A stretch of 64,000 nucleotides of DNA from Ramlibacter lithotrophicus (GTDB lineage: Bacteria > Pseudomonadota > Gammaproteobacteria > Burkholderiales > Burkholderiaceae_C). Positions 1 to 64,000 of the stretch are shown piece after piece (within the stretch, counting starts at the first letter, position 1; every line of letters begins with the position of its first letter). The translations under genes were made by a program, and so were the position numbers. The notes below the pieces were generated by a model. It searched no databases. It saw only the letters and a list, made by a program, of their open reading frames with translations, and was not told the DNA's origin. The stretch is from the NCBI RefSeq assembly GCF_012184415.1, contig NZ_VTOX01000001.1, positions 930,001-994,000 on the forward strand. The letters are read 5' to 3'.

Positions 1-59
1 CAGTCCTGTTCGATCTGGGCGATCTGCTGTTCGCGGGTGAGATGGGTCCAAGAGGTCAT
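1..59 (-). CDS. N-terminal start of an unidentified protein (partial)
   Basis: Only the first 19 codons are in the window, read leftward from an ATG at 57-59 and running off the edge: MTSWTHLTREQQIAQIEQD. The upstream stretch reads TTGGAGCACACGCC before the ATG, so a GGAG ribosome site sits at normal distance and supports a real start. The peptide is hydrophilic with no signal sequence. It is too short to assign to a family. The gene is divergent from the EamA exporter and shares its AT-rich upstream region, where three inverted repeats lie. Confidence 0.6.
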   Translation of the reverse strand, partial: MTSWTHLTREQQIAQIEQD

Positions 60-435
60 GGCGTGTGCTCCAAGGTTGATTGAAAACTCGCGGCCGTACT
101 GCGTTGCCTTGGATCTGACTTTAGGTCTTCTAGAAGACTTGCGGAGCATCTTGTGTCTTATACAAGAGATAATTTTTCTTTTTGTATATCAATGACTTGC
201 GATCATGCTTTCTCGATGAGAAATTCCGTCTCTCATATCGAGAAATTTCGCTGCGGTGCAATACGCACTTTATTCATCATGTGAAATGTCGTTTTCGCCC
301 CATGCGCAGGCACCCCCGCCGGTGGCACGCGGCGACGGCGCTCGCGCGCGCCGGGGACAAGCCCCCGGCCGGGCGGGCGATGCGCTCATGCGCGGTGGTG
401 CATGATCGAGTCTTCGACTCACCACTCACACGTCC
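60..435. promoter_or_regulatory. AT-rich divergent intergenic region with three inverted repeats
   Basis: No convincing gene lies in this 376-bp gap; a 98-codon open frame at 182-478 has no ribosome site and overlaps the exporter. The part from about 120 to 290 is much richer in A+T than its surroundings. It contains a perfect 14-bp palindrome at 125-138 (GTCTTCTAGAAGAC), an inverted repeat TCTTGT-N7-ACAAGA at 149-167, and TCTCGATGAGA (211-221) facing TCTCATATCGAGA (231-243). The second repeat resembles the TTGT/ACAA half sites of GntR-type operators, which is inference. The region probably carries the promoters and operators of the two divergent genes. Confidence 0.5.
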
Positions 436-1335
436 ATGGGGCCGCAGCGCCTTCTTGCCTATGCCTGCCTCGCCCTGAGCATGTCGCTGGTGGGCAGCTA
501 CGTCGCGCTGTCGAAGACGCTGGTCGCCGCGTTTCCCGTGCTGCTGCTGGCGTGGCTGCGCTTCGGGATCGGCGGCGCAGCGATGTTGCACTGGCTGCGC
601 CGGCCGGCGGACGAGCCGCCCATGACGCAGCGCACACGCCAGCTCCTGTTCCTCGAGTCGTTCCTCGGCAACTTCCTGTTCTCGATCTTCATGCTGTACG
701 GCGTGAGCCTGACGAGCGCCGTGGCCGCCGGCGTCATCATGGCTTCGATTCCCGCCGCAGTGGCGCTCCTGAGCTGGGCCTTCCTGCGCGAGCGGATCGC
801 GCCGCGGACCTGGGCCGCGGTCGGCTGCGCCGCCGGCGGCATCGCGCTGCTGGCGCCGAGCCGGTCCGCCACGGGACCCGCCGGCGGCGAGTGGCAGTGG
901 CTCGGCAACCTGCTGGTGTTCGGCGCCGTGCTGTGCGAGGCCTCGTACGCCGTGATCGGCAAGAAGCTCACCGGCAGCCTCGGCCCGAAGCGCATCACCG
1001 CGATCATCAACCTGTGGGGGCTGGCGCTGGTCACGCCGCTGGGTCTCTGGGCGGCGCTGCGCTTCGATTTCGCGGGGGTGGCGCCCGGCATCTGGCTGCT
1101 GCTGCTGTTCTATGCGCTGGCGGCCAGCGTCTGGACCGTGTGGCTCTGGATGACGGGCCTCAAGGGTGTGCCTGCCGCGCAGGCCGGCGTGTTCACGGTG
1201 ATGCTGCCGGTTTCGGCCGCGCTGGTCGGCGTGTTCGTGCTGGGCGAGCCGCTCGGCGGCACGCAGCTGCTCGCCTTCGTGCTGGCGCTCGCCGGCGTGC
1301 TGCTCGCGACGCTGCCGCCGGGCCGCGGCCTCTAG
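436..1335 (+). CDS. EamA-family (DMT superfamily) inner-membrane exporter
   Basis: A 299-residue, very hydrophobic protein with about ten predicted membrane segments in two halves, the size and pattern of drug/metabolite transporters carrying two EamA domains. The first helix contains SYVALSK and the second half ends in GVLLATLPPGRGL. Such proteins export amino acids or small metabolites; the substrate cannot be read from sequence. No good ribosome site precedes the ATG at 436; the next in-frame ATG at 481 (MSLVGSY) would remove most of the first helix, so 436 is preferred. It is followed by a 355-bp gap and appears monocistronic. Confidence 0.8.
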   Translation: MGPQRLLAYACLALSMSLVGSYVALSKTLVAAFPVLLLAWLRFGIGGAAMLHWLRRPADEPPMTQRTRQLLFLESFLGNFLFSIFMLYGVSLTSAVAAGVIMASIPAAVALLSWAFLRERIAPRTWAAVGCAAGGIALLAPSRSATGPAGGEWQWLGNLLVFGAVLCEASYAVIGKKLTGSLGPKRITAIINLWGLALVTPLGLWAALRFDFAGVAPGIWLLLLFYALAASVWTVWLWMTGLKGVPAAQAGVFTVMLPVSAALVGVFVLGEPLGGTQLLAFVLALAGVLLATLPPGRGL

Positions 1336-1690
1336 CGACCGCTCGCGGGCCGGTGCACGCCACGTGCGCCGCGACGCGGTGGGAAGGGCTTTTTCCCAGT
1401 GGCGGCGCGCGCTTGATCGCGCTTTCTCCTGCGCAGCGTGAGGAGCGCACGGCCCGCGCCATGCGCCTCCCGTGGCGCCGGGAGCGCGTGCGACGCACCG
1501 CGCAACGTCGCGATCGGGTCCGCGCCAGAGGGAAAACAGCCTGAAATGCGCGTGCAAAAAACGCACACGCCAGAGTGAAAAAAGCGATTTTTCGCTTGGA
1601 AACGCGTTTTTTCTCCAGTAGCATCCGCAGTGCCAGTGGGGAATGCAGGTTCCCATTGGTGATTAATCAACTTCTAGAAGGAAAATCATC
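1336..1690. promoter_or_regulatory. Long leader/promoter region upstream of the SWIB gene
   Basis: No gene is supported in this 355-bp gap. From about 1555 to 1625 it turns A/T-rich with homopolymer A and T runs, a small stem-loop AAGCGA-TTTT-TCGCTT near 1577, and an AAACGCGTTT palindrome. It ends with the 10-bp palindrome CTTCTAGAAG (1671-1680), whose AGAAGGA part is the ribosome site of the next gene. It probably contains the promoter of the SWIB/H1-like gene, but I cannot pick a clear -35/-10 pair. Confidence 0.4.
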
Positions 1691-2134
1691 ATGGCAACTG
1701 CGAAAAAAGCCGCCGCGAAGAAGGCACCGGCGAAGAAGGCTGCCGCCAAGAAGGCGGCACCGGCCAAGAAGGCCGCGGCGAAGAAGGCCCCCGCGAAGAA
1801 GGCCGCCCCGGCGAAGAAGGCCGTCGCGAAGAAGGCGGCTCCGGCCAAGAAGGCAACTGCGAAGAAAGCCGCCCCGGCGAAGAAGCGCACCCCCAACGCG
1901 GCGTTCATGAAGCCCCTGACCCCCGACGCGTCGCTCGGCGCCGTCGTCGGTGCGGCGCCCCTGCCGCGCACGGAAATCGTCAGCAAGCTGTGGGCTTACA
2001 TCAAGAAGAACAAGCTGCAAGACCAGAGCAACAAGCGCATGGTCAACGCCGACGACAAGCTGCGCGTGCTGTTCGGCAAGAACCAGGTCTCGATGTTCGA
2101 GATGGCCGGCCTCATCGGCAAGCACGTGAAGTGA
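1691..2134 (+). CDS. SWIB/MDM2-domain protein with histone-H1-like lysine/alanine tail
   Basis: The 147-residue product has two parts. Residues 1-65 are almost only K, A and P in repeats of the AKKA/PAKK type, like the C-terminal tail of histone H1, and should bind DNA without sequence preference. Residues 68-147 form a SWIB/MDM2 domain (from FMKPLTPDASLGAVVG through LPRTEIVSKLWAYIKKNKLQ to SMFEMAGLIGKHVK), a fold known from chromatin-remodelling subunits and fused to chlamydial topoisomerase. Such small fusions are common in betaproteobacteria and are taken to be nucleoid-associated. An AGAAGGA ribosome site lies about 8 nt before the ATG and a strong terminator follows, so it is a monocistronic and probably well expressed gene. 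Confidence 0.9.
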   Translation: MATAKKAAAKKAPAKKAAAKKAAPAKKAAAKKAPAKKAAPAKKAVAKKAAPAKKATAKKAAPAKKRTPNAAFMKPLTPDASLGAVVGAAPLPRTEIVSKLWAYIKKNKLQDQSNKRMVNADDKLRVLFGKNQVSMFEMAGLIGKHVK

Positions 2135-2153
2135 GCTTCGCCTGAGACGGAAG

Positions 2154-2180
2154 AAGCCGGCGTCAGCCGGCTTTTTTCTT
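2154..2180 (+). terminator. Rho-independent terminator of the SWIB gene
   Basis: An 8-bp perfect stem AAGCCGGC-GTCA-GCCGGCTT is followed by TTTTCTT, twenty bases after the stop codon. The A-rich left flank is weak, so it acts mainly on the plus strand. The next gene, on the minus strand, ends at 2212. Confidence 0.9.
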
Positions 2181-2211
2181 TGCGGGCAGCGCGCACGCCG
2201 CCCGACCGCCG

Positions 2212-3945
2212 TCATTTCTTCAGCGCGTTCTCGCGGATGGCGCTCAGCGTGCCCCGGGTCGAGATCACCTCCGGATCCAGCATCACCTCGATCAGCGTGC
2301 CTTCCGGGCGCTCCAGCGCGGCGAGCAGCGCCGGCTCGAACTCGGCGGTCGTCGTGATGCGCACCCCCGCATAGCCATACGCACGCGCCAGGCCCACGAA
2401 GTCGGGATTGGCCAGCGGCGTGCCGCTGATGCGCGCCGGATACTCGCGCTCCTGGTGCATTCGGATGGTGCCGTACATGCCGTTGTTCAGGAGCACGATG
2501 ATGGACTTGCCGCCGTGCTGCACGGCCGTCGCGAGTTCCTGCCCGTTCATCAGGAAGTCGCCGTCGCCGGCCATCGTCAGCACCGGCCGCCCGGTCACGA
2601 GGCTGGCCGCGATGCCGGCCGGCACGCCATAGCCCATCGCGCCATTGGTGGGCGCCAGCTGCGTCCGGTGCCCCTTGGCGAGGCCGTGGTGCCTGAAGAA
2701 GCGGTGCATCCAGCTGGCGAAGTTGCCGGCGCCGTTGGTGAAGACCGCGTCCGCCGGCAGGTGCTTCTGGATCAGCGACACGATGGCCGGCATGTCGATG
2801 CTGCCGGGCAGCGCCTGCGGCACCAGGTTCGCGTCGTAGTCGGCGCGTGCGGCCTGCGCCCAGTCGCGCCAGGGCACCTGCGGCGGCGCCTCCAGCGCTT
2901 CGAGCGCCACGGCCGCCGCCCCCATCGATGCGTTGATCGCGAGGTCGGCGCTGTAGACGCGGTTCAGTTCCTCGGCGCCGCCGTGGATGTGCACCAGTTG
3001 CTGGGCCGGCCGCGGCACCTGCAGCAGCGTGTAGCCGCCGGTCGTCATTTCACCCAGCCGCGGGCCGACAGCGATCACCAGGTCGCTCTCCCTGATGCGC
3101 GCGGCCAGCTTCGGGTTGATGCCGATGCCCACGTCGCCGGCATACAGCGGGTGGTGGTTGTCGAAGATGTCCTGGAAGCGGAAGGCATTGCCCACCGGCA
3201 GCGACCACTTTTCCGCGAAACGCTGCAGCGCCTGCGCGGACTCGACGGTCCAACCGCCGCCGCCGGCGACCACGAACGGCTTGCGCGCCGCGAGCAGCAG
3301 GTCGCGCAACCGGGACAGCGACCCCGGATCGGGCCAGGCCTGCGAGGCTTCGACGCGCGGCAGCGGGCGCGCCCGGGTCGTCTTGGTGAGCATGTCTTCG
3401 GGCAGCACCACGACCACCGGACCCGGCCGGCCGTTCATCGCCGTGGCAAAGGCACGGGCGACGTACTCCGGAATGCGGTCGGGGTCGTCGATGCGCTCCA
3501 CGCGCTTGGCCAGCCCCTTGGTGCTGGGGCCGAAGAAGCTGGTGTACTCGACTTCCTGGAACGCCTCGCGGTCGCGCTGGTCGCCGGCGACGTCGCCCAC
3601 GAACAGCACCATCGGCGTCGAGTCCTGGAAAGCGGTGTGCACGCCGATCGAGGCGTTGGTGGCGCCCGGCCCGCGGGTGACGAAGCAGACGCCGGGACGG
3701 CCGGTGAGCTTGCCCTGGGCCTCCGCCATGAAGGCGGCGCCGCCCTCCTGCCGGTTGATCACGAAGCCGATCTTGTCGCGGTACGCGTGGAAGCCGTCCA
3801 GGACGGCGAGGTAACTCTCGCCGGGCACGCCGAAGACGCGCGGCACGCCTTGCGCGACCAGGCACTCCACCAGCAGGTGGCCGGCGAGCTGGCCCGGATC
3901 ACGCGCCTCGGGGGCGCCGGAGGGGTTGCTGTTCGATGAAACCAT
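2212..3945 (-). CDS. ThDP-dependent enzyme, acetolactate synthase-like
   Basis: The 577-residue protein shows the three-domain layout of the acetolactate synthase/pyruvate oxidase family. The N-terminal pyrimidine-binding domain has the catalytic glutamate in NRQEGGAAFMAEA, the central domain is FAD/nucleotide-fold-like, and the C-terminal domain has the ThDP motif starting GDGDFLMNGQELA and ending in LLNNGMYG. It makes or breaks a C-C bond next to a keto group, but the substrate is unknown. No regulatory subunit gene is adjacent, so a biosynthetic ALS role is unlikely. It is divergent from the TetR gene, and an operator shared with the downstream operon lies just upstream of its ATG, so it most likely belongs to the same catabolic module. 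Confidence 0.85.
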   Translation of the reverse strand: MVSSNSNPSGAPEARDPGQLAGHLLVECLVAQGVPRVFGVPGESYLAVLDGFHAYRDKIGFVINRQEGGAAFMAEAQGKLTGRPGVCFVTRGPGATNASIGVHTAFQDSTPMVLFVGDVAGDQRDREAFQEVEYTSFFGPSTKGLAKRVERIDDPDRIPEYVARAFATAMNGRPGPVVVVLPEDMLTKTTRARPLPRVEASQAWPDPGSLSRLRDLLLAARKPFVVAGGGGWTVESAQALQRFAEKWSLPVGNAFRFQDIFDNHHPLYAGDVGIGINPKLAARIRESDLVIAVGPRLGEMTTGGYTLLQVPRPAQQLVHIHGGAEELNRVYSADLAINASMGAAAVALEALEAPPQVPWRDWAQAARADYDANLVPQALPGSIDMPAIVSLIQKHLPADAVFTNGAGNFASWMHRFFRHHGLAKGHRTQLAPTNGAMGYGVPAGIAASLVTGRPVLTMAGDGDFLMNGQELATAVQHGGKSIIVLLNNGMYGTIRMHQEREYPARISGTPLANPDFVGLARAYGYAGVRITTTAEFEPALLAALERPEGTLIEVMLDPEVISTRGTLSAIRENALKK

Positions 3946-3957
3946 GGCTTGACTTTA

Positions 3958-3977
3958 TTAACTGTACGGTGAATTAT
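3958..3977. promoter_or_regulatory. Putative TetR operator O1
   Basis: The site TTAACTG-TAC-GGTGAATTAT lies between the divergent ThDP and TetR genes. It is a quasi-palindrome around GTAC with half sites TTAAC and GTGAA. The same sequence recurs in inverse orientation at 4675-4694, differing only in three central bases. Its position 12 bp from the ThDP ATG and just before the TetR ATG suits repression of both genes, including autorepression. Confidence 0.7.
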
Positions 3978-3983
3978 GCGGCC

Positions 3984-4634
3984 ATGCCAAGAGACGCTGT
4001 CCCGGCCGCCGAAGAGCGCCAGCGCGATGCCGACCGCTCGCAGAGCACGATCTTAGCGGCGGCCCGCGACGAGTTCGCGGAGCACGGCCTGGGCGGCGCG
4101 CGGATGGAGCGCATCGCCGAGCGCGCCGGCGTCAACAAACGGCTGATCTACTACTACTTCGAGGACAAGGACCGCCTGTTCCAGGCCGTGCTGGAACAGG
4201 CCTACCGGCACATCCGGGACGAGGAGCGGCAGCTGAACCTGCTGGCGCTCAGGCCCGTGGACGCGGTGCGGCGGCTCGTCGAGTTCACCTGGGACTACTA
4301 CCTCGCCCATCCCGAGTTCCTGTCGCTGCTCAATAGCGAGAACCTGCAGGCCGCGCGGCACCTGGAGAACTCGCAGCGGGCGCGCGAGATGAACTCGCCG
4401 CTGATCGCCACGCTGGGCGAGATCCTCGAGCGCGGCCGCAAGGAAGGGAGCTTCCGCGGCGGCATCGACCCGCTGCAGCTGTACGTCTCGATCGCCGGGC
4501 TGGCCTACTTCTACCTGTCCAACCACTACACCCTGTCGGCGATCTTCGGCCGCGACCTCATGACGGCGAAGGCACGCAACGAGCGGCTCACGCACATCTG
4601 CGACGTGATCCTCGGGTATGTCCTGAGGAACTGA
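3984..4634 (+). CDS. TetR-family transcriptional regulator
   Basis: The N-terminal helix-turn-helix of TetR regulators is plain at residues about 17-60 (ILAAARDEFAEHG, MERIAERAGVNKRLIYYYF). The ligand domain follows to residue 216 and resembles the TetR_C group found in RutR-like and similar regulators. The frame is open to 3936, but an ATG there would lie inside the operator region; ATG 3984 (MPRDAVPAAEERQ) is the better start. It likely represses both the divergent ThDP gene and the following Bug-Gfo-DUF993-isomerase operon through the two matching sites at 3958 and 4675, and is released by an unknown pathway intermediate. Confidence 0.88.
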   Translation: MPRDAVPAAEERQRDADRSQSTILAAARDEFAEHGLGGARMERIAERAGVNKRLIYYYFEDKDRLFQAVLEQAYRHIRDEERQLNLLALRPVDAVRRLVEFTWDYYLAHPEFLSLLNSENLQAARHLENSQRAREMNSPLIATLGEILERGRKEGSFRGGIDPLQLYVSIAGLAYFYLSNHYTLSAIFGRDLMTAKARNERLTHICDVILGYVLRN

Positions 4635-4674
4635 GGCGCGTCCACCCGCTTGCGGACTGCCATTTCCTGCCCCC

Positions 4675-4694
4675 ATAATTCACCAATCAGTTAA
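4675..4694. promoter_or_regulatory. Putative TetR operator O2
   Basis: This is the inverse copy of O1: read on the minus strand it is TTAACTG-ATT-GGTGAATTAT, identical to O1 except for the three central bases. It lies 15-34 bp before the GTG start of the binding-protein gene, in the position of a promoter, so a bound repressor would block the whole downstream operon. Confidence 0.7.
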
Positions 4695-4708
4695 TTAGGA
4701 GACACATC

Positions 4709-5689
4709 GTGAACATCACCCGTCGCACGTTGGCAGCTTCCCTCGCGAGCCTGGCGCTGCTGTCGCCGCTCGCCGCGCAGGCGCAAGCCGGCTACCCGAA
4801 CAAGCCCATCCGGGTGATCGTGCCCTTCGCCGCCGGCAGCACGACGGACATCATCGCCCGCGCCATCTCCGACAAGATGAGCCAGAGCATGGGCCAGCAG
4901 CTGGTGATCGAGAACCGGGGCGGCGCCAGCGGGACGATCGGCCAGGCCCTGGTGGCGCAAGCGGCGCCAGACGGCTACACGATCATGGTCCATTCGTCGT
5001 CGCACACGGTGAGCCCGTCCACCTTCGCGAAGCTGCCGTTCGACACCGAGCGCGACTTCGCCGGCGTCACGCCGATCTCGAGCACCCCCAACGTCCTGGT
5101 CATCTCGCCGGCCAGGAACATCCGGACGCTGAAGGACCTGCTGGCGGCGGCGCGGGCCAAGCCGGGCAGCATGAACTTCGCGTCGGCCGGCCAGGGCAGC
5201 GCCACCCACCTGAACGCGGAGAAGTTCAAGCTCGCGGCGAAGATCGAGGCCACCAACATCCCCTTCAAGGGTTCGGCGGAGGCCGTCACGGAAGTCATGG
5301 CCGGACGCGTCGACTACTACTTCTCGCCGATCGCGCCGGTCATCGGCCACATCCGCACCGGCCAGCTGCTGGCGCTGGCGGTGGACTCGCGCAAGCGCGC
5401 GAGCGCACTGCCCGACGTGCCGACCACGGCCGAAGCGGGCGTGCCAGGCTCGGAGTTCAACTTCTGGATCGGCATGATGGCTCCCGCCAGGACACCGCGC
5501 GAGATCGTCAACCGGCTGCACGACGAGGTGGTCAAGGCCCTGAACACGCCCGAAGTCAAGGAACGCTTCGCCGCCCTGGGCGCCGATGCCTGGACGCTCA
5601 AGCCGGAGCAGTTCGACGCCTACATCCGCGACGAGATCAAGTCCAACGCCGTGCTGGTCAAGGCCGCCGGCCTGGAAGTCCAGAAATGA
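4709..5689 (+). CDS. Bug/TctC-type tripartite transporter solute-binding protein
   Basis: A 326-residue periplasmic protein. A Sec signal peptide occupies residues 1-26 (twin-Arg start TRRTLAA, hydrophobic core, cleavage near AQAQA). The mature part has the Bug family markers YPNKPIRVIVPFAAGSTTD near its N-terminus and APDGYT in the first lobe. These proteins bind carboxylates or other small organic molecules, and many are orphans without TctAB membrane partners; none are nearby. The start is GTG at 4709, chosen because TTAGGAGA ends about 6 nt upstream and an ATG is lacking. It is the first gene of the operator-controlled operon, so its ligand is a candidate substrate of the module. Confidence 0.9.
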   Translation: MNITRRTLAASLASLALLSPLAAQAQAGYPNKPIRVIVPFAAGSTTDIIARAISDKMSQSMGQQLVIENRGGASGTIGQALVAQAAPDGYTIMVHSSSHTVSPSTFAKLPFDTERDFAGVTPISSTPNVLVISPARNIRTLKDLLAAARAKPGSMNFASAGQGSATHLNAEKFKLAAKIEATNIPFKGSAEAVTEVMAGRVDYYFSPIAPVIGHIRTGQLLALAVDSRKRASALPDVPTTAEAGVPGSEFNFWIGMMAPARTPREIVNRLHDEVVKALNTPEVKERFAALGADAWTLKPEQFDAYIRDEIKSNAVLVKAAGLEVQK

Positions 5690-5738
5690 CGACGGGCGGC
5701 GGCGGCGCGCCGGCGGCGACCTGAAAGGACCGAGCTTC

Positions 5739-6902
5739 ATGCCCACCCAACGACTTGGACTGATCATGCACGGCGTCACCGGACGCATGGGCATGAACCA
5801 GCACCTGATCCGCTCCATCGTGGCGATCCGCCAGCAGGGCGGCGTGACCCTGGCCAACGGCGACAAGGTGATGCCGGACCCGATCCTGATCGGCCGCAAC
5901 GCCGAGAAGATCGAGGCCCTGGCCCGCGCCCACGGCATCGAGCGCTGGGGCACCAGCCTCGAACAGGCCCTGGCGAACCGCGAGGACACCGTGTTCTTCG
6001 ACGCGGGGACCACCCAGATGCGCCCCACCCTCCTCGCGCAGGCCATCCGGGCCGGCAAGCACGTCTATTGCGAGAAGCCGATCGCGACCAACCTCAACGA
6101 GGCGGTGGAGATCGCCCGCCTCGCGCAAGGCTCCGGGCTCAAGCACGGCGCCGTGCAGGACAAGCTGTTCCTGCCGGGCCTGCGCAAGCTCGACATGCTG
6201 CGCCGCGCCGGCTTCTTCGGCCGCCTGCTGTCGCTGCGGCTCGAGTTCGGCTACTGGGTGTTCGAAGGCGACCTGCAGCCGATCCAGCGTCCGAGCTGGA
6301 ACTACCGCGCCGAGGACGGCGGCGGAATCATCCTGGACATGATGTGCCACTGGCGCTACGTGCTGGACAACCTGTTCGGCGAGGTGAAGTCCATCTCGTG
6401 CCTGGGCGCGACGCACATCCCGCAGCGCTGGGACGAGGCCGGCCGGCCCTACCCCGCCACCGCCGACGATGCGGCCTACGCCACCGCGGAACTGGTGGGC
6501 CACGGCGGCGAGCCGGTCATCGCGCAGCTGAACATGTCGTGGGCGACGCGCGTGCGCCGCGACGACCTGGTCACCTTTCACGTCGACGGCACCCATGGTT
6601 CGGCCGTGGCCGGCCTGCAGGAGTGCCGCGCGCAGAGCCGCGTCACCACGCCCCGGCCGGTCTGGAACCCGGACGTGAAGCAGACGATGAACTTCTTCGA
6701 CCAGTGGCAGGAAGTGCCCGACACCCAGGTGTACGACAACGGCTTCAAGATCCAGTGGGAGCACTTCATCCGCCACGTGGTGGACGACGAACACTACCGC
6801 TGGACGCTGCCCGAAGGCGCCAAGGGCGTGCAGCTGGTGGAAGCGGCGCTGCAAAGCTGGAAGGAGCGGCGCTGGATCGACGTGCCGCCGCTCGCGATCT
6901 GA
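5739..6902 (+). CDS. Gfo/Idh/MocA-family NAD(P)-dependent oxidoreductase
   Basis: A 387-residue protein with an N-terminal Rossmann fold (GLIMHGVTGRMGMN) and the family signature HVYCEKPIATNLNEA, whose EKP lysine is the catalytic residue. The C-terminal half is the substrate-binding alpha/beta domain. Homologues oxidise hydroxyl groups of sugars, inositols and related compounds. The open frame extends upstream to 5586, but ATG 5739 has GAAAGGA at good distance and begins where homologues do. It lies 49 bp after the binding-protein gene and 8 bp before the DUF993 gene, clearly co-transcribed. Confidence 0.88.
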   Translation: MPTQRLGLIMHGVTGRMGMNQHLIRSIVAIRQQGGVTLANGDKVMPDPILIGRNAEKIEALARAHGIERWGTSLEQALANREDTVFFDAGTTQMRPTLLAQAIRAGKHVYCEKPIATNLNEAVEIARLAQGSGLKHGAVQDKLFLPGLRKLDMLRRAGFFGRLLSLRLEFGYWVFEGDLQPIQRPSWNYRAEDGGGIILDMMCHWRYVLDNLFGEVKSISCLGATHIPQRWDEAGRPYPATADDAAYATAELVGHGGEPVIAQLNMSWATRVRRDDLVTFHVDGTHGSAVAGLQECRAQSRVTTPRPVWNPDVKQTMNFFDQWQEVPDTQVYDNGFKIQWEHFIRHVVDDEHYRWTLPEGAKGVQLVEAALQSWKERRWIDVPPLAI

Positions 6903-6910
6903 GAACGGCC

Positions 6911-8095
6911 ATGGCACTCGCACTGCACCTGCCGACGCCCGCCGGCGCCCTCGCCGCCTACCAGTTGCGTGGCACCAGTCCCGCCCGGCCGGTGGCGGCA
7001 ATCAGGTTCGACCGCATCGCGTACTCCGCGGCGCACGTGGTGGCCGATCCGCTGGCCGCCGTCGATCCCTGGATCCAATGCGCCGTGGACTGGGACGCGA
7101 CGATCGCGTACCGGCGGCACCTCTGGTCGCTGGGCCTGGGCGTCGCCGAGGCCATGGACACCGCCCAGCGTGGCATGGGGCTGGACTGGCCCACCTCGCT
7201 GGAGCTGATCCGCCGTTCGCTCGATGCGGCCAGGGACGTCCCCGGGGCACTGGTCGCCTGCGGCTGCGGCACCGACCACCTTTCGCCCGAGGCCGCGCAT
7301 TCGCTCGACGACGTGATCCGCGCGTACGAGGAACAGATGGCCGCCATCGAGCGGCTCGGCGGCCGGCTGATCGTGATGGCCAGCCGCGCGCTGGCACGGG
7401 TCGCGAAGTCGCCCACCGACTACGAGAAGGTCTACCAACGCATCCTGTCGCAGGCCAGGCAGCCGGTCATCCTGCACTGGCTGGGCGACATGTTCGACCC
7501 GGCCCTGGCCGGCTACTGGGGCACCAAGGACATCGACGCCGCCATGGACACGGCGCTGGGCATCATCGCCGCGCACGCCGACAAGGTCGACGGCATCAAG
7601 ATCTCGCTGCTGGACAAGGACAAGGAGATCGCGATGCGCCGGCGCCTGTCGCCGGGCGTACGGATGTACACCGGCGACGATTTCAACTACGCGGAGCTGA
7701 TCGCCGGCGACGGCCATGGCACGGCGACCACGCATGGCCGCAGCGATGCGCTGCTGGGGATCTTCGACGCGATCGCGCCCGCGGCCAGCGCCGCGCTGGG
7801 CGAACTCGCGCAGGGGAACGTCGAGAAGTTCCACGCGATCCTGGGCCCCACGGTGCCGCTGTCGCGCCACATCTTTGCGGCCCCCACCCGCTTCTACAAG
7901 ACGGGCGTGGTCTTCATGGCGTGGCTCAATGGCCACCAGCGCCACTTCACGATGGTCGGCGGCCAGCAGAGCGCGCGCTCCCTCGTGCACTTCGCCGAGC
8001 TGTTCCGGCTGGCCGACGCGGCCAACCTGCTGGAGCAGCCGGAGCTGGCCGTGCGTCGCATGAAGACGCTGCTGGCGCTGCACGGCGTCGACTGA
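6911..8095 (+). CDS. DUF993-family protein (TIM-barrel, dihydrodipicolinate synthase-like)
   Basis: A 394-residue soluble protein that I recognise as the DUF993 family, often described as dihydrodipicolinate synthase family. Markers are VVADPLAAVDPWIQCAVDWD near residue 35, CGCGTDHL near 115 and KISLLDKDKEIAMRR near 235; the lysine in KISLLDK is a candidate Schiff-base residue, by inference. No activity is established that I can name. The gene overlaps nothing but sits 8 bp after the dehydrogenase and 5 bp before the isomerase gene. Gfo/Idh, DUF993 and an isomerase together suggest stepwise oxidation, isomerisation and aldol cleavage of a polyol or sugar-like compound. Confidence 0.8.
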   Translation: MALALHLPTPAGALAAYQLRGTSPARPVAAIRFDRIAYSAAHVVADPLAAVDPWIQCAVDWDATIAYRRHLWSLGLGVAEAMDTAQRGMGLDWPTSLELIRRSLDAARDVPGALVACGCGTDHLSPEAAHSLDDVIRAYEEQMAAIERLGGRLIVMASRALARVAKSPTDYEKVYQRILSQARQPVILHWLGDMFDPALAGYWGTKDIDAAMDTALGIIAAHADKVDGIKISLLDKDKEIAMRRRLSPGVRMYTGDDFNYAELIAGDGHGTATTHGRSDALLGIFDAIAPAASAALGELAQGNVEKFHAILGPTVPLSRHIFAAPTRFYKTGVVFMAWLNGHQRHFTMVGGQQSARSLVHFAELFRLADAANLLEQPELAVRRMKTLLALHGVD

Positions 8096-8100
8096 CACCG

Positions 8101-8991
8101 ATGCGCGACTTCTCGCACGACCACCGCTGGCTCTCGATCAATACCGCGACAGTGCGCCGGTCGCATGGCGTCGACCTGCCGTTGCCGCGGATCATCGACG
8201 CATGCGCGCGGCGCGGGATCCGCGCGATCTCCCCTTGGCGCGACCAGGTCGCCGCGGCCGGCCTGGACACGGTGTCGAAGCTCGTGAAAGCGCATGAGCT
8301 GGAGCTGTCCGGCTACTGCCGCGGCGGCATGTTCCCCGCCGCCGATGCGCCGGGGCTTGCCGCGGCACGCGACGACAACCGGCGCGCGGTCGACGAAGCG
8401 TGCGAACTGCGCGCGGCCTGCCTGGTGCTGGTCGTCGGCGGCCTGCCGGGCGCGCTCGCCGGGCGGCCCGCGCACAAGGACATCGCCGGAGCGCGCGCGC
8501 AGGTGCGCGACGGAATCGCCGAACTGCTCGAGTACGCGCGGCCGCGCCGCATGCCGCTGGCGATCGAGCCGCTGCATCCGATGTATGCCGCCGACCGGGC
8601 CTGCGTCAACACGCTGGAGCAGGCCCTGGACCTGTGCGAGGAACTGGATCCGGCCCGCGACCCGGCGGGGCCGCCCGCGCTGGGCGTGGCGGTGGACGTC
8701 TACCACGTGTGGTGGGACCCGAAGCTGCAGGCCCAGATCGGTCGCGCCGGCCGGCGGCGGCTGCTGGCCTTTCACGTGTGCGACTGGCTCACGCCGACCA
8801 CCGACCTGCTCAACGACCGCGGCATGATGGGCGACGGCGTGATCGACATCCCGCGCATCCGCGGCTGGGTCGAGGCGCAGGGCTATGCCGGCTACAGCGA
8901 AGTGGAGATCTTCTCCACCGGAAACTGGTGGCGCCGCGGCCACGACGAGGTGCTGGACACCTGCATCGCGCGTCACCGCAGCGCCGTGTGA
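8101..8991 (+). CDS. Sugar phosphate isomerase/epimerase-family protein
   Basis: A 296-residue protein of the xylose-isomerase-like TIM-barrel family (AP-endonuclease family 2 fold). Metal-ligand-type residues appear in AIEPLHPMY, VAVDVYHVWWDP, FHVCDW and the late glutamate of SEVEIFS. Members isomerise or epimerise keto-sugars and inositol derivatives (compare IolE, IolI, Hyi). ATG 8101 follows the DUF993 stop by 5 bp; no other start fits as well. It is the last gene of the TetR-controlled operon. A GC-rich inverted repeat (GCCGGC-CTC-GGCCGGC) just after the stop may end transcription. Confidence 0.82.
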   Translation: MRDFSHDHRWLSINTATVRRSHGVDLPLPRIIDACARRGIRAISPWRDQVAAAGLDTVSKLVKAHELELSGYCRGGMFPAADAPGLAAARDDNRRAVDEACELRAACLVLVVGGLPGALAGRPAHKDIAGARAQVRDGIAELLEYARPRRMPLAIEPLHPMYAADRACVNTLEQALDLCEELDPARDPAGPPALGVAVDVYHVWWDPKLQAQIGRAGRRRLLAFHVCDWLTPTTDLLNDRGMMGDGVIDIPRIRGWVEAQGYAGYSEVEIFSTGNWWRRGHDEVLDTCIARHRSAV

Positions 8992-9015
8992 CGCCGGCCT
9001 CGGCCGGCACGAGGC

Positions 9016-9561
9016 TCAGCCGACGGCCTGGACCCGCTGCACCGTGTTCGTCGTGCGCACCGGGGCGGCGGCGGGGGTGGAAGCGCCGTACTCGATCTCG
9101 CCGGAGAGCTGGCCGCCCTCCTCGATCACCACCTTGCCGTAGCGCACGCGGCCGGTCACCTTGCCGGTGGCGTAGATCACGAGCTTCTGCCGCACCGTCA
9201 GCGTGCCGTCGAACGAGCCGCGGATCTCGGCGATGTCGATCTCGGCCGACCCCTTGAAGGAGCCGCGCTCGGAAATCTGGATCACGCGCGAGTCCATGGT
9301 GGCCTCCACCGAGCCTTCGACGACCAGCGTGTCGCAATCGGTGATCTCGACGCCCTTGAGCTTGATGTTGGGTCCGACGGTCAGCTTGCTCTCGCCTTCA
9401 GCGGTGGACACCGTGCTTGCGGCGGCGGGGGCCGGAGCCGCGGTGGCCGGCGTGGCGGCCGTGCTCGCGACCGTGCCAGTCGCTGCCGCGTTCGGGCCGG
9501 TCTGGCGCTGGGCGTAGGTGTCCGGCTCGCGCTTGTTGAAGAAGGGAGACTGCAGTGCCAT
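9016..9561 (-). CDS. Bactofilin-family polymer-forming protein
   Basis: A 181-residue protein. Residues 1-58 are a flexible Ala/Pro/Thr-rich tail, residues 60-160 are the bactofilin (DUF583) beta-helix core, seen as short repeating strands (LTVGPNIKLKGVEI, GSVEATMD, GSFKGSAEIDIAEI, GSFDGTLTV, GKVTGRVRYGKVVI), and a second tail follows. Bactofilins self-assemble without nucleotide into filaments at the inner membrane and position cell-wall or polarity proteins. No M23 peptidase gene, a common partner, is adjacent. It is divergent from the DUF1444-like gene. Confidence 0.9.
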   Translation of the reverse strand: MALQSPFFNKREPDTYAQRQTGPNAAATGTVASTAATPATAAPAPAAASTVSTAEGESKLTVGPNIKLKGVEITDCDTLVVEGSVEATMDSRVIQISERGSFKGSAEIDIAEIRGSFDGTLTVRQKLVIYATGKVTGRVRYGKVVIEEGGQLSGEIEYGASTPAAAPVRTTNTVQRVQAVG

Positions 9562-9785
9562 GGTGAACTTCCTCTGAGTGGCGTTGAATGAGGTGCCGAT
9601 GCTACGGACGAGATCCGCCGCGTTCCAGACCGGCGGCGCAAGATCGGTAACAAACGTCGTTGGCTCGTTGCGACGCCACCATCGGTGCGCGCGACTTATT
9701 CCGCGCGTTGCATCCGGCGGCCTTGCCGCGCGGGTGGCGGCGCGTCACCATGTGTGTTCGAGGATGGGACCGGAGGAGAAGCCGC

Positions 9786-10505
9786 ATGGGCAAGAGCAGT
9801 CATCACCGCTCCAGGGTCGCGCGCATCGCGCTGGCATGGGTGCTCGCCTGCGGCAGTGCCGCCGCGGGACAGGCCGGATCCGACGCGGAAGCCATAGCCA
9901 CCGGCGCCGGCAACCTGCTCGCGGTGCTGCGCGAGTCGGCGGGCGAGAACAAGCTGGACGAGGCACTGCGGCCGTATGGGCCGCTGCAGGCCACGACGCC
10001 GCAGGGGCGGCGAGTGGAGTTCGAGACCAGCTGGTACCAGTACCTGGGCGACATGCACATCCGGCTGGTGTTCGACGGCGAGCGCACCCTGCAAAGCGCT
10101 TCGCCCGACGACCTCGCCCGGCTGCAACTCACCCCCGACGAGGCGCTGCAACTGGCGGTCGCGAACCTGCGCCGGGTCTACGGCGAGCCGCACGTGCAGC
10201 CATGGAGCGGCGGCCTGATGCAGGTGAAGGCCGCCGCGCCGGAGTTGACCAGCAGCTACTTCCTCGACCGCGAGTTCTGGCAGGCGCTGCAGACCCGCCA
10301 TCCGGACGGATTGGTGGTCGCCGTGCCGCGCCGCGGCGGCCTGGTGTACGCCAGCGCGCGCGATGCAGCCGCCGTCGAGAGCCTGCGCTTCAGCGCGGCC
10401 GCTCTCTACGCCGGCGGCCCCGGCGCGCGCCTCTCTTCGGCGCTGTACCTGTTCAAGGACGGCCGGTGGTCGGTCTTCCAGGCGCCGCAGCCGCCGGCCG
10501 ACTGA
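9786..10505 (+). CDS. Secreted DUF1444 (YtpQ-like) protein
   Basis: A 239-residue protein starting at ATG 9786, preceded by GGAGGAGAAG. The frame is open further upstream but lacks a ribosome site. A Sec signal peptide covers residues 1-28 (RIALAWVLACGSAAAGQA). The mature part matches the pattern of DUF1444/YtpQ: a LTPDEALQLAVANLRRVYG helix, a short strand region, then DGLVVAVPRRGGLVYA and a final SALYLFKDGRWSVF strand. YtpQ itself is of unknown function and normally cytoplasmic in Bacillus, so an exported version is notable. It is convergent with the following Bug gene, with a hairpin between them. Confidence 0.65.
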   Translation: MGKSSHHRSRVARIALAWVLACGSAAAGQAGSDAEAIATGAGNLLAVLRESAGENKLDEALRPYGPLQATTPQGRRVEFETSWYQYLGDMHIRLVFDGERTLQSASPDDLARLQLTPDEALQLAVANLRRVYGEPHVQPWSGGLMQVKAAAPELTSSYFLDREFWQALQTRHPDGLVVAVPRRGGLVYASARDAAAVESLRFSAAALYAGGPGARLSSALYLFKDGRWSVFQAPQPPAD

Positions 10506-10522
10506 AGCGGCCCGGAACGAGC

Positions 10523-10545
10523 GCATCGCCCCTGGTGGGCGATGC
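10523..10545. terminator. Hairpin between convergent genes
   Basis: A 9-bp perfect stem GCATCGCCC-CTGGT-GGGCGATGC lies between the convergent stop codons of the DUF1444-like and Bug genes. It has no real T-run on either strand, so it may be a bidirectional stop aided by Rho or a 3'-end stabiliser. Confidence 0.5.
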
Positions 10546-10550
10546 CCCGG

Positions 10551-11555
10551 TCAGTCCACCTTGGCGCCGGACAGCTTGACGGCGCGGCCCCACTTCTGGA
10601 TCTCGGCAGCGACGAAAGCGTCGAACTGCGGCCCGGTGGTGGGCGCCGGCACCGAGCCGCGTTCGGTGATGAAGCGCACCATGGGCTCGCTGCTCAGGAT
10701 GGCGTTCACCTCGCGCTGCAGGCGGGCGACGATGTCCGGGCTGGTGGCGCGCGGTGCCATGAGGCCGAGCCAGCCGACGGCCTCGAAGTTCTTCACGCCC
10801 GGGACGCCGGTTTCAGCGACGGTCGGCACGTCGGGCAGCAGCGTCGAGCGGGTGATCGAGGTGACCGCCAGCGGCACGGCCCTTTTCGACTGGATGTGCG
10901 GCAGGGCTGCAGTGACCGAGTCGACCATCAGCGGAACCTGGTTGCCGAGGAAATCGGCCTGGGCGGGCCCGCTGCCGCGGTAGGGGATGTGCGTCACGTA
11001 CAGGCCGGCCATGGCCTTGAACAGCTCGCCCGAGAGGTGTTGCGTGCCGCCGATGCCGGCACTCGCGTAATTGAGTTCGCCCGGCTTCGCCCTGGCACGC
11101 GCGGCAAGTTCCTTCATGGAACGGATGCCGGCGTCGGGGTGGGCCAGGAACACCAGCGGCACCTTCGCGACCAGCGAGATCCCGACCAGGTCCTTCGTCG
11201 GATCGAAACTCACCTTCGGGTACAGCGTCTGGTTGACGGCCATCGCGCTGCCGGCCACCAGCAGCGTATAGCCGTCCGGCGCCGAGCGCACGACGAATTC
11301 GGAGCCGATGTTGCTGCCGGCACCGGCCTTGTTTTCGACGATCACCGGCTGGCCCAGGCGCTTGCCGAGTTGCTCGGCGAGCGCGCGCGCGAAGATGTCG
11401 GTCGCCTGTCCGGTCGGGAAGGGGACAATGAACTTGATCGGCTTGTCGGGCCACTCGGCGCGCGCCGGTTGCGAGAAGAGGGCCGCGCCGGCGAACAGGG
11501 CTGCGGCCAGCGCCGCCAGTCGGCGGCGCTGGAGCGGTTGCTTGGGAGAAGTCAT
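10551..11555 (-). CDS. Bug/TctC-type solute-binding protein (orphan)
   Basis: A 334-residue periplasmic binding protein of the same family as the one at 4709 but clearly diverged. The signal peptide spans residues 1-33 ([18 protein letters not shown], cleavage near PARA). The mature protein begins [20 protein letters not shown] and has APDGYT later. It probably captures a carboxylate or aromatic acid. No membrane subunits or catabolic genes are next to it, as is usual for the many orphan Bug proteins of Burkholderiales. The upstream neighbour is a histidine phosphatase on the same strand, 126 bp away. Confidence 0.9.
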
Positions 11556-11681
11556 CGGAGAAGGGAGAAATCGAATGAAGGGGATCGGCGAGCGACCGGC
11601 CGCTGGGGCCGCGCGACGCCAGGCGCAAGCATAGACGTTTCGCCGCGGCGCCCGCCGCCCCGGCCTGCCCCCTCCCGCGAG

Positions 11682-12251
11682 TCAGCGCCCCGGCGCCGGC
11701 AGCCGGCCGGCGACCGTGAACCGGCCGCCGCCTTGCGGGGTGACCACCAGCATTTCGGCGGGGGCGAGGTAGACGCCGGTGAGCGCCTGGATGGTCGACC
11801 CGTGCGAGACGAGCACGCGGTTGCCGCCGGCCGGCGGCTCCACCAGCGCCTTCATCTGCGCCACCTGTCGCCCTTGCGGATCGTCGCGGCCGAACAGGTT
11901 GCCCAGCGCCGGCGAGGTCTCCGGCGCGCGCCCGAACGCGATGCGAGCGGTGTCCACGCAACGGCACCAGGGGCTGGAGATCAGCCGCTCCACGGGCACC
12001 TGCCGCGCGCGCAGCGCGGCACCCGCCGCGGCAGCCTGCGCGCGCCCCGCTGCCGACAGGTTGCGCTGCGTGGCGCAATCGGCGAGCACCATCCCCTGCG
12101 GATCGCCGACGCCAGGATCGGTCTGGGCGTGGCGCATCAGGACGACCTGTCCGCCTCGCTGCAGGAGCGCCAGGAGCGCGGGGTCCGCGTGCACGCCGGA
12201 CGCGAGTCCCAGCGCGAGGCCGGCGACGGCAACCAGGTCGCGGCGGCGCAT
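11682..12251 (-). CDS. Exported histidine phosphatase superfamily protein
   Basis: A 189-residue protein with an N-terminal signal (MRRRDLVAVAGLALGLASGVHA), possibly twin-arginine. The phosphohistidine motif appears as VLMRHAQTDPG (RHA instead of the usual RHG). A conserved arginine is found in SSPWCRCVDTA, and the second histidine in VSHGST. It should be a periplasmic acid phosphatase-like enzyme of the histidine phosphatase family. It starts 8 bp after the stop of gspB and may be co-transcribed with gspA-gspB. Confidence 0.8.
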   Translation of the reverse strand: MRRRDLVAVAGLALGLASGVHADPALLALLQRGGQVVLMRHAQTDPGVGDPQGMVLADCATQRNLSAAGRAQAAAAGAALRARQVPVERLISSPWCRCVDTARIAFGRAPETSPALGNLFGRDDPQGRQVAQMKALVEPPAGGNRVLVSHGSTIQALTGVYLAPAEMLVVTPQGGGRFTVAGRLPAPGR

Positions 12252-12259
12252 GGGCGGCC

Positions 12260-13084
12260 TCAGAAACCCACGTTGTAGCGGCCGCCGCGGAAGCGCAGCA
12301 CGGCGGCCTTGGGTCGGATTTCCTCGAGCACGATGCCGCCGCCGAGGTCGGCGCCCTCGTTCACCACCTGGCCGTTGACGATCAGCATGCGCTGGGCGCG
12401 GTTGGCCGAATACACGCCGCCGCTGATGGCCAGCCTGGGCGCGTCGGCCGGCAATCCGTTGCCGACCGGAGGCTCGCCTGCCGCCACGGGCGCGGCCGGG
12501 GCCGCAGCCGGGGCCGGTGCAACAGGGCGTGCGGCGACAGGCGGTGGCGGTGGCGCTGCAGCCGTGGCGGCGGGTGGCGCGGGTGGCGGCGCCGCCGTCG
12601 CACTGGCCGGCACGGCCGGCGCCACCGGGGCATTCACTGCCGCCGCAGCGCGCGCAGCATTCCCGGTGGGCGTCGTGGCGGCCCTGGGTGGGGCCGCGGC
12701 AACGACGGCGGGCGCGACCGGCGCTGGCGGCGGCAACACGGCGTCGGCCACGGGCTCGGGCGCCGCCGCCGTCGTGCCGCGCGGCGGGGGCGTGGCGCCC
12801 AACGGCGCCGGTGCCGCCGCCGGCACGGCGGCCGTGCGCGGCGGCTCGGCGTCACTGGCCACCTCGGGCGAGCGCTGCGGGTCCGAGCGTCCCTGCGATA
12901 CGAACCAGCCGGCGACGGCCAGCACGGCGATCGCCGCCACCCCGGTGACCCAGAACCACGGCCGCCCGCCGATTCCCGGCTCCGGCACCGTGGGCAGCGG
13001 CGCCGGCTGGGCATGAATGCCACGTGCCGGATCGCGCTCGCGCTGCGCGTCGGCCTTCTTCAGTGCATCGAGGATGTAGGACAT
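12260..13084 (-). CDS. gspB: GspB/ExeB-like type II secretion accessory protein
   Basis: A 274-residue protein beginning MSYILDALKKADAQRERDP, the typical GspB N-terminus. One membrane segment lies at residues about 43-62 (FWVTGVAAIAVLAVAGWFV). A long Pro/Ala-rich periplasmic linker spans about 70-205. The C-terminal T2SSB domain (about 210-274) contains ISGGVYSANRAQRMLIVNGQ and VLRFRGGRYNVGF. GspB works with GspA to insert the secretin through peptidoglycan. The ATG lies 2 bp after the gspA stop, so translation is coupled. No other gsp genes are in the window. Confidence 0.88.
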   Translation of the reverse strand: MSYILDALKKADAQRERDPARGIHAQPAPLPTVPEPGIGGRPWFWVTGVAAIAVLAVAGWFVSQGRSDPQRSPEVASDAEPPRTAAVPAAAPAPLGATPPPRGTTAAAPEPVADAVLPPPAPVAPAVVAAAPPRAATTPTGNAARAAAAVNAPVAPAVPASATAAPPPAPPAATAAAPPPPPVAARPVAPAPAAAPAAPVAAGEPPVGNGLPADAPRLAISGGVYSANRAQRMLIVNGQVVNEGADLGGGIVLEEIRPKAAVLRFRGGRYNVGF

Positions 13085-13086
13085 GG

Positions 13087-14721
13087 TCAGGATCCGGAGT
13101 GCAGTCGCGGCTCGTCGACCCCTGCCGCGCGATTGAGTTGCATGAAGGTCATCGGGCCCGGCTGGCCGTCGGCGGCGAGCCCCTGCGCCGTCTGGAACGT
13201 GCGCAACCGCGCCCGCAAAACGGCATCCAGCGTGACCGTGCCGGTGGGCGCCGGCGCCCCCGTGGCCTTTGCCAGGCCCGCGGCCATCCAGGCGACCGTT
13301 TCCGGGTGGTCGCTGCGCCCGCTGTAGCCGGGCGGCGAGCGCCACAGCGTCGCGAAGCCGCCTTGCCAGCGCTGCGCCAGCGCCGTCAGGGTCACCGTCT
13401 GCTCGGTGCCCCCGGCCTGCAGGGTCGCGCTATCGCGAGTGAGTCCCGTGAGCAGGGCATAGCGGGGCGAGCCCGTGGCAGCGTCGAGCGTCAGGATGCC
13501 GGGCCGCCCGAGTTCCCGGATCACGGGCAGGCTCAGGGTGCGGCTGAAGCACTGCACGCCCTCCTTGCGCAACACGTCGCACGGGTCGCCCTGCTGCGGC
13601 ACCGGCAGCTTCCACACCTGCGCCAGTTCGCGCCACGCCTGGTCCGCCTCGTGCAGCAACGTGGGCTGGGGCGCGGACGCCGCCGGGGCGGGTGCGATCG
13701 CCGCCGGCGCCGCCAGGGACGCCGCCGCCGCCGGGGGCTCCGCCGGAGTTGCAGCGTTGGCAGGACCCGGCGCCTGGATCGCCACCGGCTGCAGCGTCGC
13801 CGGCTCCAGCCAGCGGCTGGCCGCCGCGTACAGGCCGGCGCCGGCCGCCACGCCGAGTCCAAGGACCACCGCCGCCCGCGGCCATCGCGCCACCGTTCGC
13901 GGCGCGTCGCCGAAGACTTCGGCGGCGGCCTTCTCCACCGTGCGACGGTCGGCAGCCGGCTGGCCGCCGGCAAAGGCGCCGAGCAGCGCCCGGTCGCACA
14001 GCAGGTTCACGCGCCGCGGCACGCCGCGCGCAAGTTCATGGATGCGCCGCAGCGCGCGGCGGTCGAACGGCAGCGGCCGCTGCAGGCCCGCCACCTCCAG
14101 CCGGTGCTGGATGTAATGGGCGGTCTCGGGCGCCGTCATCGCGTCGAGGTGGTAGCGCGCGATCACGCGCTGCGCCAGTTGCTCCAGTTCCGGGCGCGCC
14201 AGCATGCTGCGCAGTTCCGGCTGGCCGATCAGGATGATCTGCAGCAGCTTGCGCTCGCTGGTTTCCAGGTTCGTGAGCAGGCGCAGCTGCTCCAGCACCT
14301 CCGCCGAGAGGTTCTGCGCCTCGTCGATGATCAGCACGTTGTTGCGTCCGGCCGCGTGCTCGCGCAGCAGGAAGTCGTTGAGCGGATCGAGGTAGTCCTT
14401 GACGGTGGGGGCGTGGTCCGCCGGCGGCACGGCGATGTGGAACTCCTCGCAGACCGACTGCAGCAGCTCGATCACCGTGAGCTTCGGATTGAAGATGTAG
14501 GCGACGTTGCAGTCGGCGGGGACCTGCTCCAGGAACAGGCGGCACACCGTGGTCTTGCCGGTGCCGATCTCGCCGGACAGCAGGACGAACCCGCCGCCGG
14601 CGCCGAGGCCGTAAAGCAGGTGCGCCAGCGCCTCGCGGTGGCGCTCGCTCATGTACAGGTAGCGGGGATCGGGCGCGATCGAGAACGGCTCGTGCGCGAG
14701 TCCGAAATAGGCGGCGTACAT
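13087..14721 (-). CDS. gspA: GspA/ExeA-like AAA ATPase of type II secretion
   Basis: A protein of 544 residues if started at MYAAYFGLAHEPFS (14721), which is the usual ExeA start; the frame extends 4 codons further. The AAA domain at 1-270 has Walker A GEIGTGKT, Walker B NVLIIDEAQN and the sensor-like LLQIILIGQPEL. One membrane segment lies near residue 285 (AAVVLGLGVAAGAGLYAA). The periplasmic part ends in a peptidoglycan-binding domain (about 470-540, LRARLRTFQTAQGLAADGQPG). ExeA binds and hydrolyses ATP while opening peptidoglycan for the secretin. It is first in the gspA-gspB-phosphatase run. Confidence 0.9.
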   Translation of the reverse strand: MYAAYFGLAHEPFSIAPDPRYLYMSERHREALAHLLYGLGAGGGFVLLSGEIGTGKTTVCRLFLEQVPADCNVAYIFNPKLTVIELLQSVCEEFHIAVPPADHAPTVKDYLDPLNDFLLREHAAGRNNVLIIDEAQNLSAEVLEQLRLLTNLETSERKLLQIILIGQPELRSMLARPELEQLAQRVIARYHLDAMTAPETAHYIQHRLEVAGLQRPLPFDRRALRRIHELARGVPRRVNLLCDRALLGAFAGGQPAADRRTVEKAAAEVFGDAPRTVARWPRAAVVLGLGVAAGAGLYAAASRWLEPATLQPVAIQAPGPANAATPAEPPAAAASLAAPAAIAPAPAASAPQPTLLHEADQAWRELAQVWKLPVPQQGDPCDVLRKEGVQCFSRTLSLPVIRELGRPGILTLDAATGSPRYALLTGLTRDSATLQAGGTEQTVTLTALAQRWQGGFATLWRSPPGYSGRSDHPETVAWMAAGLAKATGAPAPTGTVTLDAVLRARLRTFQTAQGLAADGQPGPMTFMQLNRAAGVDEPRLHSGS

Positions 14722-14812
14722 GGCGCCAAGCATACCCGCCGGGCCGTGGCGCGCCGCCTACCCGCGGTGGCGTTGGCGGCGGGCGCAGGCAGCGCCCGCC
14801 CGCTGCCCCGGT

Positions 14813-15250
14813 CTACTCCAGCACCGGAGCGCCGCGGGAGGCCGGCTGCGCGCCGAACTCGTGCACCGCCATGCCGGCGATCATCGCCAGGGTGAACACG
14901 AGCGCCTCGGTGACGCCGGCGCCGGCGGCCACCACCGCGGGCCCGGGGCAGAACCCCGCCAGCCCCCAGCCGACACCGAACACCAGGGCGCCGATCAGCA
15001 GCCGCCGGTCGATCGGCGCGTTCCCCGGCAGGTGCATGGCCCCACCCAGGAAGGCGGTGGTGCGCCGGCGTGCCAGGGCAAACGCGAAGAACGCGACCGC
15101 GATCGCACCGCCCATCACGAAGGCCAGCGACGGGTCCCACGCGCCGGCGATGTCCAGGAAGCCGAGCACCTTGCCCGGATCGGTCATGCCTGAGAGGATC
15201 AGGCCCAGGCCGAACAGGAGGCCCACGAGGAATTCGACGAGACGGTTCAC
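14813..15250 (-). CDS. YeeE/YedE half-transporter, second half (PmpB-like)
   Basis: A 145-residue membrane protein with four to five helices, started at GTG 15250 (VNRLVEFLVGLLFGLG), which has GAAGGGGG at good distance. It carries the conserved motif GWGLAGFCPGPAVV whose cysteine is thought to handle sulfur in the YeeE/YedE (TsuA-like) family. It corresponds to the second half of full-length YeeE; the preceding gene encodes the first half. The pair equals the PmpA/PmpB arrangement near persulfide regulators in other proteobacteria. It probably transports thiosulfate or persulfide-type sulfur. Confidence 0.85.
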   Translation of the reverse strand: MNRLVEFLVGLLFGLGLILSGMTDPGKVLGFLDIAGAWDPSLAFVMGGAIAVAFFAFALARRRTTAFLGGAMHLPGNAPIDRRLLIGALVFGVGWGLAGFCPGPAVVAAGAGVTEALVFTLAMIAGMAVHEFGAQPASRGAPVLE

Positions 15251-15260
15251 GGCGCCCCCT

Positions 15261-15692
15261 TCAGGCCAGCAGATGACGCACCGCGTACACGGTGGCGAAG
15301 CCGGCGCCCATGAACGCCGCCGTGGCGGCCAGGGAGCGTGGCGACAGCCGCGAGAGGCCGCAGACACCGTGGCCGCTGGTGCAGCCCGAACCGTATCGGG
15401 TGCCCCAGCCCACCAGGAGGCCGGCCACCATCAGCACCGTTCCGTCGGCATCGATCCGCACTGGCGGCAGCTCGGCGAAGAGCGCCCAGGCGGCCGGCGC
15501 GGCCAGCAAACCCGCGACGAAGGCGAGGCGCCAGCCGGCGTCGCCGCGGCGCGGAGCCAGCAGCCCGCCCAGGATGCCGCTGATGCCCAGCAGGCGGCCG
15601 CTCAACAGGATGAACAGCGCCGAAGCGGTGCCGATCAGCACGCCGCCGGCGAGCGACTGCCACGGCGTGAAGTCGTTCCAGGCCATGGTCAT
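15261..15692 (-). CDS. YeeE/YedE half-transporter, first half (PmpA-like)
   Basis: A 143-residue membrane protein beginning [17 protein letters not shown]. Its signature [15 protein letters not shown] contains the conserved cysteines of YeeE/YedE sulfur transporters. It is preceded by GAGG overlapping the end of the ArsR gene and followed 10 bp later by the second half-transporter, so the three genes form one operon arsR-pmpA-pmpB. The start could also be the second Met of MTM. The split of one YeeE-like domain into two proteins is known for this subfamily. Confidence 0.85.
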
Positions 15693-15694
15693 CG

Positions 15695-16024
15695 TCAGGT
15701 CCTCGCCACCGCTTCGCCGTGGCAGAACTGGGCGTGCAGCACCTGCATCACGGCCAGCGCCTGGCGGCTCGCGATGCGGTAGTAGACGTGCTTGCCTTCG
15801 CGCCGCGTGTCCACCAGCCGCGCCTCGCGCAGCACGCCAAGTTGCTGCGAGAGCGTCGGCTGGACGATGCCGAGCGCCTGTTCCAGCTGGCCGACGTTGC
15901 GCTCGCCCTGGGCCAGTTCGCACAGCACGAGCAGCCGGTCGGGATTGGCCATGGTCTTGAGCAGGGCGCAGGCCCCCGCGGCCGCCACGCCCAGTTCGTC
16001 GAGTTCCACCGCGCCGTCAATCAT
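15695..16024 (-). CDS. ArsR-family regulator with a BigR/SqrR-like cysteine pair
   Basis: A 109-residue winged helix-turn-helix protein. The recognition region is [28 protein letters not shown] and the wing is [12 protein letters not shown]. Cysteines lie at 19, 35 (LVLCEL) and 101 (AQFCHG); the 35/101 pair sits where BigR and SqrR carry the two cysteines that form a tetrasulfide or disulfide bridge with reactive sulfur. The arsenic-type CxC metal site is absent. Together with the downstream YeeE/YedE genes this argues for a persulfide-responsive repressor, by family knowledge rather than direct proof. Confidence 0.82.
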
Positions 16025-16049
16025 GTTCTTGCCTCCCTGACCTTGATGC

Positions 16050-16086
16050 GCCTCAAATCTCCAGCATATTCACAGATGTTTGAGGC
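16050..16086. promoter_or_regulatory. Inverted repeat upstream of the ArsR gene (possible operator)
   Basis: GCCTCAAA (16050-16057) faces TTTGAGGC (16079-16086) across a 21-bp spacer, in the A/T-rich stretch 16055-16110, 26 bp before the ArsR ATG. It could be the autoregulatory operator. Its right arm read on the minus strand, CCTCAAACATCTGTG, matches 14 of 15 bases of the terminal repeat of the element at 62453-62722, so it could instead be a remnant of that element. Confidence 0.45.
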
Positions 16087-16215
16087 ATATATTATCTTTT
16101 CGATATTCCATTCCGGCGGGCGGGGCATCCGGGCGGCGGCCAAAGACAGCGCGCCCGCGCAGCAGGTGCGGCGCGGGCGCGGCAGGGACGGGGACAGCGG
16201 GTGGCGCGGGATGGC

Positions 16216-16506
16216 TCAGGTGATGCGACCGATCAGCCGTTCCATCTCGGCCATGATCGGCGCGAGCTTGGCCTGGGTCTTCGCATCCGCGCCCAGCCGC
16301 GCTTCGACCTCCTGCTGGACCAGGCACACGGTCAGGTGGACGTAGGTGCTGTCGAGCGCCTTGCGCACGGCCGAGAGCTGCTGGGCCACCTTCACGCAGG
16401 TCTCGCCTTCTTCGACCATGCGCTGGATGCCCCGCAACTGCCCCTCGGCCCGCTTCAGCCGGTTGACGATGTCGGAACGTGCTGCGGCGTTGTCCAGCGA
16501 GGCCAT
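16216..16506 (-). CDS. CsoR/RcnR-family (DUF156) regulator
   Basis: A 96-residue all-helical protein started at ATG 16506 (MASLDNAAARSDIVNRLKRAEGQLRGIQRMVEEG). It has the DUF156 hallmarks RLKRAEGQLRGIQRMVEE, then a cysteine in GETCVKVAQQLSAVRKAL, and HLTVC with His and Cys four residues apart. This Cys-His-Cys set matches copper-sensing CsoR; the sulfur-sensing CstR lacks the His. So a copper-type or thiol-type signal are both open. It lies between DUF2892 and the ArsR gene and probably regulates the RND cluster. Confidence 0.82.
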   Translation of the reverse strand: MASLDNAAARSDIVNRLKRAEGQLRGIQRMVEEGETCVKVAQQLSAVRKALDSTYVHLTVCLVQQEVEARLGADAKTQAKLAPIMAEMERLIGRIT

Positions 16507-16612
16507 TGGTTGTTGCTCCAGTCGATCAGGCGGCGCGCAGCCGGGATGGCGGGGCGCGAAGTCCTGCATGATGCCAGCACTCGAGCGGGAAGTCGGGCGG
16601 GGCCTGTGCCGT

Positions 16613-16837
16613 TCAGCGCGCGCAGCTCGCCGCGCCCTCGGGCACGCCCAGCTTCTTCAGGAAGAAGGCGAGCGGGCACAGGTTCGTGAATCCGGACTGG
16701 AACAGGTTCGCGCCGACGAACGCCGTGAACGCCAGGGCCCATTTGCTCACGAACAAGGGGCTGCCTTCGACGCCGAGCGCCAGCGAAACGAGGACGAAGA
16801 GTCCGGCAAACACACGGATGAAACGGTCGACGGTCAT
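16613..16837 (-). CDS. DUF2892 (YgaP-type transmembrane) protein
   Basis: A 74-residue protein with two membrane helices: MTVDRFIRVFAGLFVLVSLALG and WALAFTAFVGANLFQSGF, ending CPLAFFLKKLGVPEG. This is the DUF2892 domain, which in YgaP is fused to a rhodanese and otherwise occurs as a stand-alone gene in sulfide/persulfide operons. An AGGAGA ribosome site precedes the ATG. It follows the RND permease gene by 34 bp on the same strand, so is probably co-transcribed with the pump. Confidence 0.85.
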   Translation of the reverse strand: MTVDRFIRVFAGLFVLVSLALGVEGSPLFVSKWALAFTAFVGANLFQSGFTNLCPLAFFLKKLGVPEGAASCAR

Positions 16838-16871
16838 GGAGATCTCCTGGGTTGGTTGATGGGAAAAGAGG

Positions 16872-19800
16872 TCAGGCGGCGGCCGGCGCCACCGGCGGAT
16901 GGCGCCGCCGGTAGAGCGCGAAATAGAGCACCGGGATCACGACCAGCGTGAGCAGGGTCGACACCAGGATGCCGAAGATCAGCGACACGGCGAGGCCGTT
17001 GAAGATCGGGTCGTCGAGGATGAAGAAGGCACCGATCATCGCGGCGAGCCCGGTGAGCGCGATCGGCTGCGCCCGCACCGCGGCGGCGTCGACCACGGCG
17101 TCGGCGAGCGCCCGCCCCTGCGCCACCTGCAGCTCGATGAAGTCGACCAGCAGGATCGAATTGCGCACGATGATGCCGGCCAGCGCGATCATGCCGATCA
17201 TGCTGGTGGCGGTGAACTGCGCGCCCAGCAGCGCATGTCCCGGCATCACGCCGATCAGCGTCAACGGGATCGGCGCCATGATCACCAGGGGGGTGAGGTA
17301 GCTGCGGAACTGGGCCACCACGAGCAGGTAGATCAGCACCAGCCCCACCGCGTAGGCCGCGCCCATGTCGCGGAAGGTCTCGTAGGTGATCTGCCATTCG
17401 CCATCCCACTTGATCGCGTAGTGGCGCCACGCGTCCGGCGGTTGCCGGATCCAGTACTCCTGCAGCTCGCCGGTCGCGGGCAGCGCCGCGGTGGCCAGCC
17501 GGTCGCGGATGGCGAACAGGCCGTACAGCGGCGAGTCGAGGCGGCCGGCCATGTCGCCGAACACGTAGCTCACCGGCAGCAGGTCCTTGGTGTAGAGCGG
17601 CTTGTCGATGACGTCGCGCTCGATGCTGACCAGTTCAGACAGCGGCACCACCTGGCCCGAGGCGGCGCGCACCGGCATCGCCAGCAGCGACTCCAGCCCG
17701 ATCTGCGATTCGCGCGGCAATTGCAGCCGCACCGGCACGGGATGCTTGCTCTGGCCGTCGTGCAGGTAGGCGGCGTCGGCGCCGGAAAGGGCCCCGTGCA
17801 CCGTCTGGGCGACGACGGCGACCGGGATCCCGAGCGATTCGGCCCGCTGCCGGCGCACCGTCAACCGGACGCGCCTGGCGTCCTCCTTCAGCGTCGTGTC
17901 GATCGCCACGATGTCCGCGGTGGCTGCGAACGCGCCCGCGATGCGGCCGGCGAGCGCCTGGCGACCTGCCTCGTCGGGGCCATACACCTCGGCCACCAGC
18001 GGGCTCATCACCGGCGGTCCCGGCGGCACCTCGACGACCTTGATCCGCGCCTTGTGCGTGCTCGCGATCTTCTCGAGCTCCGGCCGCAGCCGCTGCGCGA
18101 TCGCATGGCTCTGCTCGTTGCGGTGCTTCTTGTCGACCAGGTTGACCTGCAGGTCGCCCTGCTCCGCGTCCGCCCGCAGGTAATACTGGCGCACCAGCCC
18201 ATTGAACGTGATCGGGCTGGCGGTGCCTGCGTAGCCCTGCAGATCGCGGACCTCGGGTTGCCGTGCGAGGAAGGCGCCCAGGTCGTGCAGCGCGGCCGCC
18301 GTGTTTTCCAGCGGGGTTCCGGCCGGCATGTCGACCACGACCTGGAACTCGCTCTTGTTGTCGAAGGGCAGCATCTTGAGCACCACCCACTGCACCACGG
18401 CCAGCCCGGCCGACAGCACCAGCGCCGCGACGATGCCGCCCAGCAGCAGCCAGCGCTTGCGCGCGCTGGCCAGCAGCGGCCGCAGGATCGCGCCGAAGAA
18501 GCGCTGCAGCCGCGCGGCCAGTCCCTTGGCCTGCTCGCCGGCCGCGCCGTGGACGCGGTGCGGCTTCATCAGCTTGAGCGCCAGCCACGGCGTCACGGTG
18601 AACGCGATCGCGAGCGACAGCGCCATGCCCAGGCTCGAATTGATCGGGATCGGGCTCATGTAAGGGCCCATGAGCCCGCTGACGAAGGCCATCGGCAGCA
18701 ACGCGGCGATCACCGTCAGGGTCGCCAGGATGGTGGGCCCGCCCACTTCGTCGACGGCGCCCGGAATGATCTCGCGCAACGACTTGTGCGGCTCCAGTTG
18801 CTGGTGGCGGTGGATGTTCTCCACGACCACGATGGCGTCATCCACCAGGATGCCGATCGAGAAGATCAGGGCGAACAGCGACACGCGGTTGAGCGTGAAA
18901 CCCCAGGCCCATGAGGCGAACAAGGTGGCCGTCAGCGTCAGGATGACGGCGGCGCCGACGATCACCGCCTCGCGCCGGCCCAGCGCGAAGCCCACCAGCA
19001 GGATCACCGAGCCGGTGGCGAACGCCAGTTTCTGGATCAGCTTGTTGGCCTTCTCGGCCGCCGTCTCGCCGTAGTCACGGGTGATCGTGGCCTCGATGTT
19101 GGCGGGGATCACCGCGTTGCGCAGCGAGTCGATGCGTTCGCGGGCGCCCTGCGCCACGTCGACGGCGTTTTCGCCCGGCTTCTTGGTCACGGTGAGGGTC
19201 ACAGCGGGAAACACCTGACCCGCGGCGGCGCTGTCCGCCGCTGCGCCCGCGGCCGTGCCCGGCGAAAACCAGACGTAGCGCTGCGGCAGTTGCGCGCCCG
19301 ACTCCACCCGCGCCACTTCGCGCAGGTAGACCGGCCGGCCCTGGCTGACGCCGACGACCAGCGAGGCCACGTCCTCGGCGGAACGCAGGAACTCGCCGGT
19401 TTCCACCGCCAGCATCTGCGCGGCGTCGCCATCCACCACGCTGCCCGACGGCATGCGCAGGTTCGCGCCGGCCAGCGTGCGCTTGAGCCCCAGCACGTCG
19501 ACGCCGCGTTCGCGCAGCCGCGCCGGGTCGAGCCAGACATGGACCGCGCGGCCGGGGCCGCCGGTGGTCTGCACCTCGCGCGCACCGGGCACCGTCTTCA
19601 GCTCCGCTTCGAGGGTGCGGGCCACCCGCTCCAGGTCGTTGGCGGCCAGCGCGTCGCGGCTCCACAGCGTCACCCCGAGCACCGGCACGTCGTCGATCCC
19701 CTTGGGCTTGACGATCGGCGTCAGCGCGCCCAGGTCCGCCGGCAGCCAGTCCTGGTTGGCCGCGAGCACGTCGTGCAGGCGCACCAGAGCCTCGGTACGC

Positions 19801-20150
19801 GGCACGCCGACCTTGAACTGCACCGTGAGCACGGCCATGCCGGGCCGCGCGACCGAATACGTGTGCTCGATGCCGGCGATCTGGGACAGCACCTGTTCCG
19901 CCGGCCGGGCCACCATGTTCTGCACGTCGGCGCTCGCCGCGCCCGGAAACGGGATCAGGACGTTGGCCATGGTCACGTTGATCTGGGGCTCTTCCTCGCG
20001 CGGCGTGACCAGGACGGCAAAGAGGCCCAGCAGCAGCGCCACGATGGCCAGCAGCGGCGTGATGGCATTGGCCTGGAACGCGGCAGCGATGCGGCCGGAG
20101 ACACCCAGGCGCGCGGGCCCGTGGCCGGTGGCGGGAAGGTCGTCGTGCAT
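16872..20150 (-). CDS. RND efflux transporter permease subunit
   Basis: A protein of 1092 residues from ATG 20150 (MHDDLPATGHGPARLG), the size of AcrB/CzcA-type pumps. It has the N-terminal helix (PLLAIVALLLGLFAVLVTP), the first large periplasmic loop, and the helix-4 motif SIGILVDDAIVVVENIHRH with the proton-relay aspartates. The second half repeats the layout (VGLVLIYLLVVAQFRSY, MIGMIALAGIIVRNSILLVDF). Periplasmic EEEPQINVTMANV resembles the metal/HAE1-like branch; substrate is not evident. It starts 7 bp after the adaptor stop and is followed by DUF2892, CsoR, ArsR and YeeE genes, suggesting that the pump serves sulfur or metal stress. Confidence 0.92.
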   Translation of the reverse strand: MHDDLPATGHGPARLGVSGRIAAAFQANAITPLLAIVALLLGLFAVLVTPREEEPQINVTMANVLIPFPGAASADVQNMVARPAEQVLSQIAGIEHTYSVARPGMAVLTVQFKVGVPRTEALVRLHDVLAANQDWLPADLGALTPIVKPKGIDDVPVLGVTLWSRDALAANDLERVARTLEAELKTVPGAREVQTTGGPGRAVHVWLDPARLRERGVDVLGLKRTLAGANLRMPSGSVVDGDAAQMLAVETGEFLRSAEDVASLVVGVSQGRPVYLREVARVESGAQLPQRYVWFSPGTAAGAAADSAAAGQVFPAVTLTVTKKPGENAVDVAQGARERIDSLRNAVIPANIEATITRDYGETAAEKANKLIQKLAFATGSVILLVGFALGRREAVIVGAAVILTLTATLFASWAWGFTLNRVSLFALIFSIGILVDDAIVVVENIHRHQQLEPHKSLREIIPGAVDEVGGPTILATLTVIAALLPMAFVSGLMGPYMSPIPINSSLGMALSLAIAFTVTPWLALKLMKPHRVHGAAGEQAKGLAARLQRFFGAILRPLLASARKRWLLLGGIVAALVLSAGLAVVQWVVLKMLPFDNKSEFQVVVDMPAGTPLENTAAALHDLGAFLARQPEVRDLQGYAGTASPITFNGLVRQYYLRADAEQGDLQVNLVDKKHRNEQSHAIAQRLRPELEKIASTHKARIKVVEVPPGPPVMSPLVAEVYGPDEAGRQALAGRIAGAFAATADIVAIDTTLKEDARRVRLTVRRQRAESLGIPVAVVAQTVHGALSGADAAYLHDGQSKHPVPVRLQLPRESQIGLESLLAMPVRAASGQVVPLSELVSIERDVIDKPLYTKDLLPVSYVFGDMAGRLDSPLYGLFAIRDRLATAALPATGELQEYWIRQPPDAWRHYAIKWDGEWQITYETFRDMGAAYAVGLVLIYLLVVAQFRSYLTPLVIMAPIPLTLIGVMPGHALLGAQFTATSMIGMIALAGIIVRNSILLVDFIELQVAQGRALADAVVDAAAVRAQPIALTGLAAMIGAFFILDDPIFNGLAVSLIFGILVSTLLTLVVIPVLYFALYRRRHPPVAPAAA

Positions 20151-20157
20151 GGTCACC

Positions 20158-21246
20158 TCAGCGCGCGGCGCGGGCGCCGGCCAGGCCGGCACGCACCGGA
20201 TCGACGGCCACCTGGTCGTCCGGCCGCAGCCCCGCGACCACTTCCACGCCCGCGGCGCCATGGTCGGCACCCAGGCGCACCGCCTTCAGCACGAAGCCGC
20301 CTTGCGGCGCGGCCACGTAGACGGCCGTGAGTTCGCCGCGGCGCAGCACCGCCCCAGGAGGCACCAGCATGCGGACCGATTGGCTGCCGCTGAAACGAAC
20401 CCGCACCTGCTGTCCGGGCGCGAGCTGGCCGGCGACCGCGCCGGGCAGTTCCAGCCGCCACTCCAGGGTCTGGGCGACCGAATCGGCCACCGGCAGGATT
20501 TCCCGCTGCACCGGCTTGATCCAGGCGCCGCCGCCGTTGCTGCCCGGCACCCGCACCTCGACGTCGGACGCGGCGCGCGCCGCCGCGCCGCGCGACATCG
20601 GCACATGCACCACGGCGCGCAGCGGCAGGGGCGCGTACAACGTAACGATCGGCTTGCCCGGCACGGCCAGGTCACCGGCCTGCGCCAGCGTCTCGCGCAC
20701 CCAGCCGTCGTACGGTGCCGTGACCCGCGTGAAGCCCTGGGCCAGGGCCGACTGCCGCTGCCCCGCCACCGCCTGGTCGCGCGCCGCCTGCGCCGCCTTC
20801 AGCGACGCCTCGGCGGTGTCGAGCGCGGCGCGGCTGACGAACCCCTTTGTCTCCAGTTCGCGCGTGCGCCTGGCATGCGCCTGTGCGTTGCGCAGTTCGG
20901 CGTCCGCCTGCGCCACCTGCGCCTGGCTGCGCTGCAGGCCGGTCTGGCTTTCCCGGTCGTCGATGGTCGCCAGCAACTGGCCGGCGCGCACGCGGTCGCC
21001 GGCGGTGACGGCCAGCTGGACCACCCGGCCGCTGGCCTGCGCGGAGACCGTGCTCTGCTTGACCGGCTCGACGACGCCGTCGAACTCGAAGCCGACCGCC
21101 ACCGCCTGGGCCGCGGCCTTGACCACGGCCACTTCCGGGCCGGCCGCGTCGGCCGCGGCGGCCAGCGCAAGCGCGGGAGCCAGGAACAGCCCGGCCAGCC
21201 ACTGGCGCGTGCGGATGGGAAGCGAAGCGGAAATTGGCGTTGGCAT
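20158..21246 (-). CDS. RND efflux periplasmic adaptor (membrane fusion protein)
   Basis: A 362-residue adaptor starting at ATG 21246 (MPTPISASLPIRTRQ); the frame extends to 21300, but that start would lie inside the upstream repeats. An N-terminal signal/anchor is at 8-36. The lipoyl domain halves are SGRVVQLAVTAGDRVRAGQLLATID and GFTRVTAPYDGWVRE, on either side of an alpha-hairpin (about 100-165). The beta-barrel and membrane-proximal domains follow. It is first gene of the RND operon. Unlike most adaptors it has no His-rich metal tail. Confidence 0.9.
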   Translation of the reverse strand: MPTPISASLPIRTRQWLAGLFLAPALALAAAADAAGPEVAVVKAAAQAVAVGFEFDGVVEPVKQSTVSAQASGRVVQLAVTAGDRVRAGQLLATIDDRESQTGLQRSQAQVAQADAELRNAQAHARRTRELETKGFVSRAALDTAEASLKAAQAARDQAVAGQRQSALAQGFTRVTAPYDGWVRETLAQAGDLAVPGKPIVTLYAPLPLRAVVHVPMSRGAAARAASDVEVRVPGSNGGGAWIKPVQREILPVADSVAQTLEWRLELPGAVAGQLAPGQQVRVRFSGSQSVRMLVPPGAVLRRGELTAVYVAAPQGGFVLKAVRLGADHGAAGVEVVAGLRPDDQVAVDPVRAGLAGARAAR

Positions 21247-21259
21247 GGATCGGGCCTTG

Positions 21260-21288
21260 ATACTGGCAGGAGTATACATCAATACTCC
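21260..21288. promoter_or_regulatory. Three phased ATACT/AGTAT boxes upstream of the RND operon
   Basis: ATACT (21260), AGTAT (21271) and ATACT (21282) follow each other at exactly 11-bp steps, giving two overlapping inverted repeats with 6-bp spacers. The second, GGAGTAT-N6-ATACTCC, is a perfect 7-bp repeat (21269-21288). The cluster lies 14-42 bp upstream of the adaptor ATG, so it is the best candidate for the operator that controls the pump, perhaps bound by the CsoR- or ArsR-type regulator encoded downstream. Confidence 0.6.
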
Positions 21289-21356
21289 CAGGGGTACCAA
21301 GACCCGACCGCTGCGGGGGGTTGCCGCCGGGCACCACAGCCCGACAGTGCGTCAGC

Positions 21357-22157
21357 TCACCGGCTGTACAAGGTCCCGCAGGCGCCGATCGCCGCGTCCA
21401 TCATGGCGCGCACCACTGGCTGGACGCGGCGCGCGCGCGTTTCCTCGTAGCCATAGGGGGCCTGCTCGCTCATGTAGGTGCACTGGCACATCTCGAGCTG
21501 TACGACGTGGATGTCGCGCGCTGGGTCGCCGTAGTGCCGTGTAATGAAGCCCCCCTTGAACCGTCCGTTGAGCGCGTGCGTGAACCCGCTGTGCGCGGCT
21601 GCGGCCGCCTTCACGGCCGCGCCGATGGATGGATGCGCGGCGGCACCGTCCGCCGTGCCGATGTTCAGGTCCGGCAGGACGCCTTCGAACAGCCAGGGGA
21701 TCACCGAACGGATGCTGTGCGCATCCCACAGCAGGACGTAGCCGTGCTCGGCCCGGATGCGCTCCAGTTCGCCCTGCAGGGCGTCGTGGTACGGCTGCCA
21801 GTAGTCACGGCGTCGGCGCTGCCGCTCGTCCGCCGCCGGAGCCTGCCCTTCGCGGTACAGCGGCGAGCCGTCGAAGAACCGGGTGGGACACAGCTCGGTG
21901 TTCGAGGCGCCGGGATACATGGGCGCATCGTCCGGGGGGCGGTTCAGGTCGATCACGTAGCGCGAGAAGCGTGGCTGGATCACGGAGGCGCCGAGCGCCG
22001 GCAGCCAGTCGTACAGGCGGTGCAGGTGCCAGTCGGCATCCTCCACGTCCAGGGCGCGCGGCACGTAGCGCTCGCGCAGTTCGGCCGGGATCTCCGTGCC
22101 GATGTGGGGCATGCTGACCATCAGGGGCGCGCTGCCGCGGTGCAGGGAAAAGCTCAT
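21357..22157 (-). CDS. hutG: N-formylglutamate amidohydrolase family protein (HutG-like)
   Basis: A 266-residue enzyme from ATG 22157 (MSFSLHRGSAPLMVSMPHIGTEIP) with GAGGAA ahead. The N-formylglutamate amidohydrolase fold is shown by SMPHIGTEIP, RYVIDLNRPPDD, LLWDAHSIRSVIPWLF and ITRHYGDP, which contain the metal-binding His/Asp residues. HutG cleaves N-formylglutamate to glutamate and formate as the last step of one histidine degradation route. No hutH, hutU or hutI gene is in the window, so the enzyme is either an orphan hut gene or acts on another formylated amino acid. Confidence 0.87.
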   Translation of the reverse strand: MSFSLHRGSAPLMVSMPHIGTEIPAELRERYVPRALDVEDADWHLHRLYDWLPALGASVIQPRFSRYVIDLNRPPDDAPMYPGASNTELCPTRFFDGSPLYREGQAPAADERQRRRRDYWQPYHDALQGELERIRAEHGYVLLWDAHSIRSVIPWLFEGVLPDLNIGTADGAAAHPSIGAAVKAAAAAHSGFTHALNGRFKGGFITRHYGDPARDIHVVQLEMCQCTYMSEQAPYGYEETRARRVQPVVRAMMDAAIGACGTLYSR

Positions 22158-22319
22158 CGATTCCTCGGGAAAGACGTCGTTCGACGCATGGACGGGCCCA
22201 TGTGTCGGAGCACATCCTACAAAAACCTCAGACGCGGTCCGACCGCTGAGCTTGGCGCCGCGCTCCGAAAATCCTTGCGCCAGCGGGCAGTGTGAGCCGC
22301 ACGCAACGAGGACACCAGC

Positions 22320-22508
22320 ATGAGCGGTTCGGACAGCAGCAACGACGGCCTCGGCCGCGAGGAGCAGCCCTCGCGCGGCGAGGAGCAAGGCGGCGGCCAC
22401 AGTGGCGAGGGCGCCGCCAGCGCCATGGCCCACATGATCTCGCAAGGGCAGCGCCAGCGCCGGCACCAACCCGAGGCCGACGACCACCCGGGGGGCCAGG
22501 CATCATGA
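22320..22508 (+). CDS. Small Ser/Gly/Glu-rich hypothetical protein
   Basis: A 62-residue open frame (MSGSDSSNDGLGREEQPS...), predicted disordered, with no recognisable domain. CGAGGA lies about 8 nt before the ATG. Its stop overlaps the start of the next small gene as ATGA (22505-22508), the arrangement of translationally coupled genes, which is the main reason to accept it. It is unlike anything I recognise. Confidence 0.45.
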   Translation: MSGSDSSNDGLGREEQPSRGEEQGGGHSGEGAASAMAHMISQGQRQRRHQPEADDHPGGQAS

Positions 22509-22705
22509 GCCAGGACCCCTCGCGCGGCGGCGACGCCGGCACGGCCCCCGACCAGCAGCAACAGTCAGCACGGCGCACCGGCGCCGGGGCCGGCACGGCG
22601 ATGGAAGCGATGCTGAAGAAGCGCCAGATGCAGACCCGGGACCCCGATCCCGATCCCGACGCGTCCGAGGCCTCCCACGTGGGCAAGACGCCGCCGAAGA
22701 AGTAG
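22505..22705 (+). CDS. Small disordered hypothetical protein
   Basis: A 66-residue open frame whose ATG overlaps the stop of the preceding small gene. The sequence is polar (DQQQQSARR), with a short possible helix TAMEAMLKKRQMQ and an acidic repeat DPDPDPD, and ends VGKTPPKK. No domain is seen. It ends 17 bp before the Nudix gene on the same strand, so the three may be co-transcribed. Confidence rests on the coupled layout, not on homology. Confidence 0.45.
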   Translation: MSQDPSRGGDAGTAPDQQQQSARRTGAGAGTAMEAMLKKRQMQTRDPDPDPDASEASHVGKTPPKK

Positions 22706-22722
22706 CGGACGGGCACCCTGCC

Positions 22723-23181
22723 ATGAAGCGCAGCGCGGGGCTCCTGATGTTCCGCCGTCCCGGCGGCGCGCTCGAAGTGCTGCTGGCCCACCCCGGCGGG
22801 CCGTTCTGGCGGCACCGGGACGCGGGCGCGTGGACCATTCCGAAAGGTGAGTTCGCCGACCCGGAACGCGCCGTGGACGCGGCACGGCGCGAATTCACCG
22901 AGGAGACCGGATTCGCGGTCACGCCGCCCTTGCTGCCCCTCGGCCACGTCGTGCAGAAAAGCGGCAAGCGCGTCAGCGCATGGGCATTCGAGGGCGAGTG
23001 CGACCCGGCCCGGCTGCGCTGCAACGAGTTCGAGCTGGAATGGCCCCCTGGGTCCGGCCGCACGCAACGCCATCCCGAAATCGACCGGGTGGCCTGGTTC
23101 GGCACCGCCGAAGCGCGGCGCAGGCTCGTGCCGGCGCAATGCGTCTTCCTCGACCGGCTGGTGCGGACGCTCGAGCGCTGA
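22723..23181 (+). CDS. Nudix hydrolase family protein
   Basis: A 152-residue protein with a complete Nudix box at residues about 46-68: G-x5-E from GEFADPE, then REFTEETG, matching Gx5Ex7REUxEExGU. The N-terminal strand MKRSAGLLMFRR and the WTIPKGE motif resemble Ap4A- and diphosphoinositol-type Nudix enzymes. It should hydrolyse a nucleoside diphosphate linked to another group; the substrate is unknown. The start is the ATG just after a CACCCTGCC stretch with no strong ribosome site, so coupling to the upstream small genes is possible. Confidence 0.88.
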   Translation: MKRSAGLLMFRRPGGALEVLLAHPGGPFWRHRDAGAWTIPKGEFADPERAVDAARREFTEETGFAVTPPLLPLGHVVQKSGKRVSAWAFEGECDPARLRCNEFELEWPPGSGRTQRHPEIDRVAWFGTAEARRRLVPAQCVFLDRLVRTLER

Positions 23182-23262
23182 CGGGGCCCGGGTCCGCTGC
23201 CGCGGGAGGGCCGCCACGCTGCGGATGCCGTCCGCCCTGCGCCGGCAGCGCCGCCGGCGAGA

Positions 23263-23712
23263 TCAGAGCGTGGCGAGCGCCGCCTCGGCCCGGGCGGGGG
23301 CGGTGCGGCTGAACGCGGTCGCCGCCCGCGTGCTCCGGCGGCCGAAGCTCGGGTCGTTGACGGCGGGTTGCATCTCGCGCCGGCGCAGCCGCACGAGGCG
23401 GTCCCAGGCGGCGCGGATCGCCGGCAGCGCCTGCTCGCGCGACAGGCGCGAGTCGCCCTTGATGCGCTCCCAGTTTGCCCACAGACAGCGCTGCGCGTCC
23501 TCGAATTCGCCGCCGTACTGGGCGCAGCCGGCGTACCCGACGCAGTACGCCGGGGCATAGTCCTCGTACTCGAAATCGTCCTGGTAGTAGCGCTCCTGCC
23601 AGAAGCTGCGCTGCCAGAAGGCGTCTTCGCGCTTCGCTTCCTCACGGCTGAGCGCGCCGGGGCGGTCGCAGGTGCTGTCTTGCTCGAGTTCTCGTGGTGC
23701 GGCGGCTTGCAT
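23263..23712 (-). CDS. Conserved hypothetical protein rich in aromatic and acidic residues
   Basis: A 149-residue soluble protein. The middle part (about 28-75) is unusually rich in Tyr, Trp, Phe, Asp and Glu: AFWQRSFWQERYYQDDFEY followed by EDYAPAYCVGYAG. A helical region follows (AQRCLWANWERIKGD, AAWDRLVRLRRRE) and a basic, probably disordered tail. I recall similar YEDYAPAY-containing hypothetical proteins in Comamonadaceae, sometimes near stress genes, but no function. It is divergent from the SDR gene. Confidence 0.65.
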   Translation of the reverse strand: MQAAAPRELEQDSTCDRPGALSREEAKREDAFWQRSFWQERYYQDDFEYEDYAPAYCVGYAGCAQYGGEFEDAQRCLWANWERIKGDSRLSREQALPAIRAAWDRLVRLRRREMQPAVNDPSFGRRSTRAATAFSRTAPARAEAALATL

Positions 23713-23924
23713 GGGGCGGTCCTCTGATGCGATGCCGCATCCTCGTTCAGGAGCCGCGGGAGCCCTGTAGGACGCCGGATTTCGGCACCGTGGGAACCGC
23801 CGCCGATCCGCCTGCCGCCAACGTCCCGCGGCCGGGCAGGAGCGCGCCGCACGGCGGGCTGTCGCCTGCGCGGCTGGTCGCCAGGCGGCGCGGCGCCGAT
23901 ACTGGCGCCTTCGCGGAGATGCTC

Positions 23925-24698
23925 ATGGACATACGAGGAAAAGTGGCCGTCGTCACCGGCGGCGCCAGCGGGATCGGCGCCGGGCTCGCGCGCCGCATGG
24001 CGGCCGAAGGCGCGCGCGGCGTCGTCGTCGCCGACGTCAACCTGGAGCGCGCGCAGGCCGTGGCGAGCGAAATTGGCGGGCTCGCCGTCGCGTGCGACGT
24101 GAGCCGCGAGGCCGACATCCGCCAGCTCGTGGCGGTGACGCGGGAGCGCTTCGGCCAGGTCGACATCTACCTTTCCAACGCCGGCATCCTCGGCCGCATG
24201 GGCGGCATCGAGCTGGAAGACGAGCTGTGGGACAAGATGTGGCAGGTGCACGGCATGGCCCACGTCTGGGCAGCGCGCGCCGTCGTGCCCGAGATGGTGG
24301 CGCGCGGCGAGGGCTACTTTCTGGTCACGGCTTCGGCGGCCGGCCTGCTGAACATCGTGGAGACCGCGCCGTACGGGGTGACCAAGCACGCCGCGCTGGC
24401 GTTTGCCGAATGGCTGCGGATCGCCTATGGCCGTCGCGGGGTGCGCGTCTCGTGCCTCTGCCCGCAGGCGGTGCGCACCGACATGGTCCCGGCCGATGGC
24501 GGCTCGGCCGGCATCAACGGCATCCTGTCGCCGGAGCAGGTGGCGGCCGAGGTGGTGGCGGTGATGCGCGACGAGAAGTTCCTGGTGCTGCCGCATCCGG
24601 AAGTGGCGAAGTACTTCCTTGCCAAGGCGCAGGACTACGACCGCTGGCTCGGCGGCATGCAGAAGCTGTACGCCCAGCACATGGCGAACGCGGCCTGA
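23925..24698 (+). CDS. Short-chain dehydrogenase/reductase (SDR) family protein
   Basis: A 257-residue classical SDR. The NAD(P)-binding motif is VTGGASGIGAG, the structural motif NAG appears in YLSNAGILG, the catalytic serine lies in VTASAAGL and the catalytic pair in YGVTKHA. Asp in VVADVN at the end of strand 2 points to NAD(H) preference. ATG 23925 is chosen over 23919 because GCGGAG lies 7 nt upstream. The substrate is unknown. Confidence 0.9.
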   Translation: MDIRGKVAVVTGGASGIGAGLARRMAAEGARGVVVADVNLERAQAVASEIGGLAVACDVSREADIRQLVAVTRERFGQVDIYLSNAGILGRMGGIELEDELWDKMWQVHGMAHVWAARAVVPEMVARGEGYFLVTASAAGLLNIVETAPYGVTKHAALAFAEWLRIAYGRRGVRVSCLCPQAVRTDMVPADGGSAGINGILSPEQVAAEVVAVMRDEKFLVLPHPEVAKYFLAKAQDYDRWLGGMQKLYAQHMANAA

Positions 24699-24704
24699 CG
24701 TTCG

Positions 24705-24842
24705 CTACTTGCCGAACAGCCCGACCGCGCCCGTAACGATCAGGTAGATCGCGACGATGTAGTTGAGCAGGCGCGGCATCAGCAGGATCAGGATGCCGGC
24801 CACGAGTGCGGCGACGGGGCCGATCTGCGGAATGAAATTCAT
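24705..24842 (-). CDS. DUF3096-type small membrane protein
   Basis: A 45-residue protein (MNFIPQIGPVAALVAGILIL then LMPRLLNYIVAIYLIVTGAV and GLFGK) made of two membrane helices, which fits the DUF3096 family of very short inner-membrane proteins. GGGAG lies upstream of the ATG at a suitable distance. It is convergent with the SDR gene (6-bp gap) and divergent from the next small gene. Function unknown. Confidence 0.75.
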   Translation of the reverse strand: MNFIPQIGPVAALVAGILILLMPRLLNYIVAIYLIVTGAVGLFGK

Positions 24843-24967
24843 GCGGGGACTCCCTCGGGACGTGGAGCGCCTGCGGCGCAGGCGCGAACCCCAGTATGGG
24901 CCGGCGCGCGCCGGTTGTGGGCGCGCCACCGCGGGGCCACAATGGAACTCCCAGCAAGGACACGGCA

Positions 24968-25237
24968 GTGGCGCAGTTCTTCCGCAGCAGCAAGGTATGG
25001 GTGGTCGACTACACCTACGATGGCCATCCCCGGCGCTGGCTGAAGGCGCTGCCGCGGCACGCCGACGCCCGGGCCGACATTGCGGCGCACCTGGAAGACC
25101 TCTACGGTGGCCGCGCCCGCTTGTTGGCGGTGCGCGAGGCGACGCCCGAAGAGGAAACGCAGTACATCCGCGGCGACCTGCCGCGCAACGTCTTCTGCCC
25201 GACCGGCCGCGCCGCACCCGGACGCGGCGAGCGGTAG
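24968..25237 (+). CDS. Hypothetical 89-residue protein
   Basis: Translated from GTG 24968 (AQFFRSSKVWVVDYTYDGHPRRWLK after the initiator), with AAGGA about 9 nt upstream. The protein is short, mixed alpha/beta, with conserved-looking strand VWVVDYTYDGHPRRW and a helix ARADIAAHLEDLYGGRARL. I do not recognise the family. It is divergent from the DUF3096 gene and convergent with acuI, ending 3 bp before its stop. Confidence 0.6.
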   Translation: MAQFFRSSKVWVVDYTYDGHPRRWLKALPRHADARADIAAHLEDLYGGRARLLAVREATPEEETQYIRGDLPRNVFCPTGRAAPGRGER

Positions 25238-25240
25238 CCG

Positions 25241-26221
<981 letters not shown>

Positions 26222-26409
26222 GCGTTTCCTTTCCGGCCGTCGCATCGAGGCGGCGCGACGCGCCCCGTCGGCCAGCGCCGCAGAGCGCTGGCCCAGCGAT
26301 TCTGCACCCGCTACGGGCGCCCGGCCGTCCCCGAAGTCACGCCGGCGCCGCAAGAAGCGCTTGAGTTTGCTCAAGCGTCCATCGTCCCCGCCTCGCTAGG
26401 CTGTCGTCC

Positions 26410-26898
26410 ATGACCCGCTTTCCCCGTTCAGCCCTCTCCGGCTTTCTGCTCGCTTCGTGCGTGCTCCTGGTCGGCGCCACCGGCAACGTAACCCAGGTGC
26501 AGCCCGGGGCGCTCCTGCCCGACATGGTGCTGAAGGACCAGCACGACCAGCGCCTGACCGTAGGCCGCGACACCAGGATCATCTTCGTCGCCGCGGAAAT
26601 GGCTACCAGCCGGATGATGACCAAGGCGCTGGAGGCACTGCCGCCCGCGGCGCTGAAGGAGCGGCAGGCCGTCTACATCGCCGACATCAGCAGCATGCCC
26701 GAGCCGATCAGCACGATCGTCGCGATGCCGAAGATGCGCAGGCTCCCGTATCCGGTGGCCGTGGCCCGGCATTCGGGCGAGGTGGCGCACCTGCCGCGCA
26801 AGCCGGGCGCGGTCACCGTGGTCAGGACCGAAGGCGGCACGGTGCGCGCGGTGGACTTCGCGAACAGTCCGGAGGCGCTCGCCACCTATCTCAAGTAG
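26410..26898 (+). CDS. Exported thioredoxin-fold-like hypothetical protein
   Basis: A 162-residue protein with a signal peptide (residues 1-24, SALSGFLLASCVLLVGATG). The mature part starts with GALLPDMVLKDQHDQRLTVGRDTRIIFVAAEM, a layout like the first strands of thioredoxin/AhpC-type proteins, and ends with a VTVVRTEGGTVRAVDF hairpin followed by a helix. No CxxC motif is present, so redox catalysis of the usual kind is unlikely. It is convergent with the next small membrane gene, stop codons almost touching. Confidence 0.6.
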   Translation: MTRFPRSALSGFLLASCVLLVGATGNVTQVQPGALLPDMVLKDQHDQRLTVGRDTRIIFVAAEMATSRMMTKALEALPPAALKERQAVYIADISSMPEPISTIVAMPKMRRLPYPVAVARHSGEVAHLPRKPGAVTVVRTEGGTVRAVDFANSPEALATYLK

Positions 26899-26899
26899 G

Positions 26900-27190
26900 T
26901 CACGCGGACGGCGGCCGCGCCTCGACGTCGGTCACGTCCGCGCGCCCCGGACGGCGTTGCACGACCGAGTCCGCCCGCGGCGTGCGGCTGGCCTCGCGGC
27001 GGCGCATCATCTCGCCCGGCCCGCCGAAGCGATGCATGCGTGCCACGAACGGCGTCACGGGACGGCCGGTGAGTTTCGCCCAGCCGGCGCGCACGGCCCA
27101 GACGGCGAGCAGCACCACGAACACCACGACGGCGCTGGCGGCGACGACCAGGCCAGCCAGCACGAGAAAAACGCGAAGTAGAAGATTCAT
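26900..27190 (-). CDS. Small single- or two-helix membrane protein
   Basis: A 96-residue protein from ATG 27190 with one long hydrophobic stretch MNLLLRVFLVLAGLVVAASA continuing through VVVFVVLLAVWAVRAGW, probably two helices, and then a basic cytoplasmic tail rich in Arg. No family is recognised. It lies downstream of clpB on the same strand, beyond a terminator, so it is probably expressed separately. Confidence 0.55.
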   Translation of the reverse strand: MNLLLRVFLVLAGLVVAASAVVVFVVLLAVWAVRAGWAKLTGRPVTPFVARMHRFGGPGEMMRRREASRTPRADSVVQRRPGRADVTDVEARPPSA

Positions 27191-27222
27191 CCGGATCGGG
27201 AACGTGGCCCGTGCCACGGCAG

Positions 27223-27250
27223 GGAAAAGGCCGGAGCGCCTGCTCCGGCC
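27223..27250 (-). terminator. Rho-independent terminator of clpB
   Basis: Read on the minus strand: GGCCGGAGC-AGGC-GCTCCGGCC followed by TTTTCCC, 37 bp after the clpB stop codon. Stem is 9 bp and perfect. Confidence 0.85.
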
Positions 27251-27286
27251 ATCGGGTCATTATCGGGCAGCGGCCAAGCCGTCTCC

Positions 27287-29905
<2,619 letters not shown>

Positions 29906-29931
29906 GGGGAACCTCCGGTCACCTCCCCAGC

Positions 29932-29956
29932 TTAGGCTTGCCCACAGCTTTTCAAG
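29932..29956 (-). promoter_or_regulatory. Sigma32-type heat-shock promoter of clpB
   Basis: On the minus strand the sequence reads GGCCCTTGAAAAG (CTTGAA at 29951-29956), a 13-bp spacer and CCTAAGCT at about 29932-29937. The -35 matches the sigma32 consensus CTTGAA fully; the -10 is weaker. It is 27-51 bp before the ATG, as expected for clpB in betaproteobacteria. Confidence 0.65.
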
Positions 29957-30004
29957 GGCCAAAGGCCGGGCAGCAAAAGCCGGCCCAGCAACTAAAATTG
30001 CGCC

Positions 30005-30583
30005 ATGCAGATCCACCAGCTGTCCGTCACGTACCTGGCCGAGCAGGACCGCATCCTGGTGCGGATCAAGACGGCGGGCGCCGAGGAGATCCGCATGTGG
30101 CTCACACGGCGCCTGATGCTGGGGCTGTGGCCGCTGCTGAGCAAACTGCTCACCAGCCACCTGCTCAAGCTGGAGGCCGCGGGCCGGTCCCTCGACAGCG
30201 CGGACGACAGCCTGAAGAAGATGCTGGCGGACTTTCGCAAGGAAGAGTTCCTGCGCCAGGCCGATTTCGACACGCCGTACCAGGAGGGCGATGCCGGTAC
30301 GCCGCTGGGCGCGGAGCCGCTCCTGATCACCGACGTCGACGCCACCCCGCTGGCCGACGGCCGCTTGCGGCTGAGCTTCAACGAGCGGCTGCCGAACGTG
30401 GACGAGCCGCGCAGCTTCCAGATCGACCTGCAGCCGCCGCTGATGCAGGGCCTCATGCACCTGCTGGAGCAGTCGCTGGCCCGCGCCCAGTGGGCGGAGC
30501 CGTTCGGCTCGCACGTGCCGAGCGAGGCGAGCGGCGTGATGGACGACCACCAGACCCTGCGCCGGCCGCGCTACCTCAACTGA
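30005..30583 (+). CDS. Conserved hypothetical protein
   Basis: A 192-residue soluble protein beginning [28 protein letters not shown], a beta-rich start, then a helix [22 protein letters not shown] and a second beta-rich half ([27 protein letters not shown]) with a final helix. I recall homologous unnamed proteins in betaproteobacteria but no function. It is divergent from clpB with 99 bp between starts, and convergent with moaE. Confidence 0.7.
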
Positions 30584-30605
30584 GCGCGCGGGGGCCAATC
30601 CTGCC

Positions 30606-31079
30606 TCAGGTGTTGCTGCCCTCGATGCCCCAGCGCGCGAGCGCCGTGTCGTCGCTCGCGCGGGCGTCGACCCAGCGGGCGCCTTTCGGCGTCTGCTCCT
30701 TCTTCCAGAACGGCGCCTGCGTCTTCAGATAGTCGATCAGGAATTCGCAGGCCTGGAAGCTCTCGCCACGGTGCGCGGACGTCACGGCGACGAGCACGAT
30801 CTGGTCCAGCGGCTGCAGCAGACCGACGCGGTGGATGACGCGCGCCGCGTGGATGTCGAAGCGGCGATGCGCCTCGTCGATCATGGCCTCGATCGCCTTC
30901 TCGGTCATGCCCGGGTAGTGCTCGAGCTCCAGCGAACTCACGTCGTCGCCGTCGTTGCGGTCGCGCACGGTGCCGACGAACGCGCAGACGGCACCGACGC
31001 GGCGGTCGCCCGCGCGCAGCGCGGCGACCTCCTGCGCGACGTCGAAGTCGGCTGCCTGGATGCTCACGCGCGGCGCCAC
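30606..31079 (-). CDS. moaE: Molybdopterin synthase large subunit MoaE
   Basis: A 157-residue protein with MoaE features: [12 protein letters not shown] near residue 29, [15 protein letters not shown], and the active-site region [20 protein letters not shown] followed by PFWKKE with the catalytic lysines. MoaE with MoaD converts cyclic pyranopterin monophosphate into molybdopterin by adding two sulfurs. It follows moaD by 3 bp and ends the alaA-hom-thrC-mobB-moeA-moaD-moaE run. Confidence 0.96.
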
Positions 31080-31082
31080 GGC

Positions 31083-31337
31083 TCAGCCCCCGGTCACGGG
31101 CGGAAAGAAAGCCACTTCGCAGCCGTCGCGCAGTGCCTGCGACTCTTCGCTCATCACCTGGTCCAGCGCCACCCGCACCGCCTTGCCGCGCGCCAGGCTC
31201 TGGCCATGGGCGCCGCCACGGGCGATCAGTTCGTCGCGCAGCGCCGCGAGCGTTTCCGCGGTCGTGGTCACGTCCTCGCTGCCCTGCCCCACCGCCTCGC
31301 GGATCGAGGCGAAATAGCGCACCCGGACCGTCTTCAT
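31083..31337 (-). CDS. moaD: Molybdopterin synthase sulfur carrier MoaD
   Basis: An 84-residue ubiquitin-like protein (MKTVRVRYFASIREAVGQ) ending in the required di-glycine, FFPPVTGG, which is thiocarboxylated and donates sulfur to MoaE. Its ATG overlaps the moeA stop as ATGA, and moaE starts 3 bp after its stop. Length is normal for MoaD. Confidence 0.95.
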   Translation of the reverse strand: MKTVRVRYFASIREAVGQGSEDVTTTAETLAALRDELIARGGAHGQSLARGKAVRVALDQVMSEESQALRDGCEVAFFPPVTGG

Positions 31338-32557
31338 CCGAGCAGCTCCGCCAGCGGCAGGAAGCGCACCGGATCGCCCTTGGCGATGGTGGCGCCAGCC
31401 GGGTTGTCGACCAGCCCGTCGGCCCACACCGCGGACGTCAGCACCCCCGAGCTCTGGTTCGCGAACAGCTCCACGGCCCCGGCCGCGTTGCGGCGCACCC
31501 GCAGGAACTCGCGGCGCTTGTCGGCCCGGGGCCAGTCGAACGCGGCGGGCACGGTCATCGCGCGCACGCCCGCTTCAGCCGCGCCCTGCAGCTTGAGCAG
31601 GAAAGGACGCACCAGCAGCAGGAAGGTGACGAAGCTCGAGACCGGATTGCCGGGCAGCCCCATGAAATGCGCCGAACGCACCCGGCCGTGGGCAAACGGC
31701 TTGCCCGGCTTGATCGCGATCTGCCACAGGTCGAGCGTGCCGAGCGACTGCACGGCCGGCTTCACGTGGTCCTCTTCCCCGACCGACACGCCGCCGCTGG
31801 TGAGGATCAGGTCGTGCTCGCCGGCCGCCAGGTCGAGGGCGCGCACGGTCGCCTCGCGCGCGTCGGGGACGATGCCGAAGTCGCTGACCTCGCAGCCGAG
31901 GCGGCGCAGCAGCGCCTGCAGGAAGAACCGGTTGGAGTTGTAGATGGCCCCCGGGCGCATCTGCTGCGGCGGCACGTCGCCCGGCATCACCAGTTCGTCG
32001 CCGGTGGAGAAGAGCGCCACCCGTGGCCGCCGCGCCACCGTCAGGCGATCCATGCCGATGCTCGCGGCCAGGCCCAGCGCTGCCGGATCGAGCCGGTGCC
32101 CGCGCGCGAGCACGACGGCGCCGCGCGTCACGTCCTCGCCGCTGCGGCGGATCCACTGGCCCGCCACCGGCGCGCGCAGGATCCGCACCGCGTCCTGGCC
32201 GGCGGCCTCGGCGTCCTCCTGCATCACGATCGCATCGGCGCCCTCGGGCACGGGTGCGCCGGTGAAGATGCGGGCCACGCTGCCGGGCGCCAGTGGCGCC
32301 GGCGCGCTGCCGGCGGGAATGCGCTGGGTCACCGGGAGCGTGACGCCTTCATCGGCAATCTCCCTGGCCCGCACGGCATAGCCGTCCATCGAGCTGTTGT
32401 CATGCGGCGGCACCTGCAGCTGCGACACCAGGTCCTGCGCCAGCACCCGCCCGTCGGCATCGAACGTGCGGACCTGCTCCATGCCGGCCAGCGGCTGCGC
32501 CTGCGCCAGCAGCTCGGCCAGGGCGTCATCGAGCGGACGCAGCGGCGCGCGGGTCAT
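31334..32557 (-). CDS. moeA: Molybdopterin molybdenumtransferase MoeA
   Basis: A 407-residue protein starting MTRAPLRPLDDALAELLAQ at 32557. It has NSSMDGYAVR, the TRGAVVLARGHRLDPAALG region, and the nucleotide-handling motif LTSGGVSVGEEDHVK, then LPGNPVSSFVTFLLLVRP. MoeA inserts molybdate into adenylylated molybdopterin. Its ATG overlaps the mobB stop (ATGA) and its stop overlaps the moaD start (ATGA), so translation is coupled on both sides. Confidence 0.96.
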   Translation of the reverse strand: MTRAPLRPLDDALAELLAQAQPLAGMEQVRTFDADGRVLAQDLVSQLQVPPHDNSSMDGYAVRAREIADEGVTLPVTQRIPAGSAPAPLAPGSVARIFTGAPVPEGADAIVMQEDAEAAGQDAVRILRAPVAGQWIRRSGEDVTRGAVVLARGHRLDPAALGLAASIGMDRLTVARRPRVALFSTGDELVMPGDVPPQQMRPGAIYNSNRFFLQALLRRLGCEVSDFGIVPDAREATVRALDLAAGEHDLILTSGGVSVGEEDHVKPAVQSLGTLDLWQIAIKPGKPFAHGRVRSAHFMGLPGNPVSSFVTFLLLVRPFLLKLQGAAEAGVRAMTVPAAFDWPRADKRREFLRVRRNAAGAVELFANQSSGVLTSAVWADGLVDNPAGATIAKGDPVRFLPLAELLG

Positions 32558-33087
32558 GAATACCTTTCGGGGTCGTAGTCGAAGCGGTCCTGATTGTCGA
32601 CCAGCCACTGCGCCACGGCATCCGCGTCGTTCAAATCCAGCACCGGCCGCAGGGTACCTTGCGGCAGTTGCTCGGGCGAGTCGGTCGCGACGGCGACGAT
32701 GAACGGATCCTCCGGGTACAGCGCCGGCTTGCCCGACGCCGCGCGCCAGACCTCGACCTTGAGCAGGTCGCTGTCCTTGAAGCCCTCCACCAGCACCCAG
32801 TCGGCGCCGGGGTACAACTCGGCCAGCGCCTGGTGCGCCGTCAGCTGCGCCTCGCGCTCGAATTCACGGACCAGGGCCAGCCGCCGGCTGGAGGCCACGA
32901 CGACCTCGAACGCGCCGGCCTGGCGATGCCGCCAGCTGTCCTTGCCGGGATGGTCGATGTCGAACTCGTGGTGGGCGTGCTTGATCACCGACACCCGCAG
33001 CCCGAGCAGCTTGAGCGCGGGAATCAGGCGTTCGACCAGCGTCGTCTTGCCCGACCCGGAAAAGCCGGCGAAGGCGACGACCTTCAT
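32554..33087 (-). CDS. mobB: Molybdopterin-guanine dinucleotide biosynthesis protein MobB
   Basis: A 177-residue P-loop GTPase with Walker A FSGSGKTT, the switch-like IKHAHHEFDIDHPGKDS and the MobB segment WVLVEGFKDSDLLKVEVWR. MobB binds GTP and assists MobA in forming MGD. The start ATG overlaps the thrC stop and the stop overlaps the moeA start, both as ATGA. No mobA is in the window. Confidence 0.93.
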   Translation of the reverse strand: MKVVAFAGFSGSGKTTLVERLIPALKLLGLRVSVIKHAHHEFDIDHPGKDSWRHRQAGAFEVVVASSRRLALVREFEREAQLTAHQALAELYPGADWVLVEGFKDSDLLKVEVWRAASGKPALYPEDPFIVAVATDSPEQLPQGTLRPVLDLNDADAVAQWLVDNQDRFDYDPERYS

Positions 33088-34508
33088 GGCTCGCAGTGCG
33101 AGGCGATGAAGTCCTTGACCGCCCGTGCCGACGCCGGCAGCAACGTGACGCGCCGCGGCAGGCCCTCGATGCCCTCGAAGCGCGCCGGCCGGTCGGGCTC
33201 GCGGCCCAGGGCCTCCACGATCGTCGCCGCGAACTTGATGGGCAATGCGGTTTCCAGCACGATCATCGTCTCGCCCGCACGCCGCCGCTCGCGCGCGACC
33301 TTCAGGCCGTCGGCGGTGTGGGTGTCGATCATCACGCCGAAGCGCTGCCAGGTGTCGCGGATGGTGGCCAGGCGGTCGGCATGCGTGCTGCGGCCGCTCG
33401 TGAAGCCGAAGCGCTCCCGTGCCTGCCGGAAGGCCGGATCCGCGCCGAGGTCGAACCGTCCCGTCCGCGCGAGCTGATCGCCGAACAACCCGCGCACCCT
33501 GGCGGCATCGCGTCCGAGCAGGTCGAACACGAAGCGCTCGAAGTTGCTGGCCTTGCTGATGTCCATCGACGGGCTGGAAGTCTCGTGCGTGTCGGCGCTG
33601 GCGCGGACACGGTACACGCCGGTTCGGAAGAATTCGTCGAGGACGTCGTTCTCGTTGGTCGCCAGCACCAGCTGGTCGACCGGCAAGCCCATCATCCGCG
33701 CGACGTGGCCGGCGCAGATGTTGCCGAAGTTGCCCGAAGGCACCGCGAAGCTCACCTTCGCGCCGGCGGGGGCGGACCGCGTCGCCTGGAAATAGCCGGC
33801 GAAGTAGTACACCACCTGCGCCAGCAGCCTGGCCCAGTTGATCGAGTTCACCGTGCCGATGCGGTACCGGCGCTTGAACTCGAGGTCGTTGGAGACTGCC
33901 TTCACGATGTCCTGGCAGTCGTCGAACACGCCTTCGATGGCCAGGTTGTGGATGTTGGCGTCCTGCAGGCTGAACATCTGCGCCTGCTGGAAGGGACTCA
34001 TGCGGCCGTTCGGCGAGGTCATGAAGACGCGCACGCCCTGCTTGCCGCGCATCGCGTATTCGGCGGCGCTGCCGGTGTCGCCGGAAGTGGCGCCCAGGAT
34101 GTTGAGCTCCTCGCCGCGGCGCGCCAGCTCGTACTCGAACAGGTTGCCCAGCAACTGCATCGCCATGTCCTTGAAGGCGAGCGTCGGGCCATTGGAGAGC
34201 GCCTCCAGGTAGACGCCTTCTTCCAGGGGCTTCAGCGGCACGATCGCCGCGGTGCCGAACACGCTTTCCGTGTAGGTCTTGCGGCACAGGGCCCGCAGGT
34301 CGCCTGCCGGAATGTCGTCGATGTAGAGCGACAGGATCTCGAAAGCGAGGTCGGCGTACGGCAGGTCGCGCCAGCGCACCAGGGTGGCGGCGTCGACCTG
34401 CGGATAGCGCTCCGGCAGGTACAGGCCGCCGTCGGGGGCCAGCCCTTCGAGCAGGATCTCGCAGAAGTGCTTGCGGTCCGGGTGGCCGCGCGTGGAGATG
34501 TACAGCAT
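33084..34508 (-). CDS. thrC: Threonine synthase ThrC
   Basis: A 474-residue PLP enzyme converting O-phosphohomoserine to threonine. It begins MLYISTRGHPDRKHFCEILLEGLAPDGGLYLPE. The PLP lysine lies in PTLAFKDMAMQLLG, and the phosphate loop and GATSGDTGSAA follow; NSINWARLLAQVVYYF is also diagnostic of the ThrC branch. It is separated from hom by 176 bp with strong hairpins but is on the same strand; its stop overlaps mobB. Confidence 0.96.
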   Translation of the reverse strand: MLYISTRGHPDRKHFCEILLEGLAPDGGLYLPERYPQVDAATLVRWRDLPYADLAFEILSLYIDDIPAGDLRALCRKTYTESVFGTAAIVPLKPLEEGVYLEALSNGPTLAFKDMAMQLLGNLFEYELARRGEELNILGATSGDTGSAAEYAMRGKQGVRVFMTSPNGRMSPFQQAQMFSLQDANIHNLAIEGVFDDCQDIVKAVSNDLEFKRRYRIGTVNSINWARLLAQVVYYFAGYFQATRSAPAGAKVSFAVPSGNFGNICAGHVARMMGLPVDQLVLATNENDVLDEFFRTGVYRVRASADTHETSSPSMDISKASNFERFVFDLLGRDAARVRGLFGDQLARTGRFDLGADPAFRQARERFGFTSGRSTHADRLATIRDTWQRFGVMIDTHTADGLKVARERRRAGETMIVLETALPIKFAATIVEALGREPDRPARFEGIEGLPRRVTLLPASARAVKDFIASHCEP

Positions 34509-34557
34509 GGGAGTGGACCGGCTCATTGGCCGCACGGCCGTCCGAAGGTCAATGACG

Positions 34558-34641
34558 GCCCCCTCGGGGCTGAAGACTGCGGCTCCATGCGTGCCTGCGC
34601 ACGCATGGACAGTCTGAAGAGGCACTGCGTCGCGCAGTGCC
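34558..34641. repeat. Hairpin cluster between hom and thrC
   Basis: Three consecutive palindromes lie in the 176-bp gap: GCCCC-CTC-GGGGC (34558-34570), CCATGCGTGC-CTGC-GCACGCATGG (34585-34608, with an outer AGACT/AGTCT pair at 34574 and 34611), and GGCACTGCG-TCG-CGCAGTGCC (34621-34641). A further GGAGCGAAGCGACCGTG stretch follows. None is followed by a T-run. A similar triple-hairpin cluster lies between ahpC and ahpF, so a family of REP-like or mRNA-processing elements is likely. Confidence 0.75.
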
Positions 34642-34684
34642 GCGGCCTGCAAGGTGCGGGAGCGAAGCGACCGTGGGGGTTCAT

Positions 34685-36040
34685 TTACGCCAGCTCTTCC
34701 TTGCGGATGCGCACGATCGGCGCCAGCACTGTCGGCAGGCCCTGCATCTGGGCCAGCACCTCGTTCATGGTGCCTTCGCGCACGGTGTGGGTGAGGATGA
34801 TCAGGTCGGTCTGCGGCACGCCGCGCTCGCCGTCGGTTTCGGCGCCGGCGCCGGCCGGGCGCTGCAGCATCGCGTCGATGCTGATGCCCGCCGCGGCCAG
34901 CAGGCCCGTGACCTTCGCCAGCACGCCCGCCTGGTCGGCCACCCGCAGCCGCAGGTAGTAGCTGGTGACCACCTCGCTCATGGGCAGCACCGGCGCATCG
35001 CTCATCTGGTCCGGCTGGAAAGCCAGGTGCGGCACGCGATGCGCCGCGTCGGCGGTATGCAGGCGCGTGATGTCCACCAGGTCCGCGATCACCGCGCTGG
35101 CCGTGGGCTCGCTGCCGGCGCCCTTGCCGTAATAGAGCGTGGTGCCCACCGCATCGCCCTGCACCATCACCGCGTTCATGGCGCCTTCCACGTTGGCGAT
35201 CAGCCGCCTGGCCGGCACCAGCGACGGGTGCACGCGCAGCTCGATGCCCTTGAGGGCGCCGGTGGCGGGATCGAAGCTGCGCTTGGTGATGCCCAGCAGC
35301 TTGATCCGGTAGCCGAGCTGCTCCGCATAGCGGATGTCCTGCGCGCCCAGCTTCGTGATGCCTTCGACGTACGCCTTGTCGAACTGCACCGGAATGCCGA
35401 ACGCGATCGCGGACATGATGGTGGCCTTGTGGGCCGCGTCGACGCCTTCGATGTCGAACGTCGGGTCGGCCTCGGCGTAGCCCAGCCGCTGCGCGTCCTT
35501 CAGCGCCACGTCGAAGTCCAGCCCCTTGTCCCGCATCTCGGACAGGATGAAGTTGGTGGTGCCGTTGATGATGCCGGCGATCCACTCGATGCTGTTGGCC
35601 GTGAGGCCCTCGCGCAGCGCCTTGATGATCGGGATGCCGCCGGCGACGGCCGCCTCGAAGTTCACCATCACGCCGCGGCGGTGCGCGGCCTCGAAGATCT
35701 CGGTGCCGTGCACGGCCAGCAGCGCCTTGTTGGCGGTGACGACGTGCTTCCCGGCGGCGATCGCCTCCATGACCAGGTCGCGTGCGATCCGGTAGCCGCC
35801 GATCAGCTCGATGACGATGTCGATGTCGGGGTTGGCGATCACGGCACGGGCGTCGTTGACCACCTGGACGCCCTCACCGACAACGGCCTGGGCGCGAGCG
35901 GTGTCGAGGTCCGCGACCATGGTGATCTCGATGCCGCGGCCGGCACGGCGGCGGATCTCTTCCTGGTTGCGCTGCAGGACGTGGAATACGCCGCTGCCGA
36001 CGGTGCCGATGCCCAGCAGGCCTGCTTGGATGGGTTTCAT
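34685..36040 (-). CDS. hom: Homoserine dehydrogenase
   Basis: A 451-residue enzyme with an NAD(P)-binding fold (MKPIQAGLLGIGTVGSGVF), the VTANKALLA motif, the active-site region AGIINGTTNFILSEM and GYAEADPTFDIEG, and a C-terminal ACT domain (about 365-451, YYLRLRVADQAGVLAKVTGLL) for threonine feedback. It reduces aspartate semialdehyde to homoserine in the threonine/methionine branch. Its ATG overlaps the stop of alaA as ATGA. Confidence 0.97.
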   Translation of the reverse strand: MKPIQAGLLGIGTVGSGVFHVLQRNQEEIRRRAGRGIEITMVADLDTARAQAVVGEGVQVVNDARAVIANPDIDIVIELIGGYRIARDLVMEAIAAGKHVVTANKALLAVHGTEIFEAAHRRGVMVNFEAAVAGGIPIIKALREGLTANSIEWIAGIINGTTNFILSEMRDKGLDFDVALKDAQRLGYAEADPTFDIEGVDAAHKATIMSAIAFGIPVQFDKAYVEGITKLGAQDIRYAEQLGYRIKLLGITKRSFDPATGALKGIELRVHPSLVPARRLIANVEGAMNAVMVQGDAVGTTLYYGKGAGSEPTASAVIADLVDITRLHTADAAHRVPHLAFQPDQMSDAPVLPMSEVVTSYYLRLRVADQAGVLAKVTGLLAAAGISIDAMLQRPAGAGAETDGERGVPQTDLIILTHTVREGTMNEVLAQMQGLPTVLAPIVRIRKEELA

Positions 36041-37263
36041 GTGGAATGGCGCTTGCGATAACTTTCGAGGAACCGGGCGATCCGGCCGATGGCCTCGCGC
36101 AGGTCGTCCTCGTGCGGCAGGAACACGATGCGGAAATGGTCGGGCGTCGGCCAGTTGAACCCGGTGCCCTGCACCAGCATGACGCGGGTGTCCTGCAGCA
36201 GTTCGAGGAAGAACTGGCGGTCGTCGGCGATGGGATAGATCTTGGGGTCCAGCCGGGGGAACATGTACAGGGCGGCGCTGGGCCTGACGCAGGACACGCC
36301 CGGGATCGCGGTGATGAGGTCGTACGCCAGGTCGCGCTGGCGGCGCAGCCGGCCGCCCTCGCCCACCAGCTCGTTGATGCTCTGGTAGCCGCCGAGCGCG
36401 GTCTGGATCGCCCACTGCCCGGGCACGTTGGCGCACAGCCGCATGTTCGAGAGCATGTTGAGCCCCTCGATGTAGTCGGCGGCGGCCCGCTTGTCGCCCG
36501 AAACGACCATCCAGCCGGCGCGATAGCCGCACGAGCGGTAGCTCTTGGACAGCGAGTTGAACGTGAGGGTCAGCACGTCCTCGGACAGGCTGGCGATCGC
36601 CGTGTGGCGTGCGCCGTCGTAAAGCACCTTGTCGTAGACCTCGTCGGCGAGGAGCACCAGCCCGTGGTCGCGCGCGATCCGCACGATCCCGCGCAGGAGC
36701 TCGTCGGAATAGAGCGCCCCGGTGGGATTGTTCGGGTTGATCACGACGATGCCCTTGGTCGCGGACGTGATCTTGCGCCGGATGTCGTCGAGGTCGGGCA
36801 TCCAGCCGTTGGCCTCGTCGCAGCGGTAATGCACCGGCGTGCCGCCCGACAGCGTCGCCGCCGCGGTCCACAGCGGGTAGTCGGGCATCGGCAACAGCAG
36901 TTCGTCCCCATTGTCCAGGAGCGCGTTGGTGGCCATCGCGATCAGCTCGCTGGCGCCGTTGCCCAGGTACACGTCGTCGAGGACCACGCCCTTGACGCCC
37001 TGCTGCTGCGAGTAGTGCATCACCGCCTTGCGCGCCGCGAAGATGCCCTTGCTGTCGGAGTAGCCTGCGGAGTTGGGCAGGTTGCGCGCCATGTCCTGCT
37101 GGATCTCCTCGGGCGCGTCGAAGCCGAACACGGCGAGGTTGCCGATGTTGAGCTTGATGACCTTGTGGCCCTCCTCCTCCATTTGCCGCGCCGCGTCCAT
37201 GATCGGTCCGCGGATGTCGTACAGGACATTCGCGAGCTTGGCTGACTTCTGGATGGTTCTCAA
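36037..37263 (-). CDS. alaA: Alanine-type PLP aminotransferase (AlaA-like)
   Basis: A 408-residue fold-type I aminotransferase. The PLP lysine is in NSLSKSYRSCGYRAGW, and VVINPNNPTGALYS and DYPLWTAA are typical of AlaA/AlaT, which makes alanine from pyruvate and glutamate. There is no ATG at the conserved N-terminus; homologues begin (M)xTIQKSAKLANVLYDIRGP, which here follows a TTG at 37261-37263 preceded by GGAGGGG. The upstream ATG at 37401 would add a non-homologous stretch. It leads the run alaA-hom-thrC-mob/moa genes. Confidence 0.93.
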   Translation of the reverse strand: MRTIQKSAKLANVLYDIRGPIMDAARQMEEEGHKVIKLNIGNLAVFGFDAPEEIQQDMARNLPNSAGYSDSKGIFAARKAVMHYSQQQGVKGVVLDDVYLGNGASELIAMATNALLDNGDELLLPMPDYPLWTAAATLSGGTPVHYRCDEANGWMPDLDDIRRKITSATKGIVVINPNNPTGALYSDELLRGIVRIARDHGLVLLADEVYDKVLYDGARHTAIASLSEDVLTLTFNSLSKSYRSCGYRAGWMVVSGDKRAAADYIEGLNMLSNMRLCANVPGQWAIQTALGGYQSINELVGEGGRLRRQRDLAYDLITAIPGVSCVRPSAALYMFPRLDPKIYPIADDRQFFLELLQDTRVMLVQGTGFNWPTPDHFRIVFLPHEDDLREAIGRIARFLESYRKRHST

Positions 37264-37363
37264 AGCCCCTCCGGACCGTGGTTGCGCGGGTGAAAACCTA
37301 TAATTTGACCACAGTTCGGCTGCGCCACCCGGAGCGCGGCAGGCAATCCCGGGGCCCCGATCC

Positions 37364-37741
37364 ATGAAGCTGCAACCCGATCGCTCCGACGCCCAGACCA
37401 TCAGCGGCTACGGCCCCGGCTGGGTCGGCGTGGGCAGCGAAAAGATCACGCACAACGTCATCATCTGCTCGCGCGGCGACCGCGTCGCGTGGGCCCGGGG
37501 CGGGTTCGACGATCTCGACGCGGCGCATTTCGAACAGCTCGCGCATCTCGAGGCCGAAGTGGTGATCTTCGGCAGCGGCTCGCGCATCCGGTTTCCGCGC
37601 GCCGCGTGGCTGCAGCCCCTGATGGCCCGGCGCATCGGTCTCGAGACGATGGACACGGCCGCGGCCTGCCGCACTTACAACATCCTGGCCCAGGAAGGGC
37701 GCGACGTCGCAGTGGCCCTCCTCCTGGAAGACCCTGCCTGA
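37364..37741 (+). CDS. Mth938-like (DUF498/NDUFAF3-type) domain protein
   Basis: A 125-residue protein with the Mth938-like fold: VIICSRGDRVAWARGG, then EVVIFGSGSRIRFPRAAWLQPL and GLETMDTAAACRTYNILAQEGRDVAVALLL. The family includes the mitochondrial complex I assembly factor NDUFAF3, but the bacterial role is unclear. A TATAAT at 37299-37304 may be part of its promoter, though no -35 fits well. It is divergent from alaA, with about 100 bp between starts. Confidence 0.88.
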   Translation: MKLQPDRSDAQTISGYGPGWVGVGSEKITHNVIICSRGDRVAWARGGFDDLDAAHFEQLAHLEAEVVIFGSGSRIRFPRAAWLQPLMARRIGLETMDTAAACRTYNILAQEGRDVAVALLLEDPA

Positions 37742-37849
37742 GCGGGCCCGCCGACAGAGGCGATTCGGGGTAAAATCACGGGTTGCAACGGGCCGAGCGC
37801 GGCGCCCGCAGTCGCATGCGACCAATCCTGCTACACGAGAAACAATCCC

Positions 37850-38326
37850 ATGGCGATCGTTGTCAACAAACCAATCCCCGAATTTGAAGCAAACGCCACG
37901 GGCGGCATCAAGGTGACGAACACGTCGCACAACGGGCAGATCCTGGTGCTGTATTTCTACCCGAAGGACAACACCCCCGGTTGCACCACGGAAGCCATGC
38001 AGTTTCGCGACAAGTTCAAGGATTTCGTGAAGGCCGGCGCCACGGTGTTCGGCGTTTCGCGCGACAACATGAAGTCGCACGACGAATTCAAGGCCAAGCT
38101 GGAACTGCCGTTCGAACTGATCGCCGACACCGAAGAGAAGATGTGCCACATGTTCGGCGTGGTGAAGAACAAGATCATGTACGGCAAGAAGGTGAAGGGC
38201 ATCGAGCGCAGCACCTTCCTGATCGGCGCCGACGGCGTCCTGAAGCAGGAGTGGCGCGGCCTGAAGGTGCCCGGCCACGTCGACGACGTGCTGAAGGCCG
38301 TGAAGCTGCTGAAGAAAGCCGCCTGA
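37850..38326 (+). CDS. bcp: Thioredoxin-dependent thiol peroxidase (Bcp/PrxQ)
   Basis: A 158-residue peroxiredoxin. The peroxidatic cysteine is in YPKDNTPGCTTEAMQFRD; no resolving Cys at +5, as in 1-Cys or atypical Bcp members, but a Cys in EEKMCHMFG could resolve. The KGIERSTFLIG motif completes the Bcp pattern. It reduces hydroperoxides using thioredoxin. A TAAAAT at 37771-37776 is a possible -10. Confidence 0.93.
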   Translation: MAIVVNKPIPEFEANATGGIKVTNTSHNGQILVLYFYPKDNTPGCTTEAMQFRDKFKDFVKAGATVFGVSRDNMKSHDEFKAKLELPFELIADTEEKMCHMFGVVKNKIMYGKKVKGIERSTFLIGADGVLKQEWRGLKVPGHVDDVLKAVKLLKKAA

Positions 38327-38389
38327 CGTATTGTCACAACATGCAAGCCCTCTGGTTGCCGGCCATTGGGAGTTGTGCATAATGAATTC

Positions 38390-38466
38390 ATGCCGTTGAA
38401 CTGGACGCACAGCGTCTGTACAGCTGAGTCTGAAAAAGCCGCCCGGCGACCCCGGCGGCTTTTTTG
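38390..38466 (+). ncRNA. Possible small RNA between bcp and phoH
   Basis: A promoter-like pair TTGCCG (38356-38361) and CATAAT (38378-38383), spaced 16 bp, is followed about 50 bp later by a strong terminator (38433-38466), giving a transcript of about 75-80 nt. Inside are the stem GGACGC-ACA-GCGTC (near 38403) and the palindrome CTGTACAG. A 32-bp gap separates the terminator from the phoH ATG. It could also be a leader/attenuator of phoH or simply the bcp 3' end; no protein of interest is encoded. Confidence 0.4.
38433..38466 (+). terminator. Rho-independent terminator before phoH
   Basis: AAAAAGCCGCC (38433-38443), a 10-nt loop and GGCGGCTTTTTT (38454-38465). It ends either bcp, or the putative small RNA, or attenuates phoH. 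Confidence 0.85.
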
Positions 38467-38498
38467 CTTGTCGACCTCATCCGGGAACCTGCCGTTCT

Positions 38499-40199
38499 AT
38501 GCCACTGCCCCCCGCTCCCACGAAGCGCGCCGCCCTGCTCCCACCGGAAGCGTACGACGCCCCGGCCCGGTCCTCGCACAAGGCTGCTCGAAAACTGGAG
38601 GCGGCACAGCAATCCAGCCCCATCCCTGAGAAGCCGCAGGCGGTCGACTTCGATCCGCGCCTGGGCGGCGGCGAGCCCCATCTCGAAGCCTATCGCGACA
38701 GCGTGGAGAGCTATCTCGAACGCGTGGCCGCGCCCACGCCGAAGAAGAAGGAAAAGGCCGGGGTCGAGCCGCAGCCGGCGGCCCGTGCGCCGCGCAAGGC
38801 CAAGGCGACCGGTCCCGCCAAGCTGTTCGTGCTGGACACCAACGTGCTGATGCACGATCCGATGAGCCTGTTCCGGTTCGACGAGCACGACATCTTCCTG
38901 CCGATGATCGTGCTGGAGGAACTGGACGGCCACAAGAAGGGCACGACCGAGGTCGCCCGCAACGCGCGCCAAGCAAGCCGCACGCTGGACGCCCTGGCCG
39001 GTGCGCAGGGCGCTGACATCAGCAAGGGCCTGAAGCTCAGCGCGACCGGCCACACCGAGTCCGGCGGGTGCCTGTTCTTCCAGACGCAGACACTGCAGAA
39101 CCACTTGCCGGCGAGCCTGCCGCAGGGCAAGGCCGACAACCAGATCCTCGGCGTCGTCCAGGCGCTGCGCGAGCAGCACGCGCCGCGCGAGGTGGTGCTG
39201 GTGTCCAAGGACATCAACATGCGGGTCAAGGCGCGCGCCCTCGGGCTGGCGACCGACGACTATCGCAACGACAAGACGCTCGACGACCTGGAACTGCTCT
39301 ATTCCGGCTCGCTGGCGCTGCCGCCGGACTTCTGGGCCAAGCACGGCAAGACGGTGGAGAGCTGGCAGAGCGGCCAGCACACGTTCTACCGCATCAGCGG
39401 GCCCATCGTGCCGAGCCTGTTGATCAACCAGTTCGTCTACTTCGAGTCGCCCGGCGAACCCAGCCTGTATGCCCGGGTGACGGAGATCCGCGGCAAGACG
39501 GCGGTGCTCAAGACCTTGAAGGACTACGGCCACCTGAAGAACTCGGTCTGGGGCGTCACCACCCGCAATCGCGAGCAGAACTTCGCGATGAACCTGCTGA
39601 TGGACCCGGAGGTCGACTTCGTCACGCTGACCGGCACCGCCGGCACCGGCAAGACGCTGATGGCGCTGGCGTCCGGGCTGACCCAGGTGCTGGACGACCG
39701 CCGCTACACCGAGATCATCATGACCCGCGCCACGGTGAGCGTCGGCGAGGACATCGGCTTCCTGCCGGGCACCGAGGAAGAGAAGATGGGTCCCTGGATG
39801 GGCGCGCTCGACGACAACCTCGAAGTGCTCGGGAAGACCGACACCAGCGCCGGCGAGTGGGGCCGCGCCGCGACCAACGAGCTGATCCGCAGCCGCATCA
39901 AGATCAAGAGCATGAACTTCATGCGCGGCCGCACGTTCCTGAACAAGTACGTGATCATCGACGAGGCCCAGAACCTCACGCCCAAGCAGATGAAGACGCT
40001 GATCACCCGCGCCGGCCCCGGCACCAAGATGATCTGCATGGGCAACCTGGCCCAGATCGACACGCCGTACCTCACCGAAGGCTCGTCGGGCCTGACGTTC
40101 GCGGTCGACAAGTTCAAGGGCTGGCCGCACAGCGGCCACATCACGCTGGCGCGCGGCGAACGGTCGCGGCTGGCGGACTTCGCGAGCGAAGTGCTCTGA
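38499..40199 (+). CDS. PIN-PhoH fusion protein (PhoH2-like RNase/ATPase)
   Basis: A 566-residue protein. Residues 1-100 are a basic linker. A PIN endonuclease domain covers about 107-255 (LFVLDTNVLMHDP, IVLEELDGHKKG, ADNQILGV, VSKDINMRVKA), with the acidic residues that bind metal. The PhoH helicase-type domain (about 330-566) has Walker A TGTAGTGKT and Walker B VIIDEAQN. Such proteins unwind and cut RNA, as shown for PhoH2 of mycobacteria. The PhoH and PIN domains are fused, and no separate antitoxin gene is visible. Confidence 0.93.
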   Translation: MPLPPAPTKRAALLPPEAYDAPARSSHKAARKLEAAQQSSPIPEKPQAVDFDPRLGGGEPHLEAYRDSVESYLERVAAPTPKKKEKAGVEPQPAARAPRKAKATGPAKLFVLDTNVLMHDPMSLFRFDEHDIFLPMIVLEELDGHKKGTTEVARNARQASRTLDALAGAQGADISKGLKLSATGHTESGGCLFFQTQTLQNHLPASLPQGKADNQILGVVQALREQHAPREVVLVSKDINMRVKARALGLATDDYRNDKTLDDLELLYSGSLALPPDFWAKHGKTVESWQSGQHTFYRISGPIVPSLLINQFVYFESPGEPSLYARVTEIRGKTAVLKTLKDYGHLKNSVWGVTTRNREQNFAMNLLMDPEVDFVTLTGTAGTGKTLMALASGLTQVLDDRRYTEIIMTRATVSVGEDIGFLPGTEEEKMGPWMGALDDNLEVLGKTDTSAGEWGRAATNELIRSRIKIKSMNFMRGRTFLNKYVIIDEAQNLTPKQMKTLITRAGPGTKMICMGNLAQIDTPYLTEGSSGLTFAVDKFKGWPHSGHITLARGERSRLADFASEVL

Positions 40200-40257
40200 C
40201 GAACGCAGGCGCGCCGCGGCGGCACGCCTGCCGCGGCCCCTGCGTCACCGCGGCGCG

Positions 40258-40545
40258 CTAGCGGATCCCGCGCCCGATCGGCAGCAGGCGCAGCACCTTG
40301 GCGAGGCCGTCGCGGCCGCTGGCGGCGCGGCCCACCAGCGCCGTCGCGACCAGGGTGCCCACGCCGCGAACGATAGCCGAACGGTGTCTGCTGGTGGCGC
40401 GCCACGCCAGCAGGCCGGCCCCCAGCACCAGCCAGTGTTCGCCCGGGAAACCCGGACGCGCGTCGTCCCTGGCCTTGAGGCGTCGCAGCGTGTCGGTGGT
40501 CTTGGTGATGGTCTCGTTCATGGTGGAAGCGTGCTCGGTGGTCAT
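40258..40545 (-). CDS. Hypothetical protein with a hydrophobic centre
   Basis: A 95-residue protein started at ATG 40545 (MTTEHASTMNETITKTTDTL); ATG 40521 (MNETITKT) is an alternative. The N-terminal half is polar and helical, followed by EHWLVLGAGLLAWRATSRHRS and IVRGVGTLVATALVGRAASG, which may be two amphipathic or membrane helices. I recognise no family. It is convergent with phoH and lies downstream of dnaB on the same strand with 106 bp between. Confidence 0.5.
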   Translation of the reverse strand: MTTEHASTMNETITKTTDTLRRLKARDDARPGFPGEHWLVLGAGLLAWRATSRHRSAIVRGVGTLVATALVGRAASGRDGLAKVLRLLPIGRGIR

Positions 40546-40651
40546 GCCCCCAGCATGCCGCGGGAAACGCGGCGCCGTGCGGGTGCGCACACGGCCGCTC
40601 AGGCCGGACGGGCGCGCGCCAGCATGTCAGCCGCCGCCGACGAACGGCCCG

Positions 40652-42064
40652 CTAGAAATCGGCGCCGCCGCCGGACGCCAGGCTCTCGAAGCGGGTCAGC
40701 TCCTTCATGAACGCGAGCTTCACCGTGCCGGTGGGGCCGTTGCGCTGCTTGCTGATGATGATCTCGGCGACGCCGGGCTCCTTGGAGTCCTTGTTGTAGT
40801 AGTCGTCGCGGTAGATGAACATGATCACGTCGGCGTCCTGCTCGATGGCGCCCGATTCGCGCAGGTCGCTCATCATCGGGCGCTTGTCGGTACGCGACTC
40901 CACGCCGCGCGAGAGCTGCGACAGCGCGATCACCGGGCACTGCAGCTCCTTGGCGAGCATCTTCAGTCCGCGCGAGATTTCGCCAACCGCCGTCGCGCGG
41001 TTCTCGTCGTTCATGCTCGTCGACACGCTCATGAGCTGCAGGTAGTCCACGACGATCAGCCCCAGCTTGCCGCATTGGCGCGCCAGCCGGCGCGCGTTGG
41101 CGCGCAGTTCGCTGGTCGTGAGGCCCGGCGTCTCGTCGATGTGCAGGGAGATGTTGCGCAGCTTCTCGATCGCTTCCGTCAGGCGCGGCCATTCGGCGTC
41201 GGTCAGCCGGCCGGTGCGCAAGTGCATCTGGTCGATCCGCCCGATCGAGCCCACGATCCGCACGGCGAGCTGGCTCGCCCCCATCTCCATCGAGAACACC
41301 GCCACCGGCAGCCCTTCGTTCAGGGCGACGTGCTCGGCAATGTTGATGGCGAACGCGGTCTTGCCCATCGACGGGCGGGCGGCCAGCACGATCATGTCGC
41401 CGGCCTGCATGCCCGACGTCATCCGGTCGAGGTCGTAGAAGCCGGTCGGCACCCCCGTGATGTCGTTCGGGTTGTCCGCCATTTCCTGGACGCGGTCCAG
41501 CAGCTGCACGACGAGGCTGTCCATGCCCTGGAAGCCCTGCTTCATCCGCGAGCCTTCCTCGCCGATGTTGAAGATCTTCTGCTCGGCCTCGTCCAGGATC
41601 TTGTCGACCGGCTTGCCCTGGGTGTTGAAGGCGGCCGTGGCGATCTCGTCGCTGGCACTCACCAGCTTGCGCAGGATCGAGCGTTCGCGCACGATTTCCG
41701 CGTAGCGGCGGATGTTGCTGGCGCTCGGAACGTACTGCGCCAGCGAGTTGAGGTACGCGAGCCCGCCCACCTCGTCCGCTTGCCCCTGGCTTTGCAGGTT
41801 CTCGAAGACGGTGATCACGTCGGCCGGCCGCGTGGCGTTGATCAGGCTGCCGATCGCGGCGTAGATGAGCCGGTGCTCGTAGCGATAGAAATCGCCGTCG
41901 GTCAGCAGGTCGCCGACCCGGTCCCATGCGCCGTTGTCCAGCAGCAGGCCGCCCAGCACGCTGGATTCGGCTTCCACCGAGTGCGGCGGAATCCGCAGCT
42001 GCGCGACCTGCCGGTCCCGCGGAAAATCGTCGTCGACGGGGGAGAGAACGGCTGACATCGTCAT
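40652..42064 (-). CDS. dnaB: Replicative DNA helicase DnaB
   Basis: A 470-residue hexameric helicase. The N-terminal domain runs from IPPHSVEAESSVLGGLLLD, the RecA-like domain starts near 200 with Walker A LAARPSMGKTAFA, Walker B IVVDYLQLM, and the DnaB motifs ALSQLSRGVESR and DVIMFIYRDDYY. It unwinds DNA at the fork and recruits DnaG. The start may be the first or third codon of MTM. A perfect DnaA box lies 57 bp upstream of the start. Confidence 0.97.
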   Translation of the reverse strand: MTMSAVLSPVDDDFPRDRQVAQLRIPPHSVEAESSVLGGLLLDNGAWDRVGDLLTDGDFYRYEHRLIYAAIGSLINATRPADVITVFENLQSQGQADEVGGLAYLNSLAQYVPSASNIRRYAEIVRERSILRKLVSASDEIATAAFNTQGKPVDKILDEAEQKIFNIGEEGSRMKQGFQGMDSLVVQLLDRVQEMADNPNDITGVPTGFYDLDRMTSGMQAGDMIVLAARPSMGKTAFAINIAEHVALNEGLPVAVFSMEMGASQLAVRIVGSIGRIDQMHLRTGRLTDAEWPRLTEAIEKLRNISLHIDETPGLTTSELRANARRLARQCGKLGLIVVDYLQLMSVSTSMNDENRATAVGEISRGLKMLAKELQCPVIALSQLSRGVESRTDKRPMMSDLRESGAIEQDADVIMFIYRDDYYNKDSKEPGVAEIIISKQRNGPTGTVKLAFMKELTRFESLASGGGADF

Positions 42065-42120
42065 TCTTGAGATAAACCGGGATGCTACGCTGGCCGGCTG
42101 CCGCCGTCACTGGACAAGCA

Positions 42121-42129
42121 TGTGGATAA
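42121..42129 (-). promoter_or_regulatory. Perfect DnaA box upstream of dnaB
   Basis: TGTGGATAA on the plus strand is the exact complement of the consensus DnaA box TTATCCACA. A second, weaker match, TGTGGATGG, occurs about 40 bp further on (near 42164). They lie in the 210-bp gap between divergent dnaB and the OtsA gene. DnaA could regulate dnaB transcription; an origin here is not supported because there is no cluster of boxes or AT-rich unwinding element. Confidence 0.6.
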
Positions 42130-42274
42130 CCGGTGGGTTGCCAGTGCGTTGCGGCCGCGAGCTTGTGGATGGGCTGGCACGGCGCCCCGCGCGGCGCGGC
42201 AGCAGGTACAGTGCAGCGATGCCGTCCTTCCCGTCCCCCGCCCCCTTCCGGCGTCCCGGCCGGCCGCGCCGCTG

Positions 42275-44509
42275 ATGCGCAACCTGCGGCTGCAGCTGCG
42301 CTTCTTGGTGCCGCTGGTCGTCATCCTGGCCGCGGCCGCGTACTTCGCGCTGCCGCTCATGGACCGGCTGACCTTGCGCTGGTTCGCCCGCGACCTGAAC
42401 CTGCGCGGTTCCCTGGTCACCAATGCCCTGTCCGAGTCGATTGCCGACGCCCTTCCGGATCCCAAAGGGCGCAAGCTGCAGGCGCTGTTCAGCCGCGCCA
42501 CCCAGGACGAGCGGCTGGTCGCGATCGGCCTGTGCTCGGCCGACGGGCGGTTGCTGCGTTCGAGCGCCGGCTTTCCAAAGGCGCTGACCTGCGCCGGCGC
42601 CCAGCAGACCGCCAGCCTGCCCGAGCCGCTGATGCGCATCGAAGGTGGCCCGGTGCACGTGGGCGTGCATCCGGTCAATGCCGAGGCCGGGACGATCGGG
42701 CAGCTGGTGCTGCTGCAGGACCTGAGCTTCATCGAGCGGCGCAGCCAGGACACCCGCCAGTACCTGGTCATCCTGATCGCCAGCATCGGGGTCCTGATCG
42801 CCCTGGTGACCATGATCGTTGCGCAGCTGAGCTGGCGCGGATGGATCTCGGGGACGCGGGCCCTGCTGCGCGGCGAAGGATTGATCCGCCCGCTGTCGGG
42901 GAGCGCGCCGGAACTCGAGCCGCTCGCGGCGGACCTCCGGGCCCGCCTGCGCGAGCTCGAAGACGAGTACCGCCGCTCGCAGGGTCCCGAGGCGGAGTGG
43001 AACCCGCAGCGGCTGCAGGCGCTGCTGCGAACGCAGCTGAGCGGCGACCAGGTCATCGTCGTGTCCAACCGCGAACCGTACATCCACGAGCTGCTGCACG
43101 GGGCGGTGGTGGTGCGGCGGCCGGCCAGCGGACTGGTCACCGCCGTCGAGCCGGTGATGCGGGCTTGCTCGGGTACCTGGATCGCCCACGGCAGCGGCAG
43201 CGCCGACCGCGACGTGGTGGACCGCAACGACCGAGTGGAACTGCCGCCCGGCCAACACGAGTACCTGCTGCGCCGGTTGTGGCTCACCCCGGAAGAGGAA
43301 CAAGGCTATTACTTCGGGTTCGCCAACGAAGGCATGTGGCCGCTGTGCCACGTGGCGCACGTCCGCCCGGTGTTCCGCGAGTCCGACTGGCAGTACTACC
43401 GTGCCGTGAACCAGCGGTTCGCCGACGCCGTGGTGGCCGAAGCCCGCGAGGACGACCCCGTGGTGCTGGTGCAGGACTACCATTTCGCCCTGGTGCCGGC
43501 GATGGTCCGCGAGAAACTGCCGCGCGCCACCATCATCACCTTCTGGCACATCCCGTGGCCGAACCCCGAGTCGTTCGGCATCTGCCCGTGGCGGCGTGAG
43601 ATCCTCCAGGGCATGCTGGGCAGCACCATCCTGGGCTTTCACACGCGTTTCCACTGCAAGAACTTCATCGAGACGGTGGACCGCTACCTCGAGGCGCGCA
43701 TCGAGCACGAACACTCGACGATCCAGTTCCAGGGCGTCAGCACACTGGTGGAAAGCTACCCGATCTCGATCGAGTGGCCCACCGCCGCCGAGACCGCCCT
43801 CTGGCGGCCGGTGCCGGAGTGCCGGCGCCGGGTGCTCGACCGCCTCCATCTGCCGGCCGACCAGCGGCTGGCGGTGGGGATCGACCGCTTCGACTACACG
43901 AAGGGCATCCTCGAGCGGCTGCACGCGGTGGAGCGCATGCTGGAAAAATACCCGGAATGGCTCGGCCGCTTCACCCTGGTGCAGGTGGCCGCGCCCTCGC
44001 GCAGCGCGCTGGAGGAATACCGGGCCTTCCGCGACCGCATCACCGTGGTGACCGATCGCATCAACCAGCGCTTCGGCACCGGCGGGACGCTGCCGATCCT
44101 GCTGCTGGCGGAGCACCACGAGCATGACGCCGTCAACGAGTTGTACCGGGCCGCCGACGCGTGCCTCGTCACCAGCCTGCACGACGGCATGAACCTGGTG
44201 TGCAAGGAGTTCGTCGCGGCACGCGACGACGAGCGCGGCGTCCTGATCCTGAGCCGCTTTGCCGGCGCCGCGCGGGAACTGCCGGAGGCGCTCATCGTCA
44301 ACCCGTACCACGTGGAAGACACGGCCGACGCCCTGCACCGGGCGCTCACGATGCCGGAGGCGGAACAGCGCGAGCGGATGGCCGCGCTGCGCACCACCGT
44401 GCGCGAATTCAACGTCTACCGCTGGGCCGGCCGCATGCTCGCGGACGCCGGCCGCTGGCGGCTGCGCGAACGCATCGCCGAGCGGGTGCAGCGCCACGCC
44501 GGGGAATAG
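42275..44509 (+). CDS. otsA: Membrane-anchored trehalose-6-phosphate synthase (OtsA-type)
   Basis: A 744-residue protein from ATG 42275. Residues 9-27 and 163-186 are membrane helices flanking a periplasmic domain of about 130 residues, like a sensor. A linker follows that is similar in position to HAMP (to about 235). From about 258 to 740 it is a GT20 synthase: VSNREPYIHE, VQDYHFALVP, GIDRFDYTKGI, LHDGMNLVCKEF. It makes trehalose-6-phosphate from UDP-glucose and glucose-6-phosphate. The open frame extends upstream to 42122, but that part is not homologous. No otsB phosphatase gene is present nearby. Confidence 0.88.
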   Translation: MRNLRLQLRFLVPLVVILAAAAYFALPLMDRLTLRWFARDLNLRGSLVTNALSESIADALPDPKGRKLQALFSRATQDERLVAIGLCSADGRLLRSSAGFPKALTCAGAQQTASLPEPLMRIEGGPVHVGVHPVNAEAGTIGQLVLLQDLSFIERRSQDTRQYLVILIASIGVLIALVTMIVAQLSWRGWISGTRALLRGEGLIRPLSGSAPELEPLAADLRARLRELEDEYRRSQGPEAEWNPQRLQALLRTQLSGDQVIVVSNREPYIHELLHGAVVVRRPASGLVTAVEPVMRACSGTWIAHGSGSADRDVVDRNDRVELPPGQHEYLLRRLWLTPEEEQGYYFGFANEGMWPLCHVAHVRPVFRESDWQYYRAVNQRFADAVVAEAREDDPVVLVQDYHFALVPAMVREKLPRATIITFWHIPWPNPESFGICPWRREILQGMLGSTILGFHTRFHCKNFIETVDRYLEARIEHEHSTIQFQGVSTLVESYPISIEWPTAAETALWRPVPECRRRVLDRLHLPADQRLAVGIDRFDYTKGILERLHAVERMLEKYPEWLGRFTLVQVAAPSRSALEEYRAFRDRITVVTDRINQRFGTGGTLPILLLAEHHEHDAVNELYRAADACLVTSLHDGMNLVCKEFVAARDDERGVLILSRFAGAARELPEALIVNPYHVEDTADALHRALTMPEAEQRERMAALRTTVREFNVYRWAGRMLADAGRWRLRERIAERVQRHAGE

Positions 44510-44531
44510 CGGGAACCATCCCCCTCAAAAC

Positions 44532-44558
44532 AAAGAGACCGCCAAGGCGGTCTCTTTT
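44532..44558. terminator. Bidirectional terminator between otsA and the rplI operon
   Basis: A 12-bp perfect stem AAAGAGACCGCC-AA-GGCGGTCTCTTT is followed by a T-run on both strands (TTTTCC to the right; TTTGTTTTG to the left). It lies 22 bp after otsA and serves the convergent rplI operon too. Confidence 0.9.
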
Positions 44559-44566
44559 CCACAAGG

Positions 44567-44591
44567 ACGAGGCTGCTTGCAGCCTCGTTTC
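44567..44591 (+). terminator. Second hairpin, terminator-like
   Basis: ACGAGGCTGC-TT-GCAGCCTCGTTTC, a 10-bp stem followed by a short T-run on the plus strand, 8 bp beyond the first hairpin; a back-up stop for otsA transcription. Confidence 0.7.
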
Positions 44592-44598
44592 GTGTTGG

Positions 44599-44639
44599 AG
44601 CGTAGCGGTTACCAGCGTAGCGGTTACCAGCGTAGCGGA
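44599..44639. repeat. 15-bp tandem repeat next to the rplI stop codon
   Basis: The unit AGCGTAGCGGTTACC occurs twice in full (44599-44613, 44614-44628) and then for 11 more bases (44629-44639), ending exactly at the rplI stop codon (44640-44642). Copies are identical, which suggests recent slippage. Confidence 0.85.
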
Positions 44640-45092
44640 TCAGGCCGTCTCGCCGTAGACCGTCACGGTGATGTCGACCACCACGTCGGTGTGCAGCGCC
44701 ACGCTGACGCCGCTGTCGCCGACATGCTTGATCGGACCCTGGGGCATGCGCACCTGGGCCTTGGCCACCGGGTAGCCGAGCTTCTTGAGTTCTTCGGCGA
44801 TGTCGGAGTTGGTGACCGAGCCGAACAGGCGGCCGTCGACGCCGGCCTTCTGGGTCAGCTTGACGGTCGTGCCGGCCAGCTTCTCGCCCTGGGCCTTGGC
44901 TTCGTCGAGCTTGGCCTGGGCGGCCTTTTCGAGTTCGACGCGCTTGGCCTCGAATTCAGCCTTGTTGGCTTCGGTCGCGCGGCGGGCGCGGCCCGTCGGG
45001 ATCAGGAAGTTGCGGGCGTAGCCGTCCTTGACCTTGACGATCTCACCGAGTCCGCCGAGGTTGACGACCTTGTCGAGCAGAATGACTTGCAT
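44640..45092 (-). CDS. rplI: 50S ribosomal protein L9
   Basis: A 150-residue protein: [32 protein letters not shown] is the conserved N-terminal domain, followed by the long connecting helix and the C-terminal domain with [20 protein letters not shown]. It binds 23S rRNA near the L1 stalk. Last gene of the rpsF-priB-rpsR-rplI operon, 12 bp after rpsR. Confidence 0.98.
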
Positions 45093-45104
45093 GTGCGGTG
45101 CTCC

Positions 45105-45386
45105 TCAGATGCGGTGCTGGTCGCTGTACGGGACCAGGGCCAGGAAGCGCGCGCGCTTGATGGCGGTGTTGAGCTGGCGCTGGTAGATCGCGCGGGTGCC
45201 GGTCAGGCGCGCCGGGATGATCTTGCCGTTCTCGGCGATGAAATCGCGCAGGGTGTCGACGTCCTTGTAGTCGATTTCCTCGACGCCGGCGACCGTGAAG
45301 CGGCAGAAGCGCTTGCGCTTGAACAGCAGCGACTGCGTGTTGCGCTTCGGACGCTTGTCCTTGTTGAATTTCTTGAACGTGGCCAT
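45105..45386 (-). CDS. rpsR: 30S ribosomal protein S18
   Basis: A 93-residue basic protein with [22 protein letters not shown], the RNA-binding core [16 protein letters not shown] and the final helix [20 protein letters not shown]. It pairs with S6 on the 30S platform. Located 10 bp after priB. Confidence 0.98.
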
Positions 45387-45396
45387 GTTGGACCTC

Positions 45397-45693
45397 TCAG
45401 GAATTGGGTGTTTGCTGGAACGACTGGATATGGAGCACGGGATGCTTGCCGTTGCGGGGCGTGGCGAGGAAGCCGGTAAACGTCCATCCGCTGCCGATGG
45501 CCTGCTGGCTCAGCGTCTCCGCGACGCTGCCCAGGGCCACCGCCCTGATCGCCGCCTTCACCTTGCGTTCGCGCCCCGCCTCGCTCAGGTCCGACTCGTG
45601 TTCGAGCCGGACATCGAGGGCCGGCATGCCGGCCGGCGTGTAGCGCAGTGGTGAAGCCTCGACGATCCAGGCGCTGAGGACGACCTGGTTCAC
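45397..45693 (-). CDS. priB: Primosomal replication protein PriB (GTG start)
   Basis: A 98-residue single OB-fold protein ([33 protein letters not shown]). It helps restart stalled forks through PriA and ssDNA binding. No ATG exists at the right place; GTG at 45691-45693 is the start. Its place between rpsF and rpsR is the standard betaproteobacterial order. Confidence 0.93.
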
Positions 45694-45707
45694 TCGGGCG
45701 CCGGCCG

Positions 45708-46076
45708 TCAGGCCTGCTGGTACTCCGCCTGCTGCGCCTTGCGCGCTTCTTCGCGCTCGACGGTCTTCATCATGGCGGAAGAACCGGTCTCGGCCTTCTT
45801 CTTGACCACCGTCAGGTGGCGCAGAACGGCGTCGTTGAAACGGAACGCGTGCTCCAGCTCGCCCATCACGGCCTGGTCGGCTTCGATGTTGACGCACAGG
45901 TAGTGCGCCTTGGCCAGCTTGTTGATCTGGTAGGCCAGCTGGCGGCGGCCCCAGTCTTCGACGCGGTGCACTTTCCCGCCGCCGGCGGTGATCATGCCCT
46001 TGTAGCGCTCCAGCATGGCCGGAACCTGTTCGCTCTGGTCCGGGTGGATCAGCAAGACGATTTCATAATGACGCAT
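45708..46076 (-). CDS. rpsF: 30S ribosomal protein S6
   Basis: A 122-residue protein: [29 protein letters not shown], then [27 protein letters not shown] and [15 protein letters not shown], all conserved. First gene of the operon. A hairpin in the leader resembles the binding site for autoregulation by S6:S18. Confidence 0.98.
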
Positions 46077-46101
46077 GGCACTCCTTGAGGTTGAGGTGTC
46101 A

Positions 46102-46131
46102 GCCGCCCGCTGCGTCAAGAAGCGGTGCGGC
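46102..46131 (-). promoter_or_regulatory. Leader hairpin of the rpsF operon
   Basis: Read on the minus strand, GCCGC-A-CCGCT pairs with AGCGG-GCGGC across a 9-nt loop: a 10-bp stem with one bulged A, about 25 bp before the rpsF ATG. A TATAAT (46146-46151 on the complement) just upstream is the probable -10, so the hairpin lies at the start of the mRNA. Known S6:S18 leaders carry a bulged stem with a CCG motif; this fits loosely. Confidence 0.5.
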
Positions 46132-46234
46132 AAGGAAAGCTCTCCATTATAGCCGCAAGGCGTTTTGCCCGCCTTGGGCGGGTTCGGTGGTGACTTGCCT
46201 CCCTCCTCCCCGGTCTCCGCGAGGCCTCGCCGGC

Positions 46235-46882
46235 TCAGGCCCGGCGCACCCAGCGGTGACGCGACGCGAGCTGCCGCACGTCGCGCCAGCCGGAACACTC
46301 CGCCGCCACCTGCGGCCAGATCCGCAGCAGCAGTTCGCACTCGGCCAGCGTGTCGGCGGCCGCTTGGTGGCGCGCCGCGCACCGGATCCCGAAATGGGCC
46401 AGCCACTCGTCGAGCGACCGGGCGCGGACGTGGGGGTGGGTGACGCCGCACAGCTGCTCGATGTCGAGCCATTGGTTGGGCAACTTCGTTCCGAGCGCCA
46501 TCCGGACGTGCCGGCCGATCAGCATCTGGTCGAAGGCCGCATGGAAGGCGAGCAGCGGCGAGTGCCCCGCGAACCGGGCGAACGCCTCGAGCGCCTCGCG
46601 GGCGGGCACGCCCTCCTGCTGGCGCTGCACTCCGATGCCATGCAGCAGGATGTTGTCGCGCGTGCTCGGCTCGTCCTGCCGCAGGACCACCTCGAAACTG
46701 TCGCCGATCACCACCTCCAGCCGCCTGTCCTGCCAGTCGACGCGCAAGGCGATGGCGGCCACGGCGAGCAGCCGGTCGCGCGCCGCGTCCAGGCCGCTGG
46801 TCTCGACGTCGACCATCACCCAGCGCGCCTCATCCATGACCCGGCGGCGCCACCAGGGCCAGCCGGGCACGCTAGCGGTCAT
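46235..46882 (-). CDS. DEDD-type 3'-5' exonuclease (DnaQ-like)
   Basis: A 215-residue protein. Exonuclease motifs: Exo[12 protein letters not shown], Exo[15 protein letters not shown], Exo[18 protein letters not shown] (His-x4-Asp). The ATG at 46882 overlaps the last codons of the CBS/DUF294 gene; an ATG at 46837 (MDEARW) is an alternative start that keeps the whole fold. Such exonucleases usually lie with the DUF294 gene and a symporter, as here; their role in that context is unknown. Confidence 0.88.
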
Positions 46883-48782
46883 AGTCCAGCTGCAGCCGCT
46901 GCTGCAGCTGCCGCGCGAGACGGAAGGATTCCTTCAGGATGCGGCGGTCGATGTCGTTGAGGTCGGCCAGCCGCACACGGTTGGGCGCGTCGCCGGCATC
47001 GGCCCCTTCGAGCTGGTGGCGCAACCGCAGCATCTGCAGGAACTCGAAACCGCCGACCCAGGCCTCGTATTCGGCGCTGGCCAGGCCGATCCGGGCCCCC
47101 ACGGACTCCAGCCGCTCCCGGGTGCCGGTCGCGGCGATCCCGTGCGCCAGGCTGTACAGCCGGGCCGCGTCCACGAAGATGGCCGCGCCCTGCAGCTTGA
47201 GGTCCACGGTGCCGCGTTCGTCGGTATCGATGCCGCCCAGCCAGTTCAGCGGCGTGCCGCGAGCCAGCGCGTTGAGGGCCATCTGCTTGAGGAACCGCGG
47301 CGTGCGGCGCGCCGACTCCAGAACTTCGTGGCGCAGCGCCTCAGCGAGCTCGAAATCGCCGGCGAGCGGCCGCAGGTCGAAATAGATGCTGGCGTTCAGC
47401 AGGTCCTGGGGCGCGCCGTGCTCGATCCAGTCGGAGAAGCGCCCGCCCCATTCCCGCAGCGTGAGGCAGCAGGCCGTCTCGCCGGCCATGATCCCGCCGC
47501 GGCACAGCGGGTAGCCGCAGTCCTCCAGGGCCAGGTTCACGTCGCGCCCGAACGCAAGGGCGGCGGCCCGCTGTGCCTGGCCGGCGTCGTTGCGCAGGAT
47601 CAGCGCGTTGTCCTGGTCGGTGGCGACCGTCTGCTCGCCCCGGCCCTCCGAGCCGAGCGCCAGCCAGCACAGGTGCTCCAGCGAGATGCGGTGCTCGGCC
47701 GCCTTCAGTTCCACGAGGTGCTGCGTCAGCACGTCGTTGAGGTGGCTGATCAGCCCGGTGAGCTGCCGCGCCTGCACGCCCTGGCTCAGCAGGTTGCGGG
47801 CGAAACGGCGAATGTCCTGCGCCACCAGCCGCAGCGTCGGGACGTCGGCGGCGGTGCGGATCGACGTGCTCACCTGCTTCAGGGACAGCCGCTGCATCGC
47901 GAACAGGTCGCGCTCTGAGACCAGGCCCACCACCGCCCCGCCGCGCGTGACCGGCACGTGCCGGATGCCGTGGCGCGACATGAGCAGCGCGGCGTCCTGG
48001 GCGGTGTCCGACACGGCCAGCGTATGGACCGGCTGGACCATCACCTGCGAGATCGGCGTGTCCAGCGGCACCCGCGGCAGCGTGACGCGGCCGATCACAT
48101 CGTGGCGCGTCAGGATGCCCTTGGCCTGGCCGGCAGCGCCGGTGACGATCATCGAGCCGACGCGCCGGCGCTGCATCTCGGACAACGCCTCGTGCAAGGA
48201 CGTCTCGGGGCTGCAGGAGACGGGACCCCGCAGGCCGAGCTCCCCCAGCGGCGTTTCGAGGGACTGTTCCGCGAGCGTCTGCGACGCGTACGCCACCTGG
48301 ACAGCGCGGCGCGACAGGTCCAGGAAGCGGGTGATCCGCCGATTGAGGAAATCCGCGAAGACCGGACTGCCGGCCGCCAGTTCGTTCATCGCCGCGCTGG
48401 GCAGCGCCAGCACGAAAGTGTCCGCGATCGCCTTGTAGGTTGCGGTGACCGCCCGGCGCGCCAGGGCCGCGCCCAGCGGGAACAGGTCGCCGGCCTCGTA
48501 GTGGAATGCGCCGCCCGACAGTTCGGCGAGCCCCTCCACGCCAGACACCGCCCCCTGTCGAATGAAGAAGATTTCCTGCACGTCGCCCGTCGCCGGTGCG
48601 ATCAAGATCTCCCCTGGAGCGTAATAGCGCTGGTGCGAGCGGGTCAGGAAGAAGTCGACGGCTTCCGGGGCCATCTGCGCGAAGGGCGGGTGGCGCAACA
48701 GGTCCGGCCGCAGTGCCTCCAGCAGGCCGCCCGACGGCGACGGCTGGGCCGCGACGGGCGCCGGTGCCGGCTGGACCATCAC
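46872..48782 (-). CDS. CBS and nucleotidyltransferase-like (DUF294) protein
   Basis: A 636-residue cytoplasmic protein. Domain order: cNMP-binding-like (about 30-145), two CBS domains (about 180-300; VGSMIVTGAAGQAKGILTRHD, GIRHVPVTRGGAVVGLVSERD), DUF294 nucleotidyltransferase core resembling GlnD (LGSEGRGEQTVATDQDNALI), and the C-terminal substrate-binding domain. GlnD-like proteins uridylylate PII; this family has no proven partner. It is grouped with the acetate-type symporter genes in many proteobacteria, which suggests it modifies or controls transport or acetyl-CoA metabolism. Confidence 0.85.
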   Translation of the reverse strand: MMVQPAPAPVAAQPSPSGGLLEALRPDLLRHPPFAQMAPEAVDFFLTRSHQRYYAPGEILIAPATGDVQEIFFIRQGAVSGVEGLAELSGGAFHYEAGDLFPLGAALARRAVTATYKAIADTFVLALPSAAMNELAAGSPVFADFLNRRITRFLDLSRRAVQVAYASQTLAEQSLETPLGELGLRGPVSCSPETSLHEALSEMQRRRVGSMIVTGAAGQAKGILTRHDVIGRVTLPRVPLDTPISQVMVQPVHTLAVSDTAQDAALLMSRHGIRHVPVTRGGAVVGLVSERDLFAMQRLSLKQVSTSIRTAADVPTLRLVAQDIRRFARNLLSQGVQARQLTGLISHLNDVLTQHLVELKAAEHRISLEHLCWLALGSEGRGEQTVATDQDNALILRNDAGQAQRAAALAFGRDVNLALEDCGYPLCRGGIMAGETACCLTLREWGGRFSDWIEHGAPQDLLNASIYFDLRPLAGDFELAEALRHEVLESARRTPRFLKQMALNALARGTPLNWLGGIDTDERGTVDLKLQGAAIFVDAARLYSLAHGIAATGTRERLESVGARIGLASAEYEAWVGGFEFLQMLRLRHQLEGADAGDAPNRVRLADLNDIDRRILKESFRLARQLQQRLQLDYDR

Positions 48783-48913
48783 GCAGCGCCTTTCCCGGCA
48801 CGACCGGAAGGCCGCGCGCTCCGCACACGGTCGCTGCTCTTGCGCATGCGATGGATTATGGTGGATGGCCCCGGTCGCCGCGCAGGTGCCCGGGGCGACC
48901 TGGGAGGACTGTC

Positions 48914-49297
48914 ATGAACGGCCGATTGTTCGAAAGCGTGAAGCGCAACGGGTTTCGCAAGTGGTACGAACGCCAGCTGTTGTCGAGCCATGCCCACATG
49001 GTGCTCGCCTTCCTCAGCATGATCGCGCTGGTGGGCAGCATGGAGGCACAGCGGCACGCCGAGGGGCTCACGCAGGCCGTCGACGTCCTGTTCGTCCTGG
49101 TCTGCGCGCTGATCGGAATCTGGGCGCTGCGGCGCTACCTGTTCCTGCTGATGCGCGCCGAGGAGACCGCCAACCAGGCCACATGCCCCGACTGCGGCGA
49201 TTACGGGCGGTTCCGCCCGGTGTGCGAGCGGATCCAGGCGATGGACGTGTGCTGCCGCAAGTGCTCGCGGCAGTGGGTCATCACCACGCCGAAGTGA
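48914..49297 (+). CDS. Membrane protein with C-terminal zinc-ribbon-like motif
   Basis: A 127-residue protein with two membrane helices (HMVLAFLSMIALVGSME; VDVLFVLVCALIGIWALRRYLF) and then a soluble tail with CPDCG and CCRKC, four cysteines spaced as in zinc ribbons (CxxC-x18-CxxC type). GGGAGG lies 8 nt before the ATG. It is divergent from the DUF294 gene. Function is unknown; homologues appear in betaproteobacteria near acetate transport genes, to my recollection. Confidence 0.7.
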   Translation: MNGRLFESVKRNGFRKWYERQLLSSHAHMVLAFLSMIALVGSMEAQRHAEGLTQAVDVLFVLVCALIGIWALRRYLFLLMRAEETANQATCPDCGDYGRFRPVCERIQAMDVCCRKCSRQWVITTPK

Positions 49298-49320
49298 CAC
49301 GGCGCGGGTCGCGGAAGTGA

Positions 49321-49348
49321 AAAGGCCCCGACCGGAGCCGGGGCCCTT
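49321..49348 (-). terminator. Terminator between the zinc-ribbon gene and the symporter
   Basis: GGCCCCG (49324-49330) pairs with CGGGGCC (49339-49345). Read on the minus strand it is followed by TTTTCAC, so it stops transcription of the symporter gene ending at 49366; a weak run CCCTT also exists to the right. Confidence 0.8.
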
Positions 49349-49365
49349 GGATTGCGCCGAGGCGT

Positions 49366-51510
49366 TCAGGAGGCGACGCGGGCGGCGGAACCGGTCAGGT
49401 GCGGGTAGCGCACGTGCTCGACCAGCTCCTGGGTCTTCTTGTCGGGCGCCGGGGTGACCAGGCTCACGAGGATGATCACCGCGAACCCGAGCGGTACGCC
49501 GAACACGCCGGCCGAGATCGGCTGGATGCCGAACCAGATGTTCTCGGCGATCGGCGAGGTGACGCCGAAAATGCTGCGCATCCAGGGCTGGGTCATCGCC
49601 ATGTAGTAGAAGGTGATGCCCAGGCCGGCCACCATGCCCAGCGTGGCAGCGATGCCCGTCGCGCGCTTCCAGAAGATCCCCAGCACCAGTGCCGGGAAGA
49701 ACGCTGCCGCGGCGAAGGAGAATGCCGCCGAGACCAGGAACAGGATGTCCGCCGGTTTCTGCGACGCCACCCCCGCCGCCGCGAGGGCGACCACCAGCAG
49801 CAGGATCTTCGACAACATGACCCGGCGTGCCGTCGGCGCGTTCGGATCGATCATCTTGTAGTACAGGTCGTGGCTCAGCGCGTTGGCGATCGTCAGCAGC
49901 AGGCCGTCGGCGGTCGACAGCGCCGCCGCGAGGCCGCCGGCAGCCACCAGGCCCGAGATGACGTACGGCAGTCCGCCGATGGCCGGCGTGGCCAGCACGA
50001 CGATGTCGCCGCCGATCTTCATTTCACCGAGCTGCAGGATGCCGTCCTTGTTCACGTCGACGACCGAGAGCAGCGACGGATCCACCTTGTTCCAAGCCTC
50101 GATCCAGTATGGCAAGGCGTTGAATGAGCTTCCGACCACCGCGTTGAACATCTCGAACTTCACCAGGACGGCCAGCGCCGGCGCCGTGAAATACAGCAGG
50201 AAGATGAAGAACAGCGACCAGGTGACCGAGGCGCGCGCCTCCTTCACGCTGGGGGTGGTGTAGTAGCGCATCAGGATGTGCGGCAGCGCCGCCGTGCCAA
50301 CCATCAGGCAGAAGATCAGGGCCAGGAAGTTGCGCCGCGACGTGTCGTAGGTCTCCTTCGCCTTGGCGTCGCCGTTGGGATCGCCGGCGAAGATCTGTGC
50401 GTGGCGCGGCATGCCCGCCAGCGGCTTGTCCCTCGCCTCCGCGGCCGCCTTGGCCGAGGTCCACCCCTTCACCGCGGCTGCTTCGTCCTTCGGCACGGCA
50501 GCCAGTTCCTTCTCGGCCGCTGCGACCTGTGCCACGGCTGCGTTGGAGGCCTTCAGGTCGGCGACCTTCTTCTCGGCGGCAGCGCGGTCGGCGGCGAGTG
50601 CGGCCTTCGGATCCTTCAGCTTGTCGGCCAGTCCCTTCGCCTGGTCGGCGAAGATCTTGCGCACTTCGAGCTCCTTCGGATCGTTGATCAGCTGGGCTTC
50701 CTTGGCCGTGACTTTCTCCAGCTGGTAGCCATAGACCGCCTGCGGAACCGGAACGCTGGTCTGCTTCACCGAGAGCCACACCACCGGGATCATGTAGGCG
50801 ATGATCAGGATGATGTACTGGGCCACCTGGGTCCAGGTCACCGCCCGCATGCCGCCGAGGAACGAGCACACCAGGATGCCGCCCAGGCCCAGGAAAATGC
50901 CGATCTCGAACGCCACGCCGGTCAGGCGCGAGGTGATGATCCCGACGCCGTAGATCTGCGCCACCACGTAGGTGAACGAGCAGAGGATGGCCGCGACGAT
51001 GCCGATGAAGCGCGGCAGGTTGCCGCCGTAGCGCTCGCCGAGGAAGTCGGGAATCGTGAATTGTCCGAACTTGCGCAGGTACGGCGCGAGGAACAGCGCC
51101 ACCAGGCAGTAGCCGCCGGTCCATCCCATGATGAACGCGAGGCCGCTGTAGCCGGTGAGGTACAGCGTGCCGGCCATGCCGATGAACGATGCGGCCGACA
51201 TCCAGTCGGCGCCGGTGGCCATGCCGTTGTACACGGCCGGCACGCGGCGTCCCGCGACGTAGTACTCGGCGGCATCCGTGGTGCGGCTCATGATGCCGAT
51301 TCCGGCATACAGGCCGATGGTGGCGAGCAGGAAGATGAAGCCGATCCACTCGCGGTTCAGGCCCATCTGTTCCAGGATCGCCAGCACGATCACGAACGCG
51401 ATGAAGCCGCCGGTGTAGAAGGCGTAGACCTTGTTGAGCTGCTTCTTGAACGCGCTGTTCGAAGCCGTGGAAACGTTCGGCTGCGGCCGATCGGGTGCGA
51501 TGGTAGCCAT
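49366..51510 (-). CDS. Sodium:solute symporter, acetate/carboxylate type (VC_2705-like)
   Basis: A 714-residue protein with 13-14 membrane helices of the SSS family. Markers are AAEYYVAGRRVPAVYNG in the first loop and the ADWMSAASFIGMAG core, with GLVAAGGLAAALSTADGLLLT in the second repeat. Between two helices (about 255-385) is a soluble coiled-coil insertion rich in Ala, Lys and Glu. Further on, DVNKDGILQLGE in an extramembranous loop has the spacing of an EF-hand calcium loop. It likely takes up acetate or a similar short carboxylate with Na+. It follows the DUF4212 gene by 4 bp. Confidence 0.9.
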   Translation of the reverse strand: MATIAPDRPQPNVSTASNSAFKKQLNKVYAFYTGGFIAFVIVLAILEQMGLNREWIGFIFLLATIGLYAGIGIMSRTTDAAEYYVAGRRVPAVYNGMATGADWMSAASFIGMAGTLYLTGYSGLAFIMGWTGGYCLVALFLAPYLRKFGQFTIPDFLGERYGGNLPRFIGIVAAILCSFTYVVAQIYGVGIITSRLTGVAFEIGIFLGLGGILVCSFLGGMRAVTWTQVAQYIILIIAYMIPVVWLSVKQTSVPVPQAVYGYQLEKVTAKEAQLINDPKELEVRKIFADQAKGLADKLKDPKAALAADRAAAEKKVADLKASNAAVAQVAAAEKELAAVPKDEAAAVKGWTSAKAAAEARDKPLAGMPRHAQIFAGDPNGDAKAKETYDTSRRNFLALIFCLMVGTAALPHILMRYYTTPSVKEARASVTWSLFFIFLLYFTAPALAVLVKFEMFNAVVGSSFNALPYWIEAWNKVDPSLLSVVDVNKDGILQLGEMKIGGDIVVLATPAIGGLPYVISGLVAAGGLAAALSTADGLLLTIANALSHDLYYKMIDPNAPTARRVMLSKILLLVVALAAAGVASQKPADILFLVSAAFSFAAAAFFPALVLGIFWKRATGIAATLGMVAGLGITFYYMAMTQPWMRSIFGVTSPIAENIWFGIQPISAGVFGVPLGFAVIILVSLVTPAPDKKTQELVEHVRYPHLTGSAARVAS

Positions 51511-51514
51511 GTGC

Positions 51515-51772
51515 TCAGTCCTCCTCGGCGACGCCGTATTCCTGGTCCAGCTTGTTCATGTAGCGCGCATAGAACCAGATGATCGCGACGTACACGACCA
51601 GTGCTCCCTGCGCGCCCATCCAGAAGCTGAACGGCCAGCCGAAGAAATTGAAGCTCAGGTCGCGGGCGAAATAGCCCACGACGAACGTCACGACGAACCA
51701 GATCGCCATCAGGATGCCGGTGATACGCAGATTTCTCTGCCAGTACTCCCGGTGCCTATCGCTCATCTCCAT
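51515..51772 (-). CDS. DUF4212 small membrane subunit
   Basis: An 85-residue protein (MEMSDRHREYWQRNLRITGI) with two helices, IWFVVTFVVGYFARDL and FWMGAQGALVVYVAIIWFYARYMN. DUF4212 proteins almost always precede VC_2705-type SSS transporters and are taken as small subunits. AGGAG precedes the first ATG (51772). The stop is 4 bp before the symporter ATG. Confidence 0.9.
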   Translation of the reverse strand: MEMSDRHREYWQRNLRITGILMAIWFVVTFVVGYFARDLSFNFFGWPFSFWMGAQGALVVYVAIIWFYARYMNKLDQEYGVAEED

Positions 51773-51884
51773 GGTGTTGTCTCCTAAATGTGGACGGATG
51801 TCCTCTTCTCGCGCCTTGCCACATGGCCCGCCCGCGGCTCGCGCCGCGGCCTGCAATCCGGGCCGTCCCCGGTCCGCCAGCTGC

Positions 51885-52460
51885 TCAGCCAGGCTGCTCG
51901 ACGAGCAAGCCCGTCTCGCGTTCCAGCTGGGCGGCCACCTTGGGCTCGAACCGGTGGAGGTGCCGGATGATCCTGCGCGCCTCCTCCGGCTCGTGCCGGT
52001 CCACATGGACCCGCGCGAGCTGATACCAGCCGTACGGGCTCATGGGTTGCAATTGGGTGTTGCGCTTCAGCGCCGCCACGGCCTCGTCGAGGCGGCCGAG
52101 CCGGATCAGGACCAGCCCGAGTCCGTACCACGCGCGATCGAGCTTCGGGGCGAGCTCGGTCGCGCGCCGGAACGCGCCTTCGGCCCGCTGGAACTCACCG
52201 GCCTCCTCGAGCAGGAAGCCGTAGTTGAACCAGTGGCTGGCGGCTTGCGGGTATGCCTGCAGCAGTTGCTCCATCGCCTGCCGCGCGACCGCAGGCCCGC
52301 CGGTCTGCGCCAGCAGGTGCGCGCGGCTGGCCAGGGCATACTCGTCGCCGGGAAACTCGCGCAGCATCTGCTCGAACAGCGCCAGCGCGGCGGGCCGCCG
52401 CTCCAGCACCAGATGCGCCATGGCGCGCCACTTCAGCCCAAGGTAGCGCAGGCGCAGCAT
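51885..52460 (-). CDS. TPR-repeat protein
   Basis: A 191-residue protein from ATG 52460 with four to five tetratricopeptide repeats; SHWFNYGFLLEEAGEFQRAEGAFRRATEL and RAWYGLGLVLIRLGRLDEAVAALKRNTQL are clear. Its start overlaps the stop of the upstream membrane gene as TGATG. TPRs serve as protein-interaction scaffolds, so it may form a complex with the membrane protein. It is transcribed toward the DUF4212 gene. Confidence 0.82.
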   Translation of the reverse strand: MLRLRYLGLKWRAMAHLVLERRPAALALFEQMLREFPGDEYALASRAHLLAQTGGPAVARQAMEQLLQAYPQAASHWFNYGFLLEEAGEFQRAEGAFRRATELAPKLDRAWYGLGLVLIRLGRLDEAVAALKRNTQLQPMSPYGWYQLARVHVDRHEPEEARRIIRHLHRFEPKVAAQLERETGLLVEQPG

Positions 52461-52756
52461 CACTTGCACAGGTGCACCCCGATGCGAACGCAGATGTCGA
52501 TCTTGGTGATGGTCGCGACCACCCACACGAAAAACAGCAGCAGGAAGGCCACCAGCGGCAGGTGCCGGTCGAGCACTACCCGTGGTGACACCAGCCGGGC
52601 GCCGGCGATGAGCGGCTTCGTGACCACCTGGAACAGCTGGTAGAACAGGTTCTGTTCCCGCTTCGCGCCCGCGAGCAGTCCCAGCACCCATTGCCCGGCG
52701 ATCGCCAGCAGGGCGATCTCGGCCAGCATCTTCAGGATCTCCACCAGCAGCAGCAC
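52460..52756 (-). CDS. Small inner-membrane protein upstream of the TPR gene
   Basis: A 98-residue protein with two hydrophobic segments (MLLLVEILKMLAEIALLAIAG and HLPLVAFLLLFFVWVVATIT) and a Lys/Arg-rich middle. I recognise no domain. It is translationally coupled with the TPR gene (TGATG) and could anchor it to the membrane. Confidence 0.65.
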   Translation of the reverse strand: MLLLVEILKMLAEIALLAIAGQWVLGLLAGAKREQNLFYQLFQVVTKPLIAGARLVSPRVVLDRHLPLVAFLLLFFVWVVATITKIDICVRIGVHLCK

Positions 52757-52849
52757 GCGGTCTCCTCGCGGTTGTGTGAGTGGCGCGATGGTTCGCCGCG
52801 CTTGCTTACTGATCGCTTACAAAATCAGAGGCGGCGGGTGTTTGCCCGG

Positions 52850-54949
52850 CTAGGGAATGCCCGCCCCCGCGGCTTTCGCGACGGGCCCGCGCCCGCTGGG
52901 CTGGGCCGGCGCCGCCAGGCTGCCCGCGACGATCACGGCCACTCCGGCGGCGAAGCCGAACACGCCCGCCGCCACCGGCTGGATGCCGAACCACAATGAG
53001 GGCTCCGCCGCCAGACCCAAGGCGCTGCGCAGCGATGGTGCGTTGACGGCCATGTAGGCGACCGTGACGGCGCCCCCCGCCAGCATGCCGCCGACGGCGG
53101 CCGCGCCGGAGCAGCGGCGCCAGTAGATTCCCAGCACCATGGCCGGCACCAGTGTCGATGCCGCGAGCGAGAACGACGCCGCCACCAGCGGCAGGATGTC
53201 CGCCGGCTTCAGCGTCGCGACCATGGCCGCCAGCAGCGCCACGCCCAGCAGTGCGAACTTGGACAGGATCACGCGCTGCTCCTGGCTCATGCTCCGGCCG
53301 GCCTCGTGGCTGTAGATGTCGTGCACCAGGGCATTGCTGATCGTGAGCAGGAGTCCGTCCGCCGTCGACAGGGCCGCCGCCAGACCGCCGGCGGCCACCA
53401 GCCCGGACACCACGTAGGGCAGGCCCGCGATCTCCGGCGTCGCGAGCATCACCAGGTCGGCGCCGAGGCGGATCTCGCCCCATTGGAGGATGCCGTCGCC
53501 GTTGACGTCGTCCACCGAGATCAGCAGCGGATCGACGCGCGCCCACTGCGCGATCCAGGGCGGCAATGCGTCGAAATGGCTGCCCACCAGGTTGTTCATC
53601 ACCTCGAACTTCACCATGACGGCCAGCGCCGCGATGCCCGTGTACACCAGCGCGATGAAGAACAGCGTCCAGGCGACCGAATTGCGCGCCCCCGCCACCG
53701 ACGCGGTCGTGTAATAGCGCGTCAGCAGGTGCGGCAGTCCGGCCGTGCCTACCATCAGGCAGAACGCGAGCGCCAGGAAATTGAGTCGCGACGTGTCTAA
53801 GGCAGCCCGCTCCTGCGGGGTGCCTTGCGGATCGCCCGCGAAAGGCTGGCCGTGCGGCGGCAGTCCGCCCAGGGGCTTGGCCCGCTCAAGGCTGTCCTGC
53901 ATCGCCTGCCGCCACTGCTCGCGGGCGGCTGCCGCGTCGCGGGGCAGCGCGGCGAGTTCGCGGTTGGCCTGCACCACGAGCGCGGAATCGGCGCCTTGCG
54001 CCTTGAGGCTGCGGACCCGCTCCCTGGCCACCGCACGTTCGCGCGCCAGGGACCCTTCGACGTCCTCGAGCCGCTCCTCGTAGTCGCGGGCGCGCTGGCG
54101 GAAGACGGCGGCGACCTCCCGCTCCGCCGGGTCGTCCTGCAGCGCCCGTTCGAGCTGCGCGATCTTCTGCAGCTGCGTGCCGTAGGCGAGCGGCGCGACC
54201 GGGTTGCCGAGCTGCTTGTAGGCCAGCCAGGAAACCGGCAGCAGGAACGCGAGCAGCAGGATGCAGTACTGCGCCACCTGCGTCCAGGTAATGGCCCGCA
54301 TGCCGCCGAGGAAGGAACACAGCAGGACGCCGCCGAGGCCCAGCAGGATTCCGATCTCGAACTGCACGCCCGTCAGGCGCGAGGCGATCAGGCCGACGCC
54401 GTAGATCTGGGCCACCACGTACGTGAAGGAGCACAGCACCGCGGCGCAGGCGGCGATCACGCGCGGCCAGCGGCCGCCGAAGCGCAGGCTGAAATAGTCG
54501 GGGACGGTATACAGGTTCAGCCGCCGCAAGTGCGGCGCGACCAGCAGCGCCACCAGGCAGAAGCCGCCGGTCCAGCCCAGCACGTAGGCGAGTCCGCCGG
54601 GGTGGCCGGCGGCGCCGCCGAATCCCTGCATGTAGAGCCCGCCGGCCATGCTGATGAACGATGCGGCGCTCATCCAGTCGGCCGCCGCCGCCATGCCGTT
54701 GTACATCGCCGGAATCCGCCGCCCGGCGACGTAGTACTCCTGCGCCTTCGTCGTGCGGCCGGAGATGCCGATCACCGCATACAGCATGATCGACGTGAAG
54801 AGGAAGATGGGGCCGATCCAGAAACGGGACAGCCCCAGTTGTTCGGCCCAGGCCATGCCGGCGACGAAGGCGAGAATGCCGGCAAGGTACAGCGCCAGCC
54901 GGCGGTGCAAGCGCCGCTCGTAGGCGGCGTCGGCCGCGGTGTCAGCCAT
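52850..54949 (-). CDS. Second sodium:solute symporter, paralogue of the 49366 gene
   Basis: A 699-residue protein from ATG 54949 (MADTAADAAYERRLHRRLAL). It is colinear with the first symporter: AQEYYVAGRRIPAMYNG, ADWMSAASFISMAGG, GLVAAGGLAAALSTADGLLLT, a Glu/Arg/Ala-rich insertion at about 260-380, and the calcium-loop-like DVNGDGILQWGE in the same place. It differs by an extra GGAAGHPGG stretch and shorter tail. No DUF4212 gene precedes it. It probably has a different substrate or affinity. Confidence 0.9.
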   Translation of the reverse strand: MADTAADAAYERRLHRRLALYLAGILAFVAGMAWAEQLGLSRFWIGPIFLFTSIMLYAVIGISGRTTKAQEYYVAGRRIPAMYNGMAAAADWMSAASFISMAGGLYMQGFGGAAGHPGGLAYVLGWTGGFCLVALLVAPHLRRLNLYTVPDYFSLRFGGRWPRVIAACAAVLCSFTYVVAQIYGVGLIASRLTGVQFEIGILLGLGGVLLCSFLGGMRAITWTQVAQYCILLLAFLLPVSWLAYKQLGNPVAPLAYGTQLQKIAQLERALQDDPAEREVAAVFRQRARDYEERLEDVEGSLARERAVARERVRSLKAQGADSALVVQANRELAALPRDAAAAREQWRQAMQDSLERAKPLGGLPPHGQPFAGDPQGTPQERAALDTSRLNFLALAFCLMVGTAGLPHLLTRYYTTASVAGARNSVAWTLFFIALVYTGIAALAVMVKFEVMNNLVGSHFDALPPWIAQWARVDPLLISVDDVNGDGILQWGEIRLGADLVMLATPEIAGLPYVVSGLVAAGGLAAALSTADGLLLTISNALVHDIYSHEAGRSMSQEQRVILSKFALLGVALLAAMVATLKPADILPLVAASFSLAASTLVPAMVLGIYWRRCSGAAAVGGMLAGGAVTVAYMAVNAPSLRSALGLAAEPSLWFGIQPVAAGVFGFAAGVAVIVAGSLAAPAQPSGRGPVAKAAGAGIP

Positions 54950-55127
54950 CGTGGCGGCGCCGCGGCCCGCGCTCACGCCTGTCGCCGCAGGCGCGCGGAC
55001 CGGGACGCGCGGCCAGGGTCCGCCAGCATCGGGCATCGGAGCGCTGCGGTGCCTTCTCCATTGCGCGATGATGGCAGCCGCCGCCGGTCGCCGCCCTAGG
55101 TGTTTTGCCAGGGCGGGCCCCGGCGCG

Positions 55128-57518
<2,391 letters not shown>

Positions 57519-57702
57519 GGGAAAGCTCCAGAAGTTGAAACCGGGACGGCGGCGCAGCGGCGCGCTTTCGCATGGCACGGGGTGCGGCTTTGGTCTTGTT
57601 CGAATGGGCCGGGACGGTGCATGGCGAGTGAGGATAATCGGACGCATTGTAGGCCGGCACCGCCCGTCGTGGGGGTGCGGCCCGGCACCTGAAAGCCGCG
57701 AC

Positions 57703-58527
57703 ATGCAGCACACGCGAACGGTCTTCTTCATCTCGGACGGCACCGGCATCACCGCTGAAACGTTCGGCAACGCCATCCTCGCGCAGTTCGAGTTCAAGCC
57801 GCGCCACGTGCGCCTGCCGTTCGTCGACACCGTGGACAAGGCGCACCAGGTCGTGCGTCACGTCAACCACATCGCCGAGGTCGAGGGCCGCAAGCCGATC
57901 GTCTTCACGACGCTGGTCAACGTCGAAATCATGCAGGTGCTCGAGCAGGGCTGCAAAGGCATGCTGCTCGACATGTTCGGCACCTTCGTCGCGCCGCTCG
58001 AAGTCGAGCTGGGGATGAAGTCCAACCACCGCATCGGCCGCTTTTCCGACGTCAGCAAGAGCAAGGAATACCATGAGCGGATCGAGGCGATCAACTTCAC
58101 CCTCGCCCACGACGACGGGCAGTCCACGCGCGACCTCCAGCGCGCCGACGTGATCCTGGTGGGCGTCAGCCGCAGCGGCAAGACCCCGACTTCGCTGTAC
58201 CTGGCGATGCAGCACGGCCTGAAGGCCGCCAACTATCCGCTGATCCCCGAGGACTTCGAGCGGCAGCAACTGCCGGCCGCGCTGCAGCCGCACCGGCAGA
58301 AGATCTTCGGCCTGAGCATCCAGCCGGAGCGGCTCTCGGAGATCCGCCACGAGCGGCGGCCGAACTCGCGCTACGCATCGCTGGAGAACTGCCGCAGCGA
58401 GGTGGCCGACGCCGAAGCGATGATGCGGCGGGCCGGCATCCGGTGGCTCAGCACCACCACGAAGTCCATCGAAGAGATCGCCACCACCATCCTGCAGGAA
58501 ATCCGGCCGGAGCGGCTGGAGTATTGA
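57703..58527 (+). CDS. ppsR: PEP synthase regulatory protein (bifunctional kinase/pyrophosphorylase)
   Basis: A 274-residue DUF299 protein. It begins [20 protein letters not shown], carries the P-loop [14 protein letters not shown] and the late motif [18 protein letters not shown]. PpsR inactivates PpsA by ADP-dependent phosphorylation and restores it by phosphate-dependent removal. It is divergent from ppsA with 184 bp between starts. Confidence 0.95.
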
Positions 58528-58568
58528 GGCACTGCCGTCCGGCCTCGCCGGTGGCACATGTCGGCTGG

Positions 58569-58605
58569 ATAGTCTTTTCCAATTCACAAAATTGACTCAA
58601 TGAAT
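58569..58605. promoter_or_regulatory. OxyR-type site upstream of ahpC
   Basis: The spacing ATAG-N7-CAAT-N7-ATTG-N7-GAAT matches the OxyR pattern ATAG-N7-CTAT-N7-ATAG-N7-CTAT in 12 of 16 bases. A perfect repeat CCAATTCA/TGAATTGG (58579-58586, 58601-58608) is embedded. A TTGGAT directly after it may be the -35, with TTAGTC 17 bp later as a weak -10. This fits peroxide activation of ahpC. Confidence 0.65.
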
Positions 58606-58681
58606 TGGATTAATTGACGGATCGCTCTTAGTCTCTCCCTGTCACCCGTTTCGACAACCTTAGACAAGAGAGGAAACCTGC

Positions 58682-59245
58682 ATGTCCGTCATCAACACCC
58701 ATATCAAGCCCTTCAGGAACATGGCCTTCAAGGAAGGCAAGTTCATCGAAGTCACGGATGAGGCCGTCAAGGGCAAGTGGTCGGTGTTCTTCTTCTATCC
58801 CGCCGACTTCACCTTCGTCTGCCCGACGGAGCTGGGCGACGTGGCCGACCGGTACGCCGAGTTCCAGAAGCTCGGCGTGGAGATCTACTCGGTGTCCACA
58901 GACACGCACTTCACCCACAAGGCGTGGCACGACAGCTCGGACACGATCCGCAAGATCAGGTACACGATGATCGGCGACCCGACCGGCACGCTGACCCGGA
59001 ACTTCGATGTCATGCGCGAAGCCGAGGGCCTGGCCGACCGCGGCACTTTCATCGTCGATCCGCAGGGCGTCATCCAGGCCGTGGAAATCACCGCCGAGGG
59101 CATCGGCCGCAACGCCACCGACCTGCTGCGCAAGGTCAAGGCCGCCCAGTACGTGGCAGCCCACCCGGGTGAAGTCTGCCCCGCCAAGTGGGAAGAAGGC
59201 GCCGCCACGCTGAAGCCTTCGCTCGATCTGGTCGGGAAAATCTGA
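58682..59245 (+). CDS. ahpC: Alkyl hydroperoxide reductase subunit C (peroxiredoxin)
   Basis: A 187-residue typical 2-Cys peroxiredoxin. The peroxidatic cysteine is in [14 protein letters not shown], the resolving one in [20 protein letters not shown] lies before the ATG. It reduces hydrogen and organic peroxides, recycled by AhpF encoded downstream. Confidence 0.98.
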
Positions 59246-59246
59246 T

Positions 59247-59361
59247 CACTTCAGCAAGTCGCAAGCGACTTGCTGAAGTGGCCCGGCCAGTGCGGCGAGG
59301 ACCGGCGAAGCCGGATCCTCACCGCAGGTGAGACCGCGCTGCACGCTGTTCCGCGCGGTCT
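59247..59361. repeat. Hairpin cluster between ahpC and ahpF
   Basis: First, a perfect 16-bp stem with a 2-nt loop (59247-59262 with 59265-59280; CACTTCAGCAAGTCGC and its complement), starting almost at the ahpC stop. Second, an imperfect 15-bp stem at 59291-59326 centred on CCGGC-GAA-GCCGG. Third, AGACCGCGC/GCGCGGTCT (59331-59339, 59353-59361). None has a T-run. It may stabilise ahpC mRNA and reduce ahpF expression, as expected when AhpC is needed in excess. Confidence 0.75.
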
Positions 59362-59447
59362 GGTGCCGCTAGCGGAAGAACAACGTCATGGCCTCGACGC
59401 GACCAGCGCCCGGGCCTTGCCATCCCAGAACTCGAAACGGAATCCCC

Positions 59448-61010
59448 ATGCTCGACGCCAATCTGAAAGCCCAGCTCGCCGCCTACCTGGAACGCATGAC
59501 GCAGCCGGTGGAACTCGTCGCCGCGCTGGACGAGAGTCCCGCTTCGGCCGACCTGCGGGCGCTGCTCCATGACGTGAGCGAAGCGTCGCCGCAGGTGCGC
59601 GTGATCGAAACCACGGGCGCCGGCAAGCGCACGCCTTCGTTCTCCGTGAACCGGCCCGGCCAGACGCACGGACCGCGCTTCGCCGGCCTGCCCCTCGGCC
59701 ACGAGTTCACTTCGCTCGTGCTGGCACTGCTGCAGGTCGGTGGCTACCCGCCGAAGGTGGACGAAACCGTGCTGCGGCAGATCCGCGAACTGCAAGGCGA
59801 CTTCGAGTTCGAGATCTACATCTCGCTCACCTGCCACAACTGCCCGGACGTGGTGCAGGCGCTCAACCTGATGGCGGTCCAGAACCCGCGCATCAAGACG
59901 ACGATGATCGACGGTGCCCTGTTCCAGGACGAAGTCAGGGAGCGCGAGATCATGGCCGTGCCGACGGTCTTCCTCAACGGCACCCGCTTCGGCCAGGGAC
60001 GCATGAGCCTGGAAGAGATCCTGGCGAAGATCGATACCGGCGGCGCCGCGCGCGAAGCCGAAAAGATCGCGGCCAAGGCGCCGTTCGACGTCCTGGTCGT
60101 CGGCGGCGGCCCGGCCGGCGCGGCGGCGGCCGTGTATGCGGCGCGCAAGGGCATCCGCACGGGCATCGCATCGGAACGCTTCGGCGGCCAGGTGCTGGAT
60201 ACGCTGGGCATCGAGAACTTCATCTCGGTCAAGGAGACCGAAGGGCCGAAGTTCGCGCTCGCCCTGGAGGAACACGTCCGCCACTACGACGTCGACGTCA
60301 TGAACCTGCAGCGGGCCAAGGGACTGGTCCGCCACGGCGACCTGGTCGAAGTGCAGCTGGAAAGCGGCGCCTCGCTCAAGGCGCGCAGTGTCATCCTGAG
60401 CACGGGCGCCCGCTGGCGCACGATCAACGTGCCTGGCGAGCAGGAGTACCGCAACAAGGGCGTGGCCTACTGCCCGCACTGCGACGGTCCGCTGTTCAAG
60501 GGCAAGCGCGTGGCGGTCATCGGCGGCGGCAACTCCGGCGTGGAAGCGGCGATCGACCTGGCGGGCGTCGTGGAGCACGTCACCCTGATCGAATACGACA
60601 CGCAGTTGCGCGCCGATGCGGTGCTGCAGCGCAAGCTGGCCAGCCTGCCGAACGTGACGACGATCGTGAACGCCAGGACCACCGAGATCACCGGCGACGG
60701 CAGCAGGGTCGACGGCCTGGTCTACGAGGACCGGGCCTCCGGCGAAAGCCATCGGGTGGAACTGGCCGGGGTGTTCGTGCAGATCGGCCTGGTGCCCAAC
60801 ACCGAATGGCTGCGCGGCACGGTCGAGTTGTCGCGGCACGGCGAAATCGTCGTCGATGCTCGCGGCGCCACCTCGGTGCCGGGCGTATTCGCCGCGGGCG
60901 ATGCCACCACGGTGCCGTTCAAGCAGATCATCATCGCGGCCGGGGACGGCGCGAAGGCCGCGCTGGCGGCGTTCGACCACCTGATCCGCCAACCTGTGAA
61001 TGCCGCGTAA
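59448..61010 (+). CDS. ahpF: Alkyl hydroperoxide reductase subunit F
   Basis: A 520-residue flavoprotein. N-terminal tandem thioredoxin folds with CHNC at about 129-132 ([12 protein letters not shown]); FAD fold [21 protein letters not shown]; redox-active CPHC in [17 protein letters not shown] fold [14 protein letters not shown]. It passes electrons from NADH to AhpC. The start at 59448 ([17 protein letters not shown]) follows homologues; the frame is open a little further upstream. Confidence 0.97.
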
Positions 61011-61079
61011 CGACGCCGCCGCGCTTCACGCGGGGAGCCGAATTCCGGGAGAATCGGCGGCTCACCCGCGGGAGAACGT

Positions 61080-61556
61080 ATGCAAGGCGATCCACAAGTC
61101 ATCCAGCACCTGCAGGCCCAGCTCAGGAACGAGCTGACCGCCACCAACCAGTACTTCCTGCACTACAGGATCCTCAAGCACTGGGGCTTCGACCATCTCG
61201 CCAAGAAGGAATACGAAGAGTCCATCGGCGAGATGAAGCACGCGGACCGGCTGATGGAGCGCATCCTGATGCTCGACGGGCTGCCCAACCTGCAGGACCT
61301 CGGCAAACTGCTGGTGGGCGAAAACGTGCCGGAAATCCTGGAATGCGACCTGCGGCTGGAACGCGCCGCGCAAGCGACCATCAAGGACGGCATCGCCCAC
61401 TGCGAGGCGGTACGGGATTACGTGTCGCGCGAGATCCTGGCCGACATCCTCGAGGACACGGAAGAGCACGTCGACTTCCTGGAGACGCAGCTCGACCTGC
61501 TGGGCAAGGTGGGTTTGCAGAACTACCTGCAGTCGCAGATGGGGCACGCCAGCTGA
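61080..61556 (+). CDS. bfr: Bacterioferritin
   Basis: A 158-residue four-helix ferritin starting MQGDPQVIQHLQAQLRNELTATNQYFLHYR. The haem ligand Met52 is present (GEMKHADRLM). Ferroxidase ligands E18, E51, H54, E94 and H130 are present by position, while position 127, Glu in E. coli, is Thr (DTEEH). It stores iron and detoxifies it after ahpCF. The ATG has CGGGAGAA upstream. Confidence 0.95.
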   Translation: MQGDPQVIQHLQAQLRNELTATNQYFLHYRILKHWGFDHLAKKEYEESIGEMKHADRLMERILMLDGLPNLQDLGKLLVGENVPEILECDLRLERAAQATIKDGIAHCEAVRDYVSREILADILEDTEEHVDFLETQLDLLGKVGLQNYLQSQMGHAS

Positions 61557-61634
61557 ACGCGGTGCGGCAGCGGATGCGCTGACCCACCGCCCCAGCATCC
61601 GCAGGAACCTTGGGGGCTTGACTTATGTCATTGC

Positions 61635-61654
61635 AAATGCGAGCCATTCGCATT
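61635..61654. promoter_or_regulatory. Fur-type box in the bfd promoter
   Basis: AAATGCGAGCCATTCGCATT is a near-perfect inverted repeat (AATGCGA and TCGCATT) of the kind seen in betaproteobacterial Fur boxes. It lies between TTGCAA (61631-61636) and CATAAT (61655-61660), spaced 18 bp, so Fur would occlude the promoter and bfd would be induced under iron limitation, when Bfr iron must be released. Confidence 0.7.
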
Positions 61655-61696
61655 CATAATGCATGACATCAGCCACCCAACCCAGCAGTACCTGCC

Positions 61697-61939
61697 ATGA
61701 TCGTCTGCGTTTGCCGCCGCGTCTCCGACCGGGACATCGCCCGCCACGCCCGCGCCGGCATGGATTTCAGCGACATCCAGTTCGAGCTGGGCGTGGCGAC
61801 CCAGTGCGGCCAGTGCGAATGCAGTGCCCGCGAGATCGTCGATCAGTGCAGCGCCACCGCACCGGTGGCGGCCATCCGGCGCGATCCGGCCGGCTGCGGC
61901 GGTGATTGCGGCTGCGCCGGGGCGGCTGCGCGGGCCTGA
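61697..61939 (+). CDS. bfd: Bacterioferritin-associated ferredoxin
   Basis: An 80-residue protein with the BFD-type [2Fe-2S] domain: [12 protein letters not shown] (CxC) and [12 protein letters not shown] (CxxC). Bfd reduces the haem of bacterioferritin so that stored iron can leave. An extra CGGDCGCAG near the C-terminus adds three cysteines, not usual for short Bfd. It follows bfr in the same direction, with its own Fur-type promoter. Confidence 0.93.
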
Positions 61940-61953
61940 CCGCCGCCGTCCTG

Positions 61954-62361
61954 CTACAGCCCCAGCGCGGCGATGCCCGCGCGGGCGATCTGCGCATCTT
62001 CCGTCGACTTGACGCCGCTCACGCCCACGGCGCCCAGGCAAGTGCCGTCCTTCATGATCGGCACCCCGCCCTCCAGCAGGCCCCTGAGGTCGGGCGCGCT
62101 CAGGAACGAGACCCGTCCGCCGTTGATCATCTCTTCGTAAATCCGGCTCTCGCGCTGCCCGACGGCAGCCGTGTTGGCCTTGGCCGGCGCGATATGAGCG
62201 GAAATGGGGGCGGCGCCGTCCAGGCGCTGCAGCCACAGCAGGTGCCCGCCGTCGTCCACGATGGCGATGCTGACCGCCCATTTGTTCTTCACAGCTTCGG
62301 CCTCGGCGGCGGCGGCGATCGCCTTGACGTCGGCCAGTTCCAGGGAAGGTTTGTTCTTCAT
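61954..62361 (-). CDS. GlcG/HbpS-family (DUF336) protein
   Basis: A 135-residue protein: [44 protein letters not shown], and [19 protein letters not shown], typical of the GlcG/HbpS family. HbpS is a haem-binding redox sensor, GlcG lies in glycolate operons, and other members are corrinoid-adenosyltransferase-like. No signal peptide. Start chosen at ATG 62361 after a poor ribosome site. It is convergent with bfd. Confidence 0.85.
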
Positions 62362-62768
62362 GCTGCGTTCTCCTGTCTTGCAGCCCGGGAGCATAGCCGC
62401 CGGGAAGCGCCTTATTGCCGGGCTTGCGGTCAACTCACCTTGAACCAACTCTGTGCCCTGCCCCTCAAATATCTGTGCTCTCGCTGGTTCGTATCGGGCT
62501 GCAGGCAAGGCGCGGGCGCCGGCCAATACTCGACGTATTGGCCGGTGACCGCAACGCGGCATGCAGCCCGATACGAGCCAGCCCGAAGGGTTCGGCGCCT
62601 GCGGGGCCCTCGGCGGCCGTCCGAAACGGGTCCAGACGTCCAGTCTGGACCCGCTCCGGCCAGCCACCGATGATCCCCGCATCCATCCGAACGAGAGTAC
62701 AGATATTTGAGGGGCGGGGCACTAGAATGCGCCCATCTAATCGCCATCAGGCAAAAGGAGTACCACCC
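62362..62768. other. Intergenic region holding the inverted-repeat element
   Basis: A 407-bp gap between two divergent genes. No gene is supported; the open frames crossing it are products of the palindromes. About 270 bp are taken up by the element at 62453-62722, leaving 91 bp before the GlcG-like start and 46 bp before the BAX-inhibitor-like start. A TAGAAT at 62723-62728, directly after the element, may be the -10 for the latter. Confidence 0.6.
62453..62722. repeat. MITE-like element with 31-bp terminal inverted repeats
   Basis: Ends 62453-62483 and 62692-62722 are inverted copies identical in 29 of 31 bases (starting GTGCCC(T/C)GCCCCTCAAAT). Within, 62483-62503 pairs with 62562-62582 (20 of 21, one G-T wobble), CCGGCCAATAC-TCGAC-GTATTGGCCGG occupies 62519-62545, and CGGGTCCAGAC-GTCCA-GTCTGGACCCG occupies 62627-62653. 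There is no coding capacity and no obvious target duplication. It looks like a non-autonomous mobile element or a large structured RNA/DNA element. Confidence 0.75.
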
Positions 62769-63455
62769 ATGACTGACCAGGTCCGGACCATCGACTATGG
62801 CCGTGCGCTGCCGGCGGCCGAACAACGCAATCGCGTCCTGCGCAACACCTACTGGCTGCTCGCCCTGAGCCTGCTGCCCACGGTGCTGGGCGCCTGGCTG
62901 GGCGTGGCGACGGGCATGACCGCCGGCCTCGGCGGCGGGCTGGGCCTGATCGTCTTCCTCGGCGGCGCGTTCGGCTTCATGTTCGCCATCGAGAAAACCA
63001 AGAATTCCGCCGCCGGCGTTCCGGTGCTGCTGGCGTTCACCTTCTTCATGGGATTGATGCTGTCGCGGCTGATCGCGGTGATCCTGGGATCGCAGAACGG
63101 CGCGAGCATGATCATGACGGCGTTCGGCGGGACGGCCGGCGTGTTCCTGGTGATGGCGACGCTGTCCAGCGTGATCAAGCGCGACTTGTCCGGCATGGGC
63201 AAGTGGCTCTTCGCCGGCGCCCTCGTGATCATGGTCGGCGCCATCATCAACGTGTTTGTCGGCTCCAGCGTCGGCATGATGGTGATCAGCACGCTGGCGA
63301 TCGGCGTGTTCAGCCTGTTCATGCTGTTCGACCTGAAGCGGATCGTCGACGGCGGCGAGACCAACTACATCTCCGCCACGCTGGCGCTGTACCTGGACAT
63401 CTTCAACGTCTTCCAGAGCCTGCTGGTGCTGCTGGGCCTGTCCGACGGCGACTGA
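62769..63455 (+). CDS. BAX inhibitor-1/YccA family membrane protein
   Basis: A 228-residue protein with seven membrane helices, started at ATG 62769 with AAAAGGAG ahead. Family marks include RNTYWLLALSLLPTVLGAW, a GLMLSRLIAVILG helix and the C-terminal LFDLKRIVDGGETNYISATLALYLDIFNVFQSLL, with the conserved acidic residues of the pH-sensitive calcium channel BsYetJ. YccA modulates FtsH proteolysis in E. coli. The frame is open upstream only because of the element. Confidence 0.92.
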   Translation: MTDQVRTIDYGRALPAAEQRNRVLRNTYWLLALSLLPTVLGAWLGVATGMTAGLGGGLGLIVFLGGAFGFMFAIEKTKNSAAGVPVLLAFTFFMGLMLSRLIAVILGSQNGASMIMTAFGGTAGVFLVMATLSSVIKRDLSGMGKWLFAGALVIMVGAIINVFVGSSVGMMVISTLAIGVFSLFMLFDLKRIVDGGETNYISATLALYLDIFNVFQSLLVLLGLSDGD

Positions 63456-63475
63456 GACCTGCTCGGGAACGACGA

Positions 63476-63498
63476 CGGGGCCTGCGGGCCCCGTTTTC
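63476..63498. terminator. Terminator between the YccA-like gene and rlmD
   Basis: CGGGGCC-TGCG-GGCCCCG followed by TTTTC on the plus strand; 7-bp GC-rich stem between convergent genes. Confidence 0.85.
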
Positions 63499-63501
63499 AT
63501 T

Positions 63502-64000
63502 TCAGTGGCCGTCCGCCGCGTCGAGATCGAAGACGGCGATGCTTTCCACGTGCGCCGTGTGCGGGAACATGTTGACCACGCCGGCTGCGGTGCAGCGGTA
63601 GCCGCCCTGGTGCACCAGGAGGCCGGCGTCGCGGGCCAGCGTCGCCGGATTGCAGCTCACGTAGACGATGCGGCGCGGCGGCCGCCACCCGCCGCGCGAT
63701 CCGGGCTGCTGGTGCAGGTCCGCCACCGCCTTGGCCAGGGCAAACGCGCCTTCGCGCGGCGGGTCCACCAGCCAGCGGTCGGCCACGCCGTCGGCGGTGA
63801 GCTGCTCCGGCGTCATCAGGAACAGGTTGCGGGCCACGAAGCCGGTCGGCGCCAGCCGCTGCCTGCCACCGTTGTGCTCGTAGTTCTCGCGCGAGCGCGC
63901 GACCAGCGTCTCGCTGCCTTCGATGCCGAGCACCGAGCCGGCCCGCGTCGCGATCGGCAGCGTGAAGTTGCCCAGGCCGCAGAACCAGTCGATGACGCGC
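63502..64000 (-). CDS. rlmD: 23S rRNA (uracil-5-)-methyltransferase RlmD (3' part)
   Basis: The last 165 codons of a TrmA/RlmD-type enzyme; the 5' part lies beyond the window. Visible are the SAM-binding [17 protein letters not shown] at the window edge, [25 protein letters not shown] and the catalytic cysteine in [14 protein letters not shown] with the base glutamate in VESIAVFDL. It methylates U1939 of 23S rRNA. The FeS domain cannot be checked. Confidence 0.92.

Follow-up and report, generated by a model that had tools for sequence, protein, structure and literature searches.

A TetR-family regulator and a predicted two-locus catabolic regulon in Ramlibacter

The glyoxylate-to-glycerate operon gcl-hyi-glxR-glxK encodes a ThDP enzyme, a PF01261 isomerase, a hydroxyisobutyrate-dehydrogenase-family reductase and a glycerate kinase. 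The P. aeruginosa version of this operon is given as PA1498-PA1502 in the excerpted text of PMC12694930. The window analysed here, a stretch of 64,000 nucleotides from Ramlibacter lithotrophicus, likewise encodes a ThDP enzyme and a PF01261 isomerase, and relatives of the window locus carry a hydroxyisobutyrate-dehydrogenase-family reductase and a glycerate kinase. However, the window proteins and the reductase fall short of the models for this operon, and the window ThDP enzyme is nearer to acetolactate synthase (at most 196 bits) than to structures of glyoxylate carboligase, Gcl (130 bits), its best match among solved structures being BbmA at 202 bits.

In S. meliloti, SMc04130-SMc04133 includes homologues of the window isomerase (SMc04130, PDB 3ju2) and of a window protein with the domain DUF993 (SMc04132, PDB 4dnh), while pSymB of strain Ak57 carries a TetR gene followed by genes for a Gfo/Idh/MocA-family oxidoreductase (Gfo), a DUF993 protein, an enolase-type (mandelate racemase) protein and an isomerase. 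The S. meliloti cluster differs from ours in that a sugar-type ABC transporter adjoins it, and in that the stretch inspected contains neither a TctC/Bug periplasmic receptor (Bug) nor a ThDP gene. In print, SMc04130-SMc04133 appear as entries in the tables of a study on PHB, in the excerpts of PMC12542648. Within the open-licence literature we found no relevant publication for the PDB codes of the homologues, no paper on DUF993 (PF06187) and no function for it, no paper on the window's combination of gene families and, judging by title, none on the present system among those retrieved for Ramlibacter, TetR, operators and tripartite transporters.

The regulator of the window locus is a TetR-family protein (3984..4634, plus strand; TetR_N and TetR_C_29 by Pfam) whose N-terminal DNA-binding domain, PF00440, scores 61.8 bits against a cut-off of 24. 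RutR, its nearest NCBIfam model, was rejected as an identity at 54.9 bits against an equivalog cut-off of 368. The reading frame is open from 3936, but the start conserved among relatives is ATG 3984, a correction to the gene calls that makes the site in front of it intergenic. Divergent from tetR is the gene for an acetolactate-synthase-like ThDP-dependent enzyme (2212..3945, minus strand) of the NCBIfam subfamily PRK08199, whose model it passes with 799 bits against a cut-off of 539; the 25 of 54 families listed for it include neither IolD nor Gcl. Past tetR, on the plus strand, lie genes for Bug (4709..5689; PF03401, E 6e-72), Gfo (5739..6902; nearest solved structure 3oqb, E 2e-187), the DUF993 protein (6911..8095; PF06187 by Pfam) and a xylose-isomerase-like TIM-barrel protein (8101..8991; PF01261 by Pfam), the last matching the structures 3ju2 (E 9e-99) and 3qc0 (E 1e-98). 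There is no TctA or TctB in Bug's own operon.

A preliminary description of this DNA reported two 20-bp sites that flank the TetR gene, precede the divergent ThDP gene and the Bug operon, and differ in three central bases. Their coordinates proved exact on direct checking, and our gene calls agree with the arrangement. Operator 1 (TTAACTGTACGGTGAATTAT) lies at 3958-3977 on the plus strand and operator 2 (TTAACTGATTGGTGAATTAT) at 4675-4694 on the minus strand; 17 of 20 positions are identical, the mismatches being the three central bases only. With the first site as query and up to three mismatches allowed, the 64-kb window returned 2 matches, these same sites, and 100 shuffles returned 0. The exact core TTAAC-N6-GTGAA occurs twice in the 5,263,905-base genome, precisely at sites 1 and 2, versus 0 matches for a control pattern read backwards. 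We trained a matrix on 41 tetR-upstream sites, the window included; operator 1 in its full extent (3957..3977, plus strand; ATTAACTGTACGGTGAATTAT) scores 38.6 as a member of that training set, operator 2 (4675..4695, minus strand; ATTAACTGATTGGTGAATTAT) scores 40.5, and every hit of at least 5 in the window falls at one of the two. The site pair is confirmed as real and far beyond chance.

Operator 1 is separated from ATG 3984 by 6 nt. It fills the 17-bp spacer of a predicted tetR promoter, between a -35 element TTGACT (3949..3954, plus strand) and a -10 element AATTAT (3972..3977, plus strand), and overlaps the latter. Both elements are conserved in relatives: across 37 tetR-upstream regions having a site, the -35 reads TTGACT in 35 and TTGAC in 36, and the -10 reads AATTAT in 36 and AATGAT in one, the first two letters of AATTAT belonging to the core by which the sites were found. 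The operator lies within the spacer in 36/37 loci, and the first in-frame start codon is 5-7 nt past the -10 in 37/37. An operator in the promoter spacer, together with a start codon at the expected start of transcription, suggests that tetR is autorepressed and that its mRNA is leaderless from the ATG. In its TetR_N domain, its autoregulation geometry and its sites at target promoters, the system resembles TetR-family repressors of catabolic operons. Operator 2 is 40 bp past the tetR stop and 14 nt ahead of the GTG start of Bug, where it overlaps the -10 of a promoter predicted by reading the sequence (TTGCGG-N18-CATAAT; 4650..4679, plus strand). The Bug-upstream consensus, drawn from the 27 of 32 regions holding the searched motif, comprises TtGC and tATAATTCACC.

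Looser patterns were not enriched in the window genome: the relaxed core TTMAC-N6-GTKAA gave 6 matches at 3 places against 8 for its control, and the 20-bp pattern with 2 mismatches gave 5 against 5. The extra relaxed-core place (C3:164999-165014) lies within a long reading frame, has a matrix score below -5 and was discarded. Over 59 genomes of the genus, exact cores numbered 96 and control matches 112, and there was no excess in the raw count; yet 62 of the 96 cores have a TetR ortholog no more than 250 bp away (48 rows of at least 61% identity used, rows of 38-45% excluded), and a further 14 are at most 1.6 kb from gene B of a second operon (25 rows of at least 77% used; one partial row and 9 of 66-69% excluded). 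It is the positions of the motif that are non-random. As a control on the matrix, 143 hits scoring at least 8 in 1.07 Mb of the loci studied fall within 300 bp of target genes and 6 elsewhere, the figures at a score of at least 15 being 133 and 2.

Among 45 loci with a TetR ortholog of at least 58% identity (L031-L088 and the window), the ThDP gene is divergent from tetR in 38, and all 38 loci having this divergent pair contain both sites. The exact core is present in 42/44 tetR-upstream regions. As the loci counted for co-occurrence also trained the matrix, and some named loci (such as L089, L091 and L093) are those genomes again, only the tests upstream of Bug, Gfo, Bug2 and gene A are independent of training; identical or too-short regions, and matches not beginning near residue 1, were removed from the counts of regions scored with the matrix and of tetR promoter elements. 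Before Bug, the tetR-trained matrix scores 18.6-40.5 in 32/32 upstream regions. Where TetR is at least 57% identical, 30 of 31 named loci have the site, whereas at 45-53% identity (mostly Alphaproteobacteria) it is found in 0 of 30, although the gene set persists. The same gene set with its site, which the preliminary description had proposed to seek in other genomes, does recur in the Burkholderiales; the refutation it had named, homologous clusters lacking the sites, applies in part, in these 30, but sets in only once TetR itself has diverged. Of the 30 loci whose TetR falls below 57% identity, 13 were searched for a palindrome common to the TetR upstreams; none was shared, and 6 of the 13 have an inverted repeat of some kind of their own.

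The genes themselves vary among relatives. The ThDP gene occurs in 20/80 named loci, all labelled as Burkholderiales; Bug is not constant, an operator-like site (score at least 13.9) standing directly before Gfo in 14/51 Gfo-upstream regions; and an ABC transporter of the NMT1 type occurs in other lineages. Since ThDP gene, Bug and transporter type all vary, not all are essential, and Bug, which had been offered as a handle on the ligand, is such a handle only in part. A motif search upstream of the ThDP gene succeeded in 2/42 regions, the gene start being probably misplaced, as extrapolated from the longer N-terminus in the window.

On another contig of the window genome we identified a third site (G000:C9:158656-158675), 1 mismatch from the motif, with a score of 24.3 by the tetR-trained matrix. 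The genes behind it encode Bug, TctB, TctA, a second isomerase (isomerase 2) and an enolase-superfamily enzyme, so that the Tct transporter is complete, with TctC (PF03401; the Bug of this operon, L198:5705-6709), TctB (PF07331) and TctA (PF01970) at L198:5705-8755. The same matrix scores 11.1-32.9 before Bug2 in 26/26 regions (24 second-operon loci, 2 fused loci) and 8.1-26.9 before gene A starts in 17/21, the remaining 4 being without a site. In L099, L100, L101, L102, L106, L115, L118 and L147 the second-operon genes are fused with TetR-Gfo-DUF993-isomerase. The third site and this fusion point to a two-locus regulon: the TetR-governed module with two matching operators that was first described stands as a prediction, in a unit larger than had been drawn. 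Genes A and B lie behind such sites in many relatives, but the window genome has only paralogs (62% and 68%) that adjoin another TetR, and the second operon is therefore reduced there.

The muconate-lactonizing-enzyme group of the enolase superfamily carries the signature KxK...K. Muconate-lactonizing enzyme (3dg6, Z 33.2) and dipeptide epimerase (Z 32.8) are the nearest folds to the second-operon enzyme, in which K226, K228, D259, E294, D319 and K342 are invariant (17 sequences). It differs from that group in its length of 469-476 residues and its identity of 19%, and no NCBIfam model matched it above cut-off.

The DUF993 protein scores 629 bits against a gathering score of 24 for PF06187. 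Compared from a structure model (pLDDT 74), its fold matches 4dnh at Z 48.0 and, in the DHDPS/N-acetylneuraminate lyase superfamily, 3flu at Z 27.9 (rmsd 2.5, 281 residues aligned); this DHDPS-like fold suggests a Schiff-base aldolase. The Schiff-base lysine, assigned by motif, would be K230 in DGIKISLLD, which is invariant in 6 aligned sequences (GIK/GVK), with a GDD starting 25 residues on. Unlike members of the superfamily, however, DUF993 is about 100 residues longer, does not match PF00701, shares 11-16% identity with the 49 matches listed after 4dnh and, by eye, reads HWLG where the DHDPS tyrosine would be expected. Profiles of DUF993 and gene B, built from shallow alignments, could not be usefully aligned. 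DUF993 is widespread, occurring in 57/147 genomes near the window and in 147/72,556 plasmid records; a glycerate kinase is near it in 6/12 annotated plasmid loci examined, the plasmid proteins in such neighbourhoods being more distant (53-61% identity).

We propose, with a probability of roughly 0.6, that in Ramlibacter this TetR-family protein acts as a repressor both of its own gene and of a catabolic regulon spread over two loci. Computation gave the sites and their conservation, the promoter layout, the genes that the sites precede, and the folds; binding, repression and the inducer we infer. When inducer is absent, TetR would sit on near-palindromic operators (consensus ATTAAC-N6-GTGAATTAT) and mask the promoters that serve tetR and the ThDP gene, the Bug-Gfo-DUF993-isomerase operon and the Bug-TctB-TctA-isomerase 2-enolase operon, until a pathway intermediate releases it.

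The gene set is probably one for consuming an acidic compound. The preliminary description left the substrate open; the transporter and enolase types point towards a carboxylic acid. The TctC ligands characterised so far carry, apart from nicotinate, two carboxyls or an additional group, for instance sulfate or amide, according to excerpts of PMC5812351. The substrate class and each chemical step we likewise infer: a probably hydroxylated, perhaps dicarboxylic, acid would enter via the Tct transporter and be rearranged by the enolase-superfamily enzyme and isomerase 2; the Gfo/Idh enzyme would oxidise an alcohol group; DUF993 would cleave (or dehydrate) the product via a Schiff base on its lysine; and a short hydroxy-keto acid would pass to the isomerase and the ThDP enzyme for further conversion, in glyoxylate-to-glycerate style. 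In its fullest form, which we offer tentatively, this would be an undescribed polyhydroxy (di)carboxylic acid pathway having a new class-I aldolase, DUF993, with its isomerase, fed by a muconate-lactonizing-type enolase, and placed under one TetR code over two loci that are fused elsewhere, with a leaderless tetR.

A 3-keto-glycoside or anhydrosugar route, in which oxidation by Gfo would be followed by beta-elimination and hydration by PF01261 proteins as in levoglucosan and glycoside catabolism, is unlikely. Such operons do comprise Gfo-type oxidoreductases and two PF01261-type proteins (PMC10628242, PMC10066097), but on the levoglucosan dehydrogenase model, whose cut-off is 650 bits, the window Gfo reaches 46, and the excerpts of those two papers make no mention of DUF993, an enolase member or a Tct transporter. 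We consider quite improbable an inositol-like (cyclitol) pathway with Gfo as inositol dehydrogenase, the isomerase as IolE/IolI, the ThDP enzyme as IolD and DUF993 as the final aldolase. The broad enzyme classes are alike, and the best NCBIfam matches of Gfo and isomerase 2 are IolG and IolO, both far below cut-off. Against this, Gfo reaches 57.3 bits where IolG demands 355, which leaves the inositol-breakdown analogy first drawn for the locus weak; the window isomerase matches no NCBIfam model; the ThDP enzyme passes PRK08199 instead; and carboxylate-type transporters and a muconate-lactonizing-type enolase behind the third operator would be needless for free cyclitols. Both the inositol and levoglucosan readings were dropped on model scores, Gfo lying far under both cut-offs. 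That the shared letters are mainly the conserved -35 and -10 of constitutive promoters, with no operator, is very improbable, for although those of site 1 overlap TTGACT-N17-AATTAT and those of site 2 a CATAAT, the TTAAC/GTGA letters sit in the spacer, usually unconserved in promoters, site 1 runs along the tetR promoter whereas site 2 runs opposite to that of Bug, the third site lies downstream of a promoter-like TTGACA-N17-TAGAGT in the window genome (by eye), and conservation ends with falling TetR identity (30/31 versus 0/30).

For the proposed TetR regulon, the operator code makes a set of genes open to testing and narrows their chemistry, to which a Tct transporter, an enolase of a carboxylate-requiring kind, two isomerases, an oxidoreductase and a DHDPS-fold enzyme are the pointers. 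For DUF993, a structure has been available since 2012 (4dnh). TetR itself may serve as the read-out, as a compound that frees it from its operator would indicate the substrate.

The TetR-governed catabolic module with two matching operators that the preliminary description had proposed stands in its core claim, and its confinement to a single cluster does not: the system is a two-locus regulon with three predicted operators. Within the window, gene calls place a ThDP enzyme at 2212-3945 (minus strand), tetR in a frame open from 3936, with the ATG at 3984 identified by comparison as the start common to relatives, and then Bug/TctC (4709-5689), Gfo/Idh/MocA (5739-6902), DUF993 (6911-8095) and a PF01261 isomerase (8101-8991). 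The two 20-bp sites were confirmed at 3958-3977 (plus strand, before tetR; site 1) and 4675-4694 (minus strand, before Bug; site 2), differing only in three central bases. With three mismatches allowed they are the sole matches in the window, and none of 100 shuffles gave any match. Their core, TTAAC-N6-GTGAA, has two copies in the whole genome (5,263,905 bases), namely sites 1 and 2, and the control pattern, the core read backwards, has none. A further TctC/Bug gene lies at 10551-11555 on the minus strand, the opposite one, with no operator-like site near it among the window's matrix matches of score at least 5. Adjoining the module, 1691-2134 (plus strand) encodes a SWIB/MDM2-domain protein whose N-terminal part is lysine/alanine-rich and histone-H1-like, with an HC2 match below the HC2 cut-off.

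DUF993 is present in 57 of 147 related genomes and, within the genus, in 47 of 60 genomes including the window genome. Among 58 loci taken around DUF993 matches in related genomes, plus the window, a TetR ortholog (at least 58% identity) occurs in 45, and in 38 of these 45 the ThDP gene is divergent from it. The expectation that relatives with the same gene set would carry the site was borne out, as all 38 ThDP-TetR loci have sites on both sides of tetR at a matrix score of at least 15. Of the seven TetR-ortholog loci without a divergent ThDP gene, one has both sites, four have the downstream site only (in two of these, L056 and L069, the sequence stretch begins with tetR), and L057 and L060, whose TetR is 61-63% identical, have no site at a score of at least 15. 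Among 80 named loci, the best of 566 by DUF993 similarity, 61 contain TetR; a site scoring at least 15 within 300 bp was found in 30 of 31 loci with TetR identity of at least 57% vs 0 of 30 below 57%.

Exact cores number 96 over 59 genomes of the genus, which is not above the 112 copies of the control pattern, and the evidence therefore lies in their position: 62 have a TetR ortholog no more than 250 bp away, 14 are no more than 1.6 kb from the second operon's gene B (described below), and 20 lie elsewhere. TetR stretches with flanks cover about 0.02% of the sequence, which puts the chance expectation there at about 0.02 of the 96 cores. At least one core is found in 45 of the 46 DUF993-bearing genomes among the 59 examined, the exception being G027, where tetR is at a contig end, and in 5 of the 13 without DUF993. 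Those five genomes contain seven cores: two flanking gene B in G036, one ahead of a TetR ortholog in G038, and four that look like chance occurrences. The control pattern occurs 13 times in one genome of the genus (G024) and 0-7 times in the other 58; the 13 copies are perhaps a repeated element.

Upstream of tetR, TTGAC(T/G), a 17-bp spacer containing the operator core, and AATTAT or AATGAT were found in 36 of 37 regions, the first two letters of this -10 element being part of the core by which the sites were found. The first in-frame start codon follows the -10 element by 5 to 7 nt in all 37. Because in sigma-70 promoters this spacing puts the transcription start at or beside the start codon, the tetR mRNA is probably leaderless, judging from sequence. 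On the Bug side, the consensus TtGC and tATAATTCACC appears in the 27 of 32 regions holding the motif, and the predicted -10 element at site 2 overlaps the operator too. Both promoter arrangements, as predicted, are compatible with repression by occlusion.

A matrix trained on 41 tetR-upstream sites alone was then applied to other genes. It scored 18.6-40.5 before all 32 Bug genes, 11.1-32.9 before all 26 Bug2 genes and, for gene A, 8.1-26.9 before 17 of the 21 starts; no gene A site was found in the other 4 regions, one of which is the window genome's paralog. Before Gfo genes it scored 13.9-40.5 in 14 of 51, the remaining 37 being at 4.0 or less; Gfo lies directly behind tetR in 13 of the 14, the last (L037) being a cut locus. 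Over 1,071,976 bases comprising the compared loci, some of them chosen for carrying a core, and the window, matches within 300 bp of target genes vs elsewhere numbered 143 vs 6 at a score of at least 8, 140 vs 4 at 11, and 133 vs 2 at 15. A match of 22.4 away from target genes lies at L085 10214 in a related genome; no TetR ortholog was found in that stretch.

The separate operon was reached through additional exact sites in ten genomes; it consists of gene A (NAD-epimerase family), gene B (PF00701, DHDPS family), Bug2, TctB, TctA, isomerase 2 and an enolase-superfamily protein. Its ten loci are L180-L188 and L192, the L180-L188 stretches not each having every gene. In the window genome it lies on contig C9, separated from the window cluster by at least about 350 kb judging by contig ends, with Bug2 (L198 5705-6709), TctB (6719-7234), TctA (7253-8755), isomerase 2 (8785-9621) and the enolase-superfamily protein (9629-11038); genes A and B were not found in this stretch. 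The third predicted site, ATTAACCGTTTAGGGAATTA (C9:158656-158675), has one mismatch. At up to two mismatches the 20-bp pattern gives five rows in the window genome (sites 1 and 2, site 2 again in mirrored reading, the C9 site and one C8 site) and the control also five, so the evidence for the C9 site is its place. The genome's sole close relatives of genes A and B (about 61-62% and 67-68%) are on C6, adjoining a TetR (42-43% identity), an ABC permease and an NMT1-type receptor. This C6 cluster (G000:C6:17300-22800; L199 4335-9787), with its own TetR, is a related system under a different regulator; similar TetR/gene B neighbours occur in G002, G005, G009 and G055.

Independent support for the regulon comes from fusion of the second-operon genes with TetR-Gfo-DUF993-Iso. 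In Hydrogenophaga, Xenophilus, Limnohabitans, Burkholderia and one Burkholderiales MAG (L099, L100, L101, L102, L106, L118, L147) they have TetR on one side and Gfo-DUF993-Iso on the other, and a Ramlibacter MAG (L115) holds gene A-gene B-Bug2-TctA-isomerase 2-enolase-TetR-Gfo-DUF993-Iso in one locus. Polaromonas, Castellaniella, Microvirga and Bradyrhizobium have an ABC transporter (permease, NMT1 receptor, ATPase), then the same enolase family. The 80 named loci (the best of 566 by DUF993 similarity), whose stretches end within 10 kb of DUF993, all contain DUF993, which was the query. Of the other genes, Iso is present in 73, Gfo in 72, TetR in 61, enolase in 48, a Bug resembling that of the window in 37 (in 20 with at least 45% identity), NMT1 in 31, ThDP in 20, Bug2, TctA and isomerase 2 in 16 each, SDR in 9, a hydroxyisobutyrate-dehydrogenase-family gene in 8, gene B in 7 and gene A in 6; because of how the loci were chosen and delimited, these numbers are not population frequencies. 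Bug, SDR and hydroxyisobutyrate-dehydrogenase-family genes occupy the DUF993/isomerase gap in L090, L091, L096, L101, L110 and L038; no isomerase was found in the L091 stretch. In one Burkholderiales MAG, an amidohydrolase (PF04909; L106 11206-12228, homologue in L111) directly 3' of DUF993 is possibly an additional pathway step.

TetR-repressed catabolic regulons are an already known kind of system; we found no description of these members, the operator or DUF993 chemistry in the literature searched. The DUF993 model (mean pLDDT 74) matches 4dnh, the structure of the uncharacterised SMc04132, at Z 48.0; against dihydrodipicolinate synthases and YagE, Z is 27.0-27.9 with 281-286 residues aligned. 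K230 (motif DGIKISLLD) and a GDD starting 25 residues past this lysine are invariant in six aligned sequences, a region we take to resemble the Schiff-base lysine region of the DHDPS superfamily; HWLG stands at the expected place of the superfamily tyrosine. The enolase-superfamily protein, modelled from the L115 homologue (pLDDT 92.6), is nearest muconate-lactonizing enzyme (Z 33.2) and dipeptide epimerase (Z 32.8), and K226, K228, D259, E294, D319 and K342 are invariant in 17 sequences, KxK...K being the signature of that group. The ThDP protein falls in the PRK08199 subfamily. As identities for Gfo, IolG and levoglucosan dehydrogenase were ruled out by the respective model cut-offs. Enolase-superfamily enzymes of this kind act beside a carboxylate. 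This need for a carboxylate, together with the known TctC ligands, argues for carboxylic acids as the substrate class. According to excerpted text of PMC5812351, characterised TctC ligands, apart from nicotinate, have either a second carboxyl group or some other additional group such as sulfate or amide.

Of 12 annotated plasmid loci examined, 6 have a glycerate kinase in the neighbourhood of DUF993 and in the other 6 none was found; Marinobacterium (L133) has a further one. Some Burkholderiales have a reductase whose nearest models are L-threonate dehydrogenase and tartronate-semialdehyde reductase; it reaches neither cut-off. Glyoxylate-to-glycerate operons contain a ThDP enzyme, a PF01261 isomerase, a tartronate-semialdehyde-type reductase and a glycerate kinase, and these families also occur among DUF993 loci; because of this match, the lower route may lead to glycerate or pyruvate, to which a short hydroxy-keto acid released by DUF993 would be channelled. 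Distant DUF993 genes were also seen on S. meliloti pSymA and Rhodococcus, Janthinobacterium, Octadecabacter and Roseateles plasmids (L175, L177, L179, L224, L227). Their neighbours are CoA-transferase, SDR and aldo/keto reductase, often with acyl-CoA dehydrogenase and glycerate kinase, and DUF993-isomerase pairs therefore seem to act in at least two pathways.
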